DNA of 64,000 nucleotides from Granulicella rosea (GTDB lineage Bacteria; Acidobacteriota; Terriglobia; Terriglobales; Acidobacteriaceae). Positions within the stretch are counted from its first letter, which is position 1. The number at the start of each line of letters is the position of its first letter. Shown piece after piece: positions 1 through 64,000 of this stretch. The notes below the pieces were generated by a model. The model saw only the letters and a list, made by a program, of their open reading frames with translations, had not been told where the DNA came from and searched no databases. The DNA is taken from positions 496,001-560,000 of the forward strand of contig NZ_FZOU01000001.1 in NCBI RefSeq assembly GCF_900188085.1. The letters are read 5' to 3'. Position numbers and translations under genes: made by a program.

Positions 1-701
1 CTCGCCGCGATCATGCCGTCGATGCTGCCGCCGGTCGAGTAGTCGATGAACGGGTAGAAGCCGTTGAACCACGTATCGCCGCAGTGAAAGACGTCCGCCT
101 CGATGAAGTTGACCGAGAGATCCGAGTCCGTGTGGGCGGGGTCGTAGTGGTGCAGCACCACCGTGCTGCCGTTAGCCAGCAGGATAGAGTCGTCCGCGAC
201 GATGTCGGTCGGCCGCGCGGCTGCCGGGGCCGGCTGGAAGGTGTACGCGAAGGCCGCGATCGTCGTCGGCTGGCTCAGGTGCGTCAGCGTGTTCTTATGC
301 GCCGTGATGGTCGCGCCGGCCTTGTGCATCCACTCGTTGCCGTCGGTGTGGTCGAAGTGCCAGTGCGTGTCGATGAGGTGGCGGATGGGCCGGCGATCGA
401 GCGTGTTCAGCGCCGCCTCGATGTGCGCGCGCGAGCTTGAAAAGCCCGCATCGACCAGCAGCTTGCCGTCCGGTCCGTTCAGCACGGCGATGTTGCCGCC
501 GGAGCCGGAGAGCAGGCTGACGTTGCGGCGCAGCGGCGTCAGCGTGATCTTCGCGTTGGCGGCGGCGGCGCGCGCCGTCGCGACCATGTCGGCCTGTTGG
601 CCGAAGATGCTGTGCGGAACAAGGCTGGCGGCTGCGGCAGCAAGGCCGGCGGACCGCAGAAACTGGCGGCGGCTGGAGTGAAGCATCTGGCTGTGGTTCA
701 T
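1..701 (-). CDS. Tat-exported metallo-beta-lactamase-fold hydrolase (C-terminus cut off by the window edge)
   Basis: Reading leftwards from the ATG ending at 701, about 233 codons are open and no stop is reached before base 1, so the gene is partial. The N-terminus carries a twin-arginine signal (SSRRQFLRSAGLAAAAASL), followed by the family zinc motif HTHWHFDHTDGN near residues 110-121. A further zinc ligand probably lies in VFHCGDTWFNG. These are hallmarks of the metallo-beta-lactamase fold (class B3-like or quinoprotein/glyoxalase II-like hydrolases). The protein should be folded in the cytoplasm and exported. The substrate cannot be told: the fold covers beta-lactamases, lactonases and thioesterases. 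It stands alone, with two repeat elements upstream separating it from the next genes. Confidence 0.85.
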   Translation of the reverse strand, partial: MNHSQMLHSSRRQFLRSAGLAAAAASLVPHSIFGQQADMVATARAAAANAKITLTPLRRNVSLLSGSGGNIAVLNGPDGKLLVDAGFSSSRAHIEAALNTLDRRPIRHLIDTHWHFDHTDGNEWMHKAGATITAHKNTLTHLSQPTTIAAFAYTFQPAPAAARPTDIVADDSILLANGSTVVLHHYDPAHTDSDLSVNFIEADVFHCGDTWFNGFYPFIDYSTGGSIDGMIAA

Positions 702-775
702 ACCAACAGTTATACCGCCTGCGGTTGGGTTCGTCGCAAGTCCTGCATTTGTGGGCGCAACCGGGCACAAATGTT

Positions 776-881
776 TGTCATCCTGAGCGAAGCGCAGCGG
801 AGTCGAAGGACCTGCTGTTTGCCCGGAGCGGCATGGGCTCCTCGGGCAAGACGCAGGTCCTTCGCTTCGCTCAGGATGACA
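776..881. repeat. TGTCATCCTGAGCG-family palindromic repeat, copy A
   Basis: Two inverted half-sites, TGTCATCCTGAGCG… and …CGCTCAGGATGACA, surround a short centre containing a second hairpin (TTTGCCCGGAGCGG facing CTCGGGCAAG). The inner arms read GAAGGACCTGC and GCAGGTCCTTC. The same family recurs at eight other places in this window, always between genes. Confidence 0.9.
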
Positions 882-909
882 GGCAATTTACAGAGTTCGA
901 AGTCCGCTC

Positions 910-1024
910 TAGGGAACCTCTGATTAAGATAGGTCCGGGCTTTAGCCCGGACAATAAGCCCCGCAGAGTCAGTGGGGCTTTAGCCCCTGGGATATGGGTT
1001 GCGGACTTAATCAGAGCACCCCTA
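910..1024. repeat. 115-bp terminal-inverted-repeat element, copy 1
   Basis: The ends are inverted copies carrying CTCTGATTAAG, starting with TAGGG. Inside are two hairpins, GGGGCTAAAGCCCC and CCGGGCTAAAGCCCGG. The element is almost identical to 42265-42378 in opposite orientation, with only a few differences visible. Its right end supplies the TAG stop codon of the DUF4440 gene. Together with copy A it fills the gene-free stretch 702-1021. It looks like a MITE or a structured 3' element; no protein is encoded. Confidence 0.85.
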
Positions 1025-1498
1025 GTTCCGGTGATCGACGACGATCTTCCATCCCGCCTCGGTCTTTTCCATCACCAACGAGAAGACGCCATCCGCATTC
1101 CCTCCGGCTTTCCTGCTCCGGTCCAGGTGATACCGGCCCACCACCACCGACACCCGTTCGTCGACCGAGCGCGGCTCGAGCCCCGTGTAGCTCACCTGGC
1201 CCATCGCCTCTTTGGTCGGGAAGTTGCGATGCAGGTCCTGCACGATGCCCGCGTAGCCGTGGCTGATCGTATCCGCGACGAAGAGCGTATCGGGCGAATC
1301 CTTATACGCGCTGGCGTACTCCTCGATATTTCCTGCGTTCCATGCGCGCTCCTGCGCCAGCACGACCTTCACCGCGTCGAGCTCCTGCCGGGACATCGTG
1401 CGGAGTTGGTCGGGCTTCTCCTGCGCCGGCAGCCGCGCCGGCGGGACCACAAGTACGGCAAACAGCAGGGCGTGGGAGGCACGTTTGCGAAGGCGCAT
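1022..1498 (-). CDS. Secreted DUF4440/SnoaL-like (NTF2-fold) protein
   Basis: 158 residues with an N-terminal signal peptide (basic MRLRKR, hydrophobic stretch, cut near RLPAQ). The rest has the NTF2-like pattern: an N-terminal helix (RQELDAVKVVLAQERAWNAG), a central SVDERVSVVVGRYHL strand and the terminal GGWKIVVDHRN-type strand (here TEAGWKIVVDHRN). The fold is typical of DUF4440 small-ligand pockets; no specific function is known. It follows the TMEM175 gene with a 6-base gap and is probably co-transcribed. The TAG stop lies exactly on the end of the 115-bp repeat element, so the element may have redefined the C-terminus. Confidence 0.75.
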   Translation of the reverse strand: MRLRKRASHALLFAVLVVPPARLPAQEKPDQLRTMSRQELDAVKVVLAQERAWNAGNIEEYASAYKDSPDTLFVADTISHGYAGIVQDLHRNFPTKEAMGQVSYTGLEPRSVDERVSVVVGRYHLDRSRKAGGNADGVFSLVMEKTEAGWKIVVDHRN

Positions 1499-1504
1499 GG
1501 GCAG

Positions 1505-2137
1505 TCACCGGCGGTCGGGGTTGTGGTCGTGCGTGTGCGGTTGCGCGAGCGCGTCGTTCGGCTTCACGCCAAAGGTCGGGATGATCCAGAGGACCGTGAC
1601 CAGCGCGATATCGGCCATGGCGAAGCGCGGATACCGGTACGCCAGCGGGACGCCGATCAGGTACACGAAGAGGCTGAAGATATGCTTGCGCTGGGTCGCG
1701 ATGTCCTCTTCGATCAGTTGGCCCTCCAGACACAGCACGCGATTGACCGCGACGCGCAGCACCCAGAAGCTCAGGCCGTTCGCCACCATCGAGATGCCGT
1801 AGAGCATGACCGAAAAGGGTTCGAAGTGCTTCTCCAGCACGTAGTCCGTGAAGAACGGCATCAGCGAGATGCAGAAGAGAAAGCCCAGGTTCGCGTACAG
1901 GATGAACTCGTCGACGGCCTTCAACCGATGCACCAGCTCATGATGGTTGATCCAGTAGATGCCCGCCACCGCGAAGGAGAGCAGGTACACCAGCAGGATG
2001 GGCAGGATCGGCTGCAGGCCCGCGAAGCCGCTCTCGTGCGGCACCTTCAGCTCCAGCACCATGATGGTGATAACGACCGCGAGTACGCCGTCCGAGAAGG
2101 CTTCCAGGCGGCCCGGCGATGGACGTGTCTTAGACAT
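1505..2137 (-). CDS. TMEM175/DUF1211 family membrane protein (putative potassium channel)
   Basis: 210 residues. The family signature RLEAFSDGVLAVVITIMVLE (residues ~10-29) opens the first transmembrane helix; the FSD motif lines the pore in TMEM175 channels. About six hydrophobic segments follow (LVYLLSFAVAGIYWINHHEL, ANLGFLFCISLMPFF and others) with a histidine-rich tail. Bacterial members form tetrameric potassium-permeable channels. It shares an apparent transcript with the downstream DUF4440 gene. Channel activity is inferred from family membership. Confidence 0.85.
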   Translation of the reverse strand: MSKTRPSPGRLEAFSDGVLAVVITIMVLELKVPHESGFAGLQPILPILLVYLLSFAVAGIYWINHHELVHRLKAVDEFILYANLGFLFCISLMPFFTDYVLEKHFEPFSVMLYGISMVANGLSFWVLRVAVNRVLCLEGQLIEEDIATQRKHIFSLFVYLIGVPLAYRYPRFAMADIALVTVLWIIPTFGVKPNDALAQPHTHDHNPDRR

Positions 2138-2193
2138 AAGTAGAGAGCAGAATACACGGAGGCGATCCCCGCGCAGCCTGAGCCCCCTACCTC

Positions 2194-2243
2194 GTCATCC
2201 CGAGCGGAGCGTAACGCAGGTCCTTCGCTAAGCTCAGGATGAC
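2194..2243. repeat. Compact, decayed copy B of the TGTCATCCTGAGCG repeat
   Basis: A 50-bp version with GTCATCCCGAGCGGAGCG on the left and CGCTAAGCTCAGGATGAC on the right around GCAGGTC. The centre is almost absent and both arms carry substitutions. It lies between the azoreductase stop and the TMEM175 start. Confidence 0.75.
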
Positions 2244-2286
2244 GGGCACTGGGGGTGAGGTTGAAAATAGCAGGCGGACGAAAGCC

Positions 2287-2889
2287 TTACAGCGCCGCGA
2301 TCTCCGCCGCCGCCGATGCGAGCGCCTTCTCCTTGGCCTCCGGTCCGTACGCGATGCCTTCCGCCCGCACGACCTGGATATCCGTAATGCCGAGGAATCC
2401 CAGCACGGTCTTCAAATACTTCTCCTGGAAGTCGAAGGCCTCATACGGCGAGCCGGGGCCATACATTGCTCCGCGGGTCGAGACGATCACCACCTGCTTG
2501 CCGCCGCACAGGCCCTTCGCGCCGGCCGGGCTGTAGCTGAAGGTCTTGCCCGCGACGCAGATCAGGTCGATCCACGCCTTCAACTGGCTTGGGATGCTGA
2601 AGTTGTACAGTGGCGCGCCGATGACGATGATGTCGGTGGCGAGGAACTCGGCCAGAATCTCCTCGCCGAGCTTCAACTCCTGCAACTGTGCCGGAGTCTT
2701 GGTCTCGAGGTCGGCGCCATGCACGCGCAGCACGGCGGTGTAATGGCTCAACGGTTCATCGACCAGGTCGCGATAGGCCAGCTCTGCGCCGGGATGCTTC
2801 GCCAGCAGCTTCTCCGCGACGGCCTTGGTCAGGGGACGCGAAACCGAGTTTGCGCCGGTCACGCTCGAATCGAGTTGCAGGATCTTCAT
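2287..2889 (-). CDS. azoR: FMN-dependent NADH:quinone oxidoreductase / azoreductase
   Basis: 200 residues with a flavodoxin-like fold: MKILQLDSSVTGANSVSR is the phosphate-binding start, followed by IVIGAPLYNFSIPSQLKAWID and GKQVVIVSTRGAMY, all typical of AzoR/AcpD. These enzymes reduce quinones and azo compounds with NADH through FMN in the cytosol. The ATG ending at 2889 is chosen because AGGAGAGAACC precedes it; a longer frame to 2934 lacks such a site. The gene is divergent from a TetR regulator, with direct repeats in the shared spacer, so electrophile-responsive repression is likely (inference). Confidence 0.88.
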   Translation of the reverse strand: MKILQLDSSVTGANSVSRPLTKAVAEKLLAKHPGAELAYRDLVDEPLSHYTAVLRVHGADLETKTPAQLQELKLGEEILAEFLATDIIVIGAPLYNFSIPSQLKAWIDLICVAGKTFSYSPAGAKGLCGGKQVVIVSTRGAMYGPGSPYEAFDFQEKYLKTVLGFLGITDIQVVRAEGIAYGPEAKEKALASAAAEIAAL

Positions 2890-2928
2890 GGTTCTCTCCT
2901 TGCCGATCTTAAACATATGCCGTTTAGT

Positions 2929-2969
2929 CGACATCTGTTGCTTAATATCTACACGACATCTGTTGCTTA
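2929..2969. promoter_or_regulatory. Candidate TetR operator: direct repeats in the azoR/tetR intergenic region
   Basis: CGACATCTGTTGCTTA occurs twice, at 2929-2944 and 2954-2969, 25 bp apart start to start. The second copy runs into an imperfect palindrome, GTTGCTTAGGCAAC. The repeats lie between the divergent azoR and TetR starts, the usual place for an autoregulated operator. Binding is inferred. Confidence 0.5.
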
Positions 2970-2996
2970 GGCAACGGTTCGCGTAAAATTCTTCCT

Positions 2997-3602
2997 ATGC
3001 ACGATGCGGGCGAATCCGAGTGTCGAAAGGATGCGCTGCTCGACCCGCGCATACGCCGGTCGCGGCAGATGCTGCACGATGCCCTGGCCCAACTGTTGAC
3101 GCAGAAGGAGTTCGACAAGATCTCGATTCAGGAGATCGCCGAGCAGGCCGGGCTGAATCGCGCGACCTTCTACTCTCACTATCCGGACAAGTTCACGCTG
3201 CTGAACTGCATGGTGGGAACGCGCTTTCATGGGCTGATGGCCCGGCGGAATGTGCAGGTAAACGACTGTGGCGGCGCGCTGAAGGCGATCGCGATGGGCG
3301 TGTGCGACTTCCTGATCGACATGCCTGGCGTGGGCGTCGCAGCAGGCGGCGGACAGGTGGAGGGCAGCATCCAGATGGCGATCGTGGAGGTCGTGCAGGG
3401 GATTCTGCTTCGCGGCATGAATCGCCATGAGCCGCGCGATCCGGTGGACGCGAAGACCCTGGCTGCGACGATCGCCTGGGCGATCTATGGCGCGGCGTAC
3501 ACCTGGGTGCGGACCGAGGAGCGATGCACCGCCGAGCATATGGCCGAGGCGCTCGACCGGCTGATCTCGCCGATGCTGCATGCGGGCGCGTCGGGCGGGT
3601 AG
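2997..3602 (+). CDS. TetR/AcrR family transcriptional regulator
   Basis: 201 residues. The N-terminal helix-turn-helix is clear: LLTQKEFDKISIQEIAEQAG, then LNRATFYSHYPDKFTLL (residues ~36-72). The C-terminal ligand-binding region is divergent and not assignable to a subclass. No good Shine-Dalgarno precedes the ATG, suggesting a short-leader or leaderless transcript. Being divergent from azoR, it most likely represses azoR and itself until an electrophile or quinone binds. Confidence 0.88.
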   Translation: MHDAGESECRKDALLDPRIRRSRQMLHDALAQLLTQKEFDKISIQEIAEQAGLNRATFYSHYPDKFTLLNCMVGTRFHGLMARRNVQVNDCGGALKAIAMGVCDFLIDMPGVGVAAGGGQVEGSIQMAIVEVVQGILLRGMNRHEPRDPVDAKTLAATIAWAIYGAAYTWVRTEERCTAEHMAEALDRLISPMLHAGASGG

Positions 3603-3875
3603 CGGCAAAATTCTCTGGCTTCCGGGATGTTGCGGTTCAAATGGAAGCTGCGTCGCAACGGCGCTCGACCGGCCTGTTTTTTTTCAAAAGGGGACTCGTA
3701 CCGGCCTGTGTATCTGCGATCAAAAAATATTTCGATCGGACCGCATTTCTGGGCATAAGATCGTGCATACATTCGCACCTCGTTGAAATTCAACCCAGTC
3801 GCGCACGGAGCGACGCCAGAGGCTTGCATGCCGCACTCAGTTGAACCCTCCGTCGTGGAAGGCCAGCAGGAAACC

Positions 3876-4172
3876 ATGATCGCCTCCTCCGCCGCCACCC
3901 TGCTCGACATCGTCCGCGCGCTGGTCGAAGAGCCCCAACGCGCCACGGTGGAGCCCGTGACCACTCCGCGCGAGACGGTGCTGGTCGTAACCGTCGGGCC
4001 GCGCGATCTGGGCAAGGTGATCGGCAAGCAGGGCCGCACCGCGGACTCGCTGCGCGCCGTGATGCACGCCATCGGCACCAAGCGCGGACATCGTTTTCAG
4101 TTGGATATCCGCTCCACCGACCAGCACCCCAAAGACCGCTTTCCCGCACGGCCGGCCGCGACGATGCTGTAA
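3876..4172 (+). CDS. KhpA-like single KH-domain RNA-binding protein
   Basis: 98 residues from the ATG at 3876, chosen because AGGAAACC precedes it and because it matches the usual start of KhpA proteins (LLDIVRALVEEP). Frames opening at 3783 and 3828 add unconserved residues. The KH signature DLGKVIGKQGRTADSLR (VIGxxGxxxxxLR) is intact. KhpA proteins bind structured RNA and are usually encoded beside rpsP and rimM; here the gene is instead followed 23 bases later by a PAS protein. Cytoplasmic RNA binding is well supported; the target is unknown. Confidence 0.8.
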   Translation: MIASSAATLLDIVRALVEEPQRATVEPVTTPRETVLVVTVGPRDLGKVIGKQGRTADSLRAVMHAIGTKRGHRFQLDIRSTDQHPKDRFPARPAATML

Positions 4173-4195
4173 GCAACCGTTTTGAGGACGCACCC

Positions 4196-5356
4196 ATGCA
4201 CCTTCGGCTCAGCTTTCAACAAACGACTGACGAACGTCTCCTGGTGATCGCCGAAGTCTCTGCCGCATCGAGTCCGGGATCGCGCAGCGCCTGCACCCTG
4301 ACTGCGTTCGACCACGAGGATATCTTTCTGCAGCGCGTGATCGCGGCCGGGTTGGACGACCGCGCGACGTGCGACCTGATCTCCGCGGCCCTTCTGACCG
4401 TCTCGCAGCCCACCCGCCCGAGGGCCTGGGTGGAGCTCGAACTGGACCTGCGGCAGATGGCCGCGCTGGGTCTGGAGCAGGGCCAGCCGGAGAGCGAAAG
4501 CTCCGCGCCGCACCTGCCCTTTACCGGAAACATGCTGGCATTTCACCAATTCCTGCTGCAGGCGCCGACGCCGTTCGTCATGCTTTCAGGTCCGGAGCAT
4601 CGCTTCACCTTCATCAATCAGCCCTATGTCGAACTGATTGGGCGAACCTCGAAAGAGGAGATCCTCGGCAAGACGGTGCGCGCCGTGCTGCCGGAGCTGG
4701 AGGGTCAGCCCTTCTTTCACCTGCTCGACGAGGTCTTCCGGACGCAGATTCCGTATGTCGGCATCGAGGTTCCCGGACGGTTGCGCCGGCCCAACGGGCT
4801 GGGCTACGACGATCGCCACTTCGACTTCATCTATCACCCGGTAGTCGGGCAGAACGGCAAGACCTCCGGCATCATGGTGCAGGCCTCCGACGTGACCGAA
4901 AAGGTGCTGGCGCGCGAGGTCAGCGAAAGGCGCGAGCAGCAGATGTTCCGGTTCTGGGAGGAGCTGGATACCATCTACCGCAGCTCGCCGGCGGCCATGG
5001 CGCTGTTCCGCGCCGACGACCTGACGATCCTCCGGCTGAACGGCAAGCAGGCGGAGTGGATGGGCAGCACAGCCGCCGAACTGACCGGCAGGCGCATCAC
5101 CAGCATGCCGTTCCACAATCCGCTGTACGTCTCCCTGCTGCGCCGCGCGGCGGCCGGCGAGGCGATTCGCGACTACGTGTTTCGCGATATGTTCTGCGAC
5201 GAGGTGATGCCGGTGCGGATCTTCCGGCTCAGCCTGACCCCGGTCCGCAACCCCTCGGGCGAGATCGAGGCCGTCAGCTCGATCGCGGTCGAGCATCTCT
5301 CCGGGGCCGATGCCGGGGAGGTCTGCGTACGCGCCGAGTCTCTGCCCGTGCTTTAA
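4196..5356 (+). CDS. Tandem PAS-domain protein without an output domain
   Basis: 386 residues. Residues 1-105 are an unassigned alpha/beta N-terminal region. PAS 1 (~118-240) begins FHQFLLQAPTPFVMLSG and includes FTFINQPYVELIGR and a DVTEK exit motif. PAS 2 (~255-370) includes IYRSSPAAMALFRADDL and LTGRRITSMPF. No histidine kinase, GGDEF, EAL or DNA-binding domain follows. GAGGA lies 8 bases before the ATG. It may act by protein contact with a partner encoded elsewhere; the role is not determinable. Confidence 0.8.
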   Translation: MHLRLSFQQTTDERLLVIAEVSAASSPGSRSACTLTAFDHEDIFLQRVIAAGLDDRATCDLISAALLTVSQPTRPRAWVELELDLRQMAALGLEQGQPESESSAPHLPFTGNMLAFHQFLLQAPTPFVMLSGPEHRFTFINQPYVELIGRTSKEEILGKTVRAVLPELEGQPFFHLLDEVFRTQIPYVGIEVPGRLRRPNGLGYDDRHFDFIYHPVVGQNGKTSGIMVQASDVTEKVLAREVSERREQQMFRFWEELDTIYRSSPAAMALFRADDLTILRLNGKQAEWMGSTAAELTGRRITSMPFHNPLYVSLLRRAAAGEAIRDYVFRDMFCDEVMPVRIFRLSLTPVRNPSGEIEAVSSIAVEHLSGADAGEVCVRAESLPVL

Positions 5357-5610
5357 GTTGCCGAAGAAGGTAAGCGGCATGTGCGATTTGCCCCGGATTG
5401 GCCGGTGCGTTTTTGTGCGCGGGACGTCCAACGGAGTAACGCAGGCGAAAAATCTGGGGGAGTGCCCTGTTGTTAGTGCAAGACAGGCCTTGTCGCCCCC
5501 GGAAGATCGAGACGAACATCGGGGTGAACTCGCAACCGCGGGGCCGCTCCCATATAATCGAGCTTTCCCCAGTCAGTTGCTTGGGACGTGATTTTGAAGG
5601 CAGTGAGGGT

Positions 5611-8600
5611 GTGCGTATCTTTACCGTGAACCGAGAGAGCGGAAGCTCGCTCAAGCAACAGATCGTGTCGGCAAGCGGGCCCAGGGGCCTGCTTCGGATG
5701 GCAAATGGAGTGAGCGGTTATGCGCTCGCCACCGCGCTTGCATTTATAGCGTCGGCCCCGGCAGTGTTCGCGCAGTCAGCCCCAGCGCAGGACGTCCTTA
5801 CCAATAACGGCAACGCCCAGGCTCTGTGCCAGCCGCAGGTGATCGGTAATCGCCGGATTCCCAAGGAATCCGTGCTCGCCCGCCTGTTCAGCCGGCAGGG
5901 CGACCTGTACGACCCGCAGATCGTCGAGCGCGATTTCAACTCGCTCTGGAATACCGGCTACTTCGAGAACATCCGCATCGAGCGCGTGGATACCCCCGCC
6001 TGCGTGCAGATGGTCATCTATGTGCAGGAAAAGCCGACCATCCGCGAGATCAACTACACCGGCCTGAACGCGGTGTCGCAGTCGGACGTGCTGGAGCGGT
6101 TCAAGAAGGCCAAGGTCGGTCTGACGGTCGAAAGCCAGTACGACCCGACCCGCATCAAGAAGGCCGAGAACGCGCTGCGTGACCTGCTCTCCGAGCACGG
6201 ACACCAGTTCGCCATCATCAAGACCGAGGTCAAGACGATTCCGCCGGCCGCCGTGGCCGTCACCTTCCGGATCAAGGAAGGCCCGACCGTCAAGGTCGGC
6301 AAGATCGTCTTCGACGGCAACGACAACCTGAGCGACCGCACGCTGCGCGCCTCCATGCGCAACCTGAAGCCGATCGGCATTCCGCATTCGATCATCCTTG
6401 AGAATCTCTTCGCCCGCACCTTCGACGCCAGCAAGCTGGACGAAGATGCCGAGCGCGTCCGCGGCGCGTACCGCGATCGCGGTTACTTCAAGGCGCAGAC
6501 CGCCGAGCCCATCACCAAGGTGCGCGACGCCGGCGGCATCAACATCTTCACCATGCAGCCTTCGAAGGGTAAGCGCATCGACATCCTGATGCCGGTCGAA
6601 GAGGGCGAGCGCTACCGCCTGGGCGGCATCACCTTCAAGGGCAACAAGGCCGTAACGAACCTCCGCATACTGCGCGCGCAGTTCGCCCAGAAGGACGGCG
6701 AATGGTTCAACACGACCGTCTTCGGCAAGGGCCTGGAGCAGCTCCGCAAGGCCTACGGCGAGCTGGGTTACATTAACTTCGTCGGCTCGCCCGTACCGCG
6801 CTTCGACGAAGCCAAGCACCTGATCTACCTCGACATCGACATCGACGAGGGCAAGCCGTTCTACGTCTCGCGCATCGAGTTCACCGGCAACAGCATCACC
6901 CGCGACAAGGTCATCCGCCGCGAACTGATGCTCGAAGAGGGCCAGGTCTACAACTCGCGCCTGTGGGATCTCTCGATTCTGCGCCTGAACCAGCTCAGCT
7001 ACTTCGAGCCGCTGAAGGTCGAGCAGGACTCCGAGAACCGGCTGGACGCGGACAACGGCACGGTCGACCTGCTGCTGAAGCTGAAGGAGAAGGGTAAGAA
7101 CTCCATCGGTCTGAACGGCGGCGTCAGCGGTCTGTCGGGTTCGTTCGTCGGTCTGAACTACGAGACCAACAACTTCCTCGGTCTGGGCGAGACGCTCTCG
7201 GTTGTCGCCAACATCGGCGACCTGTCGCGCAACCTGACCTTCGGCTTCACCGAGCCCTACCTGCGCAACAAGCCGATCTCGCTCGGCGTGCAGGTCTTCG
7301 ACTCGAAGTACGACTACAACCCGGCCAAGAGCTACAGCGCAAGCGGCGCAAGCGCCAACCTTTCGGCCGCGCAGAGCTCGCAGTTGACGAACTACAACCA
7401 GTCGACCAAGGGCGTCACGACCTCGGTCAGCCGGCCGATCCGCCACCTGTTCGCGCGGTCGGGCGTCACGCGCGTGGGTGTGTCGTACTCGCTCTCGCGC
7501 TCGTCGATCTCGACCTTCAATGACAACACGCGCAACGTCTTCCAGTCGCTGGCCTTCCGCTCGGGCGTCGCCGGGCAGAACCAGTTGAACGGCATCGTGA
7601 ACTCGGTGATCTCGCCCAGCTTCACGTTCTCGAGCCTGGATCGCGGCGTCGGACCGCACAACGGCAAGGACTTCAACCTCGCGGTGCAGATCGCGGGCGC
7701 GGGCGGAAACGTCAAGTACATCCAGCCAGCGTTGAGCTATCGCCAGTTCTTCCCGATGAAGGGTCTGCGCGTGAACCGCGAAGGCCACAACGTGCTGGGA
7801 TACCGCGTGCAGATCGCGCACGTGAACGGCTTCGGCGGCGAAGTGGCTCCGCCGACCAGCCGCGTCTACGGCGGCGGCGAATCGGATATCCGCGGCTTCG
7901 ACATCCGCTCCGCGTCGCCTTACGTCTTCATCCCGAACCGCGTGCTCTTCAACCTGACCAACCCGGACGGCTCGCTCGTACCGCGCGACCCGTCGAACCC
8001 GACGCTGGGCAATGTGCAGATTCCCCTGCCGCTCTATCGCCTGGTCTCGGTCGGTGGCGACACCAGCATCACGTCGAACGTCGAGTACCGCATCCCGATC
8101 GTCAACCAGGTCACGTTCGCGTTCTTTACGGACTTCAACATGACCTTCAACACGATGAAGAGCCAGCTCGAGCAGACCGCCGCGGGCTACTCTTCAGTCG
8201 AGAGCCCGCTCTACGGCTGCCCGACGATCGTGAACGGATCGTGCTTCGGCGGCGTCAGCTTCGACGGCCAGAACGGCCATCCGGCGCCCTTCGCGAAGAC
8301 GCTGCAGACCGTGCCCGGCTCGAACTATGTGCCGCGCATGTCGAGCGGCGCCGAGCTGCAGGTCATTCTGCCGATCGTCAACGCGCCGTTCCGGCTCTTC
8401 TACGCCTACAACCCGCTGCGCCTGTACAAGGATCTGCCGCAACAGCTTGCGCTTCCGCTCAACGCTCCTGCCGGCACGACCACCTTCCGCGACCTCTTCC
8501 CCACCACGGGCGCGGGCCTGTTCAGCTATCAGCAGGCAGTGCAGTATTACGGCGCGGCCTACCAGTTGCGCGAACCGAGAAAGACCTTCCGGCTGTCGGT

Positions 8601-8616
8601 CAGCACGACCTTCTAA
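5611..8616 (+). CDS. bamA: Outer-membrane protein assembly factor BamA
   Basis: About 1001 residues. After an export signal (LLRMANGVSGYALATALAFI…FAQ) come tandem POTRA domains (around IGNRRIPKESVLARLF, IREINYTGLNAVSQSDVL, VGKIVFDGNDNLSDRTL, LGGITFKGNKAVTNLRIL, VSRIEFTGNSITRDKVI: five in all) and a C-terminal 16-strand-type barrel ending in FRLSVSTTF, with the terminal Phe of the beta-signal. BamA inserts beta-barrel proteins into the outer membrane. The GTG at 5611 is preferred over ATG 5698 because it supplies basic residues before the hydrophobic core and has GAAGG 10 bases upstream; 5698 remains possible. It stands alone, without skp or lpx genes. Confidence 0.9.
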   Translation: MRIFTVNRESGSSLKQQIVSASGPRGLLRMANGVSGYALATALAFIASAPAVFAQSAPAQDVLTNNGNAQALCQPQVIGNRRIPKESVLARLFSRQGDLYDPQIVERDFNSLWNTGYFENIRIERVDTPACVQMVIYVQEKPTIREINYTGLNAVSQSDVLERFKKAKVGLTVESQYDPTRIKKAENALRDLLSEHGHQFAIIKTEVKTIPPAAVAVTFRIKEGPTVKVGKIVFDGNDNLSDRTLRASMRNLKPIGIPHSIILENLFARTFDASKLDEDAERVRGAYRDRGYFKAQTAEPITKVRDAGGINIFTMQPSKGKRIDILMPVEEGERYRLGGITFKGNKAVTNLRILRAQFAQKDGEWFNTTVFGKGLEQLRKAYGELGYINFVGSPVPRFDEAKHLIYLDIDIDEGKPFYVSRIEFTGNSITRDKVIRRELMLEEGQVYNSRLWDLSILRLNQLSYFEPLKVEQDSENRLDADNGTVDLLLKLKEKGKNSIGLNGGVSGLSGSFVGLNYETNNFLGLGETLSVVANIGDLSRNLTFGFTEPYLRNKPISLGVQVFDSKYDYNPAKSYSASGASANLSAAQSSQLTNYNQSTKGVTTSVSRPIRHLFARSGVTRVGVSYSLSRSSISTFNDNTRNVFQSLAFRSGVAGQNQLNGIVNSVISPSFTFSSLDRGVGPHNGKDFNLAVQIAGAGGNVKYIQPALSYRQFFPMKGLRVNREGHNVLGYRVQIAHVNGFGGEVAPPTSRVYGGGESDIRGFDIRSASPYVFIPNRVLFNLTNPDGSLVPRDPSNPTLGNVQIPLPLYRLVSVGGDTSITSNVEYRIPIVNQVTFAFFTDFNMTFNTMKSQLEQTAAGYSSVESPLYGCPTIVNGSCFGGVSFDGQNGHPAPFAKTLQTVPGSNYVPRMSSGAELQVILPIVNAPFRLFYAYNPLRLYKDLPQQLALPLNAPAGTTTFRDLFPTTGAGLFSYQQAVQYYGAAYQLREPRKTFRLSVSTTF

Positions 8617-8639
8617 CCTGGGGGCTGATTTGAAAATGA

Positions 8640-8670
8640 CGGGCGAAGCCGAGAGGCTTCGCCCGTTTTT
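8640..8670 (+). terminator. Intrinsic terminator of bamA
   Basis: GGGCGAAGCC (8641-8650), loop GAGA, GGCTTCGCCC (8655-8664), then a run of five T at 8666-8670. A perfect 10-bp stem followed by U-rich sequence, 24 bases after the bamA stop. Confidence 0.9.
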
Positions 8671-8696
8671 GCGTCCGCGAAAGGCGATGAAGGTCA

Positions 8697-8802
8697 GGGT
8701 GCCCCATCCTTCGTTTTGTCTCATCGAACGAAGGGTGGGACGTACGAGGTCCGAGCAGCCTACGTCCCACCCTTTCGATGAAGCCGAAAGGATGGGGCAC
8801 CC
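8697..8802. repeat. Palindromic repeat with GGGTGCCCCATCC termini
   Basis: The ends GGGTGCCCCATCCTT and AAGGATGGGGCACCC are inverted, and an inner pair GAAGGGTGGGACGT / ACGTCCCACCCTTTCG is also inverted. This is the same two-tier architecture as the TGTCATCCTGAGCG family with unrelated sequence. It occurs once in this window, between the bamA terminator and the 3' end of the giant propeller gene. Confidence 0.8.
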
Positions 8803-8819
8803 GAGCATCTGTCACATCT

Positions 8820-11800
8820 TTACTGCACCACCAGCGTCAGCCCAACCATCTTCGTCACGCCCCCGCCGCTGCCCGAGACCACGAGGTTATACGTCCCCGA
8901 GGGAGTCGGCGTGGAGCCGCTGGGCAGGCTGGTCGCCGGTATCTTGCGCGCGTCGCCGCAGCCGGCCAGCGCCAGCAGCAGGCAGAGAGCAGCGAACCTG
9001 CGACGGCGGCGCGGCAGCAGGGCCAGCGGCAGCAGCAGCGCGAGCCACACCGCGCGGCGTCCCCAGGGCAGGGGCGCGGGCGAGGCCTTCGCGAGGCCGG
9101 TGCCGACGTTGACCGTGATCGTCGTCGTACCGCCCAGCGACGGCGCCGCCGGGCTGACCGCGCAGGCCGCATGAGCGGGCGCGCCGGTGCAGGTGAAGGC
9201 GACCGTGCCGGGCACTCCGGCGGCCGAGCTGAGCAGCAGCCCGTAGCTCGCGGTGGCGCCGCTGACCAGCGTCGCCGTGGTCGGCCCGTTCGGAGTCAGG
9301 CTGAAGTCGATGCCGATGCCCGCGAGCGCGAGGCTCTGCGGCGAGCTGGCGGCCGAGTCCGTAAAGGTGAGCGTGCCCGTACGCGGTCCCGCGACGGTGG
9401 GGGAGAACGCTACCTGCAGGGCGCAGGCGGCGCCGGCGGCGAGCGAGCTGCCGCAGGTGCTGGCCGAAGACACGAAGTCGCCCGTCACCGCCACGCCGGA
9501 GATCGCGAGCGCGACCCCGCCGTTATTCGTCAGGGTAACGGTCTGGACGGCGGAGGTCTGGCCGACGGGCGTATTCGCGAACGTCAGGCCGGAGACGGGC
9601 GAGAGCGATACCCCGGCCGGCGCAAGGCCCGCGCCCGAGAGCGCGACGCTCTGGCTGCGGAACTGGTCCGCGACGGTGAGCACGCCTGTCTGCGCCCCGA
9701 CCGACTTCGGCACGAACGACACCGCGATGACGCACGTGGAGTGCGCGTTCAGCGAGGCGCCGCAGCCGTTGACGGCGGTGAAGTCTCCGCTGGCGATGGA
9801 CGCGGCGATGAGCGTCAGGGCGACGTCCCCGGAGTTGGTGAGGGTGACCTGCTGGGCGGCGCTGGCGGTGTTCAACACCTGCGGGGCAAAGCTGAGGCTG
9901 AGCGGCGCGAGAGCGTCCGTGGCCGGGGCTGTGCCCGTGCCGGTGAGGCTGGCGGTCTGGGTTCCGACGTCGTCGACGACGGTGAGCGTGCCCGTCCGAA
10001 CGCCCGAGGCGCTGGGAGCGAAGACGATGGACACGGTGCAGCCGGTTCCCGCGGCGAGCGTCGCACCACAGGTGTTCGCTGTGATGACGAAGTCCCCGCT
10101 GATTGCGATGCTGGCGATCGCGGAGGCCACGCCGCCGGTGTTCGAGATGGCGATGTTCTGCACCGCACTCCTGGCTCCGACGATGGCGCTGGGGAAGCTG
10201 AGCGCAACCGGGGTAAGCACGACGGCGGCGGGTGTCTTACCAATCCCGTTGAGCGAGGCCGTCGCCTGGCCGCCCGCGACGTTGCCGTAGACGGTAAGCA
10301 CGCCGCTGCGCGCGCCCGTCGCCGACGGAAGAAAGACGACCTGCACGGTGCAGCTTGCTCCTGCCCCGATAGGGGCGGCGAGGCACGTGTTCGTCTGGTT
10401 AAAATCGCCGGTCGTCGTGACGCTCGATACCGTCAATGCTGCGTTTCCTGAATTTGTAACCGTGACGGTCTGCGCTGCGCTGGCCGTGCCGACCGGCTCC
10501 GTCGCGAAGGTGAGCGCGGTGGGCGAGAGCGTCATGGCCGGGGCCGCGGGGCTGATGGCGGTGACCAGCGGGATCTGCCAGATGCCGCGCCCGTAGGTGG
10601 CGGCGCGAAGCTCGCCGGTGCGGCCGTCGCCGGTGGGCATGGCGACGGCGGCGGCGAGCCCCACGACCGGCGCGTTCGGCAGGCCGGTCCCGTAGATGCT
10701 CCAGCAGTTGGCCGAAGCGCAGCTCGTGACCGCGGACGTGACGTAGAGCCCGGTGTCGAGCGCGACATAGAGCGTGTTCGCGTCGTTCGGGTCGACCACG
10801 ACGGCATTCGCCGGGGCGTTCGGCAGGTTGCTGGAGATGTTCAGCCAGTGCGCGCCGCCGTCGGTCGAGCGGTAGAGATGCGGCGCGGAGACGCCGTTGC
10901 CCGCAAAGCCCATCACGGTCGCGTAGACGGTCTGGCCGGAGGGGTCATGCGCGTCCACGGTGACGGACGAGATGTCGAAGCCGCCGGGGTTGAAGACGCC
11001 AGCGTCCGCCGCATCGTTCGTGACGGTGGACTTGGCGAGATCGGTCCAGACGGTGCTGCTGGTGGCCGTGCCCCCGGCGAAGGTCGCGAAGAGGTGGCCG
11101 CCGAAGCTCGTGTTTCCGCCGTCGTCCGTGCCTGCCAGCCCGGCGTAGAGGACCTGCGAGCCGGCGTTCTGGATCGCCGTCGCGGAGCTGACCGGGCCGC
11201 CGGCGGCGAGCGAACGCACCACCGGGGAGCTGCTGGCGCAGGCCGTCGCAGCCGGCGCGCCGAAGGGTGCGCCGAGGAGGTCGAGCGAGGACCAGCCCGC
11301 GCCAGTCGCCGCGCCGCGCCACGCCCGGCAGGTGCCGATCAGGACGGACGAGGTCAAGGCCGGGTCGAGCAGCCACGGCGCGTCGATCTCGGAGAGGTCG
11401 TTGGCCGTCTGGGTCGCGCCGATGGCTGGCAGGCCGGTGAAGTCGGACGCCGCGCAGGCGCTGCCCTTCGCACAACGCCCGATGCTGACGCCGGCGGCGG
11501 TCGAGAGGTACCAGAGCGATGGATTGGCTGGGTCGATCGCGACGGCGCCGCCCTCGCCCACCGCAAGCTGCGGCCATACCGTGGCAGTGGAGGCCGCGGT
11601 TCCGTTCGCCCCCAGCCCCGCGAGCAGCAGCGTCGGGTCGACGGGGTTCTGGGCGAAGCTGACCACCTCCGCCAGCGAGCCCAGGCCGCCGTTGAGGTTC
11701 TGGAAGTGGTTCGCGTCGTCGGCCGAGCAGGGCGCCTGTAGCTGGCCGACCCCATCGGTCGAACGCCACAGGCCGCCGTCGTTCGCAAGATACACGAGCC

Positions 11801-13262
11801 CGCTGGCGAGCCCGGCCACCGCGTGCTGCGCGGGCGCGACCTTCGCCGGGGCCGCGCAGCCGTTCAGCGCGTTGGTTGTGTTGCGCTGCACGCAGCCTGC
11901 GGCGATCGAGCATCGGAAGAGGTCGATGGTGCCGGTAAACAAGAGCGTGTCCGAGGCGGACGGGATGGCCGCGAGCGTGAGGTCGTAGTCCGCCTGCGCG
12001 ATGACGGTGCTGCCGCTTCCCTGCTCGAGCGCGGCGGACGGGAGCTGCGTGGCGAACTGGATCGGGCTGGTCGCGCAGGCGGCGCCCGTGGCGGCGCAGA
12101 CATCCTGCCAAAGCCCCTGATCCTTGTTCGTGTTGTCCACCGACAGGGCGAAGGTGTCGCCCGTGACCGGCTGCACCGCCAGCGCGGCGCGGAAGAGCGG
12201 GCAGGACGAGCTGCCGAGGCCGCCCGCGTTGGTCGGGCAGGCGGCGAGCGTCAGTCCGGCGCCGGGCTGATGCGCGAGCCGCGTCCACGTCGCGCCGTCG
12301 ACCGACTCGTAGAAGCCGTGGTAGCGGATCGCCGCGTAGAAGCGCTGCCGCAGCGGATTCCACACGACCGCCGTGGCCGCATTGCCGCCCTGATTCTGGC
12401 CTGCGAGCTGCGGCGTCTGCACGATCTGCGAACCATCCTCAACCGTCGCCATCTGCCAGGTCACGCCCGCGTCGGACGAGTAGTAGAGGCCCTTGACGCT
12501 GTTGGTGAGGTCGGCGGCGTTGACGATATCGCCCTCCGCCGCCTGCGAGAGAGCCGCGACGACCAGCGACGGCGTCGCCGACGAGAAGGCAAAGCCCGCG
12601 AAGCTGAGGCCGACGAAGCTGTGGTTGCCGGCGACGCCGTCGTGCGAGCCCTGGATGAGCGTCCAGGTCACGCCACCGTCAACCGACCGCAGCAGGCCGC
12701 CGCCGTAGTAGGAGTCGGTCGCGTCGTTGGGATCGCCCGTGCCGGCGAGCAGCACGCCGTTCGCGATCCCCAAGGCGCCGATGCTGAGCGACGGAATGGC
12801 GCTCGCGCCCGCGTTGGCGCTGAAGACGGGCAGCACATCCGTCAGCGGGGTAAAGACGATCGAGGCCGCGGGTCCCGCCGCATTGGTGGACTTCCAGACG
12901 CCGCCGCCAGTCGTACCCAGGTAGACGGTGTTGCCGGTGGCGTCGGCCGGGTCGATCGCGACCGACGTGACGCGGCCCGTGACGCTCCCGTAGCTGGCGG
13001 TCGCGACCTGCGCGGGGCCGACGCTGGTCCAGGCTGCGGTGAGGCTGGCGGCGCGGGGTTGCGCGGCCATGGCGAGGTGCTCGCGACGGGCTGCCTGCAA
13101 CGCCTGTGCGGGATTGGCGCGGCCGTGGAGAAAACGGCTCGTGCGCTGGCGCTGGTCGGGCTGCTGGGCGTGCGCCTTGCATACGCAAAGGAGCGCCAGC
13201 AGGCAGCCGAAGGCACGGCGGCGAAGGATGCTCGAAGGCCGCGAGATTTGAGACATGTTCAC
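8820..13262 (-). CDS. Giant secreted protein: BNR/sortilin-type propeller, four Hydin-like Ig repeats, membrane hairpin, lipobox-like C-terminal module
   Basis: 1480 residues. A signal peptide (…FGCLLALLCVCKAHAQ) leads into a ~800-residue propeller region with repeated sialidase/BNR-type blocks such as STDGGAHWLNISSNLP and SVDGGVTWTLIQGS. Four ~100-residue choice-of-anchor-D (ASPM/SPD-2/Hydin) Ig repeats follow, each with two conserved Cys (for example TFATEPVGTASAAQTVTV and GAGASCTVQVVFLPSATG), then another Ig-like domain. Near the C-terminus a hydrophobic segment and Arg cluster (LLLPLALLPRRRRR) precede FAALCLLLALAGCGD and a final short strand-rich segment. Such proteins are abundant in acidobacterial secretomes; function is unknown, probably surface or extracellular binding. 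Single gene. Confidence 0.85.
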   Translation of the reverse strand: MNMSQISRPSSILRRRAFGCLLALLCVCKAHAQQPDQRQRTSRFLHGRANPAQALQAARREHLAMAAQPRAASLTAAWTSVGPAQVATASYGSVTGRVTSVAIDPADATGNTVYLGTTGGGVWKSTNAAGPAASIVFTPLTDVLPVFSANAGASAIPSLSIGALGIANGVLLAGTGDPNDATDSYYGGGLLRSVDGGVTWTLIQGSHDGVAGNHSFVGLSFAGFAFSSATPSLVVAALSQAAEGDIVNAADLTNSVKGLYYSSDAGVTWQMATVEDGSQIVQTPQLAGQNQGGNAATAVVWNPLRQRFYAAIRYHGFYESVDGATWTRLAHQPGAGLTLAACPTNAGGLGSSSCPLFRAALAVQPVTGDTFALSVDNTNKDQGLWQDVCAATGAACATSPIQFATQLPSAALEQGSGSTVIAQADYDLTLAAIPSASDTLLFTGTIDLFRCSIAAGCVQRNTTNALNGCAAPAKVAPAQHAVAGLASGLVYLANDGGLWRSTDGVGQLQAPCSADDANHFQNLNGGLGSLAEVVSFAQNPVDPTLLLAGLGANGTAASTATVWPQLAVGEGGAVAIDPANPSLWYLSTAAGVSIGRCAKGSACAASDFTGLPAIGATQTANDLSEIDAPWLLDPALTSSVLIGTCRAWRGAATGAGWSSLDLLGAPFGAPAATACASSSPVVRSLAAGGPVSSATAIQNAGSQVLYAGLAGTDDGGNTSFGGHLFATFAGGTATSSTVWTDLAKSTVTNDAADAGVFNPGGFDISSVTVDAHDPSGQTVYATVMGFAGNGVSAPHLYRSTDGGAHWLNISSNLPNAPANAVVVDPNDANTLYVALDTGLYVTSAVTSCASANCWSIYGTGLPNAPVVGLAAAVAMPTGDGRTGELRAATYGRGIWQIPLVTAISPAAPAMTLSPTALTFATEPVGTASAAQTVTVTNSGNAALTVSSVTTTGDFNQTNTCLAAPIGAGASCTVQVVFLPSATGARSGVLTVYGNVAGGQATASLNGIGKTPAAVVLTPVALSFPSAIVGARSAVQNIAISNTGGVASAIASIAISGDFVITANTCGATLAAGTGCTVSIVFAPSASGVRTGTLTVVDDVGTQTASLTGTGTAPATDALAPLSLSFAPQVLNTASAAQQVTLTNSGDVALTLIAASIASGDFTAVNGCGASLNAHSTCVIAVSFVPKSVGAQTGVLTVADQFRSQSVALSGAGLAPAGVSLSPVSGLTFANTPVGQTSAVQTVTLTNNGGVALAISGVAVTGDFVSSASTCGSSLAAGAACALQVAFSPTVAGPRTGTLTFTDSAASSPQSLALAGIGIDFSLTPNGPTTATLVSGATASYGLLLSSAAGVPGTVAFTCTGAPAHAACAVSPAAPSLGGTTTITVNVGTGLAKASPAPLPWGRRAVWLALLLPLALLPRRRRRFAALCLLLALAGCGDARKIPATSLPSGSTPTPSGTYNLVVSGSGGGVTKMVGLTLVVQ

Positions 13263-13355
13263 ACGATCCTGCCGGGGTCGCGGGCGAGAGTCAACTATCT
13301 TTTTCTAATTGCTTGATCGGCTGGGGTAGGTGGGGAGTTGAATGTGCTTTTTTGT

Positions 13356-13436
13356 TGTCATTCCTGAAGGGAATCTGCTGTTGCACTTGCTTTTGTTGGT
13401 TCCCCTTTTGTTTGTCATTCCCGTAGGGAATCTGCT
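13356..13436. repeat. Two copies of the GGGAATCTGCT repeat, left flank of the GIY-YIG gene
   Basis: TGTCATTCCTGAAGGGAATC followed by TGCT at 13356-13379, and a copy with CCCGTAGGG at 13413-13436, 57 bp apart. Each unit is itself a small palindrome (TTCC…GGAA). The second copy overlaps the 3' end of the GIY-YIG gene. The right flank carries the inverted orientation. Confidence 0.85.
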
Positions 13437-13744
13437 TTTCGTTCTTCGTGCGTGAGAAACGGCTCCGCCAGATCCTCCCAGGTAGGATTCTCCGCCTCGA
13501 TCAACGCAATCTTCTGAGCCCGAGTCCAGCCCTTCAGCTCTGTCTCACGCGCGATAGCGTTATTCACATACTTATAGAACTCAAAGTAGACCAGACGATC
13601 AATGTTGTAGCGCGCAGTGTGAGTACCGGGTATCGCTTTGCGGTGCGTGGTCACCCGACCGGCTAGATTGTTCGTCATTCCGACATACAGGTTTCGCGAC
13701 CGGCTGGCCAGGATGTAGACCCAGAAACGATACTCGCGCCGCAT
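13415..13744 (-). CDS. Small GIY-YIG endonuclease-domain protein lying between inverted repeat arrays
   Basis: 109 residues from MRREYRFW. It has the GIY-YIG core: VYIL (residues 9-12) and LYVG (19-22), the catalytic Arg at ~30 (GRV), and the catalytic Glu at ~67 in AIARETELKGW, followed by the TRAQKIALIEAENPTWEDL helix of the UvrC-N/YhbQ-like single-domain group. The domain nicks or cleaves DNA through one metal ion. The last eight residues, KADSLRE plus the stop, come from the AGCAGATTCCC repeat unit; the paralogue at 16421 ends at HEER. The gene sits between inverted repeat arrays like a cargo gene. Function in the cell is unknown. Confidence 0.85.
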   Translation of the reverse strand: MRREYRFWVYILASRSRNLYVGMTNNLAGRVTTHRKAIPGTHTARYNIDRLVYFEFYKYVNNAIARETELKGWTRAQKIALIEAENPTWEDLAEPFLTHEERKADSLRE

Positions 13745-13779
13745 GGGTGGCAGGATAGCAGCGCCGATACAAATACAAA

Positions 13780-13929
13780 AGCAGATTCCCTTCGGGAATG
13801 ACAAACAAAAGGGCAACGGCAAAAGCGAAGGCAACAACAAAAGCAGATTCCCTTCGGGAATGACAAACAAAGGGGCAACGGCAACAGCAAAGGTAACAAC
13901 AGCAGCAGATTCCCTGCGGGAATAACAAA
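13780..13929. repeat. Tandem array of the AGCAGATTCCC repeat, right flank of the GIY-YIG gene
   Basis: Units begin at 13780, 13842 and 13904, an exact 62-bp period: AGCAGATTCCC…GGGAATGACA followed by a 38-bp A-rich segment (ACAAACAAAAGGGCAACGGC…). The third unit ends degenerate (GGGAATAACA) just before the sugar-dehydrogenase stop. The between-unit segments resemble each other, so this is a tandem repeat and not a CRISPR array. Orientation is inverted relative to 13356-13436. Confidence 0.88.
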
Positions 13930-13932
13930 AAG

Positions 13933-15291
13933 TCAGCAGCGGACGATCTTGCTCGACTCCAACCCGCGCGTGGCGTTGCGCGAGTCCACCACCAGCTTTG
14001 ACTGTCGGACGATATCGGCGTAGTCGTACGCGCTGTGGTCGGTCACGATCAGGACGCAGTCGTACCGCGCCAGATCGTCGAGCGGCGCGGACTCCATCCG
14101 CAGGTCGTAGTGGCGGCCCGAGCCGACCGTCGCGAAGAATGGGTCGTTGTAGCGAATCTCCGCGCCGACGCGACGCAGCAGGTCGATGATGACCAGCGCG
14201 GGCGACTCGCGCAGATCGTCCACGTCACGCTTGTAGGCGACGCCGAGGATGAGGATCTTTGCGCCCTTGATCGCCACACCGTTCCGTTCGAGCGCGCGCC
14301 GGGCGGTCTCGACCACATACCCCGGCATCGACTCGTTCACCTCGCCGGCGAGCTCGATGAACCGTGTCTCAAAGCCGAACTGCTTCGCCTTCCAGCTCAG
14401 GTAAAACGGGTCCACCGGGATGCAGTGGCCGCCGACGCCGGGGCCGGGATAGAACGGCTGGAAGCCGAAGGGCTTGGTCGCCGCCGCGCCAATCACCTCC
14501 CAGATATCGAGGCCGAGGTGCAGGCAGAGCTGCTTCATCTCGTTGACCAGCGCGATGTTCACACAGCGGTAGATGTTTTCGAGCAGCTTCGTCATCTCCG
14601 CCGCCGCGGTCGACGACATCGGCACCGTCCGATTGAAGACAGCCCCGTAGAGTGCGCAGGCGGCCTCGGTCGCGCGCGCGTCCACCCCGCCGACGACCTT
14701 GGGGATGTCGCGGCGCGGCGTGGTCATGTTGCCGGGGTCCTCGCGCTCGGGCGAAAAGGCGACCATGACGCCGTCGAGTTCATGGCCCTCGCCGCGCAGC
14801 ACCTTCGCGCCATGACGCTCGATCGTCGCGACGATGATCTCCTCCGTCGTGCCGGGGTAGGTGGTGGATTCGAGCACCACAAGCTGTCCGGCGCGCAGGT
14901 GCGGGGCCAGCGCCTCGATGGTCGCGACGACGAAGCTCATGTCCGGCGTGTGGTCCGGGTGCAGCGGCGTGGGAACGCAGATCAGCACCGCGTCCAGCTC
15001 GCGCGCGGCGGCAAAGTCCGTCGTCGCGCGAAAGCCCGCTGCCTGCGCGGCGAGCAGGTGTTCCGGCTCGATGCGGTGGATGTAGCTCTCGGCGCGGTTC
15101 AGCTTCGCGACCTTCTCCGGATCGATGTCGAAGCCGGTGATGGCGAAGCGCTCCTCGCTGAACAGCAGTGTCAGCGGCAGGCCGACGTAGCCCAGGCCGA
15201 CGATGCCGATCCGCGCGCTCCGATCGGCAATGCGCGCGGTCCACTCGGGCAGGGTTGGGGCGAGATTATTCAAGCGGCAGTCCTGCGTCAT
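13933..15291 (-). CDS. UDP-N-acetylglucosamine 6-dehydrogenase family (WbpA/TviB-like)
   Basis: 452 residues. Rossmann motif RIGIVGLGYVGLPLTLLFSE near residue 25, central helix ALVNEMKQLCLHLGLDIWEV, and catalytic Cys in GPGVGGHCIPVDPFYLSW. The C-terminal UDP-binding domain (KILILGVAYKRDVDDLRESP) is complete. These enzymes oxidise UDP-GlcNAc or UDP-Glc twice at C6 with NAD+ to the uronic acid. The ATG at 15291 overlaps the epimerase stop by 26 bases, so translation is probably coupled. Pairing with a WbpP/TviC-like epimerase suggests UDP-GalNAcA formation for a capsule or O-antigen (inference). A plain UDP-glucose dehydrogenase is less likely. Confidence 0.88.
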   Translation of the reverse strand: MTQDCRLNNLAPTLPEWTARIADRSARIGIVGLGYVGLPLTLLFSEERFAITGFDIDPEKVAKLNRAESYIHRIEPEHLLAAQAAGFRATTDFAAARELDAVLICVPTPLHPDHTPDMSFVVATIEALAPHLRAGQLVVLESTTYPGTTEEIIVATIERHGAKVLRGEGHELDGVMVAFSPEREDPGNMTTPRRDIPKVVGGVDARATEAACALYGAVFNRTVPMSSTAAAEMTKLLENIYRCVNIALVNEMKQLCLHLGLDIWEVIGAAATKPFGFQPFYPGPGVGGHCIPVDPFYLSWKAKQFGFETRFIELAGEVNESMPGYVVETARRALERNGVAIKGAKILILGVAYKRDVDDLRESPALVIIDLLRRVGAEIRYNDPFFATVGSGRHYDLRMESAPLDDLARYDCVLIVTDHSAYDYADIVRQSKLVVDSRNATRGLESSKIVRC

Positions 15292-16240
15292 GCAGCGTCT
15301 GCGGGTCCGTGCGATACCACGCGACCGTGCGGCGCAGGCCCTCTTCGAAGCCGACCCGCGGGTCGTAGCCGAAGGCCTCGCGCGCGGCGGAGATGTCGGC
15401 CAGCGAGTCGCGCACATCGCCCGCGCGCACCGGGCCATGCTGGGGCGGATGCGGCCAGCCGAGCTGTTCGGCGATGATCCGGTAGGTCTCGTTCAGGGTG
15501 TGGCGCTCGCCCGTGGCGACGTTGAAGACGCGGCCCGCGATCTTTTCCGCCGGAGCCGCTGCCGCCAGCAGGTTGGCCTGCACGGCGTTGTCGACGTAGG
15601 TGAAGTCGCGTCCCTGCTCGCCGTCGCCGAAGATCACGGGCTGCACACCCTGCATCATCTGCAGGATGAACTTGGCCATGATGCCGGAGTAAGGCGAATC
15701 GGGCACCTGACGCGGGCCGAAGATGTTGAAGTAGCGCAGGCAGACCGTCTCCATGCCGTAGACGCGCGCGTAGCTCTGCATGTAAAGCTCGCCAGCGAGC
15801 TTCTGCACCGGATACGGCGCGATGGGCTGCGGCGCCATCGTCTCGACGCGCGGAAAGCCGGGCTGATTGCCGTAGGCCGAAGAGCTGGCCGCATAGACCA
15901 CGCGCTTCACCCCCGCGGCGCGCGCGCCTTCGAGGAGATTGAAGGTCCCGTCGATGTTGGCTTCGTGGCTGGGGCGCGGCTCCTTCACCGACCGGGGCAC
16001 CGAAGGCAGCGCGGCCTGATGGAAGATCACATCCACGCCCTGGCAGACCTCGGCGACCGCATCCGCATTCCGCAGATCGACGTCGTGGAGATCGAGACAG
16101 TGCCCAAGACCGTTGAGGTTGCGCAGCCGGCCGGTGGAGAAGTTGTCCAGCCCGCGCACTCTGTCTCCACGTGCGACGAGGGCGTGGGCGAGGTGCGATC
16201 CGATGAAGCCTGCAATGCCGGTGATGAGGTAGGTGGTCAA
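15266..16240 (-). CDS. UDP-N-acetylglucosamine 4-epimerase family SDR (WbpP/TviC-like)
   Basis: 324 residues of extended-SDR fold: NAD motif TGIAGFIGSHL at the N-terminus, LDNFSTGRLRNL, SSS of the catalytic triad in YAASSSAYGNQPGFP, and YPVQK as YxxxK. The stretches HQAALPSVPRSV, GDVRDSLADIS and NVFNVATGER-type strand match the WbpP/TviC subgroup that epimerises C4 of N-acetylated UDP-sugars. It is the upstream partner of the dehydrogenase. Both are cytosolic sugar-nucleotide enzymes; no glycosyltransferase is adjacent, so the polymer is unknown. Confidence 0.87.
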   Translation of the reverse strand: MTTYLITGIAGFIGSHLAHALVARGDRVRGLDNFSTGRLRNLNGLGHCLDLHDVDLRNADAVAEVCQGVDVIFHQAALPSVPRSVKEPRPSHEANIDGTFNLLEGARAAGVKRVVYAASSSAYGNQPGFPRVETMAPQPIAPYPVQKLAGELYMQSYARVYGMETVCLRYFNIFGPRQVPDSPYSGIMAKFILQMMQGVQPVIFGDGEQGRDFTYVDNAVQANLLAAAAPAEKIAGRVFNVATGERHTLNETYRIIAEQLGWPHPPQHGPVRAGDVRDSLADISAAREAFGYDPRVGFEEGLRRTVAWYRTDPQTLHDAGLPLE

Positions 16241-16287
16241 TGTGTCCTATGGTTCAGGATAGCAAGTGAGGCGTTAAAGCAAAGGGA

Positions 16288-16383
16288 TGTCATCCTGAGC
16301 GGAGCGAAGGACCTGCGTCTCATATCTGCACGAACGCTTGTGCCGCTTCAAAACGCAGATCCTTCGCTTCGCTCAGGATGACA
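16288..16383. repeat. TGTCATCCTGAGCG-family repeat, copy C
   Basis: TGTCATCCTGAGCGGAGCG on the left and CGCTTCGCTCAGGATGACA on the right, with inner AAGGACCTGCGT and ACGCAGATCCTT. It lies directly downstream of the GIY-YIG pseudogene; copy D lies directly upstream of it. Confidence 0.9.
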
Positions 16384-16420
16384 CACGGTTTGGGCGGGGC
16401 GGGAGTGAGCCAAAGAAATA

Positions 16421-16726
16421 TCACCTCTCTTCGTGCATCTTCATCGGCTTGCCCCAGGCTTCGCTCAGGTCGTCCCATTTGGGATTCTGCTGCTCGATGA
16501 GCGCGATCTTCTTCGCTCTCGTCCAGCCCTTGATCTGTTTCTCGCGAGCGATTGCCGACTGCACCTCGGAATACCCTTCGAGATAGACGAGCCGGTTGCA
16601 GTGATACTGCTTCGAAAAGCCCTCGAAGATCCCGTTCTTGTGCTGCCACATTCTGATTTCTATCTGGCCGCTCATGCCGGTGTAGAGAGTGTGGCTACGG
16701 CTGCCGTGATGTAGGCGTAGTACATC
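16421..16726 (-). pseudogene. Frameshifted GIY-YIG nuclease gene, paralogue of 13415-13744
   Basis: Starting at the ATG ending at 16726 (preceded by AGGAG 5 bases upstream) the frame gives MYYAYITA and then stops. Resuming one base off at about 16703-16706 gives SRSHTLYTGMSGQ and an open frame to 16421 with AIAREKQIKGWTRAKKIAL and NPKWDDLSEAW, closely matching the intact gene. A single missing base therefore separates the GIY half-motif from the rest. The 84-residue remainder from 16675 could still be translated but would lack the first motif. Copies C and D of the palindromic repeat bracket it. A sequencing error cannot be excluded. Confidence 0.8.
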
Positions 16727-16769
16727 GTTCTCCTCTCATCTTGAAAATGCCTATCCTTACGAAAAAGCC

Positions 16770-16873
16770 TGTCATCCTGAGCGGAGCGAAGGACCTGCGT
16801 CTCGATCGAAGCTACACGGGCGTTCGTGGCATACCGAGCAAAACGCAGGTCCTTCGCTTCGCTCAGGATGACA
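16770..16873. repeat. TGTCATCCTGAGCG-family repeat, copy D
   Basis: Arms TGTCATCCTGAGCGGAGCG and CGCTTCGCTCAGGATGACA with inner GAAGGACCTGCGT / ACGCAGGTCCTTC. It fills the space between the GIY-YIG pseudogene start and the sulfatase-like gene stop. Confidence 0.9.
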
Positions 16874-16902
16874 GATATCGGTGAAGGTTCCTTGAGAAAA
16901 CC

Positions 16903-18483
16903 TCAAAACTTTACCGGCTGCCCGCGCACGATCTGCAACGCAATCTCATGCAGCCTTTGCAGCGGCCACGCCGTGCCGTTGATCTTCGGCTGGGTCTGGC
17001 CGGGCTGGTGGATCAGCAGTGCGGGGCGAGGGTCGAAGGTATCGCGGCTGGCCTGGTCGTCTTCGTCCGTCCAGCTTGGCTGGCCCTCCCACAGCTCGAT
17101 CCGCCAGGAGTGGTCGCCCTGCACGATGACGGTCGTGTCCTGCCAGCGCGGCGAGGCCTGCAGCACCTTCATCAGGCGGCCGAGCTCGCGGTCGGCCAGC
17201 GCCAGCCCGTCGAGGTAGCTGCTGCCGCAGTTCTGCGTGTAGTCGTCCGTGATGCGGCTCCAGATGTTCGGGCTGTGCGGTACGGCGAAGTGCAGGAAGA
17301 CGAAGTCCGCCTGATCGGTCCGCAGCAGTTGCAGGGCGTGCGCGTCGATGTCCTTGTGGGTGAGCGTGCGGCGCTGCACGTCTTCGGTGCAGACGTGGCG
17401 CGTGGCGCGGCCCGGGTGCTGGATGTCGCGGCCAAGCTGCGCCAGCGGCGACTCCACATTGCGCCGGAAGCTGTCGCCCTGGATCATCGGGCCGTCGAGC
17501 TTGTCCTTGTTCGACCAGTAGCACTGATCGATCGCATCGCCGTAGAGCGTGCAGTAGGGGTTGTACCAGCCGACGACGGCGGTGCGCCAGCCGTTGCGCT
17601 TGGCGTCGCCAAAGACGGTGTCGCGGCCGGAGATGGGATGCCAGCCCTTCTCGTCCTCGAAGTGCAGCCAGAAGCGGTTCTGCCCGCTGAAGCGGAAGTC
17701 GTCCACCTGGTGGCCAGTAAAGAGCGACGGAATCACCTTCACGGTCTTGTAGCCGGCGGGCTGCACGTCGGTAAAGACGGTGCTCTGGGCGCGGAGCTTG
17801 TCGAAGTTCGGCATCTGCAGGTCGTGCGCTCGGCGCTCGAAGACCTGCTCGTAGGAAAGCTCGTCGAAGAGTATCCAGACGAGCACCGGATGCACACGCG
17901 GCGGCTGCGCGCCCAGCGCCCATGTCGCCGTGATAGCGGGCGAAGGCGGCGTCCAGCGCGCGACCCACAGCAACTGCCCGATGGCCGAGACGGCGAAGAA
18001 CCCGAGGAACGCCACGATGGCGCTGGCGAAGCGCGTCGTCCGCCGGTACCACAGGCGATAGCGCAGCATGAGCAACAACAGCAGCGCGGCCCAGACGACG
18101 GAGAGGATCGGCACCAGGCCGTCGACGATATCGAACGGCAGCGCGGACTCGATGCGCGTGACGAGATACGGCGGGATCAGAATCGCCAGCACCAGCCGCA
18201 CCCACTGGTAGATGGGCGTGCGATGCAGCGGCGCCAGGATGAGGAAGAAGCCGAGGCCCAGCAGCAGGATATCCGCGATATGCGCAAGACAGATGGCGCC
18301 CAGGCCGTACGGATAGTGCATGCGGATGTCGCGTCCGCCGCCCAGCAGCTCGCCGTAGTTGATGACCAGGATCAGAGACGACAGGCCGATGCACTGGCTG
18401 AACTTCTTGAGCCGGCGATAAAGCAACCGGCTCTTGATGCGGTCGATGCGGCCGGGCAGCGGGTTCGTGGTGGAGCTGGGCAT
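16903..18483 (-). CDS. Membrane-anchored sulfatase/phosphoglycerol-transferase-like enzyme
   Basis: 526 residues. About four N-terminal membrane helices (to ~residue 170) are followed by a periplasmic alkaline-phosphatase-superfamily domain: WILFDELSYE (metal-binding Asp), PNFDKLRAQSTVF, AGYKTVKVIPSLFTGH (site of the likely Thr/Ser nucleophile), and the C-terminal metal motif QGDHSWR. This architecture is shared with sulfatase-like phosphoethanolamine and phosphoglycerol transferases that modify glycans or lipids outside the inner membrane. It lies downstream of the methyltransferase gene, separated by a repeat, and probably acts on the same surface polymer (inference). Substrate unknown. Confidence 0.78.
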   Translation of the reverse strand: MPSSTTNPLPGRIDRIKSRLLYRRLKKFSQCIGLSSLILVINYGELLGGGRDIRMHYPYGLGAICLAHIADILLLGLGFFLILAPLHRTPIYQWVRLVLAILIPPYLVTRIESALPFDIVDGLVPILSVVWAALLLLLMLRYRLWYRRTTRFASAIVAFLGFFAVSAIGQLLWVARWTPPSPAITATWALGAQPPRVHPVLVWILFDELSYEQVFERRAHDLQMPNFDKLRAQSTVFTDVQPAGYKTVKVIPSLFTGHQVDDFRFSGQNRFWLHFEDEKGWHPISGRDTVFGDAKRNGWRTAVVGWYNPYCTLYGDAIDQCYWSNKDKLDGPMIQGDSFRRNVESPLAQLGRDIQHPGRATRHVCTEDVQRRTLTHKDIDAHALQLLRTDQADFVFLHFAVPHSPNIWSRITDDYTQNCGSSYLDGLALADRELGRLMKVLQASPRWQDTTVIVQGDHSWRIELWEGQPSWTDEDDQASRDTFDPRPALLIHQPGQTQPKINGTAWPLQRLHEIALQIVRGQPVKF

Positions 18484-18496
18484 GTGGTTCGTTTCA

Positions 18497-18605
18497 CCGG
18501 AAGAGATGCATACCCCGGGAGCGAAAGCCCCGGTCCACGCAGGGTTGCAATGCCAAGGCTAAAGCCTTGCCCTGCCTTGAGGCAAAGGCTTTAGACACCC
18601 TGCAC
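18497..18605. repeat. GGCTAAAGCC-type hairpin repeat
   Basis: Contains ACCCCGGGAGCGAAAGCCCC, then AAGGCTAAAGCCTTG and GAGGCAAAGGCTTTAGAC with GGGTTGC/GCACC-like ends. The GGCTAAAGCC hairpin core resembles those inside the 115-bp element, so the two may be related. It directly abuts copy E. Confidence 0.55.
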
Positions 18606-18611
18606 GATGTT

Positions 18612-18715
18612 TGTCGTCCTGAGCGAGATCTTTGTCATCCTGAGCGAAGCGAAGGACCCGCGTTTTGCCTGTTGCGCCGTTACAGACGCAGGTCCTTCGC
18701 TCCGCTCAGGATGAA
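18612..18715. repeat. TGTCATCCTGAGCG-family repeat, copy E (duplicated left arm)
   Basis: The left arm is present twice, as TGTCGTCCTGAGCG at 18612 and TGTCATCCTGAGCG at 18633. The right arm is CGCTCCGCTCAGGATGA. It lies between the sulfatase-like and methyltransferase genes. Confidence 0.88.
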
Positions 18716-18726
18716 AGCGGTAGGAG

Positions 18727-20121
18727 CTAGCTGACTCGTTTCTGAAACAGGAACAACACCCTCCCGTTCGCCAGCGCCTCGCGTTCGAGCAGATCGAAGC
18801 CGGGTCCGGTGGCGGCCAGCAGGTCGGCCTCGGTCAGGCCGCCGTAGAGCTCGGTTCGTCCACGCATCAGGCTTTTGTACATGGGATCCTCCGCCGGAAC
18901 CCACTCGATCACCAGGTGGCTGCGGGTGAGGCGATGGCACAGCTCCAGGATGGCGGGCAGCGGTATCTGCTCCATCAGCACCAGGTGGTGAATGACGGCG
19001 AGCATCAGCACGAGGTCGAACTGCTCCTCCAGCCGGGGCAGCAGCGCGGACTGCTCGCCATACTCCCAGCCTGCGGCGGGCGTGGGGCGAGAGATATCCG
19101 CATGGATCGTCTGGATGTTCAGCCCCTTTTCGCGGGACATGCGAAACAGCTTGTCCGCCGTCGCGCCGTCGCGCTCGATGGCGATCACCTCCGCGCCGGC
19201 CTCCGCCGCCAGCGCGCTGAACTCGCCGGTATTGGCGCCGATGTCGAGCACGCGCCCGGGCGTCTTGCCGGGGAAGATCGTGGTCAGGGTATGGCGCATC
19301 CACGCGCGCTTGCGGTCGCTTTCGGCGGCGGTGTAGTGGGTCAGGGTGGTGGTGTAGTCGCTCCACTCGGTCGCCGCTCCCTCGGGCAACGCGCGGCGGG
19401 TGCGAGCGCGCAGGTCTTTCAGCGTGCCGCGCAGAATATGCAGGGCAAGCTCGGGCTTCTGTACCGGGCGGGGCTTCGCCGCTTCGTCGCCGCTGCCCTT
19501 GCGCTTTTCAAGCAGCGCCGGCAACGTGATGGGCCAGAAGGCCGTGCGTGAGAGCCTCTGCCGCCAGCCAAGCGCGGCGTAAAGCTCGATCGGCTCATAC
19601 CCGTCGCGCTTGAAGAGCGAGAGCGAAAGCGGCCACGCCAGCATGCGGTGGGTCAGCAGAGGGAGCAGAAAGGTCCGCATGTACTGCCCGTACGCCAGCC
19701 AGATCGAGGCCGTCGGGTCGTGCCGCTCGAAGGAGAGGATGTCGACGAAGACCGGACGCGCGCCGACAAAGAGCACGTTGAGCGGTGTGGCGTCTTTGAG
19801 AATCCAGCCGTCCTTCAGACCCTCTTCGGCAAGGCTGAGCGTCAGCTCGGCAGCCGCGACCCACTGCGAAGGCGTCCACTCCCACGGGTAGGTGGGGATG
19901 GCGATCTTGGGATGATGCAGTTGCAGGGTGTCCGAGGTCTCATCGACGATGGAGGCGACCATGTCGCCACGCTCCTGCATCCGCAGGCAGAACGGCGAAG
20001 CCAGAAACTCCAGCACCGCCTGCCGCGCGGATGGGTGGATAGTGCGCACAACCGAGTTGTCGACGATGAGGAGGGAGCCGGCGGGGTCGCGGAAGGTGGG
20101 ACTCAGTCGGGCCGTAGTCAT
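18727..20121 (-). CDS. Two-part protein: kinase-like N-terminal region fused to a SAM-dependent methyltransferase
   Basis: 464 residues. Residues ~90-150 contain GLKDGWILKDATPLNVLFVG followed by RPVFVDILSFE, resembling the catalytic-loop (D..xxN) and DFG-equivalent regions of kinase-like folds. Residues ~280-460 form a class I methyltransferase: RVLDIGANTGEFSALAAEAG (motif I), VIAIERD, FDLVLMLAVIHHL. Proteins of this type are sometimes called nodulation NoeA-like. Its ATG overlaps the stop of the upstream small membrane gene by ATGA. With the sulfatase-like enzyme it probably modifies a surface glycan; donor and acceptor are unknown. The kinase-like assignment is a visual call. Confidence 0.75.
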   Translation of the reverse strand: MTTARLSPTFRDPAGSLLIVDNSVVRTIHPSARQAVLEFLASPFCLRMQERGDMVASIVDETSDTLQLHHPKIAIPTYPWEWTPSQWVAAAELTLSLAEEGLKDGWILKDATPLNVLFVGARPVFVDILSFERHDPTASIWLAYGQYMRTFLLPLLTHRMLAWPLSLSLFKRDGYEPIELYAALGWRQRLSRTAFWPITLPALLEKRKGSGDEAAKPRPVQKPELALHILRGTLKDLRARTRRALPEGAATEWSDYTTTLTHYTAAESDRKRAWMRHTLTTIFPGKTPGRVLDIGANTGEFSALAAEAGAEVIAIERDGATADKLFRMSREKGLNIQTIHADISRPTPAAGWEYGEQSALLPRLEEQFDLVLMLAVIHHLVLMEQIPLPAILELCHRLTRSHLVIEWVPAEDPMYKSLMRGRTELYGGLTEADLLAATGPGFDLLEREALANGRVLFLFQKRVS

Positions 20122-20369
20122 GCAGCGGTGCGCGTGTTGCCTTTCTCAGCGGTGGCCGGAATCGGCTCCTGCTCCTGCTTATCCTTGCCAAAGAGCCGCG
20201 CGATCCTGCTGCGGAAGAAGAATCCGCAGGCAGCCGCAACCGAGGCCAGCGTCTGGATGGCTACAAAGCCCGAACCGGGATCCACATAACCGTACGCGCG
20301 AGGTTCGAGGGCGAGCAGGAGACAAAAGAACGAAAAAACAGACAAGGTCATGGCCGTAAACTGCTTCAT
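20118..20369 (-). CDS. Small membrane protein with YVDPGSG motif
   Basis: 83 residues. One or two hydrophobic segments (TAMTLSVFSFFCLLLAL and AIQTLASVAAACGFFF) flank the motif YVDPGSG at residues ~28-34, with a basic tail (RSRIARLFGKDKQ). Small proteins with a Y(V/L)DPG(S/T)G motif occur next to kinase-like/methyltransferase and sulfatase-type glycan-modifying genes. The first segment may be a signal peptide cut near EPRAYG. It overlaps the methyltransferase start by four bases (ATGA), indicating coupled translation. Biochemical role unknown. Confidence 0.7.
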   Translation of the reverse strand: MKQFTAMTLSVFSFFCLLLALEPRAYGYVDPGSGFVAIQTLASVAAACGFFFRSRIARLFGKDKQEQEPIPATAEKGNTRTAA

Positions 20370-20641
20370 TGGATAAGGTCTCCCGTAGTACTTCGTAGGA
20401 CGATGATGGCGTAACCCAGGTTTCGATCCGCCGTCCTTAAATTGGCTGAATAAAGAGCCCGGAAAGCGACTTTACTCAGGCACAGACACCTGTTCTCACC
20501 CGTAGTTGCGCGTCTTCACGTCTTTTCAGCGTGTTACAGCAAATTCATAAAACGGTAGACGCACGGGGTCGTCAAGAAGATGCATCGCCCCGGAAAACTA
20601 TGGCTTAGGTTTGCCTAAGTAGGGTCAATCGCCCGGCAACC
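20370..20641. other. Gene-free leader region upstream of the YVDPGSG operon
   Basis: No convincing ORF. It holds the probable promoter of the minus-strand surface-modification operon and a small hairpin (CTTAGG, loop TTTG, CCTAAG) at 20604-20619. No recognised riboswitch was seen. Confidence 0.4.
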
Positions 20642-20755
20642 TGTCATCCTGAGCGGAGCGCAGCGGAGTCGAAGGACCTGCTTTTCGCCCGGAGCGGCAC
20701 AACATTCGTTCCGCCACAAGCGAACAGCAGATCCTTCGCTGCGCTCAGGATGACA
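20642..20755. repeat. TGTCATCCTGAGCG-family repeat, copy F
   Basis: Arms TGTCATCCTGAGCGGAGCG and CGCTGCGCTCAGGATGACA with inner GAAGGACCTGC / GCAGATCCTTC. It lies between the YVDPGSG operon and the aldo/keto reductase stop. Confidence 0.9.
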
Positions 20756-20790
20756 CGCATGAGAGGACGCGGGGCCCGACGATAAATCGG

Positions 20791-21786
20791 CTAGTAGCCA
20801 TGTCCCAGGATGGCATGCGGCTCGTAGGGCTCCTCCAGCCGTTGCATCTCCTCGGGCGTGAGTTGGATGTTCAGCGCGGCGACGGCGTCGTCCAGTTGAT
20901 ACGGCTTGCTGACGCCGATGATCGGCGCCGAGACGCCCGGTTTCGCCAGCATCCACGCCAGCGCAACCTGCGCATTCTTCACGCCGCGCGCCTGAGCCAC
21001 CTCGGTAAGGCGCTCGACGACAGTGAAGTCCGACGGCTTGTAGTAGAGGTTATGCGCGAAGTCGTCGGTCCGGGCGCGGATCGTCTCCGACTGCTTCTTC
21101 TCCTCGCCCGGCTTGCGGTTGCCCGCGAGAAAGCCGCGCGCCAGCGGGCTCCACGGGATCAGCCCGACGCCCTCGGCGCGGCAGAGCGGGTTCATCTCGC
21201 GCTCCTCCTCGCGGTAGACGAGGTTGTAGTGATTCTGCATCGTCACGAAGCGGGCGAAGCCCTTCTGCCGCTGCAACTCCAGCATCTTCAAAAACTGCCA
21301 GGCATACATGGACGATGCGCCGAGATACAACGCCTTGCCCGCGCGCACGACGTCGTTCAGGGCGTCCAGCGTCTCCTCGATGGGGGTGTTGGGATCGAAG
21401 CGGTGAATCTGGTAGAGGTCGACGTAGTCCACCCCCAGCCGCTTGAGACTCGCGTCGATCGACGCCATGATGTGCTTGCGCGAGAGCCCGCGGTCGTTCG
21501 GATCGGCGCTCATGGGCTGGAAGACCTTCGTCGCCAGCACATAGTGATCGCGCGACGGAAAGTATTGCTTCAAGGCGCGTCCCGTAACCTCTTCGCTCGC
21601 GCCGACGGAGTACATGTCCGCCGTGTCGAAGAAGTTGATGCCCGCCTCTACCGCGGCGCGGATGAGCGGCTGCGACTGCTCCTCGTCGAGCACCCAGTCT
21701 CGCCACTGCTTCGATCCGTAGGTCATCATGCCCAGGCACAGCCGGGAGACCTTCGTGCCGGTCGATCCAAGATTCACATAGTTCAT
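20791..21786 (-). CDS. Aldo/keto reductase
   Basis: 331 residues with a complete (beta/alpha)8 AKR sequence. The tetrad is visible: Asp in FFDTADMYS (next Tyr in MYS), Lys in VLATKVF, His in DLYQIHRFD. The NADPH-binding segments LIPWSPLARGFLAG and SAPIIGVSKPYQLDD are present. It belongs to the YajO/Tas-like group reducing aldehydes and ketones in the cytosol; the physiological substrate cannot be told. An AGGAGAGCGACAC Shine-Dalgarno region precedes the start. Single gene, divergent from the glycine-zipper gene. Confidence 0.9.
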   Translation of the reverse strand: MNYVNLGSTGTKVSRLCLGMMTYGSKQWRDWVLDEEQSQPLIRAAVEAGINFFDTADMYSVGASEEVTGRALKQYFPSRDHYVLATKVFQPMSADPNDRGLSRKHIMASIDASLKRLGVDYVDLYQIHRFDPNTPIEETLDALNDVVRAGKALYLGASSMYAWQFLKMLELQRQKGFARFVTMQNHYNLVYREEEREMNPLCRAEGVGLIPWSPLARGFLAGNRKPGEEKKQSETIRARTDDFAHNLYYKPSDFTVVERLTEVAQARGVKNAQVALAWMLAKPGVSAPIIGVSKPYQLDDAVAALNIQLTPEEMQRLEEPYEPHAILGHGY

Positions 21787-21940
21787 CGTGTCGCTCTCCT
21801 TCGCATTCGACGCAGCGTCGGCGGCGGAAGACTCCTGGGCTCTCCATGTAGATTTGTCGCCTTGCGCACCTCCACGCCGGGGAAATCCTGCATCTCATTG
21901 AGAGTGCAGGATGTTGTCTCTTTTTTCCGAGGTGAATGCC

Positions 21941-22312
21941 ATGTTCCAGACTTCCGTTTCACGTTTTATGATCGGCCTGCTGAGCGGCGCGCTGCTGCTC
22001 GCCGGCGGACTCTCCGCGCAGGCGCAGGATCGCGGCAACTTCTACGGTGGAGTGCGCGACGGCAGCCGCGGCGGCTACTACGACCGGGGCCACGACCACA
22101 ACTACGACCGTCGCGACTACCAGCGGCGCGACAACGGCATCGGGCCCGGCAAGGGCGCGCTGATCGGCGCGGGCGGCGGTGCGGTGCTGGGCGCGCTCTT
22201 CGGCGGAACCAAGGGCGCACTCGTTGGAGGTGCGGCTGGCGCGGGAATCGGCGCGGTGGTCGGCAATAACGCGCAGAACAACCGCCGCCGCAACGAATAC
22301 TACGGCCGCTAA
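21941..22312 (+). CDS. Secreted glycine-zipper protein
   Basis: 123 residues from ATG 21941, preceded by GAGGTG. A signal peptide (…LSGALLLAGGLSAQAQ) precedes an Arg/Asp/Tyr-rich linker (YDRGHDHNYDRRDYQRRD) and a glycine-zipper segment (KGALIGAGGGAVLGALFGG and KGALVGGAAGAGIGAVVG), then a basic tail. Glycine-zipper proteins of the Rcp/OmpA-like group insert in or pack against the outer membrane. No enzymatic motif. Followed at 44 bases by another small secreted protein, so both may be envelope-stress products (inference). Confidence 0.8.
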   Translation: MFQTSVSRFMIGLLSGALLLAGGLSAQAQDRGNFYGGVRDGSRGGYYDRGHDHNYDRRDYQRRDNGIGPGKGALIGAGGGAVLGALFGGTKGALVGGAAGAGIGAVVGNNAQNNRRRNEYYGR

Positions 22313-22355
22313 GCAGGCCACCTCAACCGCGAACCCCTCCGTGAAAGGATCTGTC

Positions 22356-22778
22356 ATGACCACGTTCCGCCGCACCATCGCTACCTGCATGCTGCTGGGC
22401 GCAAGCCTCGCAGCCGTTCCCGCCGCCGCATTCAGCCAGGAGGCGCCGATCGCGCCTCGCAATATGAGCGGCGCCGCTGCCACAGCCAACTGGACCACCG
22501 AGCAGCTCATCACCTCCACCGTCCACGACGCGTGGATGCTCAGCAACAAGGACGAGGCCACCTTCTTCGAGATGGTGCGCACCCTGGCCGAACTCTCCGC
22601 CAAGAACCGCGGCATCACCCTGCCGGACGACGCCGCCGCTGGACGCCGCATGGGCGACTACATCAAGCGGCAGGCCAAGGCCGACACCGACCAGCTCCTC
22701 TACGTCGTCGTCGACAAGGCGGTCCTGATGACCGTGAAGCCAATGGCCCACAAGGTCTCGGCCCCCGCCACGAAGTAG
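22356..22778 (+). CDS. Secreted protein of unknown function
   Basis: 140 residues from ATG 22356, with AAAGGA upstream. A signal peptide (RRTIATCMLLGASLAAVPAAAFSQ) precedes an alpha-helical mature region (EQLITSTVHDAWMLSNKDEA, FFEMVRTLAELSAKNRGI) resembling small helical periplasmic proteins. I recognise no family with confidence. Probably co-transcribed with the glycine-zipper gene. Confidence 0.7.
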   Translation: MTTFRRTIATCMLLGASLAAVPAAAFSQEAPIAPRNMSGAAATANWTTEQLITSTVHDAWMLSNKDEATFFEMVRTLAELSAKNRGITLPDDAAAGRRMGDYIKRQAKADTDQLLYVVVDKAVLMTVKPMAHKVSAPATK

Positions 22779-22792
22779 GCGCCCACACAGCT

Positions 22793-22917
22793 TGTCATCC
22801 TGAGCGAGGCGAAGCACTGCCTGTCATCCTGAGCGAAGCGCAGCGGAGCCGAAGGACCTGCGTTTCAGACCTGCCGCAGCGCTCCGGGCGAACATAGAGC
22901 TTCCGCTCAGGATGACG
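22793..22917. repeat. TGTCATCCTGAGCG-family repeat, copy G (duplicated left arm)
   Basis: Left arms at 22793 and 22822; the right arm GCTTCCGCTCAGGATGAC ends at 22917, three bases before the photolyase stop codon. Located between two convergent genes, where it could also serve as a terminator. Confidence 0.88.
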
Positions 22918-22919
22918 GA

Positions 22920-24413
22920 CTATAGATCGAACAGAGTCGCCCCTTGCCTCGCCGGCAGGGGGCGTTCCTTTGCGGGCGTCCCGTCCGGCTCCGGCAACGC
23001 GAACATCTGCTGGATGTATCGCTTGGAATCAAACTTGCGCCCGGTCGACGCGCCGGACATGTAGCGGCGCTTGCCGAAGATGGGCCGCTCGTTCCACGCG
23101 CGGTCGAACTTGCCCACCAGCGCCCATGCGATACCCGCATAGCCATTGGGATCGCGGCCATCGAGGAAGTACTTATCGTTCAGGTGAACGCAGATGCGGT
23201 ATGCGGTTGCGATATCGGGCGTCCACTCCAGAATCTTCTTCGCCCAGTACATCCGCAGGTAGTTATGCATCCAGCCGTGGCGCACCATCTGGAGCTGCGC
23301 CGCATTCCACAGATCGTCGTGCGTCTGGGCGTGTTCGAGTTTCGCCTGGGTATACAGCACCTCGCGCTCGTCCTTTGCGTGCTCCGCGAGCGTCTTGCGC
23401 GCCCAGTCCTCGGCGCACTCCGGCGTGTCGTAGACCGGGGAGAAACGCACGAAGTTCACCGCCAGCTCACGCCACGCGATCAGTTCGTTGAAGTAGCTGT
23501 CGCGCGCGGTGGCAAACGCCGGGTTGGCCTTCACGGCGGCGTTGATCGCCAGCGCGATCGTCTGCGGCCCGATGTGGCCGTAGTGCAGGTAGGGCGACAT
23601 GCAGGAGGTGCCGTCGTTTTCCGGCTTGTTGCGCTGCGTCTCGTATCCGGCCAGCATCTTCGAGGCGAAGAGCTTCAGCCGCTTCTGCGCCGCATGGGCG
23701 CCTCCCTGCCAAGCGGCCACGGGTTCGACGGAGCGGTCGAGGTCCGGCCAGCCGCGCGTGATGTCCTCATGAACCGAGTCGGCGTGGAAGCCCTTCGGCC
23801 GCTGCCAGGCGTGCTCGGCATGCGGGTTCTCGTAGGGCTTCAGATAATCCGGCAGCAGGCGGTAGAGCCGCGGACGAATGGTGTACGCGCCATACTGCGC
23901 CTTTTCGATCAGCTTCGACGGCACGACGACGTCGGTGTCGACCGTCCAGAACGGAATGCGGAGGGTCTCGGCCAGGTGGCGGCGCCAGCGCTCGGGCTCG
24001 CGCATCGGGTTCTCGTCGCCGATGACGATGGCGGCCTGCACATCCGCAAAGAACCGCTCGTGCGACTCATGCGGGGCGCGCCGCATCACGAAGGAGATGT
24101 TCCGCTTCGCGAGATCCTCCTCGATATCCGGCAGCCCCTGATTGAGAAAGACATAGTGCCGCAGATTGGCGTGGGGGAAGTTCGAAATGGCCGCGAAGTA
24201 GACCACCAGCGGCAGTCCCATGCGGTTCGCGATCCCGACCGCCAGATTCACCGCATGGTTATCCACGCCACGCTGCGCGCGCTGCATCCAGTAAACGACG
24301 CATTTGCCGTTTGGGTCGGGCGCGCCCGGTCGGCGGACCGTGACTCGCGGGTCGTCGGCGAGCTGCTTCAGGAAGTTCGGCAAGGGCGGTGCGCTGTCTT
24401 CGTTATGCGTCAT
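22920..24413 (-). CDS. phrB: Class II deoxyribodipyrimidine (CPD) photolyase
   Basis: 497 residues from the ATG at 24413; a frame open to 24497 adds unconserved residues. The sequence follows class II enzymes throughout: GKCVVYWMQRAQRGVDNHA at the antenna-domain start, MSPYLHYGHIGPQTIAL in the FAD domain, and ATHDDLWNAAQLQM-type and MHNYLRMYWAKKILEW segments, ending LNDKYFLDGRDPNGYAGIAW. It repairs cyclobutane pyrimidine dimers with blue light and FADH-. Divergent from a GNAT gene. Confidence 0.93.
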   Translation of the reverse strand: MTHNEDSAPPLPNFLKQLADDPRVTVRRPGAPDPNGKCVVYWMQRAQRGVDNHAVNLAVGIANRMGLPLVVYFAAISNFPHANLRHYVFLNQGLPDIEEDLAKRNISFVMRRAPHESHERFFADVQAAIVIGDENPMREPERWRRHLAETLRIPFWTVDTDVVVPSKLIEKAQYGAYTIRPRLYRLLPDYLKPYENPHAEHAWQRPKGFHADSVHEDITRGWPDLDRSVEPVAAWQGGAHAAQKRLKLFASKMLAGYETQRNKPENDGTSCMSPYLHYGHIGPQTIALAINAAVKANPAFATARDSYFNELIAWRELAVNFVRFSPVYDTPECAEDWARKTLAEHAKDEREVLYTQAKLEHAQTHDDLWNAAQLQMVRHGWMHNYLRMYWAKKILEWTPDIATAYRICVHLNDKYFLDGRDPNGYAGIAWALVGKFDRAWNERPIFGKRRYMSGASTGRKFDSKRYIQQMFALPEPDGTPAKERPLPARQGATLFDL

Positions 24414-24454
24414 CAGTCCATTCGATGCTATCGAATAAACTAAGGCATAGCGCG

Positions 24455-25006
24455 ATGTGCGCGTGGGGGTTTCGCTTGGCTGTTGATGTGGTTGCACTCC
24501 AGGAATGTTCTTTGGACGACGCTTACATGCTCAGCCTGATCGGCGCGGCGACCTTCATGGAGGCGTTCGCAGGCAGACTGGAAGGCTCGGCGATCCGCGC
24601 ACACTGCGCCCGCGCCTATACGCTTGGCGCGACCGAAGACCTGCTGTCGAAGGAGACGACCAAGGCGTGGGTCGCAACGGTCGAGCCGGATGCCGCGCCG
24701 GTTGGCTTCGTCCTGCTCACCGAGCCAGATCTTCCCCTCCCCGGCTTGACCGGCGCGGACATCGAACTGAAACGCATCTATCTGTTCACCCGTTTTCACG
24801 GGAACGGAAACGGTCAGCGCATGATGGACCAGGCGATCGGCGGCGCGCGCGCCCAGGGCAAGAGCCGCCTGCTGCTCGGCGTCTACTCGGAGAATCCCCG
24901 CGCCCTCGCGTTCTACGCAAAGAATGGCTTCGTTCAGGTGGGCACACGGGAGTTCGCTCTCGGAACGATCGTGCATCACGACTACATCCTGGCGCGGCCG
25001 ATCTAG
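24455..25006 (+). CDS. GNAT family N-acetyltransferase
   Basis: About 183 residues. The GNAT core is visible: strand IELKRIYLFTRFHGNG with the acetyl-CoA loop GNGNGQRMM (Q/RxxGxG/A-like), then LLLGVYSENPRALAFYAKNG, the family N-x-x-A-x-x-F-Y motif. It uses acetyl-CoA to acylate an amine; substrate unknown. The start is uncertain: ATG 24428 and 24455 are both in frame. Confidence 0.85.
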   Translation: MCAWGFRLAVDVVALQECSLDDAYMLSLIGAATFMEAFAGRLEGSAIRAHCARAYTLGATEDLLSKETTKAWVATVEPDAAPVGFVLLTEPDLPLPGLTGADIELKRIYLFTRFHGNGNGQRMMDQAIGGARAQGKSRLLLGVYSENPRALAFYAKNGFVQVGTREFALGTIVHHDYILARPI

Positions 25007-25031
25007 CCCGCGACCTCAACCGCAAAAGAAA

Positions 25032-25053
25032 GATGCGGCTCGAAGGCCGCATC
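25032..25053 (-). terminator. Terminator of the ACIII-caa3 operon
   Basis: GATGCGGC and GCCGCATC form a perfect 8-bp stem with a 6-base loop. Read on the minus strand it is followed by TTTCTTTTG. It sits between the convergent GNAT and ctaF genes. Confidence 0.75.
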
Positions 25054-25076
25054 GATCCTGCTGAGAAACGTAGGTC

Positions 25077-25412
25077 TTACCACTGGCCCCAAGCGCGGCT
25101 GATGTAGTCGGACATCGTCATCATGATGAGCACGAAGAACGTGAAAAAACCCGCGCCCACGGTCATCTTGATCAGGCGCGACTGATACTTCACGTGCATG
25201 AACCAGAGCATGACGACCACGGCCTTGACGCTGGCGATGGCAAGCGCCACGATGGGATTCAAAACGCCCATGGGAATGAACGCCGCGCCCACCGTGATGC
25301 CTGTGAGGATGAGCAGCGTGACGTAGATCGTCGTATAGGTCCCCGGACCGAGGATGTGATGCTCGGCGTGCTCCGGGTTGGTCGTATTCATTGCGTCGTT
25401 ATGTGCGGACAC
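25077..25412 (-). CDS. ctaF: Cytochrome c oxidase subunit IV
   Basis: 111 residues with three transmembrane helices (TYTTIYVTLLILTGITVGAA, IVALAIASVKAVVVMLWFMH, TVGAGFFTFFVLIMMT). The AIASVKAVVVMLWFMHVKY segment is typical of the prokaryotic cytochrome c oxidase subunit IV family. It is a small structural subunit of the caa3 oxidase and the last gene of the long respiratory operon. Confidence 0.88.
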   Translation of the reverse strand: MSAHNDAMNTTNPEHAEHHILGPGTYTTIYVTLLILTGITVGAAFIPMGVLNPIVALAIASVKAVVVMLWFMHVKYQSRLIKMTVGAGFFTFFVLIMMTMSDYISRAWGQW

Positions 25413-25490
25413 TGGCTGCTCCTGAACTAGTGGATCGGTCTCAGTTCCCTGGCGTTATCTCAGGGCCTGACCTTGATTGAGTCGTTGTGC

Positions 25491-26235
25491 CTAGCCGACG
25501 TGCTTGTTGATCAAATAGAGCAGCGGAAAGAGGAAGATCCACACGATATCGACGAAGTGCCAGTAGAGTCCGAAGTTCTCGATGGGCGCCACGTAGCCCG
25601 AGGAAAAGTCCCCTCGATTCGCTCGGTAGATCAACCAGAACAACAGCGCGAGGCCGATGATCATGTGCAGCGCATGCATGCCGGTCATGGCGAAGTACAG
25701 CACGAAGAAGATCTGCGTCTTCTGCGCCATGTCGGGAGCGAGCGGCTCTTCCTTCAGGCCGAAGGCGGCAGGATTGACGAACTCCTTGACGTCGAACGAC
25801 GCTCCCGGAACGTGATGCTTCTCAAACTTTTCCTTGTACTCGACCGTCTTGACGCCGAGGAAGGCGAAGCCGAAGATCGTGGTCGCAATCAGCGTCCAGA
25901 CCAGCATCTGCTTCTTGCGCACCTCGGCCGCGTAGACGCCGAGCGCCATGGCATAGCCGGAGGTGATGAGGATCGCCGTATTGATCGCGCCCAGCTTGAC
26001 GCTAAGCTGGTTCGACGCGGCGACGAACGCCGGGTTGTACCAGTTGCGGTAGAGCAGATAGGCGAAGAACATGCCGCCGAAGAACATGATTTCGGTCAGC
26101 AGGAAGAGCCACATCCCGAAGGTGCCGGCCTCGCGCTGCTGCTCTTCGGTTTCAAAGTGGTGAAGATGCTGCGGCAGCACCACATGTTCGTCGTGTGCGT
26201 GGTGCGCGTCGTGTTCGTGCGCGGTTGCGATCGCA

Positions 26236-26243
<8 letters not shown>
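25491..26243 (-). CDS. ctaE: Cytochrome c oxidase subunit III
   Basis: 250 residues with about five helices and a His-rich N-terminus. Typical motifs are [20 protein letters not shown] and [19 protein letters not shown], then [20 protein letters not shown]. Subunit III stabilises proton uptake in haem-copper oxidases. It overlaps the subunit I stop by eight bases. Confidence 0.95.
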
Positions 26244-27914
<1,671 letters not shown>

Positions 27915-27918
<4 letters not shown>

Positions 27919-28958
27919 GGCTTCACCATCCCCGGCGTTGCAGGCGCCGCAAGGTCCGACTGTGAGGTGCCCAGCGTTTGCTGTACACGGTAGTTGCTGT
28001 TCAGATTCTTGATGTACTCCACCAGATCGATCAAGCCGTCTTCACTGATCTGCCCCTGGTAGGTGGGCATGATCGGCGCGTATCCCGCCGTGACGTGCTG
28101 GGACGGATTCAAAATAGCGTCGCGGAGGTAGGCATCGTTCACCAGCACCTGCGAACCGTTCGTCAACTGGAGCTTCGTGCCATACACGCCGGCAAGATTC
28201 GGACCGCGCGCGGCGGCCGAGCCGGAGTGGCATGCGTTGCAACCCATGCTTGCGAAAAGACGCTCGCCGTTCTGCGCCAGGCTCATGCCGCTGGTCGACT
28301 CCTTGGTCCACTTATCGTAGTCCTCGGGGGACAGCGCGGTTACTTCACCGATCATGCCGGAGTGCAGCGTGCCGCAGTACTGGGTGCAGAAGATATGGTA
28401 GGTGCCCGGCTCGGTCGCGTTGAACCAGACCGTCGAGTAACGGCCCGGAATGACCTCGCGCTTGACGCGGAAGTCCGGGATCGAGAAGCTGTGGAAGACG
28501 TCCTGCGAGATCATCGTCAGTTGCACGGGGCGACCGATCGGCACGTGCAGTGCGTTGATCTCGTGCTGACCGCCCGGATGCTCGGCCTTCCACATCCACT
28601 GCTTGCCGATCACGTAGATGTTCAGCGCGTTGGTCGGCGGGGTGTAGATGCGGAAGTACAGCAGCGCGCCCCACACGAAGGTGACCAGGAAGATCGCGAG
28701 CGGGATGATGGTCCAGGTCGCCTCAAGCAGCGTCGAACCTTCGACCTGCGTGGCGACTGGGTTGCGCTCGCGGCGATACCGGATCGAGAAGCCGAAGACG
28801 AGGATGCCGACCAGGATCAGGCCGACCAGGGTCATGCCGATCAAGAAGAAGTACAGCGCATCCGTATAGGGAGCGACAGTCGACGCCTCGCGCGGGAAGA
28901 GTGCGGAGGCGGCGAGCCACTTGGTCAGAAATTGCCACAGGACTGGACTAATATGCAT
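27915..28958 (-). CDS. ctaC: Cytochrome c oxidase subunit II with fused cytochrome c domain (caa3 type)
   Basis: 347 residues. Two N-terminal helices are followed by the cupredoxin domain with the CuA site ([13 protein letters not shown], with the upstream His in [14 protein letters not shown]). A C-terminal class I cytochrome c has CNACH and the axial Met in APIMPTYQG. The fusion lets the oxidase take electrons directly from the ACIII complex, as in caa3 oxidases. No lipobox is visible at the N-terminus. Adjacent to the SCO gene, whose product assembles CuA. Confidence 0.95.
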
Positions 28959-28960
28959 CG

Positions 28961-29893
28961 TTACCCTTTATCCGTTCTTTTGGTCAGGTCTGGGCTGGTG
29001 AGGTCCCCGGTGAGATTGTGGTCGCGCCCGAGCTTCAAGTCGCGCCGGAACATCAAAAACATGAAACCGCCCAAGCCGGCCATTGTCACCATGCCGCCAA
29101 ATTGAACCACCCGCGCCACGATCAGAGAATGCTTGTTCGTCTGCGGATCGTAGTGGTAGCAGTAGGTGAGAATATTCGCGACCGGCGAACCGATCTTGTT
29201 ACCCGAGCCCTCGATCAGGCCGAGCAGAACATCCTTCGGCGAGTACTCCACGCCGAGATAGTATTGCGAAAGTTTGCCCTCGGTCGTCGCGATCTCGATC
29301 GAACTGGCGTGCGCGAATTGCGACATCGTCCCATCCGGCCCGGGAACCTTGACGTAACCAAAGCCAACCGCCGAGGTCGTCGCATCGATCGCAGGCGTCT
29401 TGCCGGTGAGGAAGTGCCATCCGTCGGCGGTCTCGGGACGTCCGTAACGCTTGAGGTAAAAAGCCTTCTTCTTCGCCGCAAGCGCCGGCGTGTCCGCTGG
29501 ATCGATGCTGATGATGATGACGTCGAAGTCCTTGCCGGGCGTCAGCTTCACCATCTCCAGTGCGCCGGTCAGACCGTCCAGTTCCTCCGAACAGAGCAAC
29601 GGGCAAGTGTAGTAGACCAGCGAGATGACCGCAGGGCGCTTGCCGAAATAATCGCCCAGATGCACCGTCTTGCCGGTCTCATCGACGAACTCCGCGTTCA
29701 GCGGCAGCGACTGGTTCAGGTGCTGATTGACCGCCACCTTCTGCAGAACCTGGGGAAGCTGGTCGCCGGTATTCTCGCCGGCCTGCTTCTCCCCGTAGCT
29801 GGAAACCTGCGCCGACAACGTTCCAGCGAGCAGGATCGCACACGCCATGACGGCGATCTTGCGGCTCCTCCGGATTGTCTGCAGCAGATTCAT
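28961..29893 (-). CDS. SCO1/SenC family copper chaperone with C-terminal membrane helix
   Basis: 310 residues. A signal segment is followed by a thioredoxin-like domain with the copper-binding CxxxC (YYTCPLLCSEEL, ~residue 97) and the distal His in QFAHASSIEI. A further helix near the C-terminus (VVQFGGMVTMAGLGGFMFLM) anchors it. SCO proteins deliver copper to the CuA centre of subunit II, whose gene follows two bases downstream. Co-transcribed with the oxidase. Confidence 0.9.
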   Translation of the reverse strand: MNLLQTIRRSRKIAVMACAILLAGTLSAQVSSYGEKQAGENTGDQLPQVLQKVAVNQHLNQSLPLNAEFVDETGKTVHLGDYFGKRPAVISLVYYTCPLLCSEELDGLTGALEMVKLTPGKDFDVIIISIDPADTPALAAKKKAFYLKRYGRPETADGWHFLTGKTPAIDATTSAVGFGYVKVPGPDGTMSQFAHASSIEIATTEGKLSQYYLGVEYSPKDVLLGLIEGSGNKIGSPVANILTYCYHYDPQTNKHSLIVARVVQFGGMVTMAGLGGFMFLMFRRDLKLGRDHNLTGDLTSPDLTKRTDKG

Positions 29894-29927
29894 GTCCCTA
29901 CCCCTTGGTTCTGGTTGCGCGTTGCGT

Positions 29928-30605
29928 CTACTTCTCTTCGGACTTCGCGGTGTTGAAGTTCATCTTCTGCTCGCGCGTCTCGATGGTCTCGAGCTCGTAA
30001 CCGGTGCGAGCAAATCCGGTGGTCAACGGAGCGGCCACCTTCGGCGTCGCATCCTCCGCAAGCTGCGTCGTCTGTACAGCCGGCGCAACCGGAAGACCCT
30101 TTTCCGCGATCAACTCCATCGCTCGCTCGATCGGGATGCGAACGCCATCCTGACCGGGAGTCTTGCTGTAATGATCGAGCAGCAGATCCTCCTTCGCGTG
30201 CAGTTCATAGGTCGCCTGATTGCCGTCGTCCGTGTCGAGACGCGGATTCGGGAAGGAGGTGGTCATCTGCGCCAGCTCCTTCTGCTGCATCTCGGTGGTG
30301 CTGGCCAGATTGTCGCGCTTGCCGCCGTTTGCTGCCGCGCCGGCAAACATGCTGTTGCTCTTGTGCCACTGGTCCGTCTTGCCGTCTTCCTTTTCGAAGG
30401 CCGTGTTGATCACCTTACCCATGAGGAAGCAGAAGAGGAAGAAGACGACGACGAATCCCATGAGACCGCCGAGGAAGACAATGACGCCGCCAACATTGAC
30501 GTCGGTCGTCTCGTATCCCGGGTGCTCGGAATCCTTCACGTGGTGCAAATCCTGCGAACTCGGGGGCGTGGTGGGCACTGGATTGCCGGGGTTTTCAGTG
30601 TGCAT
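29928..30605 (-). CDS. Hypothetical single-helix membrane protein of the respiratory operon
   Basis: 225 residues. A short hydrophilic N-terminus precedes one strong helix (GGVIVFLGGLMGFVVVFFLF), then a long Gln/Lys/Thr-rich soluble part without Cys or haem motifs but containing FPNPRLDTDDGNQATYE and a conserved-looking VRIPIERAMELIAEKGLP. The latter is reminiscent of cytochrome-associated accessory proteins in related operons. It overlaps the ActF stop by 11 bases, so it is translated in step with ACIII and may be an assembly or linker subunit (inference). Confidence 0.75.
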   Translation of the reverse strand: MHTENPGNPVPTTPPSSQDLHHVKDSEHPGYETTDVNVGGVIVFLGGLMGFVVVFFLFCFLMGKVINTAFEKEDGKTDQWHKSNSMFAGAAANGGKRDNLASTTEMQQKELAQMTTSFPNPRLDTDDGNQATYELHAKEDLLLDHYSKTPGQDGVRIPIERAMELIAEKGLPVAPAVQTTQLAEDATPKVAAPLTTGFARTGYELETIETREQKMNFNTAKSEEK

Positions 30606-31941
30606 GTTCGGGCTCCAGAATCTCCTCGAGGTGAGGGTCGTTGACGTTCACGAGAGGACGCTGCAACAGCGCACGGCAGTAGAAGAAGCTCCAGAGGGCG
30701 ACCACCGAAACCGGTACCGTCAGGTAAGCCAGAATGCCGAAGTTGTTGGCGAGGTGAAGGTTGCCGGCAGCGTCCTTGAAGTTCGGCTCGATCAGCCAGA
30801 ACATGTCGACGAAGCGGGCAAAGATCATGAAGATCGCAATCCCGGCAAGCCGCTTCTTCTCCCGCTTGAGGTTGCGTGAGAGTAGCATGCAGAACGGAAT
30901 CAGCCAGTGGCAGATAAAGTCCAGCGAGCAGATCGTCCACCAGCCGCCGTGGATACGTGCGAGGTACCAGGGAATCTCGTCCGGCACGTTACCCGACCAG
31001 ATGATCAGGAACTCGGCGAAGGTCAAGTAAATGTTCAGCATGACGAAGGCGAATGCAAACTTGCCCAGATCGTGCTGTTCGGTCGTGCGCAGCAGCGTCT
31101 TCATCGGCTCATACTTCGAGAGCAGGATGACCGACAGAATGCCGAGCGCGAGCACGATGTAGCCCTGGCCGACGAGGAACTTCAAACCCCAGATCGAGGA
31201 GTACCAGGTGACGTCGAGCGACATGACCCAATCGAGCGCGGCCATCGTCAGCAGGACGACATAAACAAAGATGCCGGGACCGGAGAGATTTTCGAACTTG
31301 ATGCGCCAGCGGTCGTAGCTGGCCTGTGTGCCGGCAAGCGGATCCGCATCGCGCTCGACGGACCACCGGTTGAGGATGAACATCAACAGATTCAGGATGA
31401 TGAAGATGATGATGGCCTGGATGAGCCAGCTCGTGGGGCTGAACATGGCGTGCTTGAGAGCGGCGGTCATCGCCTGCTCCCGGGTCATGTCGCCGGACTT
31501 GACGGCAGCGTCGCGGAGCGCCTGGGTGTCGAAACGCGCCCACTGATAGAGGCTCTTCATGCCGATCGCGATCGGTAGGAACAGGAGCGTCACGATCGGA
31601 AGGGTGCGGGTCATCGCCTCCAGCGGACGGCGGAGCAGCAGGCCCCACTTACCGCCGGACACGTACTGCAGCATCAACAGCGCGAGACCGCCGCCGGCGA
31701 AGCTGAAGCTGATCATGAAGCCGAGCAGGTAGGCGCGCAGCAGATGAGCCTGGCCGCCCGGAACCGCGACGAACGCGAGGGAGACCAGCCCGAAGATCGC
31801 GCAGACGATCAGCGACCGCGTGCCCCAGGCCTTGACGATCTCCGGTGCGTCCAGCGAAAGAGGAAGCGTCTTGGGCCCATGATGATGGTGGCCCGCGTCG
31901 TGGTGCCCGGCTTCTTCGTGATGTGAGTGTCCAGATGACAT
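30595..31941 (-). CDS. actF: Alternative complex III subunit ActF (quinol:cytochrome c oxidoreductase membrane subunit)
   Basis: 448 residues, about ten membrane helices after a His-rich N-terminus (HSHHEEAGHHDAGHHHHG). It is an NrfD-like integral membrane subunit without redox cofactors, related to ActC. Motifs include YLLGFMISFSFAGGGLALLM and DWVMSLDVTWYSSIWG. In the complex it pairs with ActC as a quinone-binding/proton path candidate. Order and neighbours match known ACIII operons. Confidence 0.9.
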   Translation of the reverse strand: MSSGHSHHEEAGHHDAGHHHHGPKTLPLSLDAPEIVKAWGTRSLIVCAIFGLVSLAFVAVPGGQAHLLRAYLLGFMISFSFAGGGLALLMLQYVSGGKWGLLLRRPLEAMTRTLPIVTLLFLPIAIGMKSLYQWARFDTQALRDAAVKSGDMTREQAMTAALKHAMFSPTSWLIQAIIIFIILNLLMFILNRWSVERDADPLAGTQASYDRWRIKFENLSGPGIFVYVVLLTMAALDWVMSLDVTWYSSIWGLKFLVGQGYIVLALGILSVILLSKYEPMKTLLRTTEQHDLGKFAFAFVMLNIYLTFAEFLIIWSGNVPDEIPWYLARIHGGWWTICSLDFICHWLIPFCMLLSRNLKREKKRLAGIAIFMIFARFVDMFWLIEPNFKDAAGNLHLANNFGILAYLTVPVSVVALWSFFYCRALLQRPLVNVNDPHLEEILEPEHAH

Positions 31942-31995
31942 GCTTTTCAGGCCTTCGTCAGATCAAAGTTGTGCTGCGCCGAGGGGAACTGGCGG

Positions 31996-32766
31996 TTATG
32001 GCTTTGCGGTTGCGCCAGTCGCACTGGCGGCGGGTGTTGCGGCCGGGGCCGGTGTCGCCGGCTTCGAGCCTGTAGCGTTCGACGGAAGAACAAACGGCTG
32101 ACCGTCCGGCGTGCCTGCATTGGCGGTCGGTGGCACAGACCACTCCAGATATTTCGGCTCATCCAGGCCTTCGCGAGCCGCGATATCGGCCAGCGATTCG
32201 GTGTGCTGGCCGCTCGGAACGTCGGCCTGTGTCGCGGACTGGCTCAGTTGAAGCGCCTTGATATACGCCACCACCGCCCAGCGATCGGCCGGGGTCAACT
32301 GCGCCGAGTAGTCCGGCATCGCGCCGTAGCCGTTGGTCATTACGTTGAAGAAGTGACCGAGCGGCGCGGCCTGCAGACGCGCCGTGTGGAAGTTGCCCGC
32401 CTGCGCGTAGCCGCGCTGGACGATCATGCCGGCGCCATTGCCCACACGGGAGTGGCAGGGCGTGCAGTAGATGTTGTAGCGCTCCTGGCCGCGGGCCAAT
32501 ACCTCGGCGGTAGCGGCGAAAGGCATCATGTTGCCCTCCTGTCCATTGACCATGCCGGTGTAGAAGTAGGAGTCTTCGTGCAACTGACCGCGGGCGACGG
32601 TGTTCTCCACCTGCGGACGTGCGGAGCGGCCATCGGCGAAGAAGGTGGTTCCGCGCTGCGGGATGAACTTCGGCTGATCGTGCATGTCCTGGCGGCAGCC
32701 GGCCGTGAACAGGGTCACCATACCGAGCGCCGCGAGAGCGGAAGCGTGGGTGCGTAGCGTATTAAT
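31996..32766 (-). CDS. actE: ACIII monohaem cytochrome c lipoprotein ActE, probable ATT start
   Basis: 256 residues if begun at the ATT at 32764-32766. That codon has GGAGG six bases upstream and overlaps the ActD stop, giving a normal lipoprotein signal (NTLRTHASALAALGMVTLFTAGC). The only in-frame ATG, at 32721, leaves only eight residues before the lipobox Cys and no basic residue. One class I haem site is visible: YCTPCHSRVG, with axial Met probably in YGAMPDYS. The long Pro/Ala/Thr tail is low complexity. ActE passes electrons from ACIII towards the oxidase. Confidence 0.85.
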   Translation of the reverse strand: MNTLRTHASALAALGMVTLFTAGCRQDMHDQPKFIPQRGTTFFADGRSARPQVENTVARGQLHEDSYFYTGMVNGQEGNMMPFAATAEVLARGQERYNIYCTPCHSRVGNGAGMIVQRGYAQAGNFHTARLQAAPLGHFFNVMTNGYGAMPDYSAQLTPADRWAVVAYIKALQLSQSATQADVPSGQHTESLADIAAREGLDEPKYLEWSVPPTANAGTPDGQPFVLPSNATGSKPATPAPAATPAASATGATAKP

Positions 32767-33304
32767 GATCCACCTCCACCACGGAGACCGCGGGGAACTG
32801 CTCGAGGAAGGAGCGCGACTCGGTCAGCGAAAACTTCGGGTCCACTGCCTCAAGGCATAGAAAGAACTTATCCGTCGTTGCACCGTTGCGAAAGTTCGGA
32901 GCATTGAAGACCGGATGATAGGTCTGCGGCAGGCCGTTCAGCGCAATCATGCCGAACGCGGCCGAGAGACCGGCAAACAGGATCGTCCACTCATAGGCGG
33001 GAATGATGAACGCCGGCCAGGACCACAGAGGCCGCCCCGCGATGTTCAGCGGATAGGCCCAGACGTTGATCCAGGTCTCCATCAGGAACGAGGTGGTAAA
33101 GCCCATCAAGCCGCCCAGCAGCGTCAAAAGCGGGACGCGGGTCGAATGGAAGTTGAGCGCCTCGGCGGCCTCTTCGACCGGATACGGCGTGTAGCACTCC
33201 ATGCGGCGGTAGCCCGCACGGTACGCCGCCTCGGTCGCTTGGACCAGCTCAGTCGGCGTATTGAACTCTGCCATCAGGCAGTAGATTCCTTCACGCGGTG
33301 GCAT
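32762..33304 (-). CDS. actD: Alternative complex III subunit ActD (DUF3341)
   Basis: 180 residues with two helices (LLTLLGGLMGFTTSFLM, FIIPAYEWTILFAGLSAAFG) and the DUF3341 features YRAGYRRMECYTPYPVEE and FFLCLEAVDPKF. ActD is a peripheral cofactor-free subunit of ACIII. Its ATG overlaps the ActC stop as TGATG, so translation is coupled. Confidence 0.93.
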   Translation of the reverse strand: MPPREGIYCLMAEFNTPTELVQATEAAYRAGYRRMECYTPYPVEEAAEALNFHSTRVPLLTLLGGLMGFTTSFLMETWINVWAYPLNIAGRPLWSWPAFIIPAYEWTILFAGLSAAFGMIALNGLPQTYHPVFNAPNFRNGATTDKFFLCLEAVDPKFSLTESRSFLEQFPAVSVVEVDH

Positions 33305-34746
33305 CAGGCAGTCTCCTCGACAACAGTTTCAGCATCGGACCCGCCGCGCTTGACCTTGGTCTGCGGAAGCATCATGCGAAGCTCCGACATGGGAATCATG
33401 GGCAGGAAGCGTACGAAGCAGAAGAACAGGACCGTGAACAGACCCATCGTACCGATGTAGATCATGTAGTCCCACTTCGTTGCGCGGTAGGTGCCCCAGC
33501 TCGACGGCAGGTAGTCGCGGTAGAGACTGGTCACGACGATGACGAAGCGCTCGAACCACATACCCGTGTTCACGATCAGCGACAGGATGAAGAGGAAGGT
33601 CACATTCACCCGCAGCTTGCGCGACCAGAGCGTGGTCAGCGGAATCGCGATGTTCGTCAGGATGAGCATCCAGTAACCCCAGCCCATCGGTCCGAACATG
33701 CGGTTCCACATCATGAAGAACTCCCAGTGGCTGGCCGAGAACCAGCTCATGAAGACCTCCATGGCGTAACCGTAGCCGACGATCGAACCCGTGGCCAGCA
33801 TGACCTTCGCCATGTTGTCCAGGTGGCGCAGCGTCACCACATCTTCAAGGTGGTAGATCTTGCGCAGCGGGATCGCCAGCGTCAGCACCATCGCGAATCC
33901 GGAGTACACGGCGCCCGCGACGAAGTAGGGCGGGAAGATCGTCGTGTGCCAGCCAGCCAGCGAGGCCACCGCGAAGTCGAAGCTGATGACCGTGTGCACC
34001 GAGAGCACCAGCGGCGTCGAGAGACCGGCGAGCAGGAGCGACGCCGTCTCATACCGGATCCAGTGGCGGGTCGAACCGCGCCAGCCGAGCGACAGGATGC
34101 CGTAGGCGTACTTGGCGAACGGCAGCACCGCGCGGTCGCGCATCGTGCCGAAGTCCGGGATCATACCGATGTACCAGAAGACGATCGAGATGGTCGCGTA
34201 GGTCGAGACCGCGAAGACGTCCCAGGCGAGTGGCGACCGGAACTGCGGCCACACGTTCATCGTGTTCGGATACGGCATCAGCCAGTAGGCGAGCCAGGGG
34301 CGGCCGACGTGGATCAGCGGAAAGGTTCCGGCGCAGACAACGGCGAAGATTGTCATCGCTTCGGCGAAGCGGTTGATCGAGTTGCGCCAGGTCTGCTTGA
34401 AGAGCAACAGAATCGCCGAGATCAGCGTGCCGGCGTGGCCGATACCGATCCACCAGACGAAGTTGATGATCGCGAAGCCCCATGCGCCCGGCATGGTGAC
34501 GCCCCAGATGCCGACGCCCTTCAGGAACAGCCAGGTGATGCCGACGACGACGCCCATCGCGACGCCGCCGCCGACCATCAGGCCGAAGAACCAGCCCAGC
34601 GGAGTGTTCTCCGTCAGAACGATGTCGGCGATCAGGGTGGTGACCGACTTAAAGTTGTGGCCCGGGGCAATGACCGCGTACTCACCGGTACGCGGGTCGA
34701 TCATCGGGTCGACAACGGGGTCGTGCAGAGGTCCTTTGGTAGCCAT
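33304..34746 (-). CDS. actC: Alternative complex III subunit ActC (NrfD-like quinol-binding membrane subunit)
   Basis: 480 residues, about ten helices. NrfD/polysulfide-reductase-type membrane subunit with GWFFGLMVGGGVAMGVVVGI near the first helix and WWIGIGHAGTLISAILLLF. ActC is the main quinol-oxidising membrane subunit. It starts three bases after the ActB stop, and ActD overlaps its end. Confidence 0.94.
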   Translation of the reverse strand: MATKGPLHDPVVDPMIDPRTGEYAVIAPGHNFKSVTTLIADIVLTENTPLGWFFGLMVGGGVAMGVVVGITWLFLKGVGIWGVTMPGAWGFAIINFVWWIGIGHAGTLISAILLLFKQTWRNSINRFAEAMTIFAVVCAGTFPLIHVGRPWLAYWLMPYPNTMNVWPQFRSPLAWDVFAVSTYATISIVFWYIGMIPDFGTMRDRAVLPFAKYAYGILSLGWRGSTRHWIRYETASLLLAGLSTPLVLSVHTVISFDFAVASLAGWHTTIFPPYFVAGAVYSGFAMVLTLAIPLRKIYHLEDVVTLRHLDNMAKVMLATGSIVGYGYAMEVFMSWFSASHWEFFMMWNRMFGPMGWGYWMLILTNIAIPLTTLWSRKLRVNVTFLFILSLIVNTGMWFERFVIVVTSLYRDYLPSSWGTYRATKWDYMIYIGTMGLFTVLFFCFVRFLPMIPMSELRMMLPQTKVKRGGSDAETVVEETA

Positions 34747-37700
34747 TTATGCCAGCTCCACATTCGGGTTGATGACTCCAGCCGTGTACGTGGTACGCGG
34801 GCGGAAGTTGAGATCGCCGAGTACCTGATAGTTGCGCTCTTCCGCCTTGAGCTTCGCGACCTTGCTTGCCGGGTCGTTGATATTGCCGAAGGTAATCGCG
34901 CTGGTCGGGCAGGCCTGCTGGCAGGCGGTGATGATATCGCCGTCCCGCACCTCGCGATTCTCCTTGTCGGCCGTGATCTTGGCCGCTTCGATCCGCTGCA
35001 GGCAGTAGCTGCACTTTTCCATCACGCCGCGCGAACGCACGCTGACGTCCGGATTGCGCATGAACTTGAGGCTCTCGGTGTCGTAGTCCGCGTACAGCAG
35101 GAAGTTGAACCGGCGCACCTTATACGGGCAGTTGTTCGAGCAGTAACGGGTGCCGACGCAACGGTTGTACACCATCGTATTGAGGCCTTCGGGCGTGTGC
35201 ACCGTCGCTCCGACCGGGCAGACCTGCTCGCAGCCCGCATTTTCGCAGTGCTGGCAGGCCATCGGCTGGAAGTGCGCCTTTGGTGCGTGCAGATCGCCTT
35301 CGAAGTAGGTATCGATGCGAAGCCACTGCATGTTGCGTCCGACCTTCACCTGTTCGCGACCGACGACCGGGATATTGTTCTCGGCGTAGCAGCTCACAAT
35401 ACAGGCGTTACAGCCAACGCAGCTGTTCAGGTCGATCGCCATGCCCCAGGCGTTTTGAATCTTCAGCGAGGACGGATCCTTCTTCTTGTAGTCCCACGCA
35501 TCGGCGAACATGCTCTCTTCATGCTTCGGCGGCTCGGCGAGAACGCCGTATCCAACCTTGTTCGTCAGCGTGCCGGATGCGCCTTCGTTCGCGTAGTCCG
35601 GGTGCGCAAGCGCCTCCTCGACCGTGGCGTAACGGATGATCGCGCGCTCGGCGGCCTCGTGGCCTTCGAGCGAGTAGGAGCCTTCCTTATCCGAAAGCGG
35701 CTTCTCGAGATCGTGCTGAGCGAACGAACCGCGATGCTCGAAGGAGTGAACCTTCGTGACGCAGAGATCGTAGGTGCCCTTGCCGCCGGTGACCGTCAGA
35801 CCGGACGCGTAAGCAGGCGAGTCCGACGAACGAAGCAGGTAGCCGTTGAAGCCCACCGCCGCGCCGACGCGGCCTTCGCTGCGACCGAAGCCGAGGTGAA
35901 CCGTGATGACGTCGTCCGGGTGGCCCGGAACCATGAGCGCGCCGCCGATGACCTTGCGGCCATTCACGCTGAGCTCGACGGCCTCGTTCTCGACCACCTT
36001 GAGCTTGTCCATCGTGTTCAGGCTCATTAGGACCGCGTTGTCCCAGCTCAGGTTCGTTACCTGCTTGGGCAGCTCCTGCAGCCAGCCGATGTTCGCGTAG
36101 CGTCCGTCGAAGAGCGACGGATCGTGCTTGAACGCGATCTCCATGCCCGAGGAGGCAGGCGCGGCGGGCAGCGAAGCGGTCGCGGATGGGGAGACCGTCT
36201 TCGGCGTGAATGCCGTTCCATCGACCCACCCATCATGCAGCGCCTTGCGCCAGCCAGCGGCGAAGTCGCCCTTGATGTACGTCTTGGCGTTTTCGACCAC
36301 GACGTCGTAGGCGGAGGCCTGCGGATTGTCGAGGATCGCCTGGAAGACATCGTGCGGGCTGATGCCGGCGTAGAGCGGGTCGATCATCGGCTGGATCACC
36401 GAGATCGTGCCGTCATAGGCGCGGGCGTCGGACCAGCTCTCGAGGTAGTGGCTCTTATTCAGGTGCCAGGTCGAGGCGACGCCGGTCTCATCGAGATATG
36501 CGCCGAGGTGGACCGTCACCGGAACCTTCACGAAGGCGGACGGGAACTCCAGATCGACCGGGGCGTTGTAGATCGGGTTCGTGCCCAGCATGACCAGCCA
36601 CTGGACCTTGCCGGCGTTCATGTCGGCGACGAGCGACTTCAGATCCTTCAACTGCTCGGACGGAAGCGGATTGACCGGCTCGGTGTAGACGACCGTCTTC
36701 TCCGCGCCGAGGCTCTTATTCAAGGAGTAGGCAGCGAGGTGAACCGCGGGCGCGGCCTGTTCGCCCGCGATGACGACGCACTTGCCGCCGGTGGCCTTCA
36801 GATCCTTGAGAACCGCATTCAGGAACTTCTGCGCGTCGGGGTTCGAGAGGCTGACCGAGGAGCCGGAGGCTGCGGCGGTCGCGAAGGCCGCGATCTCCGA
36901 AGGCTTCAGCGCCAGGCGGTGGTCCGCCTTGAAGCCGGTGACGGTCGGCATGCTCTCGACGACGTAGAGCCGGTTCATCTTCTTGCCGGCCTCGAAGCGA
37001 TGGCGCTCCGCGTAGGCCGCAGCCATCGGGAGGAAGCCGGGCTGTGCGATGCCGCCGAGGAAGTCCGCGTCGAGCGACAGGATCACGTCGGCGTCTTCGA
37101 GGTTGTACTGCGTATCCGTATAGGCGCCGAAGGCGGCCATCGAAGCGGCGCGAGAAGAATCCTGATTGACCGGATCCCACTGGACGAGCTTGGCAGCCGG
37201 GTAGGCAGCCTGAACCTTCTTCCACTGGGCGGCAAGCGTCGGCGAGGTGATGGTCTCGGAGAGGAAGTAGATGCCCTGTCCACCGGAGGTCTTCTTGGCG
37301 GCCGAGGCGAAGCTCTCCTGGAAGGTCGCCCAGCTCGAAGCCTCACCCTTATAGATAGGGTTGTGCGAGCGATCCGGGTCGTAAAGTTCAAGCAGGGTCG
37401 CCTGCGAGTACGCATCCGACTTGCCCTTGGACATCGGATGATCGGGATTGCCCTCGATCTTGATGGGGCGGAAGGCGTCCGACTTCACCAGCACCGGAAT
37501 GGCGCCGGTCGGGAAGGGATGCGCGGTCGCGAAGAACATCGGCTTGCCGAGGACAAGGTCCTCCGGCTGCTTAATATAAGGATAGATCGGTTCGTCGGGC
37601 TGCTTGGTGCAACCGGCGAGACCGGCGAGAGCGAAGGACGCGCCCATCACCTTCATGAAGCCGCGACGGCTGACGGCGTCGACCCACTCGCCGGCTCCGG

Positions 37701-37956
37701 CCTGACGCGGAAACTCCTGCTGCATCAGCTCCTGAAAGGCGGGCGTCTCGGCGAGCTCGTCCATGTTCTTCCAGTAGCGGCGGCCGGTCTTGCCCGCCAG
37801 CTTGGCCTGGACGGCGGCCAGAGTCATCTTCGCGGGGGAGATGGAGGTGACCACCACCGGCCCCTGCGAGGCGGACTCAGACGGAGCGACGTGCGCGTCG
37901 TTCGATTCGAAACCGGGATTCGTCATGTTTACGTCGTTCGATCCTGTGTTGTTCAT
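34747..37956 (-). CDS. actB: Alternative complex III subunit ActB (molybdopterin-oxidoreductase-like with Fe-S domain)
   Basis: 1069 residues from an ATG overlapping the ActA stop (ATGA). The N-terminus has a Tat-like motif SRRGFMKVMGASFALAGLAG followed by Cys. The large middle resembles the catalytic domain of molybdopterin oxidoreductases but in ACIII lacks the cofactor. The C-terminal ferredoxin-type domain holds four cysteine clusters: CVGCNACIVSC, CQHCENAGCEQVCP, CVGTRYCSNNCP, and CSYC with CQQACP. It carries electrons from quinol-linked ActC to ActA. Confidence 0.95.
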   Translation of the reverse strand: MNNTGSNDVNMTNPGFESNDAHVAPSESASQGPVVVTSISPAKMTLAAVQAKLAGKTGRRYWKNMDELAETPAFQELMQQEFPRQAGAGEWVDAVSRRGFMKVMGASFALAGLAGCTKQPDEPIYPYIKQPEDLVLGKPMFFATAHPFPTGAIPVLVKSDAFRPIKIEGNPDHPMSKGKSDAYSQATLLELYDPDRSHNPIYKGEASSWATFQESFASAAKKTSGGQGIYFLSETITSPTLAAQWKKVQAAYPAAKLVQWDPVNQDSSRAASMAAFGAYTDTQYNLEDADVILSLDADFLGGIAQPGFLPMAAAYAERHRFEAGKKMNRLYVVESMPTVTGFKADHRLALKPSEIAAFATAAASGSSVSLSNPDAQKFLNAVLKDLKATGGKCVVIAGEQAAPAVHLAAYSLNKSLGAEKTVVYTEPVNPLPSEQLKDLKSLVADMNAGKVQWLVMLGTNPIYNAPVDLEFPSAFVKVPVTVHLGAYLDETGVASTWHLNKSHYLESWSDARAYDGTISVIQPMIDPLYAGISPHDVFQAILDNPQASAYDVVVENAKTYIKGDFAAGWRKALHDGWVDGTAFTPKTVSPSATASLPAAPASSGMEIAFKHDPSLFDGRYANIGWLQELPKQVTNLSWDNAVLMSLNTMDKLKVVENEAVELSVNGRKVIGGALMVPGHPDDVITVHLGFGRSEGRVGAAVGFNGYLLRSSDSPAYASGLTVTGGKGTYDLCVTKVHSFEHRGSFAQHDLEKPLSDKEGSYSLEGHEAAERAIIRYATVEEALAHPDYANEGASGTLTNKVGYGVLAEPPKHEESMFADAWDYKKKDPSSLKIQNAWGMAIDLNSCVGCNACIVSCYAENNIPVVGREQVKVGRNMQWLRIDTYFEGDLHAPKAHFQPMACQHCENAGCEQVCPVGATVHTPEGLNTMVYNRCVGTRYCSNNCPYKVRRFNFLLYADYDTESLKFMRNPDVSVRSRGVMEKCSYCLQRIEAAKITADKENREVRDGDIITACQQACPTSAITFGNINDPASKVAKLKAEERNYQVLGDLNFRPRTTYTAGVINPNVELA

Positions 37957-38750
37957 CGGTGGCACACCTCGCAGCTCGAAAGCTCGTTCGCTGAGCGGAT
38001 GTGGTACTGCTGGGTCAGGAAGCGGCCAAGGTCGGCCTGGCTGGTGAAGGTCTGCGTCATGCCGCCGGTGGTCTCGAGCGAGACGTTCAGCGGACCGCCC
38101 TTGTCGACGACCTTGCAGCTTACGCTCTGGGCAGTCGGTCCGCCCTTGCCGGTCGAGGTGCAGGCCACGGGCTTCTCTTCGGAGGGTCCGGCCCAAGCCA
38201 TGTTGTAGATCTCGCTGGTCGGGCGAAGGTTGACGCCGGGATTGCGGTGGCAGTTCAGACACCACTCCATCTGGAGGGTGTTCTGCATGTACATCAGCGG
38301 CATCTCGTCGACGCGGCCGTGACAGCTTGCGCAGCCGATGCCCTTGTTCACGTGAATCTCGTGATTGAAGTAGACGTAGTCCGGCAGGTCGTGCACCTTG
38401 ATCCAGTTGATCGACTCACCCGTCGCCCAGCTGTGCCGCACAGGCTCCAGAAGCGCGGCGTTGGTCCAGATCTGCGCATGACAGTTGATACAGGTCTTGG
38501 TGGGTGGAATCCCGGCATAGCTCGACTTCTCGACCGACGTGTGGCAGTACTGGCACTGCAGGCCAAGGCCTTCCACGTGGTGCTTGTGGCTGAAGGGTAC
38601 CGGCTGATCGGGCCGTTGACCCTGCCGCGTCACCCAGGGCGAACGCTGCAACTGGTCCAGGCCAACGCCGAGCGCAATGACGATGAGGCCGGTAAGGACC
38701 AGGCTCATCCGGGCCAGTGCGTTCGAACTGCGGTCAAAAACTTGCGCCAT
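37953..38750 (-). CDS. actA: Alternative complex III subunit ActA (pentahaem cytochrome c)
   Basis: 265 residues from the ATG at 38750, chosen for AGGA nine bases upstream; a longer open frame to 38843 lacks support. One N-terminal helix (LARMSLVLTGLIVIALGVGL) anchors five CxxCH haem sites: CQYCH, CINCH, CASCH, CLNCH and CEVCH. ActA receives electrons from ActB. It is the first gene of the operon; the promoter should lie in 38751-39400. Confidence 0.95.
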   Translation of the reverse strand: MAQVFDRSSNALARMSLVLTGLIVIALGVGLDQLQRSPWVTRQGQRPDQPVPFSHKHHVEGLGLQCQYCHTSVEKSSYAGIPPTKTCINCHAQIWTNAALLEPVRHSWATGESINWIKVHDLPDYVYFNHEIHVNKGIGCASCHGRVDEMPLMYMQNTLQMEWCLNCHRNPGVNLRPTSEIYNMAWAGPSEEKPVACTSTGKGGPTAQSVSCKVVDKGGPLNVSLETTGGMTQTFTSQADLGRFLTQQYHIRSANELSSCEVCHR

Positions 38751-39403
38751 GAGTGCGTTCCTGCTTCCTCTGCGTCCAAGCCCCAGATAGCTGCCCGGAG
38801 ACTCGCAGAGCGTGTGAAGTGGTTGTGTGGCGTATCTGAGCAAATCTGCTCAGACACCGGAGGCGATTCTGCTACCCTGCCGCCTGTTGAAAATACGTCC
38901 CTTTGAAACCCGAGTATAGCAGTCCAAAAAGCTCTCACCAACGTGATCGGCGTCACACCGAAACGTTTTTTCCATTGCAAAGCCGATTATCGGAGGCCTG
39001 TTTCAGGCCTTGCACAACATCTCGTGCTCCATGCTTTTTTCAGTACAAAATGCGCCGCCTGCGCGGAACATGCAAGATCAATAAAACCTGGTTCAAACGC
39101 CCACTTTCTGTGCGATGAACGCCCGCCTGAAATGGGTGTAGAAAATCGGTAGCCAGCCCGGCTGCCGTGTTCCTGCTTAACCCTGCCTGAACTTTGGGTC
39201 AGCTGTAAATTACGGCCAAATTGGTCCGAGATAGGGTTGTTGATTGGACGGTGAACATCCCCACAATCGTTCGATTTGGAGTTGACGCGGCGGTTCCGTT
39301 TCGGGCTTACTGGACTTGATCAAACTTCATCGCGCTCCCGGTCCGGACAGGGTCGTCGAGCGTTCGAAGACGGGCCCCTGAGTTGATTTTCGGGAGTTTC
39401 CAT
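38751..39403. promoter_or_regulatory. 653-bp divergent intergenic region between actA and the NHL lipoprotein gene
   Basis: No convincing ORF. It must contain the promoter of the ACIII operon and that of the lipoprotein gene. Visible items: a perfect 7-bp hairpin AGGCCTG-TTT-CAGGCCT at 38994-39010 and a loosely CRP/FNR-like palindromic stretch GTGATCGGCGTCAC near 38943. A TTGACG hexamer at 39283 lacks a good -10 partner. The sequence is AT-richer than its surroundings. Confidence 0.35.
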
Positions 39404-41455
39404 ATGTCGCTTGGCCGGAACCAGTCCATTCTCCTGAGCGCACCCGCGCTCTTCATACTGTTTTGCACGCTTGGCCTCGCTGGATGCGGCCTTGGAACGG
39501 CAAACTTTCCCGAAAGCTCTCCGGTGGGTACGCCGGCCGCCGCGCCGGGCGGTGTGACGCAGGGCATTCTGCATGGCGGACAGCAGCCGATCGTCGGTTC
39601 GCACGTCTTCCTCTTCGCCGCGAACACCACGGGTAACGGCGGATCGGGCATTGCCGCGTCCCCGCTTAACGCCTCGATTTCGTTGCTGAAGGCGGCTTCG
39701 AATACGACGCTCGACACCACCGTCGGCGGTCCAACCAGCGGCGATTACTATGTGACGACGGACCCTTCGGGCGCTTTTACGATCACCGGCGATTACACCT
39801 GCCCGGCGAACTCGCCGCAGGTTTATCTGTACGCAGTGGGCGGCAATCCCGGCGCGGGCGTCGCGAATTCGGCCGCCGGCTCTCTGGCCGCGCTCGGAAC
39901 CTGCCCTTATGGAGGGACGCTCGCCACGGCGACCCCGGCCGTCACGTACATCTACATGAATGAGGTGTCGACCGTCGCCGCGGCCTACTCGCTGGCGCCG
40001 TTCGCATCCGACGCGACCCACATCTCCTCCTCGGGAAGCGCGCTGGCGGTTATTGGAATCACCAACGCCTTCAAGAACGCAGCCAACCTCGAGAATCTGG
40101 CCACCGGCGCGGCGCTGACGACGACTCCGGCGCTGAATGGCGGCAACGGCGCCGTGCCCCAGACGATGATCGATACGCTGGCCAATATCCTGGCCGCCTG
40201 CGTGAACTCGACCGGGCCCTCTGGCGTCGGATGCAGCACGCTGCTGCCGACGGCGACCAGCGATGGCACTCCCAGCGGCGTTCAGCCCACGGATACCGCA
40301 ACGGCGGCGATCAATATCGCGCACCATCCCGGCGTAAACCAGACCGCGCTCTACGATCTGCAACTGCCTGCGTCGCCGTTTCAGCCATCGGTATCCGGAA
40401 CCTCCCCGCCCAACGACTTTACCCTTGCGATCAGCTTTACCTGGACTTCCATCGGCCCTGCCGCAGTCGCGGTGGACGGCTCCGGCAACGTGTGGGTCGC
40501 GAACAACGTTGGGAGCACCCAGACGGTCATGAAACTGTCGAGCGTAGGCGCCTTCCTTTCCACGGCCCCCGGATACAGCGCCGGCTCCAAAGGCTCTCCC
40601 ACGGCGATCGCCATCGACGAGTCCGGCAACGCATGGATCGCCAATAGCAACTATCAGAATATAGGGGAGTTATCCTCATCCGGGAACATTCTGTCGGGAA
40701 CCGGCGGGTACAGTGTGGGCGCGAGCTACTATCCCTATGCGCTCGCCATCGACTCGTTAGGACGGGCCTGGGAAGGCAGCATCAGCACATCCGCTGGAGA
40801 GCCGAGCAACGTCGACGTACTCTCCACCACGGGCGCCATCCTCTTCACCACAGGCTCATCGAGCGTCGGCGCTCTCGAGTATCCCCAGAGCATTGCCATC
40901 GACGGCGCAGGCAGCGCCTGGGTGGCCAATGCGAATGGCAGCGCCGTCACCAAGCTCTCCAGTACGGATACCGTGCTTTCCGGAACGACCGGCTTCACCG
41001 GCGGAGGCTTGACGAATCCAAAGGCCATCGCGATCGACCACACGGGCAACGCCTGGGTCACAAGCGGCTACAACCCGAGCAGCGTGGTGGAGTTCTCCCC
41101 CTCCGGCGCGGTCCTCTCCGGCGCATCAGGATATCTCACGGGAAGTTATGCCTCCTCGGCCATCGCGATCGATGGCTCCAGCAACGTCTGGGCGGGCACC
41201 AGCTTCGGTATCGTGGAGTTTTCAAACGGCGGAACCCGACTCTCTCCGGCTGGCGGCTTCTACGGAATCAATCAGAGCGGTTATTCTTCCTTCGACTCCG
41301 TTCTCGGGATTGCGGTGGATGGTTCAGGAGACGTATGGGTCGCCAGCCAACTCAATTCCAGCCTCGTCGAGATCGTCGGCGCCGCCACTCCCGTGGTGAC
41401 CCCGCTTTGCGCGAATCTGGTAGCTCCCTACCTTGCGCCTGCCAGCAGGCCATAG
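39404..41455 (+). CDS. NHL-repeat propeller lipoprotein (paralogue 1)
   Basis: 683 residues from ATG 39404 (GGGAG nine bases upstream). The signal peptide ends in the lipobox LGLAGC. The N-terminal region contains GILHGGQQPIVGSHVFLF and SGAFTITGDYTCP, strand-rich modules shared with the 42669 paralogue, then NEVSTVAAAYSLAPFASDAT. The C-terminal half carries six or so NHL-type propeller blades with the core VAVDGSGNVWVANN/AIAIDESGNAWIAN. The product is likely an outer-membrane-anchored exported propeller; binding partner unknown. It reaches a strong terminator. Confidence 0.85.
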   Translation: MSLGRNQSILLSAPALFILFCTLGLAGCGLGTANFPESSPVGTPAAAPGGVTQGILHGGQQPIVGSHVFLFAANTTGNGGSGIAASPLNASISLLKAASNTTLDTTVGGPTSGDYYVTTDPSGAFTITGDYTCPANSPQVYLYAVGGNPGAGVANSAAGSLAALGTCPYGGTLATATPAVTYIYMNEVSTVAAAYSLAPFASDATHISSSGSALAVIGITNAFKNAANLENLATGAALTTTPALNGGNGAVPQTMIDTLANILAACVNSTGPSGVGCSTLLPTATSDGTPSGVQPTDTATAAINIAHHPGVNQTALYDLQLPASPFQPSVSGTSPPNDFTLAISFTWTSIGPAAVAVDGSGNVWVANNVGSTQTVMKLSSVGAFLSTAPGYSAGSKGSPTAIAIDESGNAWIANSNYQNIGELSSSGNILSGTGGYSVGASYYPYALAIDSLGRAWEGSISTSAGEPSNVDVLSTTGAILFTTGSSSVGALEYPQSIAIDGAGSAWVANANGSAVTKLSSTDTVLSGTTGFTGGGLTNPKAIAIDHTGNAWVTSGYNPSSVVEFSPSGAVLSGASGYLTGSYASSAIAIDGSSNVWAGTSFGIVEFSNGGTRLSPAGGFYGINQSGYSSFDSVLGIAVDGSGDVWVASQLNSSLVEIVGAATPVVTPLCANLVAPYLAPASRP

Positions 41456-41462
41456 CGGCTGA

Positions 41463-41496
41463 AAAACCCGATGCGGCTCCGTTCGCATCGGGTTTT
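41463..41496 (+). terminator. Intrinsic terminator of the first NHL lipoprotein gene
   Basis: AAAACCCGATGCG, loop GCTCCGTT, CGCATCGGGTTTT: a 13-bp perfect stem with A- and T-rich ends, so it can work in both directions. Confidence 0.9.
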
Positions 41497-41511
41497 CGCT
41501 AGACTTCCTGC

Positions 41512-42267
41512 ATGCCCAGTCCGCACACCCGCCGCACCAGCAAGCTGCCCTACGACCCGGCCGAGGCCGTCGCCGCGCTCTCCGCCGCCGACCCGAAGCT
41601 GGGCCGGTTGATCGCGCGCGTCGGCCCCTGCACGATGAAGCTGGCCGGGGCGCAGTCGCCGTTCGAGGCGCTGCTGGAGGCCATCGTCTATCAGCAACTG
41701 AATGGCAAGGCCGCCGCGACGATCCACCGGCGGCTGCTCGAAAGTTTTGCTCCACCGGGCAGCATTGCGCGCGCGGGCGACGAGCCGTTCACCCGCGCGC
41801 CGCATCCGACCGCCCAGCACATGCTCGACGCGCCGAACGAGCAACTCCGCGCTGCGGGCCTCTCGAAGAACAAGGCGCTGGCGGTGCGCGACCTGGCCGC
41901 AAAGACGCTCGACGGCACGGTGCCGACGCTCGCGAAGATTCGCAAGATGACGGATGACGAGATCGTCGCCCACCTCTCGCAGGTGCGCGGCATCGGCCCC
42001 TGGACGGTGGAGATGATGCTGATCTTCCGCCTGGGCCGAACGGACGTGCTGCCGGTCAGCGACTACGGCGTGCGCAAGGGATTTGCCCTGACATTTGGCA
42101 AGCTGAAGCCCCAGGACAAGGTCACCCCGATGGACCTGCCCAAGCCGGACGTGATGTTGAAGCGCGCGAAGAAGTGGAGCCCGTGGCGCTCGGTGGCGAG
42201 CTGGTACCTGTGGCGTGCGTGCGATCTGGCCGCGGCAGACAAACTGGAGACGGTCAAAGCGACTTAG
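41512..42267 (+). CDS. AlkA-like DNA-3-methyladenine glycosylase (HhH-GPD)
   Basis: 251 residues. The helix-hairpin-helix/GPD core is present: LEAIVYQQLNGKAAATIHRR, then the hairpin VRGIGPWTVEMMLIFRLGRT, with the catalytic Asp in LPVSDYGVRKGF. It excises alkylated purines during base-excision repair. The TAG stop at 42265-42267 coincides with the end of the 115-bp repeat element. It sits between two paralogous NHL lipoproteins, so it may have been inserted there. Function is clear, exact substrate range is not. Confidence 0.9.
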   Translation: MPSPHTRRTSKLPYDPAEAVAALSAADPKLGRLIARVGPCTMKLAGAQSPFEALLEAIVYQQLNGKAAATIHRRLLESFAPPGSIARAGDEPFTRAPHPTAQHMLDAPNEQLRAAGLSKNKALAVRDLAAKTLDGTVPTLAKIRKMTDDEIVAHLSQVRGIGPWTVEMMLIFRLGRTDVLPVSDYGVRKGFALTFGKLKPQDKVTPMDLPKPDVMLKRAKKWSPWRSVASWYLWRACDLAAADKLETVKAT

Positions 42268-42378
42268 GGGTGCTCTGATTAAGTCCGCAACCCATATCCC
42301 AGGGGCTAAAGCCCCACTGACTCTGCGGGGCTTATTGTCCGGGCTAAAGTCCGAACCTATCTTAATCAGAGGTTCCTT
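42265..42378. repeat. 115-bp terminal-inverted-repeat element, copy 2
   Basis: Begins TAGGGGTGCTCTGATTAAG at the AlkA stop codon and ends CTTAATCAGAGGTTCC. Internal hairpins match copy 1 at 910-1024, with a couple of substitutions in the second hairpin. Relative to the preceding gene, both copies have the same orientation and both provide its TAG. Confidence 0.88.
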
Positions 42379-42668
42379 AGCGTTCGTCTTCAGAAACGGC
42401 GTCCGCGTCTGAAGACGAGTCTTTACCGATCCATCCGTGCAATTCGCGCGATCGCAGTTCCCTGCGCAGACGCCGCGGACAGCTTCATGCAGAGAGCCTG
42501 CCGCCCAGCGTCGCCTATCGAACAGATAGGAGGCATATATCTCCCATTTCGGGTATGGAGTTCAACACATGTCTCATGCGAGGTTTGTATGTAGACCCAA
42601 TGCGGCGTCCTGATCCTGATCAAAAAGAACGCCATCACCTTCGGCCCTCGTCCCTGGGAGTACGTCCA
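42379..42668. other. Gene-free region upstream of the second NHL lipoprotein
   Basis: A hairpin, TCGTCTTCAGA with TCTGAAGACGA (42386-42420), follows the repeat and is a plausible terminator for AlkA. The rest is the probable promoter and leader of the lipoprotein gene; no riboswitch was recognised. Confidence 0.45.
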
Positions 42669-44642
42669 ATGCCTCTGCCGCGCCGCGCCTGCCTCCTCGT
42701 CGCCTCCTCGTTCCTCGCCACTCTGCTTGCCGGTTGTTCCCTGAGTCCCACGGGAGAGCCGGTCGAAACCGCCGGAGTCGCCCTGACTGGCGTAGTCCAT
42801 GGAGGCCAGCAGCCGATCGTCGGGGCGAAGCTCTATCTGCTGGCGGCCGGAACCGGCGGGTACGGCACGGCCTCGACCTCGCTGCTGACCACCGGCGTCG
42901 CGGGAACCGATTCGATCGGAGGCTACGTGTTGACGACCTCTGGCGGCTCCTTTTCCATCACCGGCGACTACACCTGCACCCCGGGGACACAGGTTTACCT
43001 TTACTCGCTGGGCGGCAACGGCGGTGCGGGCGCGAATGCCTCCTCCGGTCTGCTGGCCGCGCTGGGTAACTGCCCTTCGTCCGGCTCGCTGCTCAGCACG
43101 ACACCCTTCATCCTCATCAACGAAGTGACGACGGTCGCCGCCGCCTACGCGCTGGCGGGCTTCGCCACCGACGCGACCCACATCTCCAGCTCCGGCTCCA
43201 CGCTTGCGCAGACGGGCGTCAAGAACGCCTTCCTCACTGCCGCAAACCTGGCGAACGTCGCGACCGGCGCCGCCCCGGCACAGACCGTGACGGGCACAGG
43301 CGCCGTGCCGCAGAGCGAGATCTATACCCTGGCGAACATCCTGGCCTCGTGCGTGAACTCCGCCTCGCCCTTTGCCAACTGCACCACGCTCTTTGCCAAT
43401 GCGAAGAGCGCGGGCTCAACCGGCACGGCGCCCACCGACACCGCGACCGCCGCGATCAACATCGCGCACAACCCCGGACAAAATATCGCGAACCTCTACG
43501 GACTGGCCGGCGGAACCGCAGCACCCTTCCAGCCGACTCTCAGCACAGCCCCGAACGACTTCAGCGTCTCGATCGTCTATAGCGACAACGGCGGCAACAT
43601 CGCCATCGACGGGTCCGGCAACCTCTGGGAGGCGACCTACGGCGGCGTCCTCGCCCGCAGCTCCAACGGCACGCTGCTTTCGCCCGCGGCCGGCTATGGC
43701 GGCGGCGGCATCTCCAGCACGTTCTCTTCGAACGCGATCGCCATCGATCCTTCAAACAATGTCTGGGTAGTTGGCGCGAACTCCTGCGGCGGGGTCGCGA
43801 CGCTCGTCAAGCTGAGCAACGCCGGGACGATCCTTTCCGGATCAAGCGGCTACACCGGCAACGGGATGACCGGCCAGGCGAACGGTATCGCCATCGACGG
43901 CTCCGGCGACGTCTTCGTGTCGAACGATCTCTACACTGGCTCGCCCTGCTCCGGCAGTTCATCGGCGCTGCCTGGCTCCATCAGCCGGTTCACCAACGCG
44001 GGCGCGGTCTACGGCTCCCCCCTCAGCGGCAGCGGCGTGGGCCAGTATGTGAACGGGCTTGCCTTCGACAACACCGGCGCGCTCTGGACGTCGAGCTACA
44101 ACGTGACGGAGAATTCCAACAACTCCTACACCACCACCACTTTGCTGGACAAGTTCACCACGGCGGGCGCTCCTGTCACCGGCGCGCCCTTTACCGGGGG
44201 CGGCGGCCCCATCGCCATCGACAGCGTCAACGATGTCTTCGGCGCGGGCACCGGTCCGGTATACGAAAATCTGGCGAGCGGCGCCGCCGCGCCCAACTCG
44301 CCCTTCACCAACAGCCACACGAATACCGCGCTCAGCCAGTGCATCGGCATGGCGGTCGACGGGGCGAACAACGTCTGGTGCGCCAGCGACAACGACTCCA
44401 TCGCCGAAATGACGAATACCGGCACGCCGATCTCGCCCGACGCGGGCTACGTCACTCCCAACGCGCTCGGCCCGACGGGCATCGCGATCGACGGCTCGGG
44501 CAATGTCTGGGTCAGCAACGGCTACATGAGCGTGGGCAACAGCGTCGCCGGCATCATGTGGGAGATGGTCGGCGGCGCGGCTCCGGTGGTCACGCCGCTC
44601 TCGGCCGCCGTCAAGGCCGGCACGCTCGGCCAGCGTCCTTGA
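42669..44642 (+). CDS. NHL-repeat propeller lipoprotein (paralogue 2)
   Basis: 657 residues from ATG 42669. The signal peptide ends in the lipobox LLAGC; the mature protein shares the order of paralogue 1: GVVHGGQQPIVGAKLYLL, SGGSFSITGDYTCTPGTQVY, NEVTTVAAAYALAGFATDAT, TATAINIAHNPGQN, then about six NHL blades with core AIDGSGNLWEATY/AIDPSNNVWVVGA. It ends TGA overlapping the start of a DUF2809 gene. Surface or periplasmic propeller lipoprotein of unknown ligand. Confidence 0.85.
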   Translation: MPLPRRACLLVASSFLATLLAGCSLSPTGEPVETAGVALTGVVHGGQQPIVGAKLYLLAAGTGGYGTASTSLLTTGVAGTDSIGGYVLTTSGGSFSITGDYTCTPGTQVYLYSLGGNGGAGANASSGLLAALGNCPSSGSLLSTTPFILINEVTTVAAAYALAGFATDATHISSSGSTLAQTGVKNAFLTAANLANVATGAAPAQTVTGTGAVPQSEIYTLANILASCVNSASPFANCTTLFANAKSAGSTGTAPTDTATAAINIAHNPGQNIANLYGLAGGTAAPFQPTLSTAPNDFSVSIVYSDNGGNIAIDGSGNLWEATYGGVLARSSNGTLLSPAAGYGGGGISSTFSSNAIAIDPSNNVWVVGANSCGGVATLVKLSNAGTILSGSSGYTGNGMTGQANGIAIDGSGDVFVSNDLYTGSPCSGSSSALPGSISRFTNAGAVYGSPLSGSGVGQYVNGLAFDNTGALWTSSYNVTENSNNSYTTTTLLDKFTTAGAPVTGAPFTGGGGPIAIDSVNDVFGAGTGPVYENLASGAAAPNSPFTNSHTNTALSQCIGMAVDGANNVWCASDNDSIAEMTNTGTPISPDAGYVTPNALGPTGIAIDGSGNVWVSNGYMSVGNSVAGIMWEMVGGAAPVVTPLSAAVKAGTLGQRP

Positions 44643-45037
44643 CCCAGCCGGAACGCTGCCAGGCTGGGCGGCGGACTGCCTGTACGGGGTTCGCCGCCCT
44701 CGCGCTTGTCGCAGGGCTGATCTGGCGGCTGGCGCCCCTGCACCTGCCGTTCTTCTGGTACAAGTGGGGCGGGTCGTTCCTGTGGGCGGTGATGGTCTAC
44801 TGGATCACCGCCGCCTTGCTGCCTCGGCTTTCGCCGTGGAAGATCGCTCTCTGGGCCGGGGTCGCCGCTACGGGGATCGAGTGCATCCGGCTCTTCCACA
44901 CGCCGGGGCTGGACGCCTTTCGCTACAAGCTGGCGGGCAAGCTGCTGCTGGGGCGGGTGTTCTCCGGATGGGATATCGCGGTGTACTGGGTGGGGATTCT
45001 GCTGGCGGCACTGGCCGATCGATGGGACGTGCGCTAA
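44639..45037 (+). CDS. DUF2809 small membrane protein
   Basis: 132 residues with four hydrophobic helices: ALALVAGLIWRLAP, WGGSFLWAVMVYWITAAL, KIALWAGVAATGIECIRLF, and WDIAVYWVGILLAALADRW. This matches DUF2809 proteins. The TTG at 44639 is the only start that fits, overlapping the previous TGA as TTGA, though no Shine-Dalgarno is obvious. Function unknown. Its stop overlaps the convergent Doc gene by four bases. Confidence 0.75.
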   Translation: MTQPERCQAGRRTACTGFAALALVAGLIWRLAPLHLPFFWYKWGGSFLWAVMVYWITAALLPRLSPWKIALWAGVAATGIECIRLFHTPGLDAFRYKLAGKLLLGRVFSGWDIAVYWVGILLAALADRWDVR

Positions 45038-45423
45038 GCGAGCGGCGCGACGGAGCGCTCAACCCATGCGGTCCATTCGTCTTCGGTAATTTCACTCGCG
45101 GCGGCGCGCAACACCATCGCCGACTCTTCCATGGGCGACTTTACGGAGCGGTAGCCGTTTGCTCCAAGAAAGACAATCAGGCTGACGAGGCCGATCCGCT
45201 TGTTGCCATCGATGAAGGCATGATTCTTGACGAGACCCCAACTCAACGACGCTGCAACCTGTGGAACTGTGGCATCCGGCTCGTAGTTAACCTTGTTTTT
45301 GGCGCGCGACACCGCCGACTCCAGAAGACCGAAGTCACGCAGCCCATGCGAGCCGCCGTAGAGATCGATCTGTTCAGCCTGGAGCGCAATGATGTTTTCG
45401 ACGGTAAGGAAACGCCAGATCAC
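45034..45423 (-). CDS. Doc/Fic-type toxin
   Basis: 129 residues. The Fic/Doc catalytic motif HAFIDGNKRIG (~residues 68-78) is intact, with the Doc-type GLRDFGLLESAVSRAK segment before it. Doc toxins phosphorylate elongation factor Tu. The start is GTG, overlapping the antitoxin stop as GTGA, so synthesis is coupled. Together with 45420-45650 it forms a toxin-antitoxin pair on the chromosome. Confidence 0.9.
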   Translation of the reverse strand: MIWRFLTVENIIALQAEQIDLYGGSHGLRDFGLLESAVSRAKNKVNYEPDATVPQVAASLSWGLVKNHAFIDGNKRIGLVSLIVFLGANGYRSVKSPMEESAMVLRAAASEITEDEWTAWVERSVAPLA

Positions 45424-45650
45424 TTGGCCAGCTCTTGATAGGCTTCGCGATGCTGCTCTTCCGTATCGCGAAAGATCTGCAAGGCCTCGTCGTTCGTCAG
45501 GTATTGAAATACCGGCGCAGAAACAGTCGCAGCCGTCTTCACCAGCTTAATATCCACCTGCGCCCCATCCGTCAGATGCAGGGCTTCCATCGCCTCGGCG
45601 CTCAGCACGACGCGATACTCGCCGTCGACATGTTGTACGCGGAACGTCAT
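45420..45650 (-). CDS. AbrB/MazE-like antitoxin partner of Doc
   Basis: 76 residues. The N-terminal half (GEYRVVLSAEAMEALHLTDG) resembles the swapped-hairpin AbrB/MazE DNA-binding fold with the GA-V-IKLV turn; the C-terminal half is helical (NDEALQIFRDTEEQHREAYQ), fitting a toxin-binding helix. Doc partners are more often Phd-like, so the pairing is a variant. It likely autoregulates the operon. Overlap with doc (GTGA) supports the assignment. Confidence 0.8.
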   Translation of the reverse strand: MTFRVQHVDGEYRVVLSAEAMEALHLTDGAQVDIKLVKTAATVSAPVFQYLTNDEALQIFRDTEEQHREAYQELAK

Positions 45651-45734
45651 GCGAAAATTTTACCCCGAATTTGAAGGAAAACCCCACTTTTCAGACAATC
45701 GTTCCCGTTTGCCGATAGCATCAAAGGTGACAGT

Positions 45735-48458
45735 ATGCCCAAAACGACCGCGAAAGCCACGCCCGCTGCTCCGCCTGTTGCGCCTCCTGTAACCCGGTAC
45801 GTCTGCGTCCACGGCCACTTCTACCAGCCGCCGCGCGAGAACCCGTGGCTCGAGACGGTCGAGGTGCAGGACTCCGCCGAGCCCTACCACGACTGGAACG
45901 ACCGCATCACGGCCGAATGTTACGCGCCCAACGGCGCCTCGCGCATCCAGAACAAGCAGAACGAGATCACGCGCATCGTGAACAACTACGCGCGGATGAG
46001 CTTCAACTTCGGCCCCACGCTGCTGAGCTGGCTCGAAGACAAGGCGCCGCGCACCTACCGGATGATTCTGGACGCGGACAAGGCCAGCGCCAAGCGTTAC
46101 AGCGGGCACGGTTCCGCCATGGCGCAGGTCTACAACCACATCATCATGCCGCTGGCGAGCGAGCGCGACGCCATCACGCAGATCCGCTGGGGCGTCGCGG
46201 ACTTCGAATCGCGCTTCAACCGCAAGCCCGAGGGCATGTGGCTGGCCGAGACCGCCGTGAACCGCGCCGTGCTCGACCTGATGGCGAAGGAAGGCATCAA
46301 GTTCACCGTGCTCGCGCCCAACCAGTGCGCGCGCGTGCGGCGGATGGAACCGACTGCCGTTGAGGCCAAGGCCGAGTGGTTCGGCACGCCGGACGCCACC
46401 GTCGACCCGACCCAGCCCTACCTCGTCAAGCTGAACGAAGGCCGCAGCATCGCCGTCTTCTTCTACGACGGGCCGAACTCCCGCGCCATCGCCTTCGAGG
46501 GCCTCCTCGATAGCGGCGAGAAGTTCGGCCAGCGTCTGATGGGCGGCTTCCGCACGCTGAGCGACGGCGACCGACGGCAGTTTCGTCCGCAGCTTTCGCA
46601 CGTCGCCACCGACGGCGAGAGCTACGGTCACCACCACAAGCACGGCGAGATGGCGCTGTCGTTCGCGATGCATTGGCTGGAGGACGAGAACCTCGCCACG
46701 CTGACCAACTACGGCGAGTTCCTGGCCAAGTTCCCTCCGCTGTGGGAGGCGGAAGTCGCTGAAAACACAAGCTGGAGCTGCGCCCACGGAGTCGAGCGCT
46801 GGCGTTCGAACTGCGGCTGCAACGGCGGCAAGCCGGGCTGGAACCAGGAATGGCGCGGGCCGCTGCGCGCGGCGCTGGACCTGCTGCGCGACAAGACCGC
46901 CCCGCTGGCCGAGGCGCTCGCCAAGGATCTGCTGACCGACCTGTGGGAGGCGCGCGACGGCTACATCCGCGTCGTGCTGGACCGCTCGCCGGTGAGCATC
47001 GACACCTTCCTCGAACGCTTCTCGCTGAAGACGCTGACGCCCGAGGAGCGCATCGTGGTGCTGGAGCTGATGGAGCTCGAACGCCACACGCAGCTCATGT
47101 ACACCTCCTGCGGCTGGTTCTTCGACGAGATCTCCGGCATCGAAACCGTCCAGATCATCGCCTACGCGGGCCGCGTGCTGCAGCTTGCCGCGAAGCTCTT
47201 CGGCAAGCCCGGCGCCGATCTCGAACCGGCGTTCCTGGCGATTCTGGCCACGGCAAAGTCCAACGTGCCCGATCTGGGCGACGGCGCGGAGGTCTACCGG
47301 CGCTACGTGACGGGGATGAAGATCGGGCTCGAACAGGTCGGCGCGCACTACGCCATCAGCTCGATCTTCCGCAGCTATCCAGAGGACGGCGAACTCTTCT
47401 GCTTCGACCTGCACCGCGACTCGCACGAGACCTTCAACTCGGGCCGAGGCAAGGTCGCGCTGGGCCGCGCGCAGGTGCGCTCGCGCATCACGGAGGAGTC
47501 CGAGCAGATCTGCTTCGCCGTGCTGCATCTGGGCGATCAGAACCTTTCGGCCGCGGTCCGCAAGTACGAAACGGAGACGGACGAGGGTCCGTTCACGGAG
47601 TTTTCAACCGAGGTACGCACCGCCATCCGCAAGGCGAACCTGCCGGAGGTGATCCGGCTGATCGACCGCTTCTTCACCCCGCCCGTGCCCGTGCCCGAGC
47701 CCGTGCCGCACATGTCGCTCGACCCCATCAACCCGGAGCCGGGCCAGCCGGAGTCGGTCATGGGCGCGGTCGAACCGGGCATCGCCCACACCATCGCGCA
47801 GCCGCCCGCGCCACCCGCGCCGGAGAAGCCCGTCTATCCCGCCTCGCCGATCGCCTACTCGCTGACCTCGCTCTTTGCCGACGAGCAGCACCGCATCCTG
47901 AACACCATCCTCGACCAGACGATCGGCGAGATGGAAGACTCGCTGCGCAAGATCTACGAGGATCACGCGTCGCTGCTGCACTTCCTCACCGAGAGCGGGA
48001 TGAACCCGCCGCCGGCGCTGGCGTTGGCCGCCAGCTTCGCCATCAACGCCAGCCTGCGCCACGCGATCGACGCCGAGAACTTCGACGCGATCGAGGTGAC
48101 GGACCTGCTGGCGCGCGCGAACAACGACCATGTCACGCTGGACACGCACCTGCTGGGCTTCACCGCCGGCCTGCGGATGAAGCGGGCGATGATCCGCCTC
48201 GAAGGCGAATCGGAAGAGCTGGGCACGTCCGGCGCACTGCAGGCGCTGCACTCGGCGCTCTCGATCGCGGACACGATCCGGACGATGCCCTTCGAGGTGA
48301 ACATCTGGCAGGCGCAGAACATCTGGAACGACCTGCTGCGCCGCGCCGACCGGCTCTACTGGTCGCCGGAGTGGAAGGATGGCTTCAAGAAGCTGGGCGA
48401 GGCCATGAATATCTGCGTGGATCAGTTGGTAATCGAGGAAGGCGTGTCGGCGTTCTAG
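45735..48458 (+). CDS. Glycoside hydrolase family 57 protein with DUF3536 domain
   Basis: 907 residues. GH57 motifs: CVHGHFYQPPRENPWL at the N-terminus, the Glu region EGMWLAETAVN, and an Asp region HVATDGESYGHHHKHGEM. The C-terminal DUF3536 (from ~560) contains YAISSIFRSYPEDGELFCF and SLFADEQHRILNTILDQT. No signal peptide, so it is cytoplasmic. GH57 enzymes act on alpha-glucans or alpha-mannosides; the DUF3536-containing group has no defined substrate. It may act in glycogen or trehalose turnover (inference). Single gene. Confidence 0.88.
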   Translation: MPKTTAKATPAAPPVAPPVTRYVCVHGHFYQPPRENPWLETVEVQDSAEPYHDWNDRITAECYAPNGASRIQNKQNEITRIVNNYARMSFNFGPTLLSWLEDKAPRTYRMILDADKASAKRYSGHGSAMAQVYNHIIMPLASERDAITQIRWGVADFESRFNRKPEGMWLAETAVNRAVLDLMAKEGIKFTVLAPNQCARVRRMEPTAVEAKAEWFGTPDATVDPTQPYLVKLNEGRSIAVFFYDGPNSRAIAFEGLLDSGEKFGQRLMGGFRTLSDGDRRQFRPQLSHVATDGESYGHHHKHGEMALSFAMHWLEDENLATLTNYGEFLAKFPPLWEAEVAENTSWSCAHGVERWRSNCGCNGGKPGWNQEWRGPLRAALDLLRDKTAPLAEALAKDLLTDLWEARDGYIRVVLDRSPVSIDTFLERFSLKTLTPEERIVVLELMELERHTQLMYTSCGWFFDEISGIETVQIIAYAGRVLQLAAKLFGKPGADLEPAFLAILATAKSNVPDLGDGAEVYRRYVTGMKIGLEQVGAHYAISSIFRSYPEDGELFCFDLHRDSHETFNSGRGKVALGRAQVRSRITEESEQICFAVLHLGDQNLSAAVRKYETETDEGPFTEFSTEVRTAIRKANLPEVIRLIDRFFTPPVPVPEPVPHMSLDPINPEPGQPESVMGAVEPGIAHTIAQPPAPPAPEKPVYPASPIAYSLTSLFADEQHRILNTILDQTIGEMEDSLRKIYEDHASLLHFLTESGMNPPPALALAASFAINASLRHAIDAENFDAIEVTDLLARANNDHVTLDTHLLGFTAGLRMKRAMIRLEGESEELGTSGALQALHSALSIADTIRTMPFEVNIWQAQNIWNDLLRRADRLYWSPEWKDGFKKLGEAMNICVDQLVIEEGVSAF

Positions 48459-48543
48459 GCCCGCATTTCTGACCCGGAGCTCGACCGCATTCTTCGTCTT
48501 TTTCATTGACGACCGCCGTGGGCCGGGTTAGGTTTACGTCATC

Positions 48544-49683
48544 ATGGCCCCGTCTCAACACCGGTCGTACTGTGTCGCACTCTCCCTCGCTCTCCTTTTC
48601 GGCGCCGGCTGTTCTACCGGCAGCCCCAGCGGCGGAGGTGCGACTGCCACCCCGCCGGTGATTGCGTCCGCCAAAGCGCAGTTCGCCTACGTTGGCGGCT
48701 TCAGCGGCGGCATCAGCAGCTACACCATCTCAACCAACGGCGTATGGGCGCCCACGTCGCCGGCGAGCGTACCCACCAACGACAACTACGGCGCCATGGT
48801 TGTCGACCCACTTGGTAAATACCTCTTTTTCGCCGGCTTCCTCGGCGGCAGCGTGACCACCTACAGCATCACCCCCGGAACCGGCATTCCGGTCAACGTG
48901 GGGACGGCGCCGTCTTCAAACGTCAACAATCGGCCCGAGAACATGGCCATCGACCCCACCGGGCGCTTTCTATACACTGCGAACACCGGCCTGAATACGG
49001 TGTCGACCTACACGGTCAACCGCGGCACGGGCGCGTTGACCGCCCTGCCGGATACGACGCTTCCCAGCTCTCCGGGATTCTACGGAGACTTTACAAGCCC
49101 CTGCGGCATCGTGACCGACTCCACCGGCAAATATCTCTATGTCGGCGAGTACGGCTACGTGGTGGCCTACTCCATTGACCAGACGACCGGCGCTCTGACG
49201 CCGCTCGCCTCGCCCACGGTCGTTGGCAGCTCCTTCTTCACGCTCCGTCTCGATCCCACGGGCAAATACATCTACGCAACCTCGGGGCGCAGCAACTCCG
49301 TCTCCGTCTATTCCATCAACGCTTCGACCGGCGCCCTCACCCTCTACGCCACGGTAACGACCGGCAATGGCGCGACGGACATCGGCCTCACCATCGACGG
49401 CGCCCACGCCTATGTCATCGACCGCGACGATCAGACGATCTCGCTCTTCAACAGGAACCAGACCTCCGGCGCACTTACGCCGTTCACTCCGGCGACCATC
49501 TATGACCTCGGGCAGCCCTACATCATCCAGATGGACCCTGGCGGCCAGTTGGCCTACGTTGTGCGAGAAGACGGTGGCATCGACACCTACCGGATCGACG
49601 CCGATGGAACCCTCTCCGAATACGGCGGCATCGGCACCGGCAACACTCCTGTTGGCCTTGCGATCTATCCAGCGCACCCATAA
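48544..49683 (+). CDS. Exported lactonase-fold (YVTN) seven-bladed propeller lipoprotein
   Basis: 379 residues. The signal peptide ends in the lipobox FGAGCS; the mature part has repeats such as NMAIDPTGRFLYTANTG, VSTYTVNRGTGALT and HAYVIDRDDQTISLFN. These are typical of YVTN/6-phosphogluconolactonase-like beta propellers. It lacks clear lactonase catalytic residues and is more likely a binding or structural lipoprotein. Function unknown. Confidence 0.82.
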   Translation: MAPSQHRSYCVALSLALLFGAGCSTGSPSGGGATATPPVIASAKAQFAYVGGFSGGISSYTISTNGVWAPTSPASVPTNDNYGAMVVDPLGKYLFFAGFLGGSVTTYSITPGTGIPVNVGTAPSSNVNNRPENMAIDPTGRFLYTANTGLNTVSTYTVNRGTGALTALPDTTLPSSPGFYGDFTSPCGIVTDSTGKYLYVGEYGYVVAYSIDQTTGALTPLASPTVVGSSFFTLRLDPTGKYIYATSGRSNSVSVYSINASTGALTLYATVTTGNGATDIGLTIDGAHAYVIDRDDQTISLFNRNQTSGALTPFTPATIYDLGQPYIIQMDPGGQLAYVVREDGGIDTYRIDADGTLSEYGGIGTGNTPVGLAIYPAHP

Positions 49684-49721
49684 TCGCTCTCTGGGACCGC
49701 TCCGCCTGAGCGGAAATCGGC

Positions 49722-50234
49722 CTATCCCGGAATGGTCCTGGCCTGCCGCAGCATCTCGGCAATCGCAGAATCCGTAGCAGGCCCCTCCATGCGCCAGCGA
49801 ATCGCGCCGCCGGGGTCGATCAGGAGAATGTAGATGGCGTCCGGGCTGTCGTATCCGACGGCCTTCTTCCACTCCTCGACATGGTCGAGGATGGGCACGA
49901 AGCGCGGCTGCACGGCTGGCGGCGCCTCGCCGCGCATGGCGTGCAGAATCATGCCGCGCAGCAGCTTCGGGGCGTCGGCAAGCAGGGGCAGGGTGTAGAC
50001 CGGCAGGGACGCGTCGGCGACACGCGCGCGTTTTCCCCACAGGGTGGCGTCGTCTGTGGATTTTCTGGAAAACCCTACGATCAGCAGCGCCGGTCCGGGG
50101 TCGGCGGGCAGGGTTACGCTGGTTCCGGCGAGGCTTGTGCCTTTGAACGGCGGAATCTTCGTCTGCGCGCGGCACGGCGCCGGCAGTGCGAGGCTGCCCA
50201 GCAGGAGCGCGAAGTTCAGTGTGCGGCTCGACAT
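49722..50234 (-). CDS. Exported thioredoxin-fold protein without catalytic cysteines (Atp10-like)
   Basis: 170 residues. A signal peptide (…PCRAQ) precedes KIPPFKGTSLAGTSVTLP and ALLIVGFSRKSTDDATLWGK, resembling peroxiredoxin/Atp10-like folds, but the CxxC or peroxidatic Cys position is SRKS. The C-terminus IYILLIDPGGAIRWR matches the fold's last strands. A redox role is therefore unlikely; a chaperone-like role is possible but unproven. Single gene. Confidence 0.65.
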   Translation of the reverse strand: MSSRTLNFALLLGSLALPAPCRAQTKIPPFKGTSLAGTSVTLPADPGPALLIVGFSRKSTDDATLWGKRARVADASLPVYTLPLLADAPKLLRGMILHAMRGEAPPAVQPRFVPILDHVEEWKKAVGYDSPDAIYILLIDPGGAIRWRMEGPATDSAIAEMLRQARTIPG

Positions 50235-50370
50235 GGCGCTGGAGAGTTAGACGGCAACCGGTCGCCCAGGCATGCCTGAGTCTTGCATGAATTTGCGGTG
50301 CGTTCGGAGGATCAAGCCTGGACCCCCAACCTTCGGGCTTATCGAAGGCTGGGAGGCACGAACACGTTCG

Positions 50371-50802
50371 CTAGTTGACCGTCCGGCGGCGGTGCAGGCC
50401 GGAGTGCAGCGTCGTATCGCGCTCCAGACCGCGGGCAAGCGCCCTGGTCGTGTAGGCGCCGACGACGTGGCCGTTTTCGCGGTACATCCAGTCCGTGACG
50501 CGGGGCTTCTCGAAGTGGACGAGCTGCAGGAAGCTCAGGCCCTTCAGCCGTGGCTGGTTCGCGATGCGGCCGCAGGGCACGTCGCCCGAGAGGTCCAGGT
50601 CGGTGACCCAGATGTGCTCGACCTCGCCGGTCTGCTCGTCGCGAAAGGCGACCTTGAGGTGGAAGTCGTGCTGGCCGGGCTTCGGCGCGGCGAAGGCGTC
50701 GAGGAAGCGCTTGATGCTGCGCTTGGCCTCGCGAATGGCGACGAGCATCTCTTCATGCTGCGTGGAAACTGGGGCAATCTCTTGCGTCTGGTGCAGGGAC
50801 AA
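50371..50802 (-). CDS. DUF2314 domain protein
   Basis: 143 residues from a TTG at 50802 preceded by GGGAGGA seven bases upstream; the longer frame to 50865 has no such site. The DUF2314 core is FHLKVAFRDEQTGEVEHIWV, with VPCGRIANQPRLKGLSFLQ and VTDWMYRENGHVVGAYTTRA. Such proteins are short and functionally undescribed. No signal peptide. Confidence 0.8.
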   Translation of the reverse strand: MSLHQTQEIAPVSTQHEEMLVAIREAKRSIKRFLDAFAAPKPGQHDFHLKVAFRDEQTGEVEHIWVTDLDLSGDVPCGRIANQPRLKGLSFLQLVHFEKPRVTDWMYRENGHVVGAYTTRALARGLERDTTLHSGLHRRRTVN

Positions 50803-50956
50803 TGCGTTCCTCCCGGGTGCTGTTGCAACACTCTTAATGGTATTACCTCTCGCGGGATCGGCCAAATACCACCTTGGTTGTGGATTTCGGGGAGATCCGG
50901 TGGATTGAGCGCCGCGTGCTTGCTCTTGAATAGGCCTCGGGCTTGGCGATAAGTCC

Positions 50957-51081
50957 TGTCATCCTGAGTCAAGTCCTGTCATCCTGAGCGGAGCGAAGGA
51001 TCTGCTTCGTGTTTGTGGCCGCACGAACGCCAATCCCGCGCCGAGCCGACAAGCAGGTCCTTCGCTACGCTCAGGATGACA
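50957..51081. repeat. TGTCATCCTGAGCG-family repeat, copy H (duplicated left arm)
   Basis: Left arms at 50957 (truncated, TGTCATCCTGAGTCAAG) and 50977; right arm CGCTACGCTCAGGATGACA. It lies 15 bases before the Rieske oxygenase stop. Confidence 0.88.
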
Positions 51082-51096
51082 AGCGATTTTGGGCGG

Positions 51097-52176
51097 TCAA
51101 CTCCGCCAGCGCAACGTGACTGGCCCAGGCAAAGGATGCGCGCCAGACCCCGTCAGCCGCGCCTGCTTCAGCGCGAAGTACCACTTGGCCGGCTTGTCCG
51201 CGTCGTCGATCAGCATCAGGCCGGGGTGGAAGCGCAGGCCCTGGGCCTGTTCGATCATCGTCTGCTGATCCTGCCCGACGAAGCGCGCGCCGAAAAATGT
51301 CGCGATGCTGGTGACGAACGGGACATGGTAGAAGACGTTCCACGCGGCGTAGACGTCGATCCGGCAGGTCGTCGCGGTGACCGGGGTGACGGTGGTGAGG
51401 CTCGAGAACCACTTCTCGCCGCAGCGTATGGTCTCGTACCGGCGGTTCGGCAGGACGAAGTCGATCTGCGTCGTAATCGGTTCGCCGTAGACGCCGAGCA
51501 GCTTGTACGGCGCGGAGTTCCCGCTGGGCGCATGCGCGGACATGCGAAAGCCTTGCGGGATCGGCTCGAAGTGCTTTTCTTTCTGATGGATAGACGCCCG
51601 GCTGCGCCACCACCAGGCCTGGTGGACGAACGGGCCGTGCGCCGGGTCCATCAGGCCGATGATGCCGTGGTCGACGTTGCAGGGCAGGTCGGCGACCAGG
51701 TGCGCGCTGCGGTACTTGGCGGAAAACTTCGGCAGCTCGGGCACAGGAGGCAGGCTGGCCGGGGTGCGGCTCGCGCCGGCTTCGGGGATGTAGACCCAGG
51801 CGTAGCCGTCGCGCTCCTCGCAGGGGTAGCTGGTCGCGTAGATTTTGGTCGGCTGCAGGATGTCGAAGGTGGTGAGCGACGGAATCTCCGTACACTGGCC
51901 GGAGCAGGGCTCGAACTTCCAGCCGTGGTACTTGCACTGGACGTGCTCGCCGTCGAACCAGCCGGCCGAGAGCGGAATGCCGCGGTGCGGGCAGAGATCG
52001 CGCATGGCGAAGAGCTCGCCGCCGGTCTTGCGACCCAGCAGAACGGGGATACCCAGCAGTAGGGTCTTCGCGGTCTTGCCCGCGCGCAGAGTGTCGGTGC
52101 GCAGCGCGGGGTACCAGTCGCCGAAGATGAGCTCCGCCGGCGGCGCCGTGCCGATAGCCTGATTGTCTACTGCCAA
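51097..52176 (-). CDS. Rieske-type aromatic ring-hydroxylating oxygenase
   Basis: 359 residues. The Rieske [2Fe-2S] site is CPHRGIPLSAGWFDG…CKYHGW near residues 60-85. The mononuclear iron site includes DHGIIGLMDPAHGPFVHQAW (D..H....H). No reductase domain, so it needs a separate electron donor. Resembles pheophorbide/cholesterol-desaturase-like Rieske oxygenases; substrate unknown. A TTG at 52176 preceded by GGAGG is chosen; the frame runs on upstream to 54591 only as an antisense artefact. Divergent from the GT39 gene. Confidence 0.88.
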   Translation of the reverse strand: MAVDNQAIGTAPPAELIFGDWYPALRTDTLRAGKTAKTLLLGIPVLLGRKTGGELFAMRDLCPHRGIPLSAGWFDGEHVQCKYHGWKFEPCSGQCTEIPSLTTFDILQPTKIYATSYPCEERDGYAWVYIPEAGASRTPASLPPVPELPKFSAKYRSAHLVADLPCNVDHGIIGLMDPAHGPFVHQAWWWRSRASIHQKEKHFEPIPQGFRMSAHAPSGNSAPYKLLGVYGEPITTQIDFVLPNRRYETIRCGEKWFSSLTTVTPVTATTCRIDVYAAWNVFYHVPFVTSIATFFGARFVGQDQQTMIEQAQGLRFHPGLMLIDDADKPAKWYFALKQARLTGSGAHPLPGPVTLRWRS

Positions 52177-52239
52177 TGCGCCTCCGCCGACTTCTCTCCG
52201 ATGATAACCGGGCGGGCACGATACCCTGTAGCCAGCCCA

Positions 52240-54171
52240 ATGACTTCGACCTCCGCCAGCCCCGGCCGCAACCGTCTGATTTTGCTCGCGCTCTGGTTTG
52301 TCTTCTACATGACCTTCACGCTCTGGCTGCCGCCGCTGCTGGACGACGCCGACTCCGTCCACTCCGAAGTCGCGCGCGAGATGATTCTGCGCCACGACTG
52401 GGTCACGTTGTATGCGAACGGCATCCGCTACCTCGAAAAGGCGCCGCTGCTCTACTGGTCGATCGCGGCCAGCTTCAAGCTCTTCGGCGTCAGCACGGCG
52501 AGCGCGCGGCTGCCGCTGTCTTTCGCGGCGCTGGCGCTGGCGCTGGCGGTCGAAGGCTTTGCGCGAAGGGCGTTTGCCAGTGCGCGGGCCGGGCTCTACG
52601 CGGGCGTGATCCTGCTGACGAGCTTCGGCATCTTCATCTTCACGCGCATCACGATTCCCGATGTCGCGGTCTGCCTGTGGCTGACGCTGGCGATGTACGC
52701 CTTCTGGCTTACGGAACAGCAGACGGAGGCCCGACGCTGGCTGTGCTGGGCGTTCGCCGCCTGCTGCGCGCTGAACGTGCTGACCAAGGGACTGATCGGC
52801 ATCGTCTTCCCGGTCGGCATCGTGCTCGTCTACCTGCTGCTGACGCGCGGCTTCCTCGGCCTCTTCAAGCGGATCGGCGAGCTGCATCCGGGCACGAGCC
52901 TGCTGGTCTTCTTTGCGATCTCCACGCCGTGGCATGTGCTCGCCGGCCTCGCGAATCCGACCCAGGGGCATCCCGCGCCAATCACCCGCGTCCACGGCCA
53001 CTGGATCGTGCCGCTGCCGACCGACGGGAACGTCCACGGCTGGACCTGGTTCTACTTCGTCAACGAACACCTGCTGCGCTACCTGAACCTGCGCGTGCCG
53101 CGCGACTATGACACCGTGCCCATCGCGCTCTTCTACGGCCTGTGCTTCGTGTGGCTGATGCCGTGGAGCGCCTACCTGCTGCCCGCGCTGGGCCGCGCCC
53201 TGCGGCATATCAAGAACCGCACCAACCTCCTGCTGCTCCTGTGGGCGGCGATCCCGCTGCTCTTCTTCTCGCTCTCCACCCGGCAGGAGTACTACGTGCT
53301 GCCCGCGCTGCCCGCGCTGATGCTTCTGGTCGCCGCGTGGCTGGCGCACGAGCCCGCCGAAGGCCGCATCGGCACGTGGCTGGCGGGCTTCATGCTGCTC
53401 ATCGGGACGGCGATCTCGGCGGTGGTCGTTTACTTCCTCCTCCACTCCGCGACGCCGGAACCGGGAACCGATCTGGCCGAGCTGCTGAACCAGAATCCCG
53501 GCGACTATGCGCTCTCCTTCGGACACTTTCTCGACCTGAACGCCCGCTCGCTGGGGATGTTCCGGCTGCCGCTGGTCCTGACCGTCGTGGCCTGCTTCGG
53601 CGGGACGTACGCCAACTGGAGGATGCGCCGCCAGGGCCGCAACCACGCGGCGAACATGGCGCTGGCGGCGGGGACATGCGCCTTTCTGCTGGCCGCGCAC
53701 CTTGGGCTGCAGACCTTTGCGCCGGTGCTGAGCTCCGCCCAGATGGCCCGCGCGATCGCGCCCGAGCTGCGGCCCGGCGACCTGATCGTCATCCACGGCG
53801 AATACGAGGCGGGCAGCACGCTGGGCTTCTACCTGCGGCGCAACGACATCCACATCTGGCAGGGGCGCAGCGCGAACCTCTGGTACGGCAGCTTCTTCCC
53901 CGATGCGCCGAAGATCTTCGAGACGACCGAGACGATCCGCGAGCGATGGGCCGGGACGCAGCGCGTCTTCGTCTGGCAGGATCCAGGCGACAAGGACCGG
54001 CCGCTGCCGCAGCTTCCCGGCGCCATCTACCGGGTCGCGGCCGCCGGCGGCAAGGAGATTCTCTCGAACCAGCCGAATCGATTGAAGGACGGGCCGGAGA
54101 AGACCAACTCCGATATCGACCCGGACGACTGGGACGAGACGGATATCGTCGCGATGGCCGGCGTGCGGTAG
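52240..54171 (+). CDS. GT39/ArnT-like membrane glycosyltransferase
   Basis: 643 residues, about 12 helices. The first periplasmic loop carries the Asp-Asp motif LDDADSVHSEVAREM and IRYLEKAPLLYWSIA, as in ArnT/PMT (GT39/GT83) transferases that use polyprenyl-phosphate sugars. A soluble C-terminal domain ends the protein. It would transfer a sugar to a lipid, glycan or protein on the periplasmic face; acceptor unknown. Confidence 0.85.
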   Translation: MTSTSASPGRNRLILLALWFVFYMTFTLWLPPLLDDADSVHSEVAREMILRHDWVTLYANGIRYLEKAPLLYWSIAASFKLFGVSTASARLPLSFAALALALAVEGFARRAFASARAGLYAGVILLTSFGIFIFTRITIPDVAVCLWLTLAMYAFWLTEQQTEARRWLCWAFAACCALNVLTKGLIGIVFPVGIVLVYLLLTRGFLGLFKRIGELHPGTSLLVFFAISTPWHVLAGLANPTQGHPAPITRVHGHWIVPLPTDGNVHGWTWFYFVNEHLLRYLNLRVPRDYDTVPIALFYGLCFVWLMPWSAYLLPALGRALRHIKNRTNLLLLLWAAIPLLFFSLSTRQEYYVLPALPALMLLVAAWLAHEPAEGRIGTWLAGFMLLIGTAISAVVVYFLLHSATPEPGTDLAELLNQNPGDYALSFGHFLDLNARSLGMFRLPLVLTVVACFGGTYANWRMRRQGRNHAANMALAAGTCAFLLAAHLGLQTFAPVLSSAQMARAIAPELRPGDLIVIHGEYEAGSTLGFYLRRNDIHIWQGRSANLWYGSFFPDAPKIFETTETIRERWAGTQRVFVWQDPGDKDRPLPQLPGAIYRVAAAGGKEILSNQPNRLKDGPEKTNSDIDPDDWDETDIVAMAGVR

Positions 54172-54238
54172 GCAACGTATTGCAGGCAAAGGGCCTCTGA
54201 TGCGCTGTGCGGCAAAATGCTGCAATGGAGATCGTCCG

Positions 54239-54748
54239 ATGAACAAGTCTACGCAGATGATGTGTTGTACCGTCCTGGCCGTCGCGGCCGCTGTCGCTCC
54301 CACCTTCGCCAACGCCTCGCCCGCGGGCGATAAGAAGTTTCTCGCCACCGCCGCGCAGGCGGACCAGAACGAGATCGCCCTGAGCAAGCTCGCGCAGCAG
54401 AAGGCGTCCAACCCCGACGTCAAGGCATTCGCCGGCAAGATGGTCGACGAGCACACGCAGATGACCGAGACGATGAAGCCCTTCGCGACCTCGCGCGGCC
54501 TTACCCCGCCGATGGGCCCGGACGCCGACCACCAGAAGGAACTCGACAAGCTCAACGGGCTGAACGGCGCGGACTTCGACAAGGAGTACATGAGCCAGAT
54601 GGTGACCGATCACACCAAGGCCCTGAGCGCCTTCACGTCCGAGGCGAAGAGCTCCAACGACCCGAAGCTGAAGGCCGCCGTGATCGACGGCAAGACGCAC
54701 GTCGCCGCGCACAAGAACATGGCCTACGATTTGAAGAAGAAGCTGTAG
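54239..54748 (+). CDS. DUF4142 exported ferritin-like four-helix protein
   Basis: 169 residues from ATG 54239 (GGAG ten bases upstream). A signal peptide (…AAVAPTFANA) precedes a long-helix protein with DQNEIALSKLAQQKASNPDV, VKAFAGKMVDEHTQMTE and FDKEYMSQMVTDHTKALSAF, typical of DUF4142 (ferritin-like). Often linked to envelope stress. No metal-binding site can be asserted. Confidence 0.88.
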   Translation: MNKSTQMMCCTVLAVAAAVAPTFANASPAGDKKFLATAAQADQNEIALSKLAQQKASNPDVKAFAGKMVDEHTQMTETMKPFATSRGLTPPMGPDADHQKELDKLNGLNGADFDKEYMSQMVTDHTKALSAFTSEAKSSNDPKLKAAVIDGKTHVAAHKNMAYDLKKKL

Positions 54749-54845
54749 GTTGGGCGCATTCTTCCGTTGACAAGGGATTTTCGCGGGAGTTCAATAGCGG
54801 TAGTACGTTGGCAATTCGCTGAAGAATTGCCGATAAGTATCAAAG

Positions 54846-54875
54846 CCCCTGAACGGCGTGGAGGTCGCTCAGGGG
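54846..54875 (-). terminator. Possible terminator for the 36-residue ORF
   Basis: CCCCTGA (54846-54852) and TCAGGGG (54869-54875) form a 7-bp stem, 11 bases past the ORF stop. Read on the minus strand it is followed by CTTTGATACTT. Confidence 0.5.
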
Positions 54876-54886
54876 GTTGCAAAACG

Positions 54887-54997
54887 TCAGTAGTTCAACA
54901 AGTGAACTAGCAGGAAAGTGTTGAGGACCACGAACAGAATCGCTTCTGCCGGGATCTTAACTCTCAGCTTTCCCCATTTGACTCGTACAGGTCGCAT
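54887..54997 (-). CDS. 36-residue putative small membrane protein
   Basis: An ATG at 54997 is preceded by GGAGGTAAC, a near-consensus Shine-Dalgarno, and opens 36 codons: a basic N-terminus (MRPVRVKWGKLRVK) and one hydrophobic segment (AEAILFVVLNTFLLVHLL). A leader hairpin precedes it at 55021-55047 and a terminator-like stem follows. The combination of start signal, length and membrane helix suggests a true short gene, though coding evidence is limited. Function unknown; it could be a membrane micro-protein or a type I toxin-like peptide. Confidence 0.55.
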   Translation of the reverse strand: MRPVRVKWGKLRVKIPAEAILFVVLNTFLLVHLLNY

Positions 54998-55020
54998 GGG
55001 CCGTTACCTCCTTACAGGAT

Positions 55021-55057
55021 CGCCTCGGGGCCACGAACCCCGAGGCGTTTCGCTTTT
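55021..55057. terminator. 10-bp hairpin, terminator-like on the plus strand and leader structure for the small ORF
   Basis: CGCCTCGGGG, loop CCACGAA, CCCCGAGGCG, then TTTCGCTTTT on the plus strand. On the minus strand the stem ends 14 bases before the GGAGGTAAC of the 36-residue ORF, so it could instead be a 5' regulatory structure. Nothing else was seen between 55058 and 55237. Confidence 0.6.
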
Positions 55058-55237
55058 CAGGGCGAAACTTGGCTGCCTCTGGTGTGCCCTTAAGCGGCTC
55101 CAGCCTGTAAGAAAGCCAGCCCAGTATTTCAGAAAATCCGTCCAGCATGTCGTCTTTTTCAGGCCTGTTGAAGCGCGGCGCGCCGGCATTTGCTATCGTC
55201 TTGACTGACTCCTACGCATAGCAACGAGGCCCCTTTC

Positions 55238-56074
55238 ATGCCCTGTCCCGCCGACGAACTTCGCCACGTCCCGCTCTTCTCGCTGCTCGACGACGACGAA
55301 CTGACCGTGCTCTCGCAGCAGGTGGAGCTGCGCAACTTCGCCGCCAGACAGCGAATCTACAAGGCCGGCGACCCGGGCAAGGCGGCCTACGTGATGCTCT
55401 CGGGCGCGGTGCAGGTCTTCACCGTGGACGGCAACCAGCAGGACGTGCTGGTGGATGAGCCGCGCCACGGCGGGCTCTTTGGCTTCGCCTCCATGCTGGA
55501 GGAGACCGCGCACCAGACCTCGGCCTTCGCGCTGGAGGACAGCACCTGCGTGGAGGTGGATCGCCACGACATCTCCATCCTGCTCGAAAAGAAGCCCATG
55601 GCTGGCATGGACATGCTGACCGTGCTGGCGCGGCAGTCGCACGCGCTGCAGCAACTGGTGCGCGACCGCGCCAACCGCAACTCCAACAATGTGATCGAGG
55701 AGGAGATGACCTTCGGCGAGCGGATCGCGGACAAGGTCGCGAGCTTCGGCGGCTCGTGGACCTTCATCATCCTGTTTGCGATCGTGCTGATCGTCTATTC
55801 GGGTGTGAACATCGTGTTGAAGGGCAAGGCGTGGGACCCGTACCCGTTCATCCTGCTGAACCTCTTCCTGTCGATGCTGGCGTCGATCCAGGCGCCGGTG
55901 ATCATGATGAGCCAGAACCGGCAGGACAAAAAGGACCGCGTCCGCGCCGAGCTGGACTTCGAGGTGAACGTGCGCGCGGAGGCGGAGATTCAGGAGCTCT
56001 CGCGCAAGCTGCGCCTGCTGACCGACCGCGTGGACGATGTGGATGAGAAGCTGAGCGTGCAACAGCCGTCCTGA
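55238..56074 (+). CDS. Cyclic-nucleotide-binding domain fused to DUF1003 membrane domain
   Basis: 278 residues. The cNMP-binding domain covers ~10-125: VPLFSLLDDDELTVLSQQ, YKAGDPGKAAYVMLSGAVQV and the phosphate-binding-cassette region GLFGFASMLEETAHQT, which lacks the canonical GE/R pair of cAMP binders. DUF1003 follows: FGERIADKVASFGGSWTFII, DPYPFILLNLFLSMLASIQA, PVIMMSQNRQDKKDR, with two helices and a coiled-coil tail. Probably a membrane sensor; ligand unknown. Confidence 0.88.
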   Translation: MPCPADELRHVPLFSLLDDDELTVLSQQVELRNFAARQRIYKAGDPGKAAYVMLSGAVQVFTVDGNQQDVLVDEPRHGGLFGFASMLEETAHQTSAFALEDSTCVEVDRHDISILLEKKPMAGMDMLTVLARQSHALQQLVRDRANRNSNNVIEEEMTFGERIADKVASFGGSWTFIILFAIVLIVYSGVNIVLKGKAWDPYPFILLNLFLSMLASIQAPVIMMSQNRQDKKDRVRAELDFEVNVRAEAEIQELSRKLRLLTDRVDDVDEKLSVQQPS

Positions 56075-56105
56075 ACCCGAGTATCCAGCCGCCACCCCCA
56101 ATGCT

Positions 56106-56278
56106 TGTCATCCTGAGCGTGGCGAAGGATCTGTTTTGGCTCTTGTCGTTGTTAGTTCTCGCTGGAGCCATCGCTCAACTCGCTTTTCTTGAGCGAGTTG
56201 GTAAGTGCGTAAAGTATTCGCTTGGATGGATCGTCGCTGACCCGAAAACGCAGGTCCTTCGCTCCGCTCAGGATGACA
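56106..56278. repeat. TGTCATCCTGAGCG-family repeat, copy I (long centre)
   Basis: Arms TGTCATCCTGAGCGTGGCG and CGCTCCGCTCAGGATGACA are 173 bp apart overall. The centre contains a separate hairpin CAACTCGCT…AGCGAGTTG. It lies just after the pilus-like operon stop at 56305. Confidence 0.85.
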
Positions 56279-56304
56279 AATTTGGCGCGAATCGTGACTC
56301 ACCG

Positions 56305-56838
56305 CTAGAAGGCCTGGGCCTGCAGATACATCACCCCGGTGAAGGTGTTGGCGGGCATCTGCGGCGTGCTGCTCAGGTCGATCTCCAGCGTCAGGTTGTC
56401 CGTGCGCGAGCCGCCCAGGCTGAGGAAGTTGTTTGCGGCGAAGAGCTGCAGGCTGGCGCCGGCGCCGCCGAAGGGTCCGGTCTGGGTGAAGGCCGTGTAG
56501 CTGGTCGGCGAGCCGGTGGGCATCTGGCCCTTGATCTGGCTGGAGGCGATGTAGTACCCGGCCGGCGTGGTGCTCGACAGCGCCTGCGTCGACGAGGTGA
56601 AGTAGGCATACAGGTTCATGTTCGCGATGAGCGAGATGCCCGCCCAGGTGGAGGTGATGGCGATGGTCGGCGACGCCGCGGAGACGCCGCCGCTCACCAG
56701 CGCCAGACTGGCCGTCGTCGGCGTACACGTGATGGTAAAGACGCCGAGGGACAGACGCGGCTTCAGCCCAGTAGGCACCCGCGTGACCTGCGCGGAGGCC
56801 GGGATCGCGAGGACGAAGAGGCACAGGACCCATCTCAT
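56305..56838 (-). CDS. Pilin-like secreted subunit 2 of the chaperone-usher-like locus
   Basis: 177 residues with a signal peptide (WVLCLFVLAIPASAQ). The mature part is strand-rich and aligns with the protein at 59250: GQMPTGSPTSYTAFTQTGPF, TDNLTLEIDLSSTPQMPA and a C-terminus ending FTGVMYLQAQAF. This resembles SCPU/pilin-like Ig subunits with a closing C-terminal strand. Its ATG overlaps the usher stop (ATGA). Likely secreted through the adjacent usher-like barrel (inference). Confidence 0.65.
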   Translation of the reverse strand: MRWVLCLFVLAIPASAQVTRVPTGLKPRLSLGVFTITCTPTTASLALVSGGVSAASPTIAITSTWAGISLIANMNLYAYFTSSTQALSSTTPAGYYIASSQIKGQMPTGSPTSYTAFTQTGPFGGAGASLQLFAANNFLSLGGSRTDNLTLEIDLSSTPQMPANTFTGVMYLQAQAF

Positions 56839-58532
56839 GAGGGACGCTCCCCATGCGGCAGCAGCGCGACGACGATCAGCGACTCCGGCTCCACATCGCC
56901 GGCGGCGCTGCGGATCAGGTGCGGCGCGGAGACCACGCGGTAGTGGCCGCCATCGAGAAACTGGTCCACCATCACCGACAGCGGATGCACCCGCGCGCGG
57001 CGCTCGCGCAGGGCAAAGCAGCCGCGCGAGTCGGTGAAGATGGGCGTCTGGTTGATCATCAGCGCGGCGCCCATCACGGGCTTGCCCGCGGTGTCGACCA
57101 CGCAGCCGTGCAGCAGCATCGGCCCCATCGAGGAGTGGAACTGCTCCGGCTGGCGAAGCTGCGGGCCCCGCGCGTACAGACCCTGCGCCTCCGCGGTGTA
57201 GAGCAGGTTGCCATCCGGGCCGACGAAGCTGCCTCCGTGCAGCGCCAGTCCGCCGGGCAGGTGGATGAGCACGTTGACGATCACCGCCTGCTCGAACGGC
57301 CCGGTGGCGCGCGTGGGCACGTAGTAGGTCTGGTAGTCCAGGTTGACGGTGGCGAAGTTCGAAAGAAACGACCCGCCCATGCCATAGGTCGCCTGCCCGT
57401 TCGAGAGATTGGCGATCTCGGTCACGGTCCAGCGCGGGGTCAGGCTCTCCTCCGCGTTGGCGAGGTAGAGCGTGCTGGATGGCCCGGAGGGAGGCCCGTC
57501 CGGCAGGCTGTCGCGCTCGCGGCTGGCCAGGTAGCTGCCGCCGACATGGATGCGCGGAGTGATCTCGCGGCTGGCGGCGAGAACCAGCGACTCGTACCTG
57601 CGGCCCGCGTAGTTCGACTCGAAGACGCTGGCCGAGAGCCGCGCCTGCTCCACCTGCAGACTGGCCGAGGCCTGGTCGACCGTGCTGCGTATCGACGGGC
57701 TGCCGTCCGTCTGGGGGACGAGGCTGTTCTGCCGACCGACCGTGAAGCTGAGCTCGTGGGCTGGGCGGATGGTAAGCAGAACGTTCTCGCGGACGGGCTC
57801 CGGCGTGAGGAAGCTGCTCTCGCCAACGCGCTGGAACTGATCGCTGGCGTAGATGTAGGCGGCCTTGAGATCCCAGAGGCGATGCGTCGTATCGATGCTG
57901 AAGGCGCCGTAGGGCCGATCGTTGCCGCTGCCGCCGGCCAGCGCGACGGTCCAGCGCCGCTCCGGCTTCCAGATGAGGCTGGCGATGGCGCTCATGCTCT
58001 GCGCGATCGAGAGGTGCGAGGTGGAGTCATGGGTCGCGACCACCTGCGCCTCCACCGTGGTGTGCGGGCTGAGCGGCCGCTCGACCAGCAGCATCGCCAT
58101 CGGCGTCCGAGGGTGCGAGCCCTCGAAGAACGGGCTGCCGAATTCGGTGGAGGTCGTCCCGGCGAGCGCGTAGAGCTTCGTCGCGCGCACCTTCGTGGTG
58201 ACGCTGGCGCCGATGGCGTAGATGCGGTGGTCGGCGTCGAAGAGGTCCGTCGGCAGATTGCACTGGCGGATCTGGCTGCCGGCGGTAAAGAAGGCGCGGC
58301 CGATCTGCTTTTCGAGCGTCGCCCCGCCGACGAAGCGGCCGGCCACGACGCCTCCGCCAAGGGTCGCGTTGTAGCTCGCGCCCTGCATCTGTAGCGACCC
58401 GCCCTGCGCCTGGTAAAGCGTCGACGTGCCGGCGTCGACCACGAAGACCTGCGCGCGCGCGACGGCTGTGCCCACGATGAGCACAGCCATGGCCGCGAGC
58501 CATCCTCCCCGAAGTTGGGCCTGCTGGTTCAT
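56835..58532 (-). CDS. Usher-like outer-membrane beta-barrel with C-terminal carboxypeptidase-regulatory-like domain
   Basis: 565 residues with a signal peptide (AAMAVLIVGTAVARAQ). The middle is rich in alternating strands ending in aromatics (STLYLANAEESLTPRWTVTE, FATVNLDYQTYYV), consistent with a barrel. The C-terminal ~110 residues carry CVVDTAGKPVMGAALMINQ and FTDSRGCFALRERRARVHPL, a CarboxypepD-regulatory-like fold as in usher C-domains. It is far shorter than FimD/PapC (~800). Its position between chaperone and subunits supports an usher role; this needs structural confirmation. Confidence 0.6.
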   Translation of the reverse strand: MNQQAQLRGGWLAAMAVLIVGTAVARAQVFVVDAGTSTLYQAQGGSLQMQGASYNATLGGGVVAGRFVGGATLEKQIGRAFFTAGSQIRQCNLPTDLFDADHRIYAIGASVTTKVRATKLYALAGTTSTEFGSPFFEGSHPRTPMAMLLVERPLSPHTTVEAQVVATHDSTSHLSIAQSMSAIASLIWKPERRWTVALAGGSGNDRPYGAFSIDTTHRLWDLKAAYIYASDQFQRVGESSFLTPEPVRENVLLTIRPAHELSFTVGRQNSLVPQTDGSPSIRSTVDQASASLQVEQARLSASVFESNYAGRRYESLVLAASREITPRIHVGGSYLASRERDSLPDGPPSGPSSTLYLANAEESLTPRWTVTEIANLSNGQATYGMGGSFLSNFATVNLDYQTYYVPTRATGPFEQAVIVNVLIHLPGGLALHGGSFVGPDGNLLYTAEAQGLYARGPQLRQPEQFHSSMGPMLLHGCVVDTAGKPVMGAALMINQTPIFTDSRGCFALRERRARVHPLSVMVDQFLDGGHYRVVSAPHLIRSAAGDVEPESLIVVALLPHGERPS

Positions 58533-58539
58533 CCCACCG

Positions 58540-59250
58540 TCACTGTCTGCTCACCGGCCGTTTGAGGGTGAAGTGGTCGAAGCGGAACGAGAGCTCGCTG
58601 GGCGGCTCCTTGCCGTTCCATGCAAGTTCGAGCTCGCGCTTGCCGTGCGGCAGCAGCGGAAAGCCCGCGCCCTCGGCCTCGCCGTGCCCGCCGATGCCGT
58701 GGACCTCCTGCACCCGACCGAGCGAGTAGCCGTCGTTTTCGAGGCTGACCTCCAGCTTGCCGGTCGCCGCGTGGTAGGTCACGTCGGAGACGGTGACGTC
58801 CTTTTCGGCGAGCGGATACTCCTGGTAGAGATAGACCGTGTGCGGCAGCATGATCCGCATATCCAGCCCCGCCGTGTGGACGGGCGAGGAGAAGGTCGCG
58901 TAGATCGTGAACCACGCCGGCAGCATCTCGGAGTCGGCCTTGTAGAAGACGTACGCGGTCTGGTGCGGCGCGAGCTTCAGACTGCTGGTCGAAAGGTCCA
59001 CGTGGATGGTGGAGTCCAGCTCGCGGTAGATGCCCTTGCCCTCGGGCGTGATGGTGAAGCTGCGCGGTTCGAGCAGGACCACCATCGGGGTCAACGAGTT
59101 GTTGGTCACCTCGAACCTGCCTTCGCCATGTGCCTTGTACTCGGCGATCAGGGGTTGAACGGTCTGGGCGTGAAGAGGCGCCGGAACAAACTTCAAGCCA
59201 AGGATGGCCGCGACCGAGAGAATGCGGAACAGCTTCCTACGCGCCCCCAT
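58540..59250 (-). CDS. PapD-like periplasmic pilus chaperone candidate
   Basis: 236 residues from the ATG at 59250, whose codon overlaps the subunit-1 stop (TGATG). A signal peptide (…PAPLHAQ) precedes two Ig-like domains: RFEVTNNSLTPMVVLLEPRS, LKLAPHQTAYVFYKADSEML, typical of PapD-superfamily strand patterns, and a C-terminal strand region GKRELELAWNG. Subunit-binding residues cannot be assigned with certainty. In chaperone-usher pathways this protein caps subunits in the periplasm before the usher. Confidence 0.65.
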   Translation of the reverse strand: MGARRKLFRILSVAAILGLKFVPAPLHAQTVQPLIAEYKAHGEGRFEVTNNSLTPMVVLLEPRSFTITPEGKGIYRELDSTIHVDLSTSSLKLAPHQTAYVFYKADSEMLPAWFTIYATFSSPVHTAGLDMRIMLPHTVYLYQEYPLAEKDVTVSDVTYHAATGKLEVSLENDGYSLGRVQEVHGIGGHGEAEGAGFPLLPHGKRELELAWNGKEPPSELSFRFDHFTLKRPVSRQ

Positions 59251-59822
59251 CACAGCGCCTGCGCCTGCAGGTACATGGTGCCGGTGTAAGTGGCGGCGGG
59301 AATCTGGGTGCCGGTAAGGTTGATCTGCAGCGTAAGGTTGTCGGTGCGGGTGCCCGAGCGGTTGGACGAGGTGAGCGCGACGGTGTAGAGCGTCAGTCCA
59401 CCGCCCGTCGGGCCGAAGGCCGCCGTCTGTGTAAAGGCCGTGTAGCTGGTCGGCGTACCGGTCGTCATCTGGCCCAGCACCTCGGAGCTGGGGATGTTGA
59501 CCACCGGCGGACCGGCTGTGGTGAGCGCGGCGCTGGCCGTGGTGAAGTAGGCGTCCAGCACCAGGTTGGCGCGGCTGGTGGCCGTCACCCAGGTGGTGGT
59601 GACCGCGACCGGCACGCTGCCGTTGGCCGTGCCGCCGGCGACCAGGGCGAAGGTCATGGCGGTGGGGGTGACCGACACCGTCACCGCCTCGGACAAGGTT
59701 GCGGTCAGCGCCACGGTGGCTGTGGTGGAGTTCACCTGCGCCCGCGCGCCAGCGGCCGAACCGAGTAGGAGAACCAGGGGTGGAAAGCCATGCCGGATGA
59801 GCCGGCGCATCGATACATTCAT
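59250..59822 (-). CDS. Pilin-like secreted subunit 1 of the chaperone-usher-like locus
   Basis: 190 residues from ATG 59822, preceded by GGAGGG. The signal peptide ends ARAQ. The first mature residues (VNSTTATVALTATLSEAVTV) alternate hydrophobic positions like a donor strand; the rest has TSYTAFTQTAAFGPTGGG, RTDNLTLQINLTG and the end YTGTMYLQAQAL. This closely parallels subunit 2. First gene of the operon; a palindrome lies in the divergent spacer. Confidence 0.65.
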   Translation of the reverse strand: MNVSMRRLIRHGFPPLVLLLGSAAGARAQVNSTTATVALTATLSEAVTVSVTPTAMTFALVAGGTANGSVPVAVTTTWVTATSRANLVLDAYFTTASAALTTAGPPVVNIPSSEVLGQMTTGTPTSYTAFTQTAAFGPTGGGLTLYTVALTSSNRSGTRTDNLTLQINLTGTQIPAATYTGTMYLQAQAL

Positions 59823-59918
59823 TGCGAAATCCCTCCGAAGCGGCCGCCTTGCGCCAGCAGTCCTGCTCACGTTATGTTCTTCGGCGCACATTGGGATAAC
59901 TTCAGTACCGTGACGTGC

Positions 59919-59935
59919 GGTTTGCGCGGCGCAAA
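59919..59935. promoter_or_regulatory. Perfect 17-bp palindrome in the pilus-like/tyrosinase divergent spacer
   Basis: GTTTGCGC-G-GCGCAAAC, an exact inverted repeat with a single central base. It lies 97 bases from the subunit-1 start and 110 from the tyrosinase start, where a shared regulator could act on both. No binding protein is known. Confidence 0.55.
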
Positions 59936-60045
59936 CTCTTTGGGAGCTACCAAATAAACGCCTCGGCCTGACGTTGTGGCGCATAGACTCAATCCCATAG
60001 ACCTCCCTCTTGCCGCACTGCTTTTTTGCCGTCTGGAGAACCGAA

Positions 60046-61665
60046 TTGTCGAACTTTACCCGAGCGAACGCCTGGAACCATGGCGGAGACTTCAACAATC
60101 CCGACCTCTTCTGGTACGCCCTGGGCGTGCGCGCCATGCAGGCCCGGACGCTCGACGACAAGTCCAGTTGGTGGTTCTTCGCCGCCATCCACAACGAATT
60201 TTTGAACGATCCGGACAACGGCCCGCTCATGTGGGGAAACCTTCCCTCTCCCCCGCATGTGCCCACCGGCCCCGTGCCCGCCCCGGCCATCGCCGATCTT
60301 TACTGGAATCAGTGCCAGCATGGAAGCTGGTTCTTTCTGCCCTGGCATCGCGGCTTCCTGCTTGCGCTGGAGGCGCGGATTCGCGCGGAGGTGAACGCGC
60401 TTCACGGGCCGGCGAACTGGTCGCTTCCCTACTGGAACTACCTGGGGCCGGACACGCAGTATGCGATTCCACCCGCGTTCGAGCTGACGCAGATGCCGGA
60501 TGGCAGCCCGAATCCACTCTATGTGCTGGCGCGTTACGGGCCGGACGAGCCGGTCGCCGGCCAACCCAGGAGGGTCTACGTGGGCACGGCGACCTCGCAG
60601 CCGGCAGGCCTCGCGAACGGCGATGCGTTGAAGAACGATCTCTTCACCGGCTCGGACCTGAACACGGATCCGCCGGGATTCGGCGGACCTCCGACGGGCT
60701 TTCTGAGCGGCGGACGCAACGGCGGCAATCTCGAAAACAATCCGCACGGGCATGTGCATCTCGATGTCGGAGGCCACTCCACGATGGGGCTGATGTCCGA
60801 CCCGAGGACCTCCGCACTCGACCCGATCTTCTACGTGCATCACGCGAACATCGACCGGGTATGGGAGGTGTGGAACCGCACCGGCGCGAACGCGAACCCG
60901 GTTGACCCGGCCTGGCTGAACGGCCCGACACTCGCCGGCGACCGCAGATTCATCATGCCAATGCCGGATGGCAGCGACCTGCGCTATACCCCGCGCGAGA
61001 TGGGCCGGCTGAGCCAGATGAACTACACCTACGACGTTCTGCGGCCGCTGCCGGTGGCGGCCTCGGCAGCCAGCCCGCTGGCCGTTCCCATGGCGGCGGC
61101 GCTGACCGAGCGGCTGACCCGGCTGGGGATCGCGCCGCCGAGCTTCGAGGCCTTGACCGTCACCACCGGCACGGAGACCGAGCTGGTCGGCGCGACCGAG
61201 GCGCCGCTGATGCTGACGGCCGCGGGCGGAACGGCCAGCGTGCGGCTCGACGCGGAGGTTCTGCGCAAGGTATCGGCAAGCCTGGCGGCGCCGGTCAGTC
61301 CGGGCAAGGTGATCGCGCCGGACCGGCTCTATCTTCACCTGGACGGCATTCGCGGGTCGGGCGGGACGGCGATCCTGGGGGTCTACATCGATGCTCCCGG
61401 CGAGATCGATGCGCCCGGCGCGGCTGGCCTCTTCGCGGGAAGCGTCGCGCTCTTCGGCCTGCACGCCGCGAGCCGCCAGGACGGCTCGCACGGCGGCGAA
61501 GGCCTGCACTTCATCCTGGGCATCACGAAGATCTTCGACCGGCTGCATCTGGCGGGCGCGTTGGGCGGCGAGACGCTGAACGTGCGCCTTGCGCCGGTAA
61601 GGCCGCTCCCGGAGCGCACGAAGATCTCCGTCGGGCGGATCAGCCTCTATCGCGAGGGCGTGTGA
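60046..61665 (+). CDS. Tyrosinase-family type 3 copper protein
   Basis: 539 residues from a TTG at 60046, with GGAG eight bases upstream; the product begins MSNFTRANAW as in related tyrosinases, while a frame from 60010 adds unconserved residues. CuA ligands fit H49 (AAIHNEF), H92 and H101 in CQHGSWFFLPWHRGF; CuB ligands fit PHGHVHLDVGGHS and DPIFYVHHANIDRVWEVW. A ~190-residue C-terminal region may cover the active site. No signal peptide. It oxidises phenols with oxygen; substrate unknown. Overlaps the next gene by GTGA. Confidence 0.93.
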   Translation: MSNFTRANAWNHGGDFNNPDLFWYALGVRAMQARTLDDKSSWWFFAAIHNEFLNDPDNGPLMWGNLPSPPHVPTGPVPAPAIADLYWNQCQHGSWFFLPWHRGFLLALEARIRAEVNALHGPANWSLPYWNYLGPDTQYAIPPAFELTQMPDGSPNPLYVLARYGPDEPVAGQPRRVYVGTATSQPAGLANGDALKNDLFTGSDLNTDPPGFGGPPTGFLSGGRNGGNLENNPHGHVHLDVGGHSTMGLMSDPRTSALDPIFYVHHANIDRVWEVWNRTGANANPVDPAWLNGPTLAGDRRFIMPMPDGSDLRYTPREMGRLSQMNYTYDVLRPLPVAASAASPLAVPMAAALTERLTRLGIAPPSFEALTVTTGTETELVGATEAPLMLTAAGGTASVRLDAEVLRKVSASLAAPVSPGKVIAPDRLYLHLDGIRGSGGTAILGVYIDAPGEIDAPGAAGLFAGSVALFGLHAASRQDGSHGGEGLHFILGITKIFDRLHLAGALGGETLNVRLAPVRPLPERTKISVGRISLYREGV

Positions 61666-62399
61666 GGTCCGGCCAGAGGGTCTTGCGGGCGTTGTTGCTG
61701 GCAGCGGCGTGCGCGTGGGTCTGGCTGATCGCCGATCCGGCGCTGGATCGCTGCGCGGCGAGGATGTCCGGCAGCGCGAGTCTGCCGGAGACCCTGCGGA
61801 TGTCCCTCACGATGAATCCGCCCGGCGCGTGGGCGCTGGGATGGGCCGCGATGCTCGTCGCGACGATGCTTCCCACGCTGACGGCGCCGCTCCGCCACGT
61901 CCGGCAGCAGAGCTTCGCGCGGCGGCGTGGACGGTCGGTCGCGCTCTTTCTCACCGGGTACGGGGCCGTGTGGCTGGCCGCGGGAGTCGTGCTTACCGGG
62001 CTTGCGCTGGTTTTGGCATGGGCCACGCCGTGGGCCGGCGGGGCGGTCGGCGCGGCGGCGCTGGTGTGGCAGGCCTCTCCGGCGAAGCAGCGCTGCCTGA
62101 ATCGCGGCCACGCGCATCCCGCGCTGGCGGCCTTTGGCGGGGCGGCCGACCGGTCCGCGCTGCGCTTTGGAGCGCTCCACGGAATCTGGTGCGCAGGCTC
62201 GTGCTGGGCGTGGATGCTGCTTCCGATGCTGCTGCCGCGGGGACGCCTGCTCGCCATGGCCGCCGTGGGCGGGCTGATCTTCTGCGAGCGGATGGAGCGG
62301 CCCGAGCGGCCCTGCTGGAAGATGCGGGGGCTCGGCAGGGCGGTGCGGATGGGGATGGCGAGGGTGCAAACGCGAGGTTTGGTGCGGATTCGATTGTAG
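61662..62399 (+). CDS. DUF2182 integral membrane protein
   Basis: 245 residues, about five helices. DUF2182 features are WALGWAAMLVATMLPTLTAP and WCAGSCWAWMLLPMLLP, with a Cys-rich KQRCLNRGHAHPA loop that may bind metal. The start is GTG overlapping the tyrosinase stop (GTGA), so translation is coupled. It could handle copper for the tyrosinase (inference from context). Confidence 0.85.
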   Translation: MRSGQRVLRALLLAAACAWVWLIADPALDRCAARMSGSASLPETLRMSLTMNPPGAWALGWAAMLVATMLPTLTAPLRHVRQQSFARRRGRSVALFLTGYGAVWLAAGVVLTGLALVLAWATPWAGGAVGAAALVWQASPAKQRCLNRGHAHPALAAFGGAADRSALRFGALHGIWCAGSCWAWMLLPMLLPRGRLLAMAAVGGLIFCERMERPERPCWKMRGLGRAVRMGMARVQTRGLVRIRL

Positions 62400-62420
62400 G
62401 CGGCGCGGCCCAAGCATCGC

Positions 62421-62452
62421 GTTAAGGGCATGGCTGAAGCCATGCCCTTAAC
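62421..62452. terminator. Bidirectional hairpin between convergent genes
   Basis: GTTAAGGGCATGGCT and AGCCATGCCCTTAAC form a 15-bp perfect stem around a two-base centre. It lies between the DUF2182 stop and the stop of the membrane-anchored protein gene; AACAAAACA follows, so it could terminate minus-strand transcripts. Confidence 0.75.
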
Positions 62453-62472
62453 AAAACACTCCTTTGGCTACG

Positions 62473-63189
62473 CTATGAAGACGGCGGCGTGCCAGCCCGG
62501 CGGGGCGACGGCACGGAGCGCATGCTGAAGCTGGCGATGGCGGCGGGCTCCGAGCCCGGACGCATCTGGAGCGTTCCGAGCGCTTCGTTGCCCTCGGGCG
62601 TCTGGTCGCGAAGCCGGAAGACGAGGACGCCGGGCTGCACCTCTTTGGCCGAGAGCAGGTTGAAGCCGCCGGTCTGCTTGCGGAGTTCGAGCTGGAAGGC
62701 TGTCGCGGGGCCGGGCGCGACCGTTGGCAGCGCTTCGCCGAGTCCGGCGGCATTCGTCTGGTTGAAGGCCGCGAGCCAGCCATAGAGCAGGTGGCCGACG
62801 GGCGAGTTCGGGATCAGGCCGGTCTGGTCGCCGTAGCGCGGCAGGCGGACGACGATGGTGGCGTGGACGGGGCTGACGTGGTTGTCCTTGCGCGCGGGCA
62901 CAGGGGCGTCGCCCGGGTCGCCAAGGACGATGGTGTCGATCTGGTTGGGGTCGTCATCGTCGTCGTCATGCTTGCTGTCTCCCGCGGCGCCGGCGGAACG
63001 GGAGGCGCCGGATCCACCGGCGAGCGCGGCGTGCCGGGCGTGATCCATCGCGTAGACGACCGAGGCGAGCACCCCGGCGGCGGCAAGCGTTCCGAGCAGG
63101 ATCGCGCCCGCGCCGAGCCGCTGACGGCCGATGAGATGAAAGCTGGGTGCAGCGAGGGAGCGGGCTTCGGGCGGCACGGACGGCTGCAT
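62473..63189 (-). CDS. Membrane-anchored NTF2-like-domain protein
   Basis: 238 residues from ATG 63189 (AGGAG upstream); the open frame extends to 63402 only through repeat sequence. One helix (AGAILLGTLAAAGVLASVVY) and an acidic linker (HDDDDDDPNQID) precede a domain containing HLLYGWLAAFNQTNAAGLGE and LELRKQTGGFNLLSAKEVQP, like the NTF2-type domains often seen beside peptidase/beta-lactamase modules in acidobacteria. Here it stands alone, probably facing the periplasm. Function unknown. Confidence 0.7.
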   Translation of the reverse strand: MQPSVPPEARSLAAPSFHLIGRQRLGAGAILLGTLAAAGVLASVVYAMDHARHAALAGGSGASRSAGAAGDSKHDDDDDDPNQIDTIVLGDPGDAPVPARKDNHVSPVHATIVVRLPRYGDQTGLIPNSPVGHLLYGWLAAFNQTNAAGLGEALPTVAPGPATAFQLELRKQTGGFNLLSAKEVQPGVLVFRLRDQTPEGNEALGTLQMRPGSEPAAIASFSMRSVPSPRRAGTPPSS

Positions 63190-63264
63190 GGGTAAGCGCT
63201 CCTTAAGCCGGTAGTTTAGACCGGATTGCCTTTCACTATTCACTTCACTATCCAACACCACAAG

Positions 63265-63455
63265 CTCGTCATCTCGACCGGAGCGCCGCAGCTTCATCGC
63301 GGTGCGGAGTGGAGAGACCCCCGTATTGGCTTTTGCCGTTGCTTGTTTTCGCTTGACGTCAGTGCTGCAGCCGGGAAGCAGACAAGAACGAACAAACGGC
63401 AAAGACGCAATACGGGGGTCTCTCCACTGCGCTGCGCTCCGGTCGAGATGACGAG
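63265..63455. repeat. CTCGTCATCTCGACCGG-type palindromic repeat
   Basis: Left arm CTCGTCATCTCGACCGGAGC and right arm CTCCGGTCGAGATGACGAG with inner GTGGAGAGACCCCCGTATTG facing CAATACGGGGGTCTCTCCAC. A two-tier palindrome like the other families but with its own sequence. It fills the space between the membrane-anchored protein and hpnI. Confidence 0.85.
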
Positions 63456-63480
63456 CATTTTGGGTTGACCCAAAACCGCG

Positions 63481-64000
63481 TCAGACCCGTTCGATGCGTC
63501 CGTTCTTCAACCGGAAGGTCTCGCCGCGCCAGACGACCGTATCGCCCGCGAAGCTCCATACCCAGAAGAGCAGGCCGAAGCAGTCGCGCACCGGCAGCAG
63601 CCACAGGTCGCGGAGCACCTGTTCGTCGCGCAGCGTGCCGACGCCGACGGTCAGCGCGACCGTCACCCGCGCGAGCAGCACCAGCGTAAACAGCGAGATG
63701 CTCCACAGCGCGAAACCGCTCGCGACCAGCGTCATCAGCGCCCAGGGGATGCAGTACGTCACGCCCAGGCCGATGTAGCCCGCGCGGCGGCTGTCGCGGG
63801 TGGAGCGCGCCCAGCGCATCTGGTGGTCCCAGTAGCCTTTGAGACCGTAGCCGGGCACAGTCGTCTCGACGCACTCGCCGCAGAGCTCGACCGTGTAACC
63901 GGCGGCGGCGATGCGCTTGCCCATCTCGTAGTCGTCGGCCAGATACTCGGTCAGGGGTTCGAGGCCGCCCGCCGCCGCGAGCGCGGTCCGGGTGCAGGCC
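63481..64000 (-). CDS. hpnI: Hopanoid-type glycosyltransferase (HpnI-like), N-terminus beyond the window
   Basis: At least 173 residues; the frame stays open to base 64000. The visible GT2 part includes the acceptor region ALAAAGGLEPLTEYLADDYEMG and KRIAAAGYTVELC, and the QxxRW motif in YWDHQMRWARSTRDSRRAG; C-terminal membrane helices follow (WALMTLVASGFALW, LFTLVLLARVTVAL). This matches HpnI/ceramide-glucosyltransferase-like enzymes that add GlcNAc to bacteriohopanetetrol. Hopanoid linkage is inferred from family; the rest of the hpn cluster would lie outside. Confidence 0.8.
   Translation of the reverse strand, partial: ACTRTALAAAGGLEPLTEYLADDYEMGKRIAAAGYTVELCGECVETTVPGYGLKGYWDHQMRWARSTRDSRRAGYIGLGVTYCIPWALMTLVASGFALWSISLFTLVLLARVTVALTVGVGTLRDEQVLRDLWLLPVRDCFGLLFWVWSFAGDTVVWRGETFRLKNGRIERV

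Follow-up and report, generated by a model that had tools for sequence, protein, structure and literature searches.

Chaperone-usher systems and a four-gene locus of Granulicella rosea

The described systems with which the locus reported here can be compared are the classical chaperone-usher systems with the ushers FimD and PapC, the archaic (sigma) systems such as Csu together with the canonical acidobacterial SCPU/PapD_N/Usher loci, and the alternative (alpha, class 5) systems of the CfaA/CfaC type. In addition to their translocation barrels, FimD and PapC possess an N-terminal domain, a plug and two C-terminal domains. In current assembly models, recruitment rests on the usher N-terminal domain and gating on the plug. 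The N-terminal domain is described as recruiting the chaperone-subunit complex in known systems (PMC9452303), and a CFA/I study takes the usher to have a movable plug and describes the tip subunit as bearing an adhesin domain (PMC7531860). The chaperones of the PapD superfamily share an invariant proline in strand D1, and the archaic and alternative chaperones have a conserved Arg in strand F1, which is Arg89 of CsuC (PMC4654587). In literature searches of open papers, we recognised no described chaperone-usher system that is plug-less or acidobacterial.

In G. rosea, four head-to-tail genes on the minus strand (59822-56305 of the window, i.e., of the whole 64,000-nucleotide stretch of DNA analysed) encode subunit A, a chaperone with two Ig-like domains, a large beta-barrel and subunit B (Table 1). 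The order subunit-chaperone-barrel-subunit is thus as given in the initial annotation, with all four ORFs in place, while the overlap that it ascribed to the four genes holds, by a few bases, for subunit A and the chaperone and for the barrel and subunit B, but not for the chaperone and the barrel, which are 7 bases apart. The chaperone ORF (59253-58540) encodes 237 aa from the GTG at 59253 or 236 aa from the ATG at 59250. Promoter and terminator scans of the operon found nothing exceeding chance. The same gene order is found in the canonical locus L141 of the window's genus (SCPU, PapD_N, Usher, SCPU), which was checked in full, while L138, L140, L144, L145 and L146 were checked in part. We propose, with a probability of roughly 75%, that the operon is a divergent chaperone-usher-type assembly system with a minimal usher, whose presumed product is a fibre.

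Table 1. Features of the operon, with positions in the window
Feature	Position	Strand	Description
Subunit A	59250..59822	-	190 aa; signal peptide end ...ARA/Q (slash, cleavage); one predicted pilin-type domain; C-terminal strand YTGTMYLQAQAL
PapD-like periplasmic chaperone	58540..59250	-	236 aa from ATG; signal peptide and two Ig-like domains
Reduced usher-like outer-membrane barrel	56835..58532	-	565 aa; signal peptide, barrel and one C-terminal beta domain
Barrel domain	57171..58448	-	residues 29-454; 26 strand segments (DSSP); without inserted plug
C-terminal CarboxypepD_reg-like domain of the barrel protein	56862..57119	-	residues about 472-557
Subunit B	56305..56838	-	177 aa; subunit A paralogue, from a position-specific lineage encoded after the barrel
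GGAGGG, putative ribosome-binding site	59831..59836	-	8 bases ahead of the subunit A start codon; read from the sequence

The chaperone and the subunits

The chaperone is a relative of PapD that Pfam and NCBIfam miss. HHalign comparison of the chaperone family with five acidobacterial PapD_N (archaic-type) chaperones yielded 98.5% over 213 columns that cover both domains, while 0/60 column shuffles matched the score and the reversed profile reached 0.04%. The AF2 model (pLDDT 86.0) has two Ig-like domains in the PapD arrangement. CfaA, PapD and CsuC are among its nearest folds; by VIA-align, CfaA is nearest among the 50 matches listed (Z 12.0, rmsd 3.6, 187 aligned), and PapD (1qpx_B) is at Z 10.5 and rmsd 5.7 with 167 aligned. 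Both profile homology and fold therefore bear out the PapD-like candidate of the initial annotation. In HMM searches against chaperone-usher families, which it had suggested, PF00345 (PapD_N) matched 0/20 chaperone family members and PF00577 (Usher) 0/19 barrel family members at E 10; the profile comparison above links the chaperone to PapD_N chaperones. The genome itself has 0 matches to PF00345, and its one match to PF00577, away from the operon, is below threshold (E 0.595). An NCBIfam scan of the aligned chaperone members gave no convincing match, and PDB sequence searches, including profile searches, found no chaperone, usher or pilin for the operon proteins. In contrast to its structural nearness to CfaA, the family's chaperone has no significant sequence match to the alternative type in the PDB profile search.

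The chaperone family also differs from the archaic systems, despite its homology to their chaperones, at both marker positions. Residue 89, read by eye off the HHalign alignment as the position of the D1 proline, is T/A/S/E/N in 20/20 members, with no Pro at 84-94 (alignment-dependent), and an Arg at positions 111-122, where that of strand F1 would be expected, is found in 0/20 members. W114 is invariant in the 20.

Subunits A and B are 45% identical and share the motifs SYTAFTQT and MYLQAQA(L/F), as the initial annotation had pointed out. A pilin-like C-terminal strand motif, G-x-[LVM]-x-[LIF]-x-A, is found in 102/106 family subunits vs. 7/710 control ORFs, counts that are descriptive, as the motif was defined after the C-termini were seen; the controls were taken from the window and L025-L044, possibly with a few unlisted subunits among them. 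The 106 subunits are those of alignment A4, which holds 106/112 subunits (29/33 of alignment A3 and 77/79 further ones) and leaves out near duplicates and one subunit cut by a contig end. With median lengths of 193-197 aa, the family subunits are of single-domain size, unlike the CFA/I tip subunit with its adhesin domain. Their C-terminal profile weakly matches SCPU-type subunits (24.5%; 0/60 shuffles reach the score), a likeness to the archaic systems and the canonical acidobacterial loci additional to the homologous chaperone. Pfam and PDB profile searches found no significant family match for the subunits, and weak Pfam matches to SEF14_adhesin (5/106), SCPU (2), DUF4402 (2) and the unrelated gag-asp_proteas (7) were judged to be at chance level.

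Where a subunit is encoded after the barrel, it tends to belong to one clade of the subunit tree (22/24, support 0.90), which includes subunit B of the window. The post-barrel label requires 4 changes on the tree, compared with a mean of 24.3 and a minimum of 19 after shuffling. Judged from this tree, the post-barrel subunits form a position-specific lineage.

A barrel with no space for a usher N-terminal domain or a plug

The AF2 model of the barrel, built from an alignment of 19 sequences, has a pLDDT of 79.8 and a pTM of 0.64. In Foldseek, FimD or PapC fill ranks 1-10 (best E 1.3e-11), with rmsd of 11.2-19.2 A over 501-676 columns for the ushers within the first 18 ranks. VIA-align, whose rankings are among the 50 matches listed, places model residues 28-453 onto residues 138-658 of FimD (3ohn_B; Z 17.9, rmsd 4.7, 342 aligned), a tie with MtrB (6r2q_B; Z 17.3, rmsd 5.9 over 381), while porins of the OprD family (Z 14.1-15.9, rmsd 6.6-7.2) overlap with the lower usher rows (Z 14.3-14.8). 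The rmsd to the model among the matches listed is 3.9-5.0 for the ushers vs. 5.9-10.8 for other barrels. Compared with the 24-stranded usher translocation barrel, the model contains 26 strand segments, and its longest loop has 18 residues. When the barrel family was compared by HHalign with the ushers of eight canonical acidobacterial ORFs, no match resulted (0.65%, score 24.8; 40 shuffles reached at most 24.0).

The carboxypeptidase-regulatory-like domain that the initial annotation had placed at the C-terminus of the 565-residue barrel is a family trait, as 19/19 members match PF13620 with the E limit set at 10 (9.3e-8 for the best), including that of the window at E 2.3e-4, which is below the curated cut-off. 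Each of the 19 barrels has one such beta domain, compared with two C-terminal domains in the usher, and in two long barrels a SPOR domain (SPOR-type matches) is fused behind it. Apart from this beta domain (Pfam, E up to 10), scanning the four window proteins directly against Pfam and NCBIfam found nothing convincing, which sets them apart from the proteins of the archaic and canonical acidobacterial loci, and a Pfam scan of the aligned family members and an NCBIfam scan of the aligned barrels added only the SPOR-type matches in the two. A relationship to TonB receptors was rejected, the match in a profile comparison with nine of them being confined to the stretch of the CarboxypepD_reg-like domain.

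There is no room in the barrel for a usher N-terminal domain or plug, because in 49/51 barrels signal cleavage is predicted one residue ahead of strand 1 (the remaining two have distances of 23 and 28 residues), the stretch of the barrel measures 407-433 aa in 51/51 and, compared with the barrel of the window, the largest insertion has 25 residues. This argues against an ordinary archaic or alternative system with a usher so drifted that its N-terminal domain and plug, though there, go unseen. Such a system would be consistent with the gene order of L141, with CfaA of the alternative clade as the nearest chaperone fold among those listed and with weak CooC_C matches in 5/19 barrels (best E 0.052), but the eight canonical acidobacterial usher ORFs compared are 761-1032 aa long and the clade-marking arginine is found in 0/20 chaperones, and we regard it as improbable. 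As defining features of the classical, archaic and alternative types were tested and not found, the operon should not be classed with any of them.

Against the refuting conditions set in the initial annotation the outcome is split. The claim of a chaperone-usher-like secretion locus stands for the chaperone, with its homology and two-domain PapD-type fold, and for the barrel insofar as FimD and PapC are its nearest solved folds, but not for the plug, the N-terminal domain or a usher sequence match, which the barrel lacks. With ushers still its nearest solved folds, the modelled barrel reads as an unusual reduced usher, made of a barrel and one C-terminal domain only, and not as a refutation of the chaperone-usher idea. 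Another explanation is that the barrel serves as a large generic channel of the outer membrane, with the two-Ig protein as a holdase for exported, unpolymerised single-domain surface proteins, e.g., of a surface layer. The barrel's lack of a detectable sequence relation to ushers, the VIA-align tie with MtrB and the presence of a WxL-interacting Ig protein among the fold matches of the chaperone (9i25_C, rank 19, E 1.0e-6) are consistent with this explanation, which we consider slightly less probable still than the drifted usher, as ushers alone fill the first ten Foldseek ranks and have the lowest VIA-align rmsd values among the matches listed, the chaperone is homologous to chaperones known to cap subunits for polymerisation and the subunits have a pilin-like strand at their C-terminus.

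Based on the chaperone-usher reading, we propose that subunits A and B may reach the periplasm via their Sec signal peptides, where the PapD-like chaperone would capture each of them. Most likely it would do so with its G1 strand (family consensus LPHTVYLY), lent to a subunit Ig fold that is incomplete and has the C-terminal motif as its last strand. The chaperone-subunit complexes would then dock on the periplasmic face of the barrel as the minimal usher, probably via its single C-terminal domain, the N-terminal extensions of the subunits would link them in a donor-strand exchange, and the barrel pore would let a thin fibre through. Subunit B may be a specialised subunit, perhaps that of the tip or base. 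In a usher without an N-terminal recruiting domain or plug, recruitment and gating must fall to the rim of the barrel and to its one C-terminal domain. Such a minimal usher could be ancestral-like or could have arisen by reduction. A conserved natural system of this kind would reveal which usher parts are really needed and would offer a small platform for structural studies. A testable question is whether a barrel and one C-terminal domain are enough for fibre assembly.

Counted against the main reading are the barrel's missing usher sequence match, the tie with MtrB, the overlap with OprD-family porins, the 26 strand segments and the absent usher N-terminal domain, as well as the missing D1 proline and F1 arginine of the chaperone and the subunits' lack of a significant family match.

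Conservation and distribution

A subunit gene upstream and a barrel gene downstream of the chaperone gene are found in 56/57 distinct chaperone loci (69 loci minus 12 sharing an identical chaperone), a count that includes 20 loci from which the search-profile sequences came. The gene order is beyond chance, as it recurs in these loci. An extra subunit gene follows the barrel in 24 of the 56 and lies between chaperone and barrel in 3. The recurrent adjacency and, independently, the profile homology that ties the adjacent chaperone to the partners of ushers make it very improbable that an uncertain barrel model (26 strand segments, 19 sequences) produced a spurious fold match and that the genes have some other reason to be neighbours, despite a pTM of only 0.64 and the high Foldseek rmsd of the ushers.

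In a scan of one genome per species, 45/48 record titles name acidobacterial lineages and 3/48, all MAGs, Gemmatimonadetes (labels as deposited). The family, suggested to be acidobacterial, may therefore not be strictly so. We see about even chances that it represents a separate chaperone-usher branch across the Acidobacteria that extends to MAGs with Gemmatimonadetes titles and makes its fibres with a minimal usher, without an N-terminal recruiting domain or plug. Such an operon family would single out a set of soil-bacterial surface proteins that escape Pfam and NCBIfam.

The sole exception among the 57 loci is L043, a distant chaperone match (E 5.3e-15) without a recognisable barrel alongside, whose supposed subunit was rejected because the protein is a deoxyhypusine synthase. 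The barrel ORF is shorter than 500 aa in 5/56 loci; four of these (L063, L065, L074 and L082) are on short contigs that run out, and that of L034 ends early within its contig.

Organization and distribution of the operon

The initial annotation placed four overlapping genes at one site, and all four ORFs were located there on the minus strand. Neighboring ORFs overlap by a few bases at two of the three junctions, while the chaperone and barrel genes are separated by a gap of 7 bases. All four proteins begin with signal-peptide-like stretches, read from the sequence by eye, that end in A-x-A or H-A before Q. The operon is adjoined by a divergent tyrosinase gene, and a convergent gene encoding a cyclic-nucleotide-binding domain fused to DUF1003 faces its end.

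Coordinates of the operon, its neighbors in the window and related loci (L-numbers) in other genomes
Feature	Location	Strand	Remark
Subunit A	59822-59250	-	ORF
Chaperone	59253-58540	-	ORF
Barrel	58532-56835	-	ORF
Subunit B	56838-56305	-	ORF
Tyrosinase	60010-61665	+	PF00264, C-terminal DUF7868 domain
Cyclic-nucleotide-binding/DUF1003 protein	55238-56074	+	
SPOR barrel	L032:5693-7741	-	682 aa
SPOR barrel	L033:5885-7936	-	683 aa
Barrel ORF	L034:7421-8422	+	333 aa
Distant chaperone homologue	L043:6919-7803	+	27% identity, E 5.3e-15
Subunit-like extra	L031:4378-5055	+	
Subunit-like extra	L029:10466-11050	-	
Subunit-like extra	L034:5274-6008	-	
Subunit-like extra	L035:9100-9690	+	
Subunit-like extra	L036:8753-9352	+	

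The window operon is a real, conserved system. With the Granulicella rosea genome counted, a chaperone search found the chaperone in 20 of 150 genomes of the same taxonomic family, and separate searches with the barrel and chaperone profiles found it in 4 of 297 phylum-wide genomes. Scanning a single genome for each species recovered at least 48 loci, a lower bound, from 105 stretches matching a peptide pattern. By their record titles as deposited, 45 of these 48 are from acidobacterial lineages, including isolates of Granulicella, Acidicapsa and Occallatibacter and MAGs titled Edaphobacter, Blastocatellia and Bryobacterales, and three are from Gemmatimonadetes. When loci from the window, the family search and the species scan were combined and 12 duplicates discarded, 57 distinct loci remained. 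In 56 of them, the chaperone gene is preceded by one or more subunit genes and followed by the barrel gene; 24 of those 56 possess an extra subunit gene after the barrel. A subunit gene lies between chaperone and barrel in three loci, all from Gemmatimonadetes-titled MAGs (L074, L081 and L084). Because the flanking genes differ from locus to locus (20 larger stretches, compared by eye), with some common to look-alikes such as L034, L035 and L036, the module is taken as a self-contained unit.

The remaining locus, L043, encodes a distant chaperone homologue with no recognisable barrel or subunit gene nearby; its neighbors resemble, by eye, sensor-kinase and response-regulator genes. The barrel ORF of L034 ends within the contig and is possibly a broken copy.

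The putative chaperone and the usher-like barrel

Neither the window chaperone nor its aligned family members are recognized by Pfam or NCBIfam. HHalign nevertheless matched the profile of 20 family chaperones to five canonical acidobacterial chaperones, each a PapD_N match, with a probability of 98.5% across 213 columns that cover both domains; none of 60 column-shuffled controls reached the score (best 25.3 vs. 107.7), and the reversed profile gave 0.04%. The AF2 model (pLDDT 86.0, pTM 0.64, 20 sequences) contains two beta-sandwich-type domains, and its top Foldseek matches are CsuC, CfaA and FimC complexes; the best 50 also include some Ig proteins that are not chaperones. In VIA-align, the best listed match is CfaA (Z 12.0, rmsd 3.6, 187 aligned), followed by the mutually tied PapD, Caf1M, CsuC and EcpB (Z 10.2-10.5, rmsd 5.7-6.8, 166-176 aligned). 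The proposed PapD-like chaperone is supported by both profile and fold. PMC4654587 describes a superfamily-invariant proline and an arginine as chaperone hallmarks; the former aligns to a proline-free column in the family, and none of the 20 members has Arg at positions 111-122 (numbered from the GTG start). Invariant in all 20 are W114, L136, P137, H138, Y141, N173, R180 and R206, some of which, we infer, form a different carboxylate anchor.

A Pfam scan of 19 members, profile comparisons and a PDB sequence search detected no sequence relation of the barrel to ushers. Its AF2 model (pLDDT 79.8, pTM 0.64, 19 sequences) has 26 strand segments within residues 29-454 and a beta domain at 472-557. 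FimD or PapC fill the first ten Foldseek PDB ranks (best E 1.3e-11), followed by BtuB (6.3e-8). VIA-align gave Z 17.9 for FimD 3ohn_B (rmsd 4.7, 342 aligned) and 17.7 for PapC 7lhh_C (rmsd 4.2, 344 aligned); MtrB 6r2q_B ties with the ushers in Z (17.3, rmsd 5.9, 381 aligned), and the Z values of OprD-family porins overlap those of the lower-ranked ushers. The rmsd is 3.9-5.0 for ushers vs. at least 6.4 for the remaining listed barrels, MtrB aside.

Signal cleavage is predicted one residue ahead of the first strand in 49 of 51 family barrels, and the barrel stretch is 407-433 aa in these 51, which leaves space for neither an N-terminal domain nor a plug. The post-barrel part is 105-150 aa in 48 of the 51 and forms a single C-terminal domain; as annotated, it is carboxypeptidase-regulatory-like, with CarboxypepD_reg matches in all 19 barrels scanned. 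A barrel without plug or usher-type domains had been named as evidence against a chaperone-usher-like locus; plug and N-terminal domain are indeed missing, yet the nearest solved folds are still FimD and PapC. Two of the 19 barrels carry a SPOR domain at the extreme C-terminus (best E 5.5e-19). This placement is consistent with a C-terminus on the periplasmic side, and it is as if the domain tethered an usher-like barrel to the cell wall. A third long barrel is found in L066 (714 aa).

The subunits

Subunits A and B were described as related and as sharing motifs; both carry the motifs, and they are 45% identical. Among the matches listed, none of 106 subunits has a convincing family match. 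The terminal strand motif G-x-[LIVMF]-x-[hydrophobic] ends 102 of the 106 vs. 7 of 710 other ORFs of at least 120 aa. The subunit profile matches SCPU-type subunits of canonical loci over about 30 C-terminal columns with a probability of 24.5%, which is not strong evidence alone; none of 60 shuffles reached the score. When 107 subunits were placed on a tree, one clade (support 0.90) took in 22 of the 24 after-barrel subunits, including subunit B. The after-barrel label changes four times on this tree, whereas 300 shuffles gave 24.3 changes on average and never fewer than 19. It is therefore likely that subunit B is specialized and has been maintained. Five loci also have a subunit-like extra next to the operon but on the other strand, and one such extra has an unusual C-terminus with a cysteine.

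Relationship to known chaperone-usher systems

Since PF00577, PF00345, the N-terminal domain, the plug, the proline and the arginine were all looked for and not found, the window operon is set outside the classical, archaic and alternative chaperone-usher systems. It is new as a variant of the chaperone-usher kind that escapes Pfam and NCBIfam recognition, and most likely works like chaperone-usher assembly, as sequences and models suggest. In the assembly model of the literature, it is the N-terminal domain of the usher that recruits chaperone-subunit complexes, whereas the fibre base is held by CTD1 and CTD2 (PMC9452303); a plug occludes the PapC barrel (PMC4356140). By homology and fold, the chaperone would cap subunits and deliver them to the barrel, where donor-strand exchange would follow; docking, in place of the N-terminal domain, may fall to the rim of the barrel or to its single C-terminal domain, and gating would differ from that based on a plug.

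No protein of the Granulicella rosea genome matches PapD_N, and none reaches the cut-off as an usher. Standard ushers (PF00577) are present in 9 of the 297 phylum genomes vs. 4 for the window-type chaperone, and no genome is in both lists, numbers too small for a claim of exclusion. Canonical SCPU, PapD_N and Usher loci are found in other Acidobacteria (L138, L140, L141, L144, L145 and L146). L141 belongs to a genome of the window's own genus, and its gene order (SCPU, PapD_N, Usher, SCPU) equals that of the window operon. The window operon therefore resembles a strongly diverged relative of the canonical operon, one with a trimmed usher.
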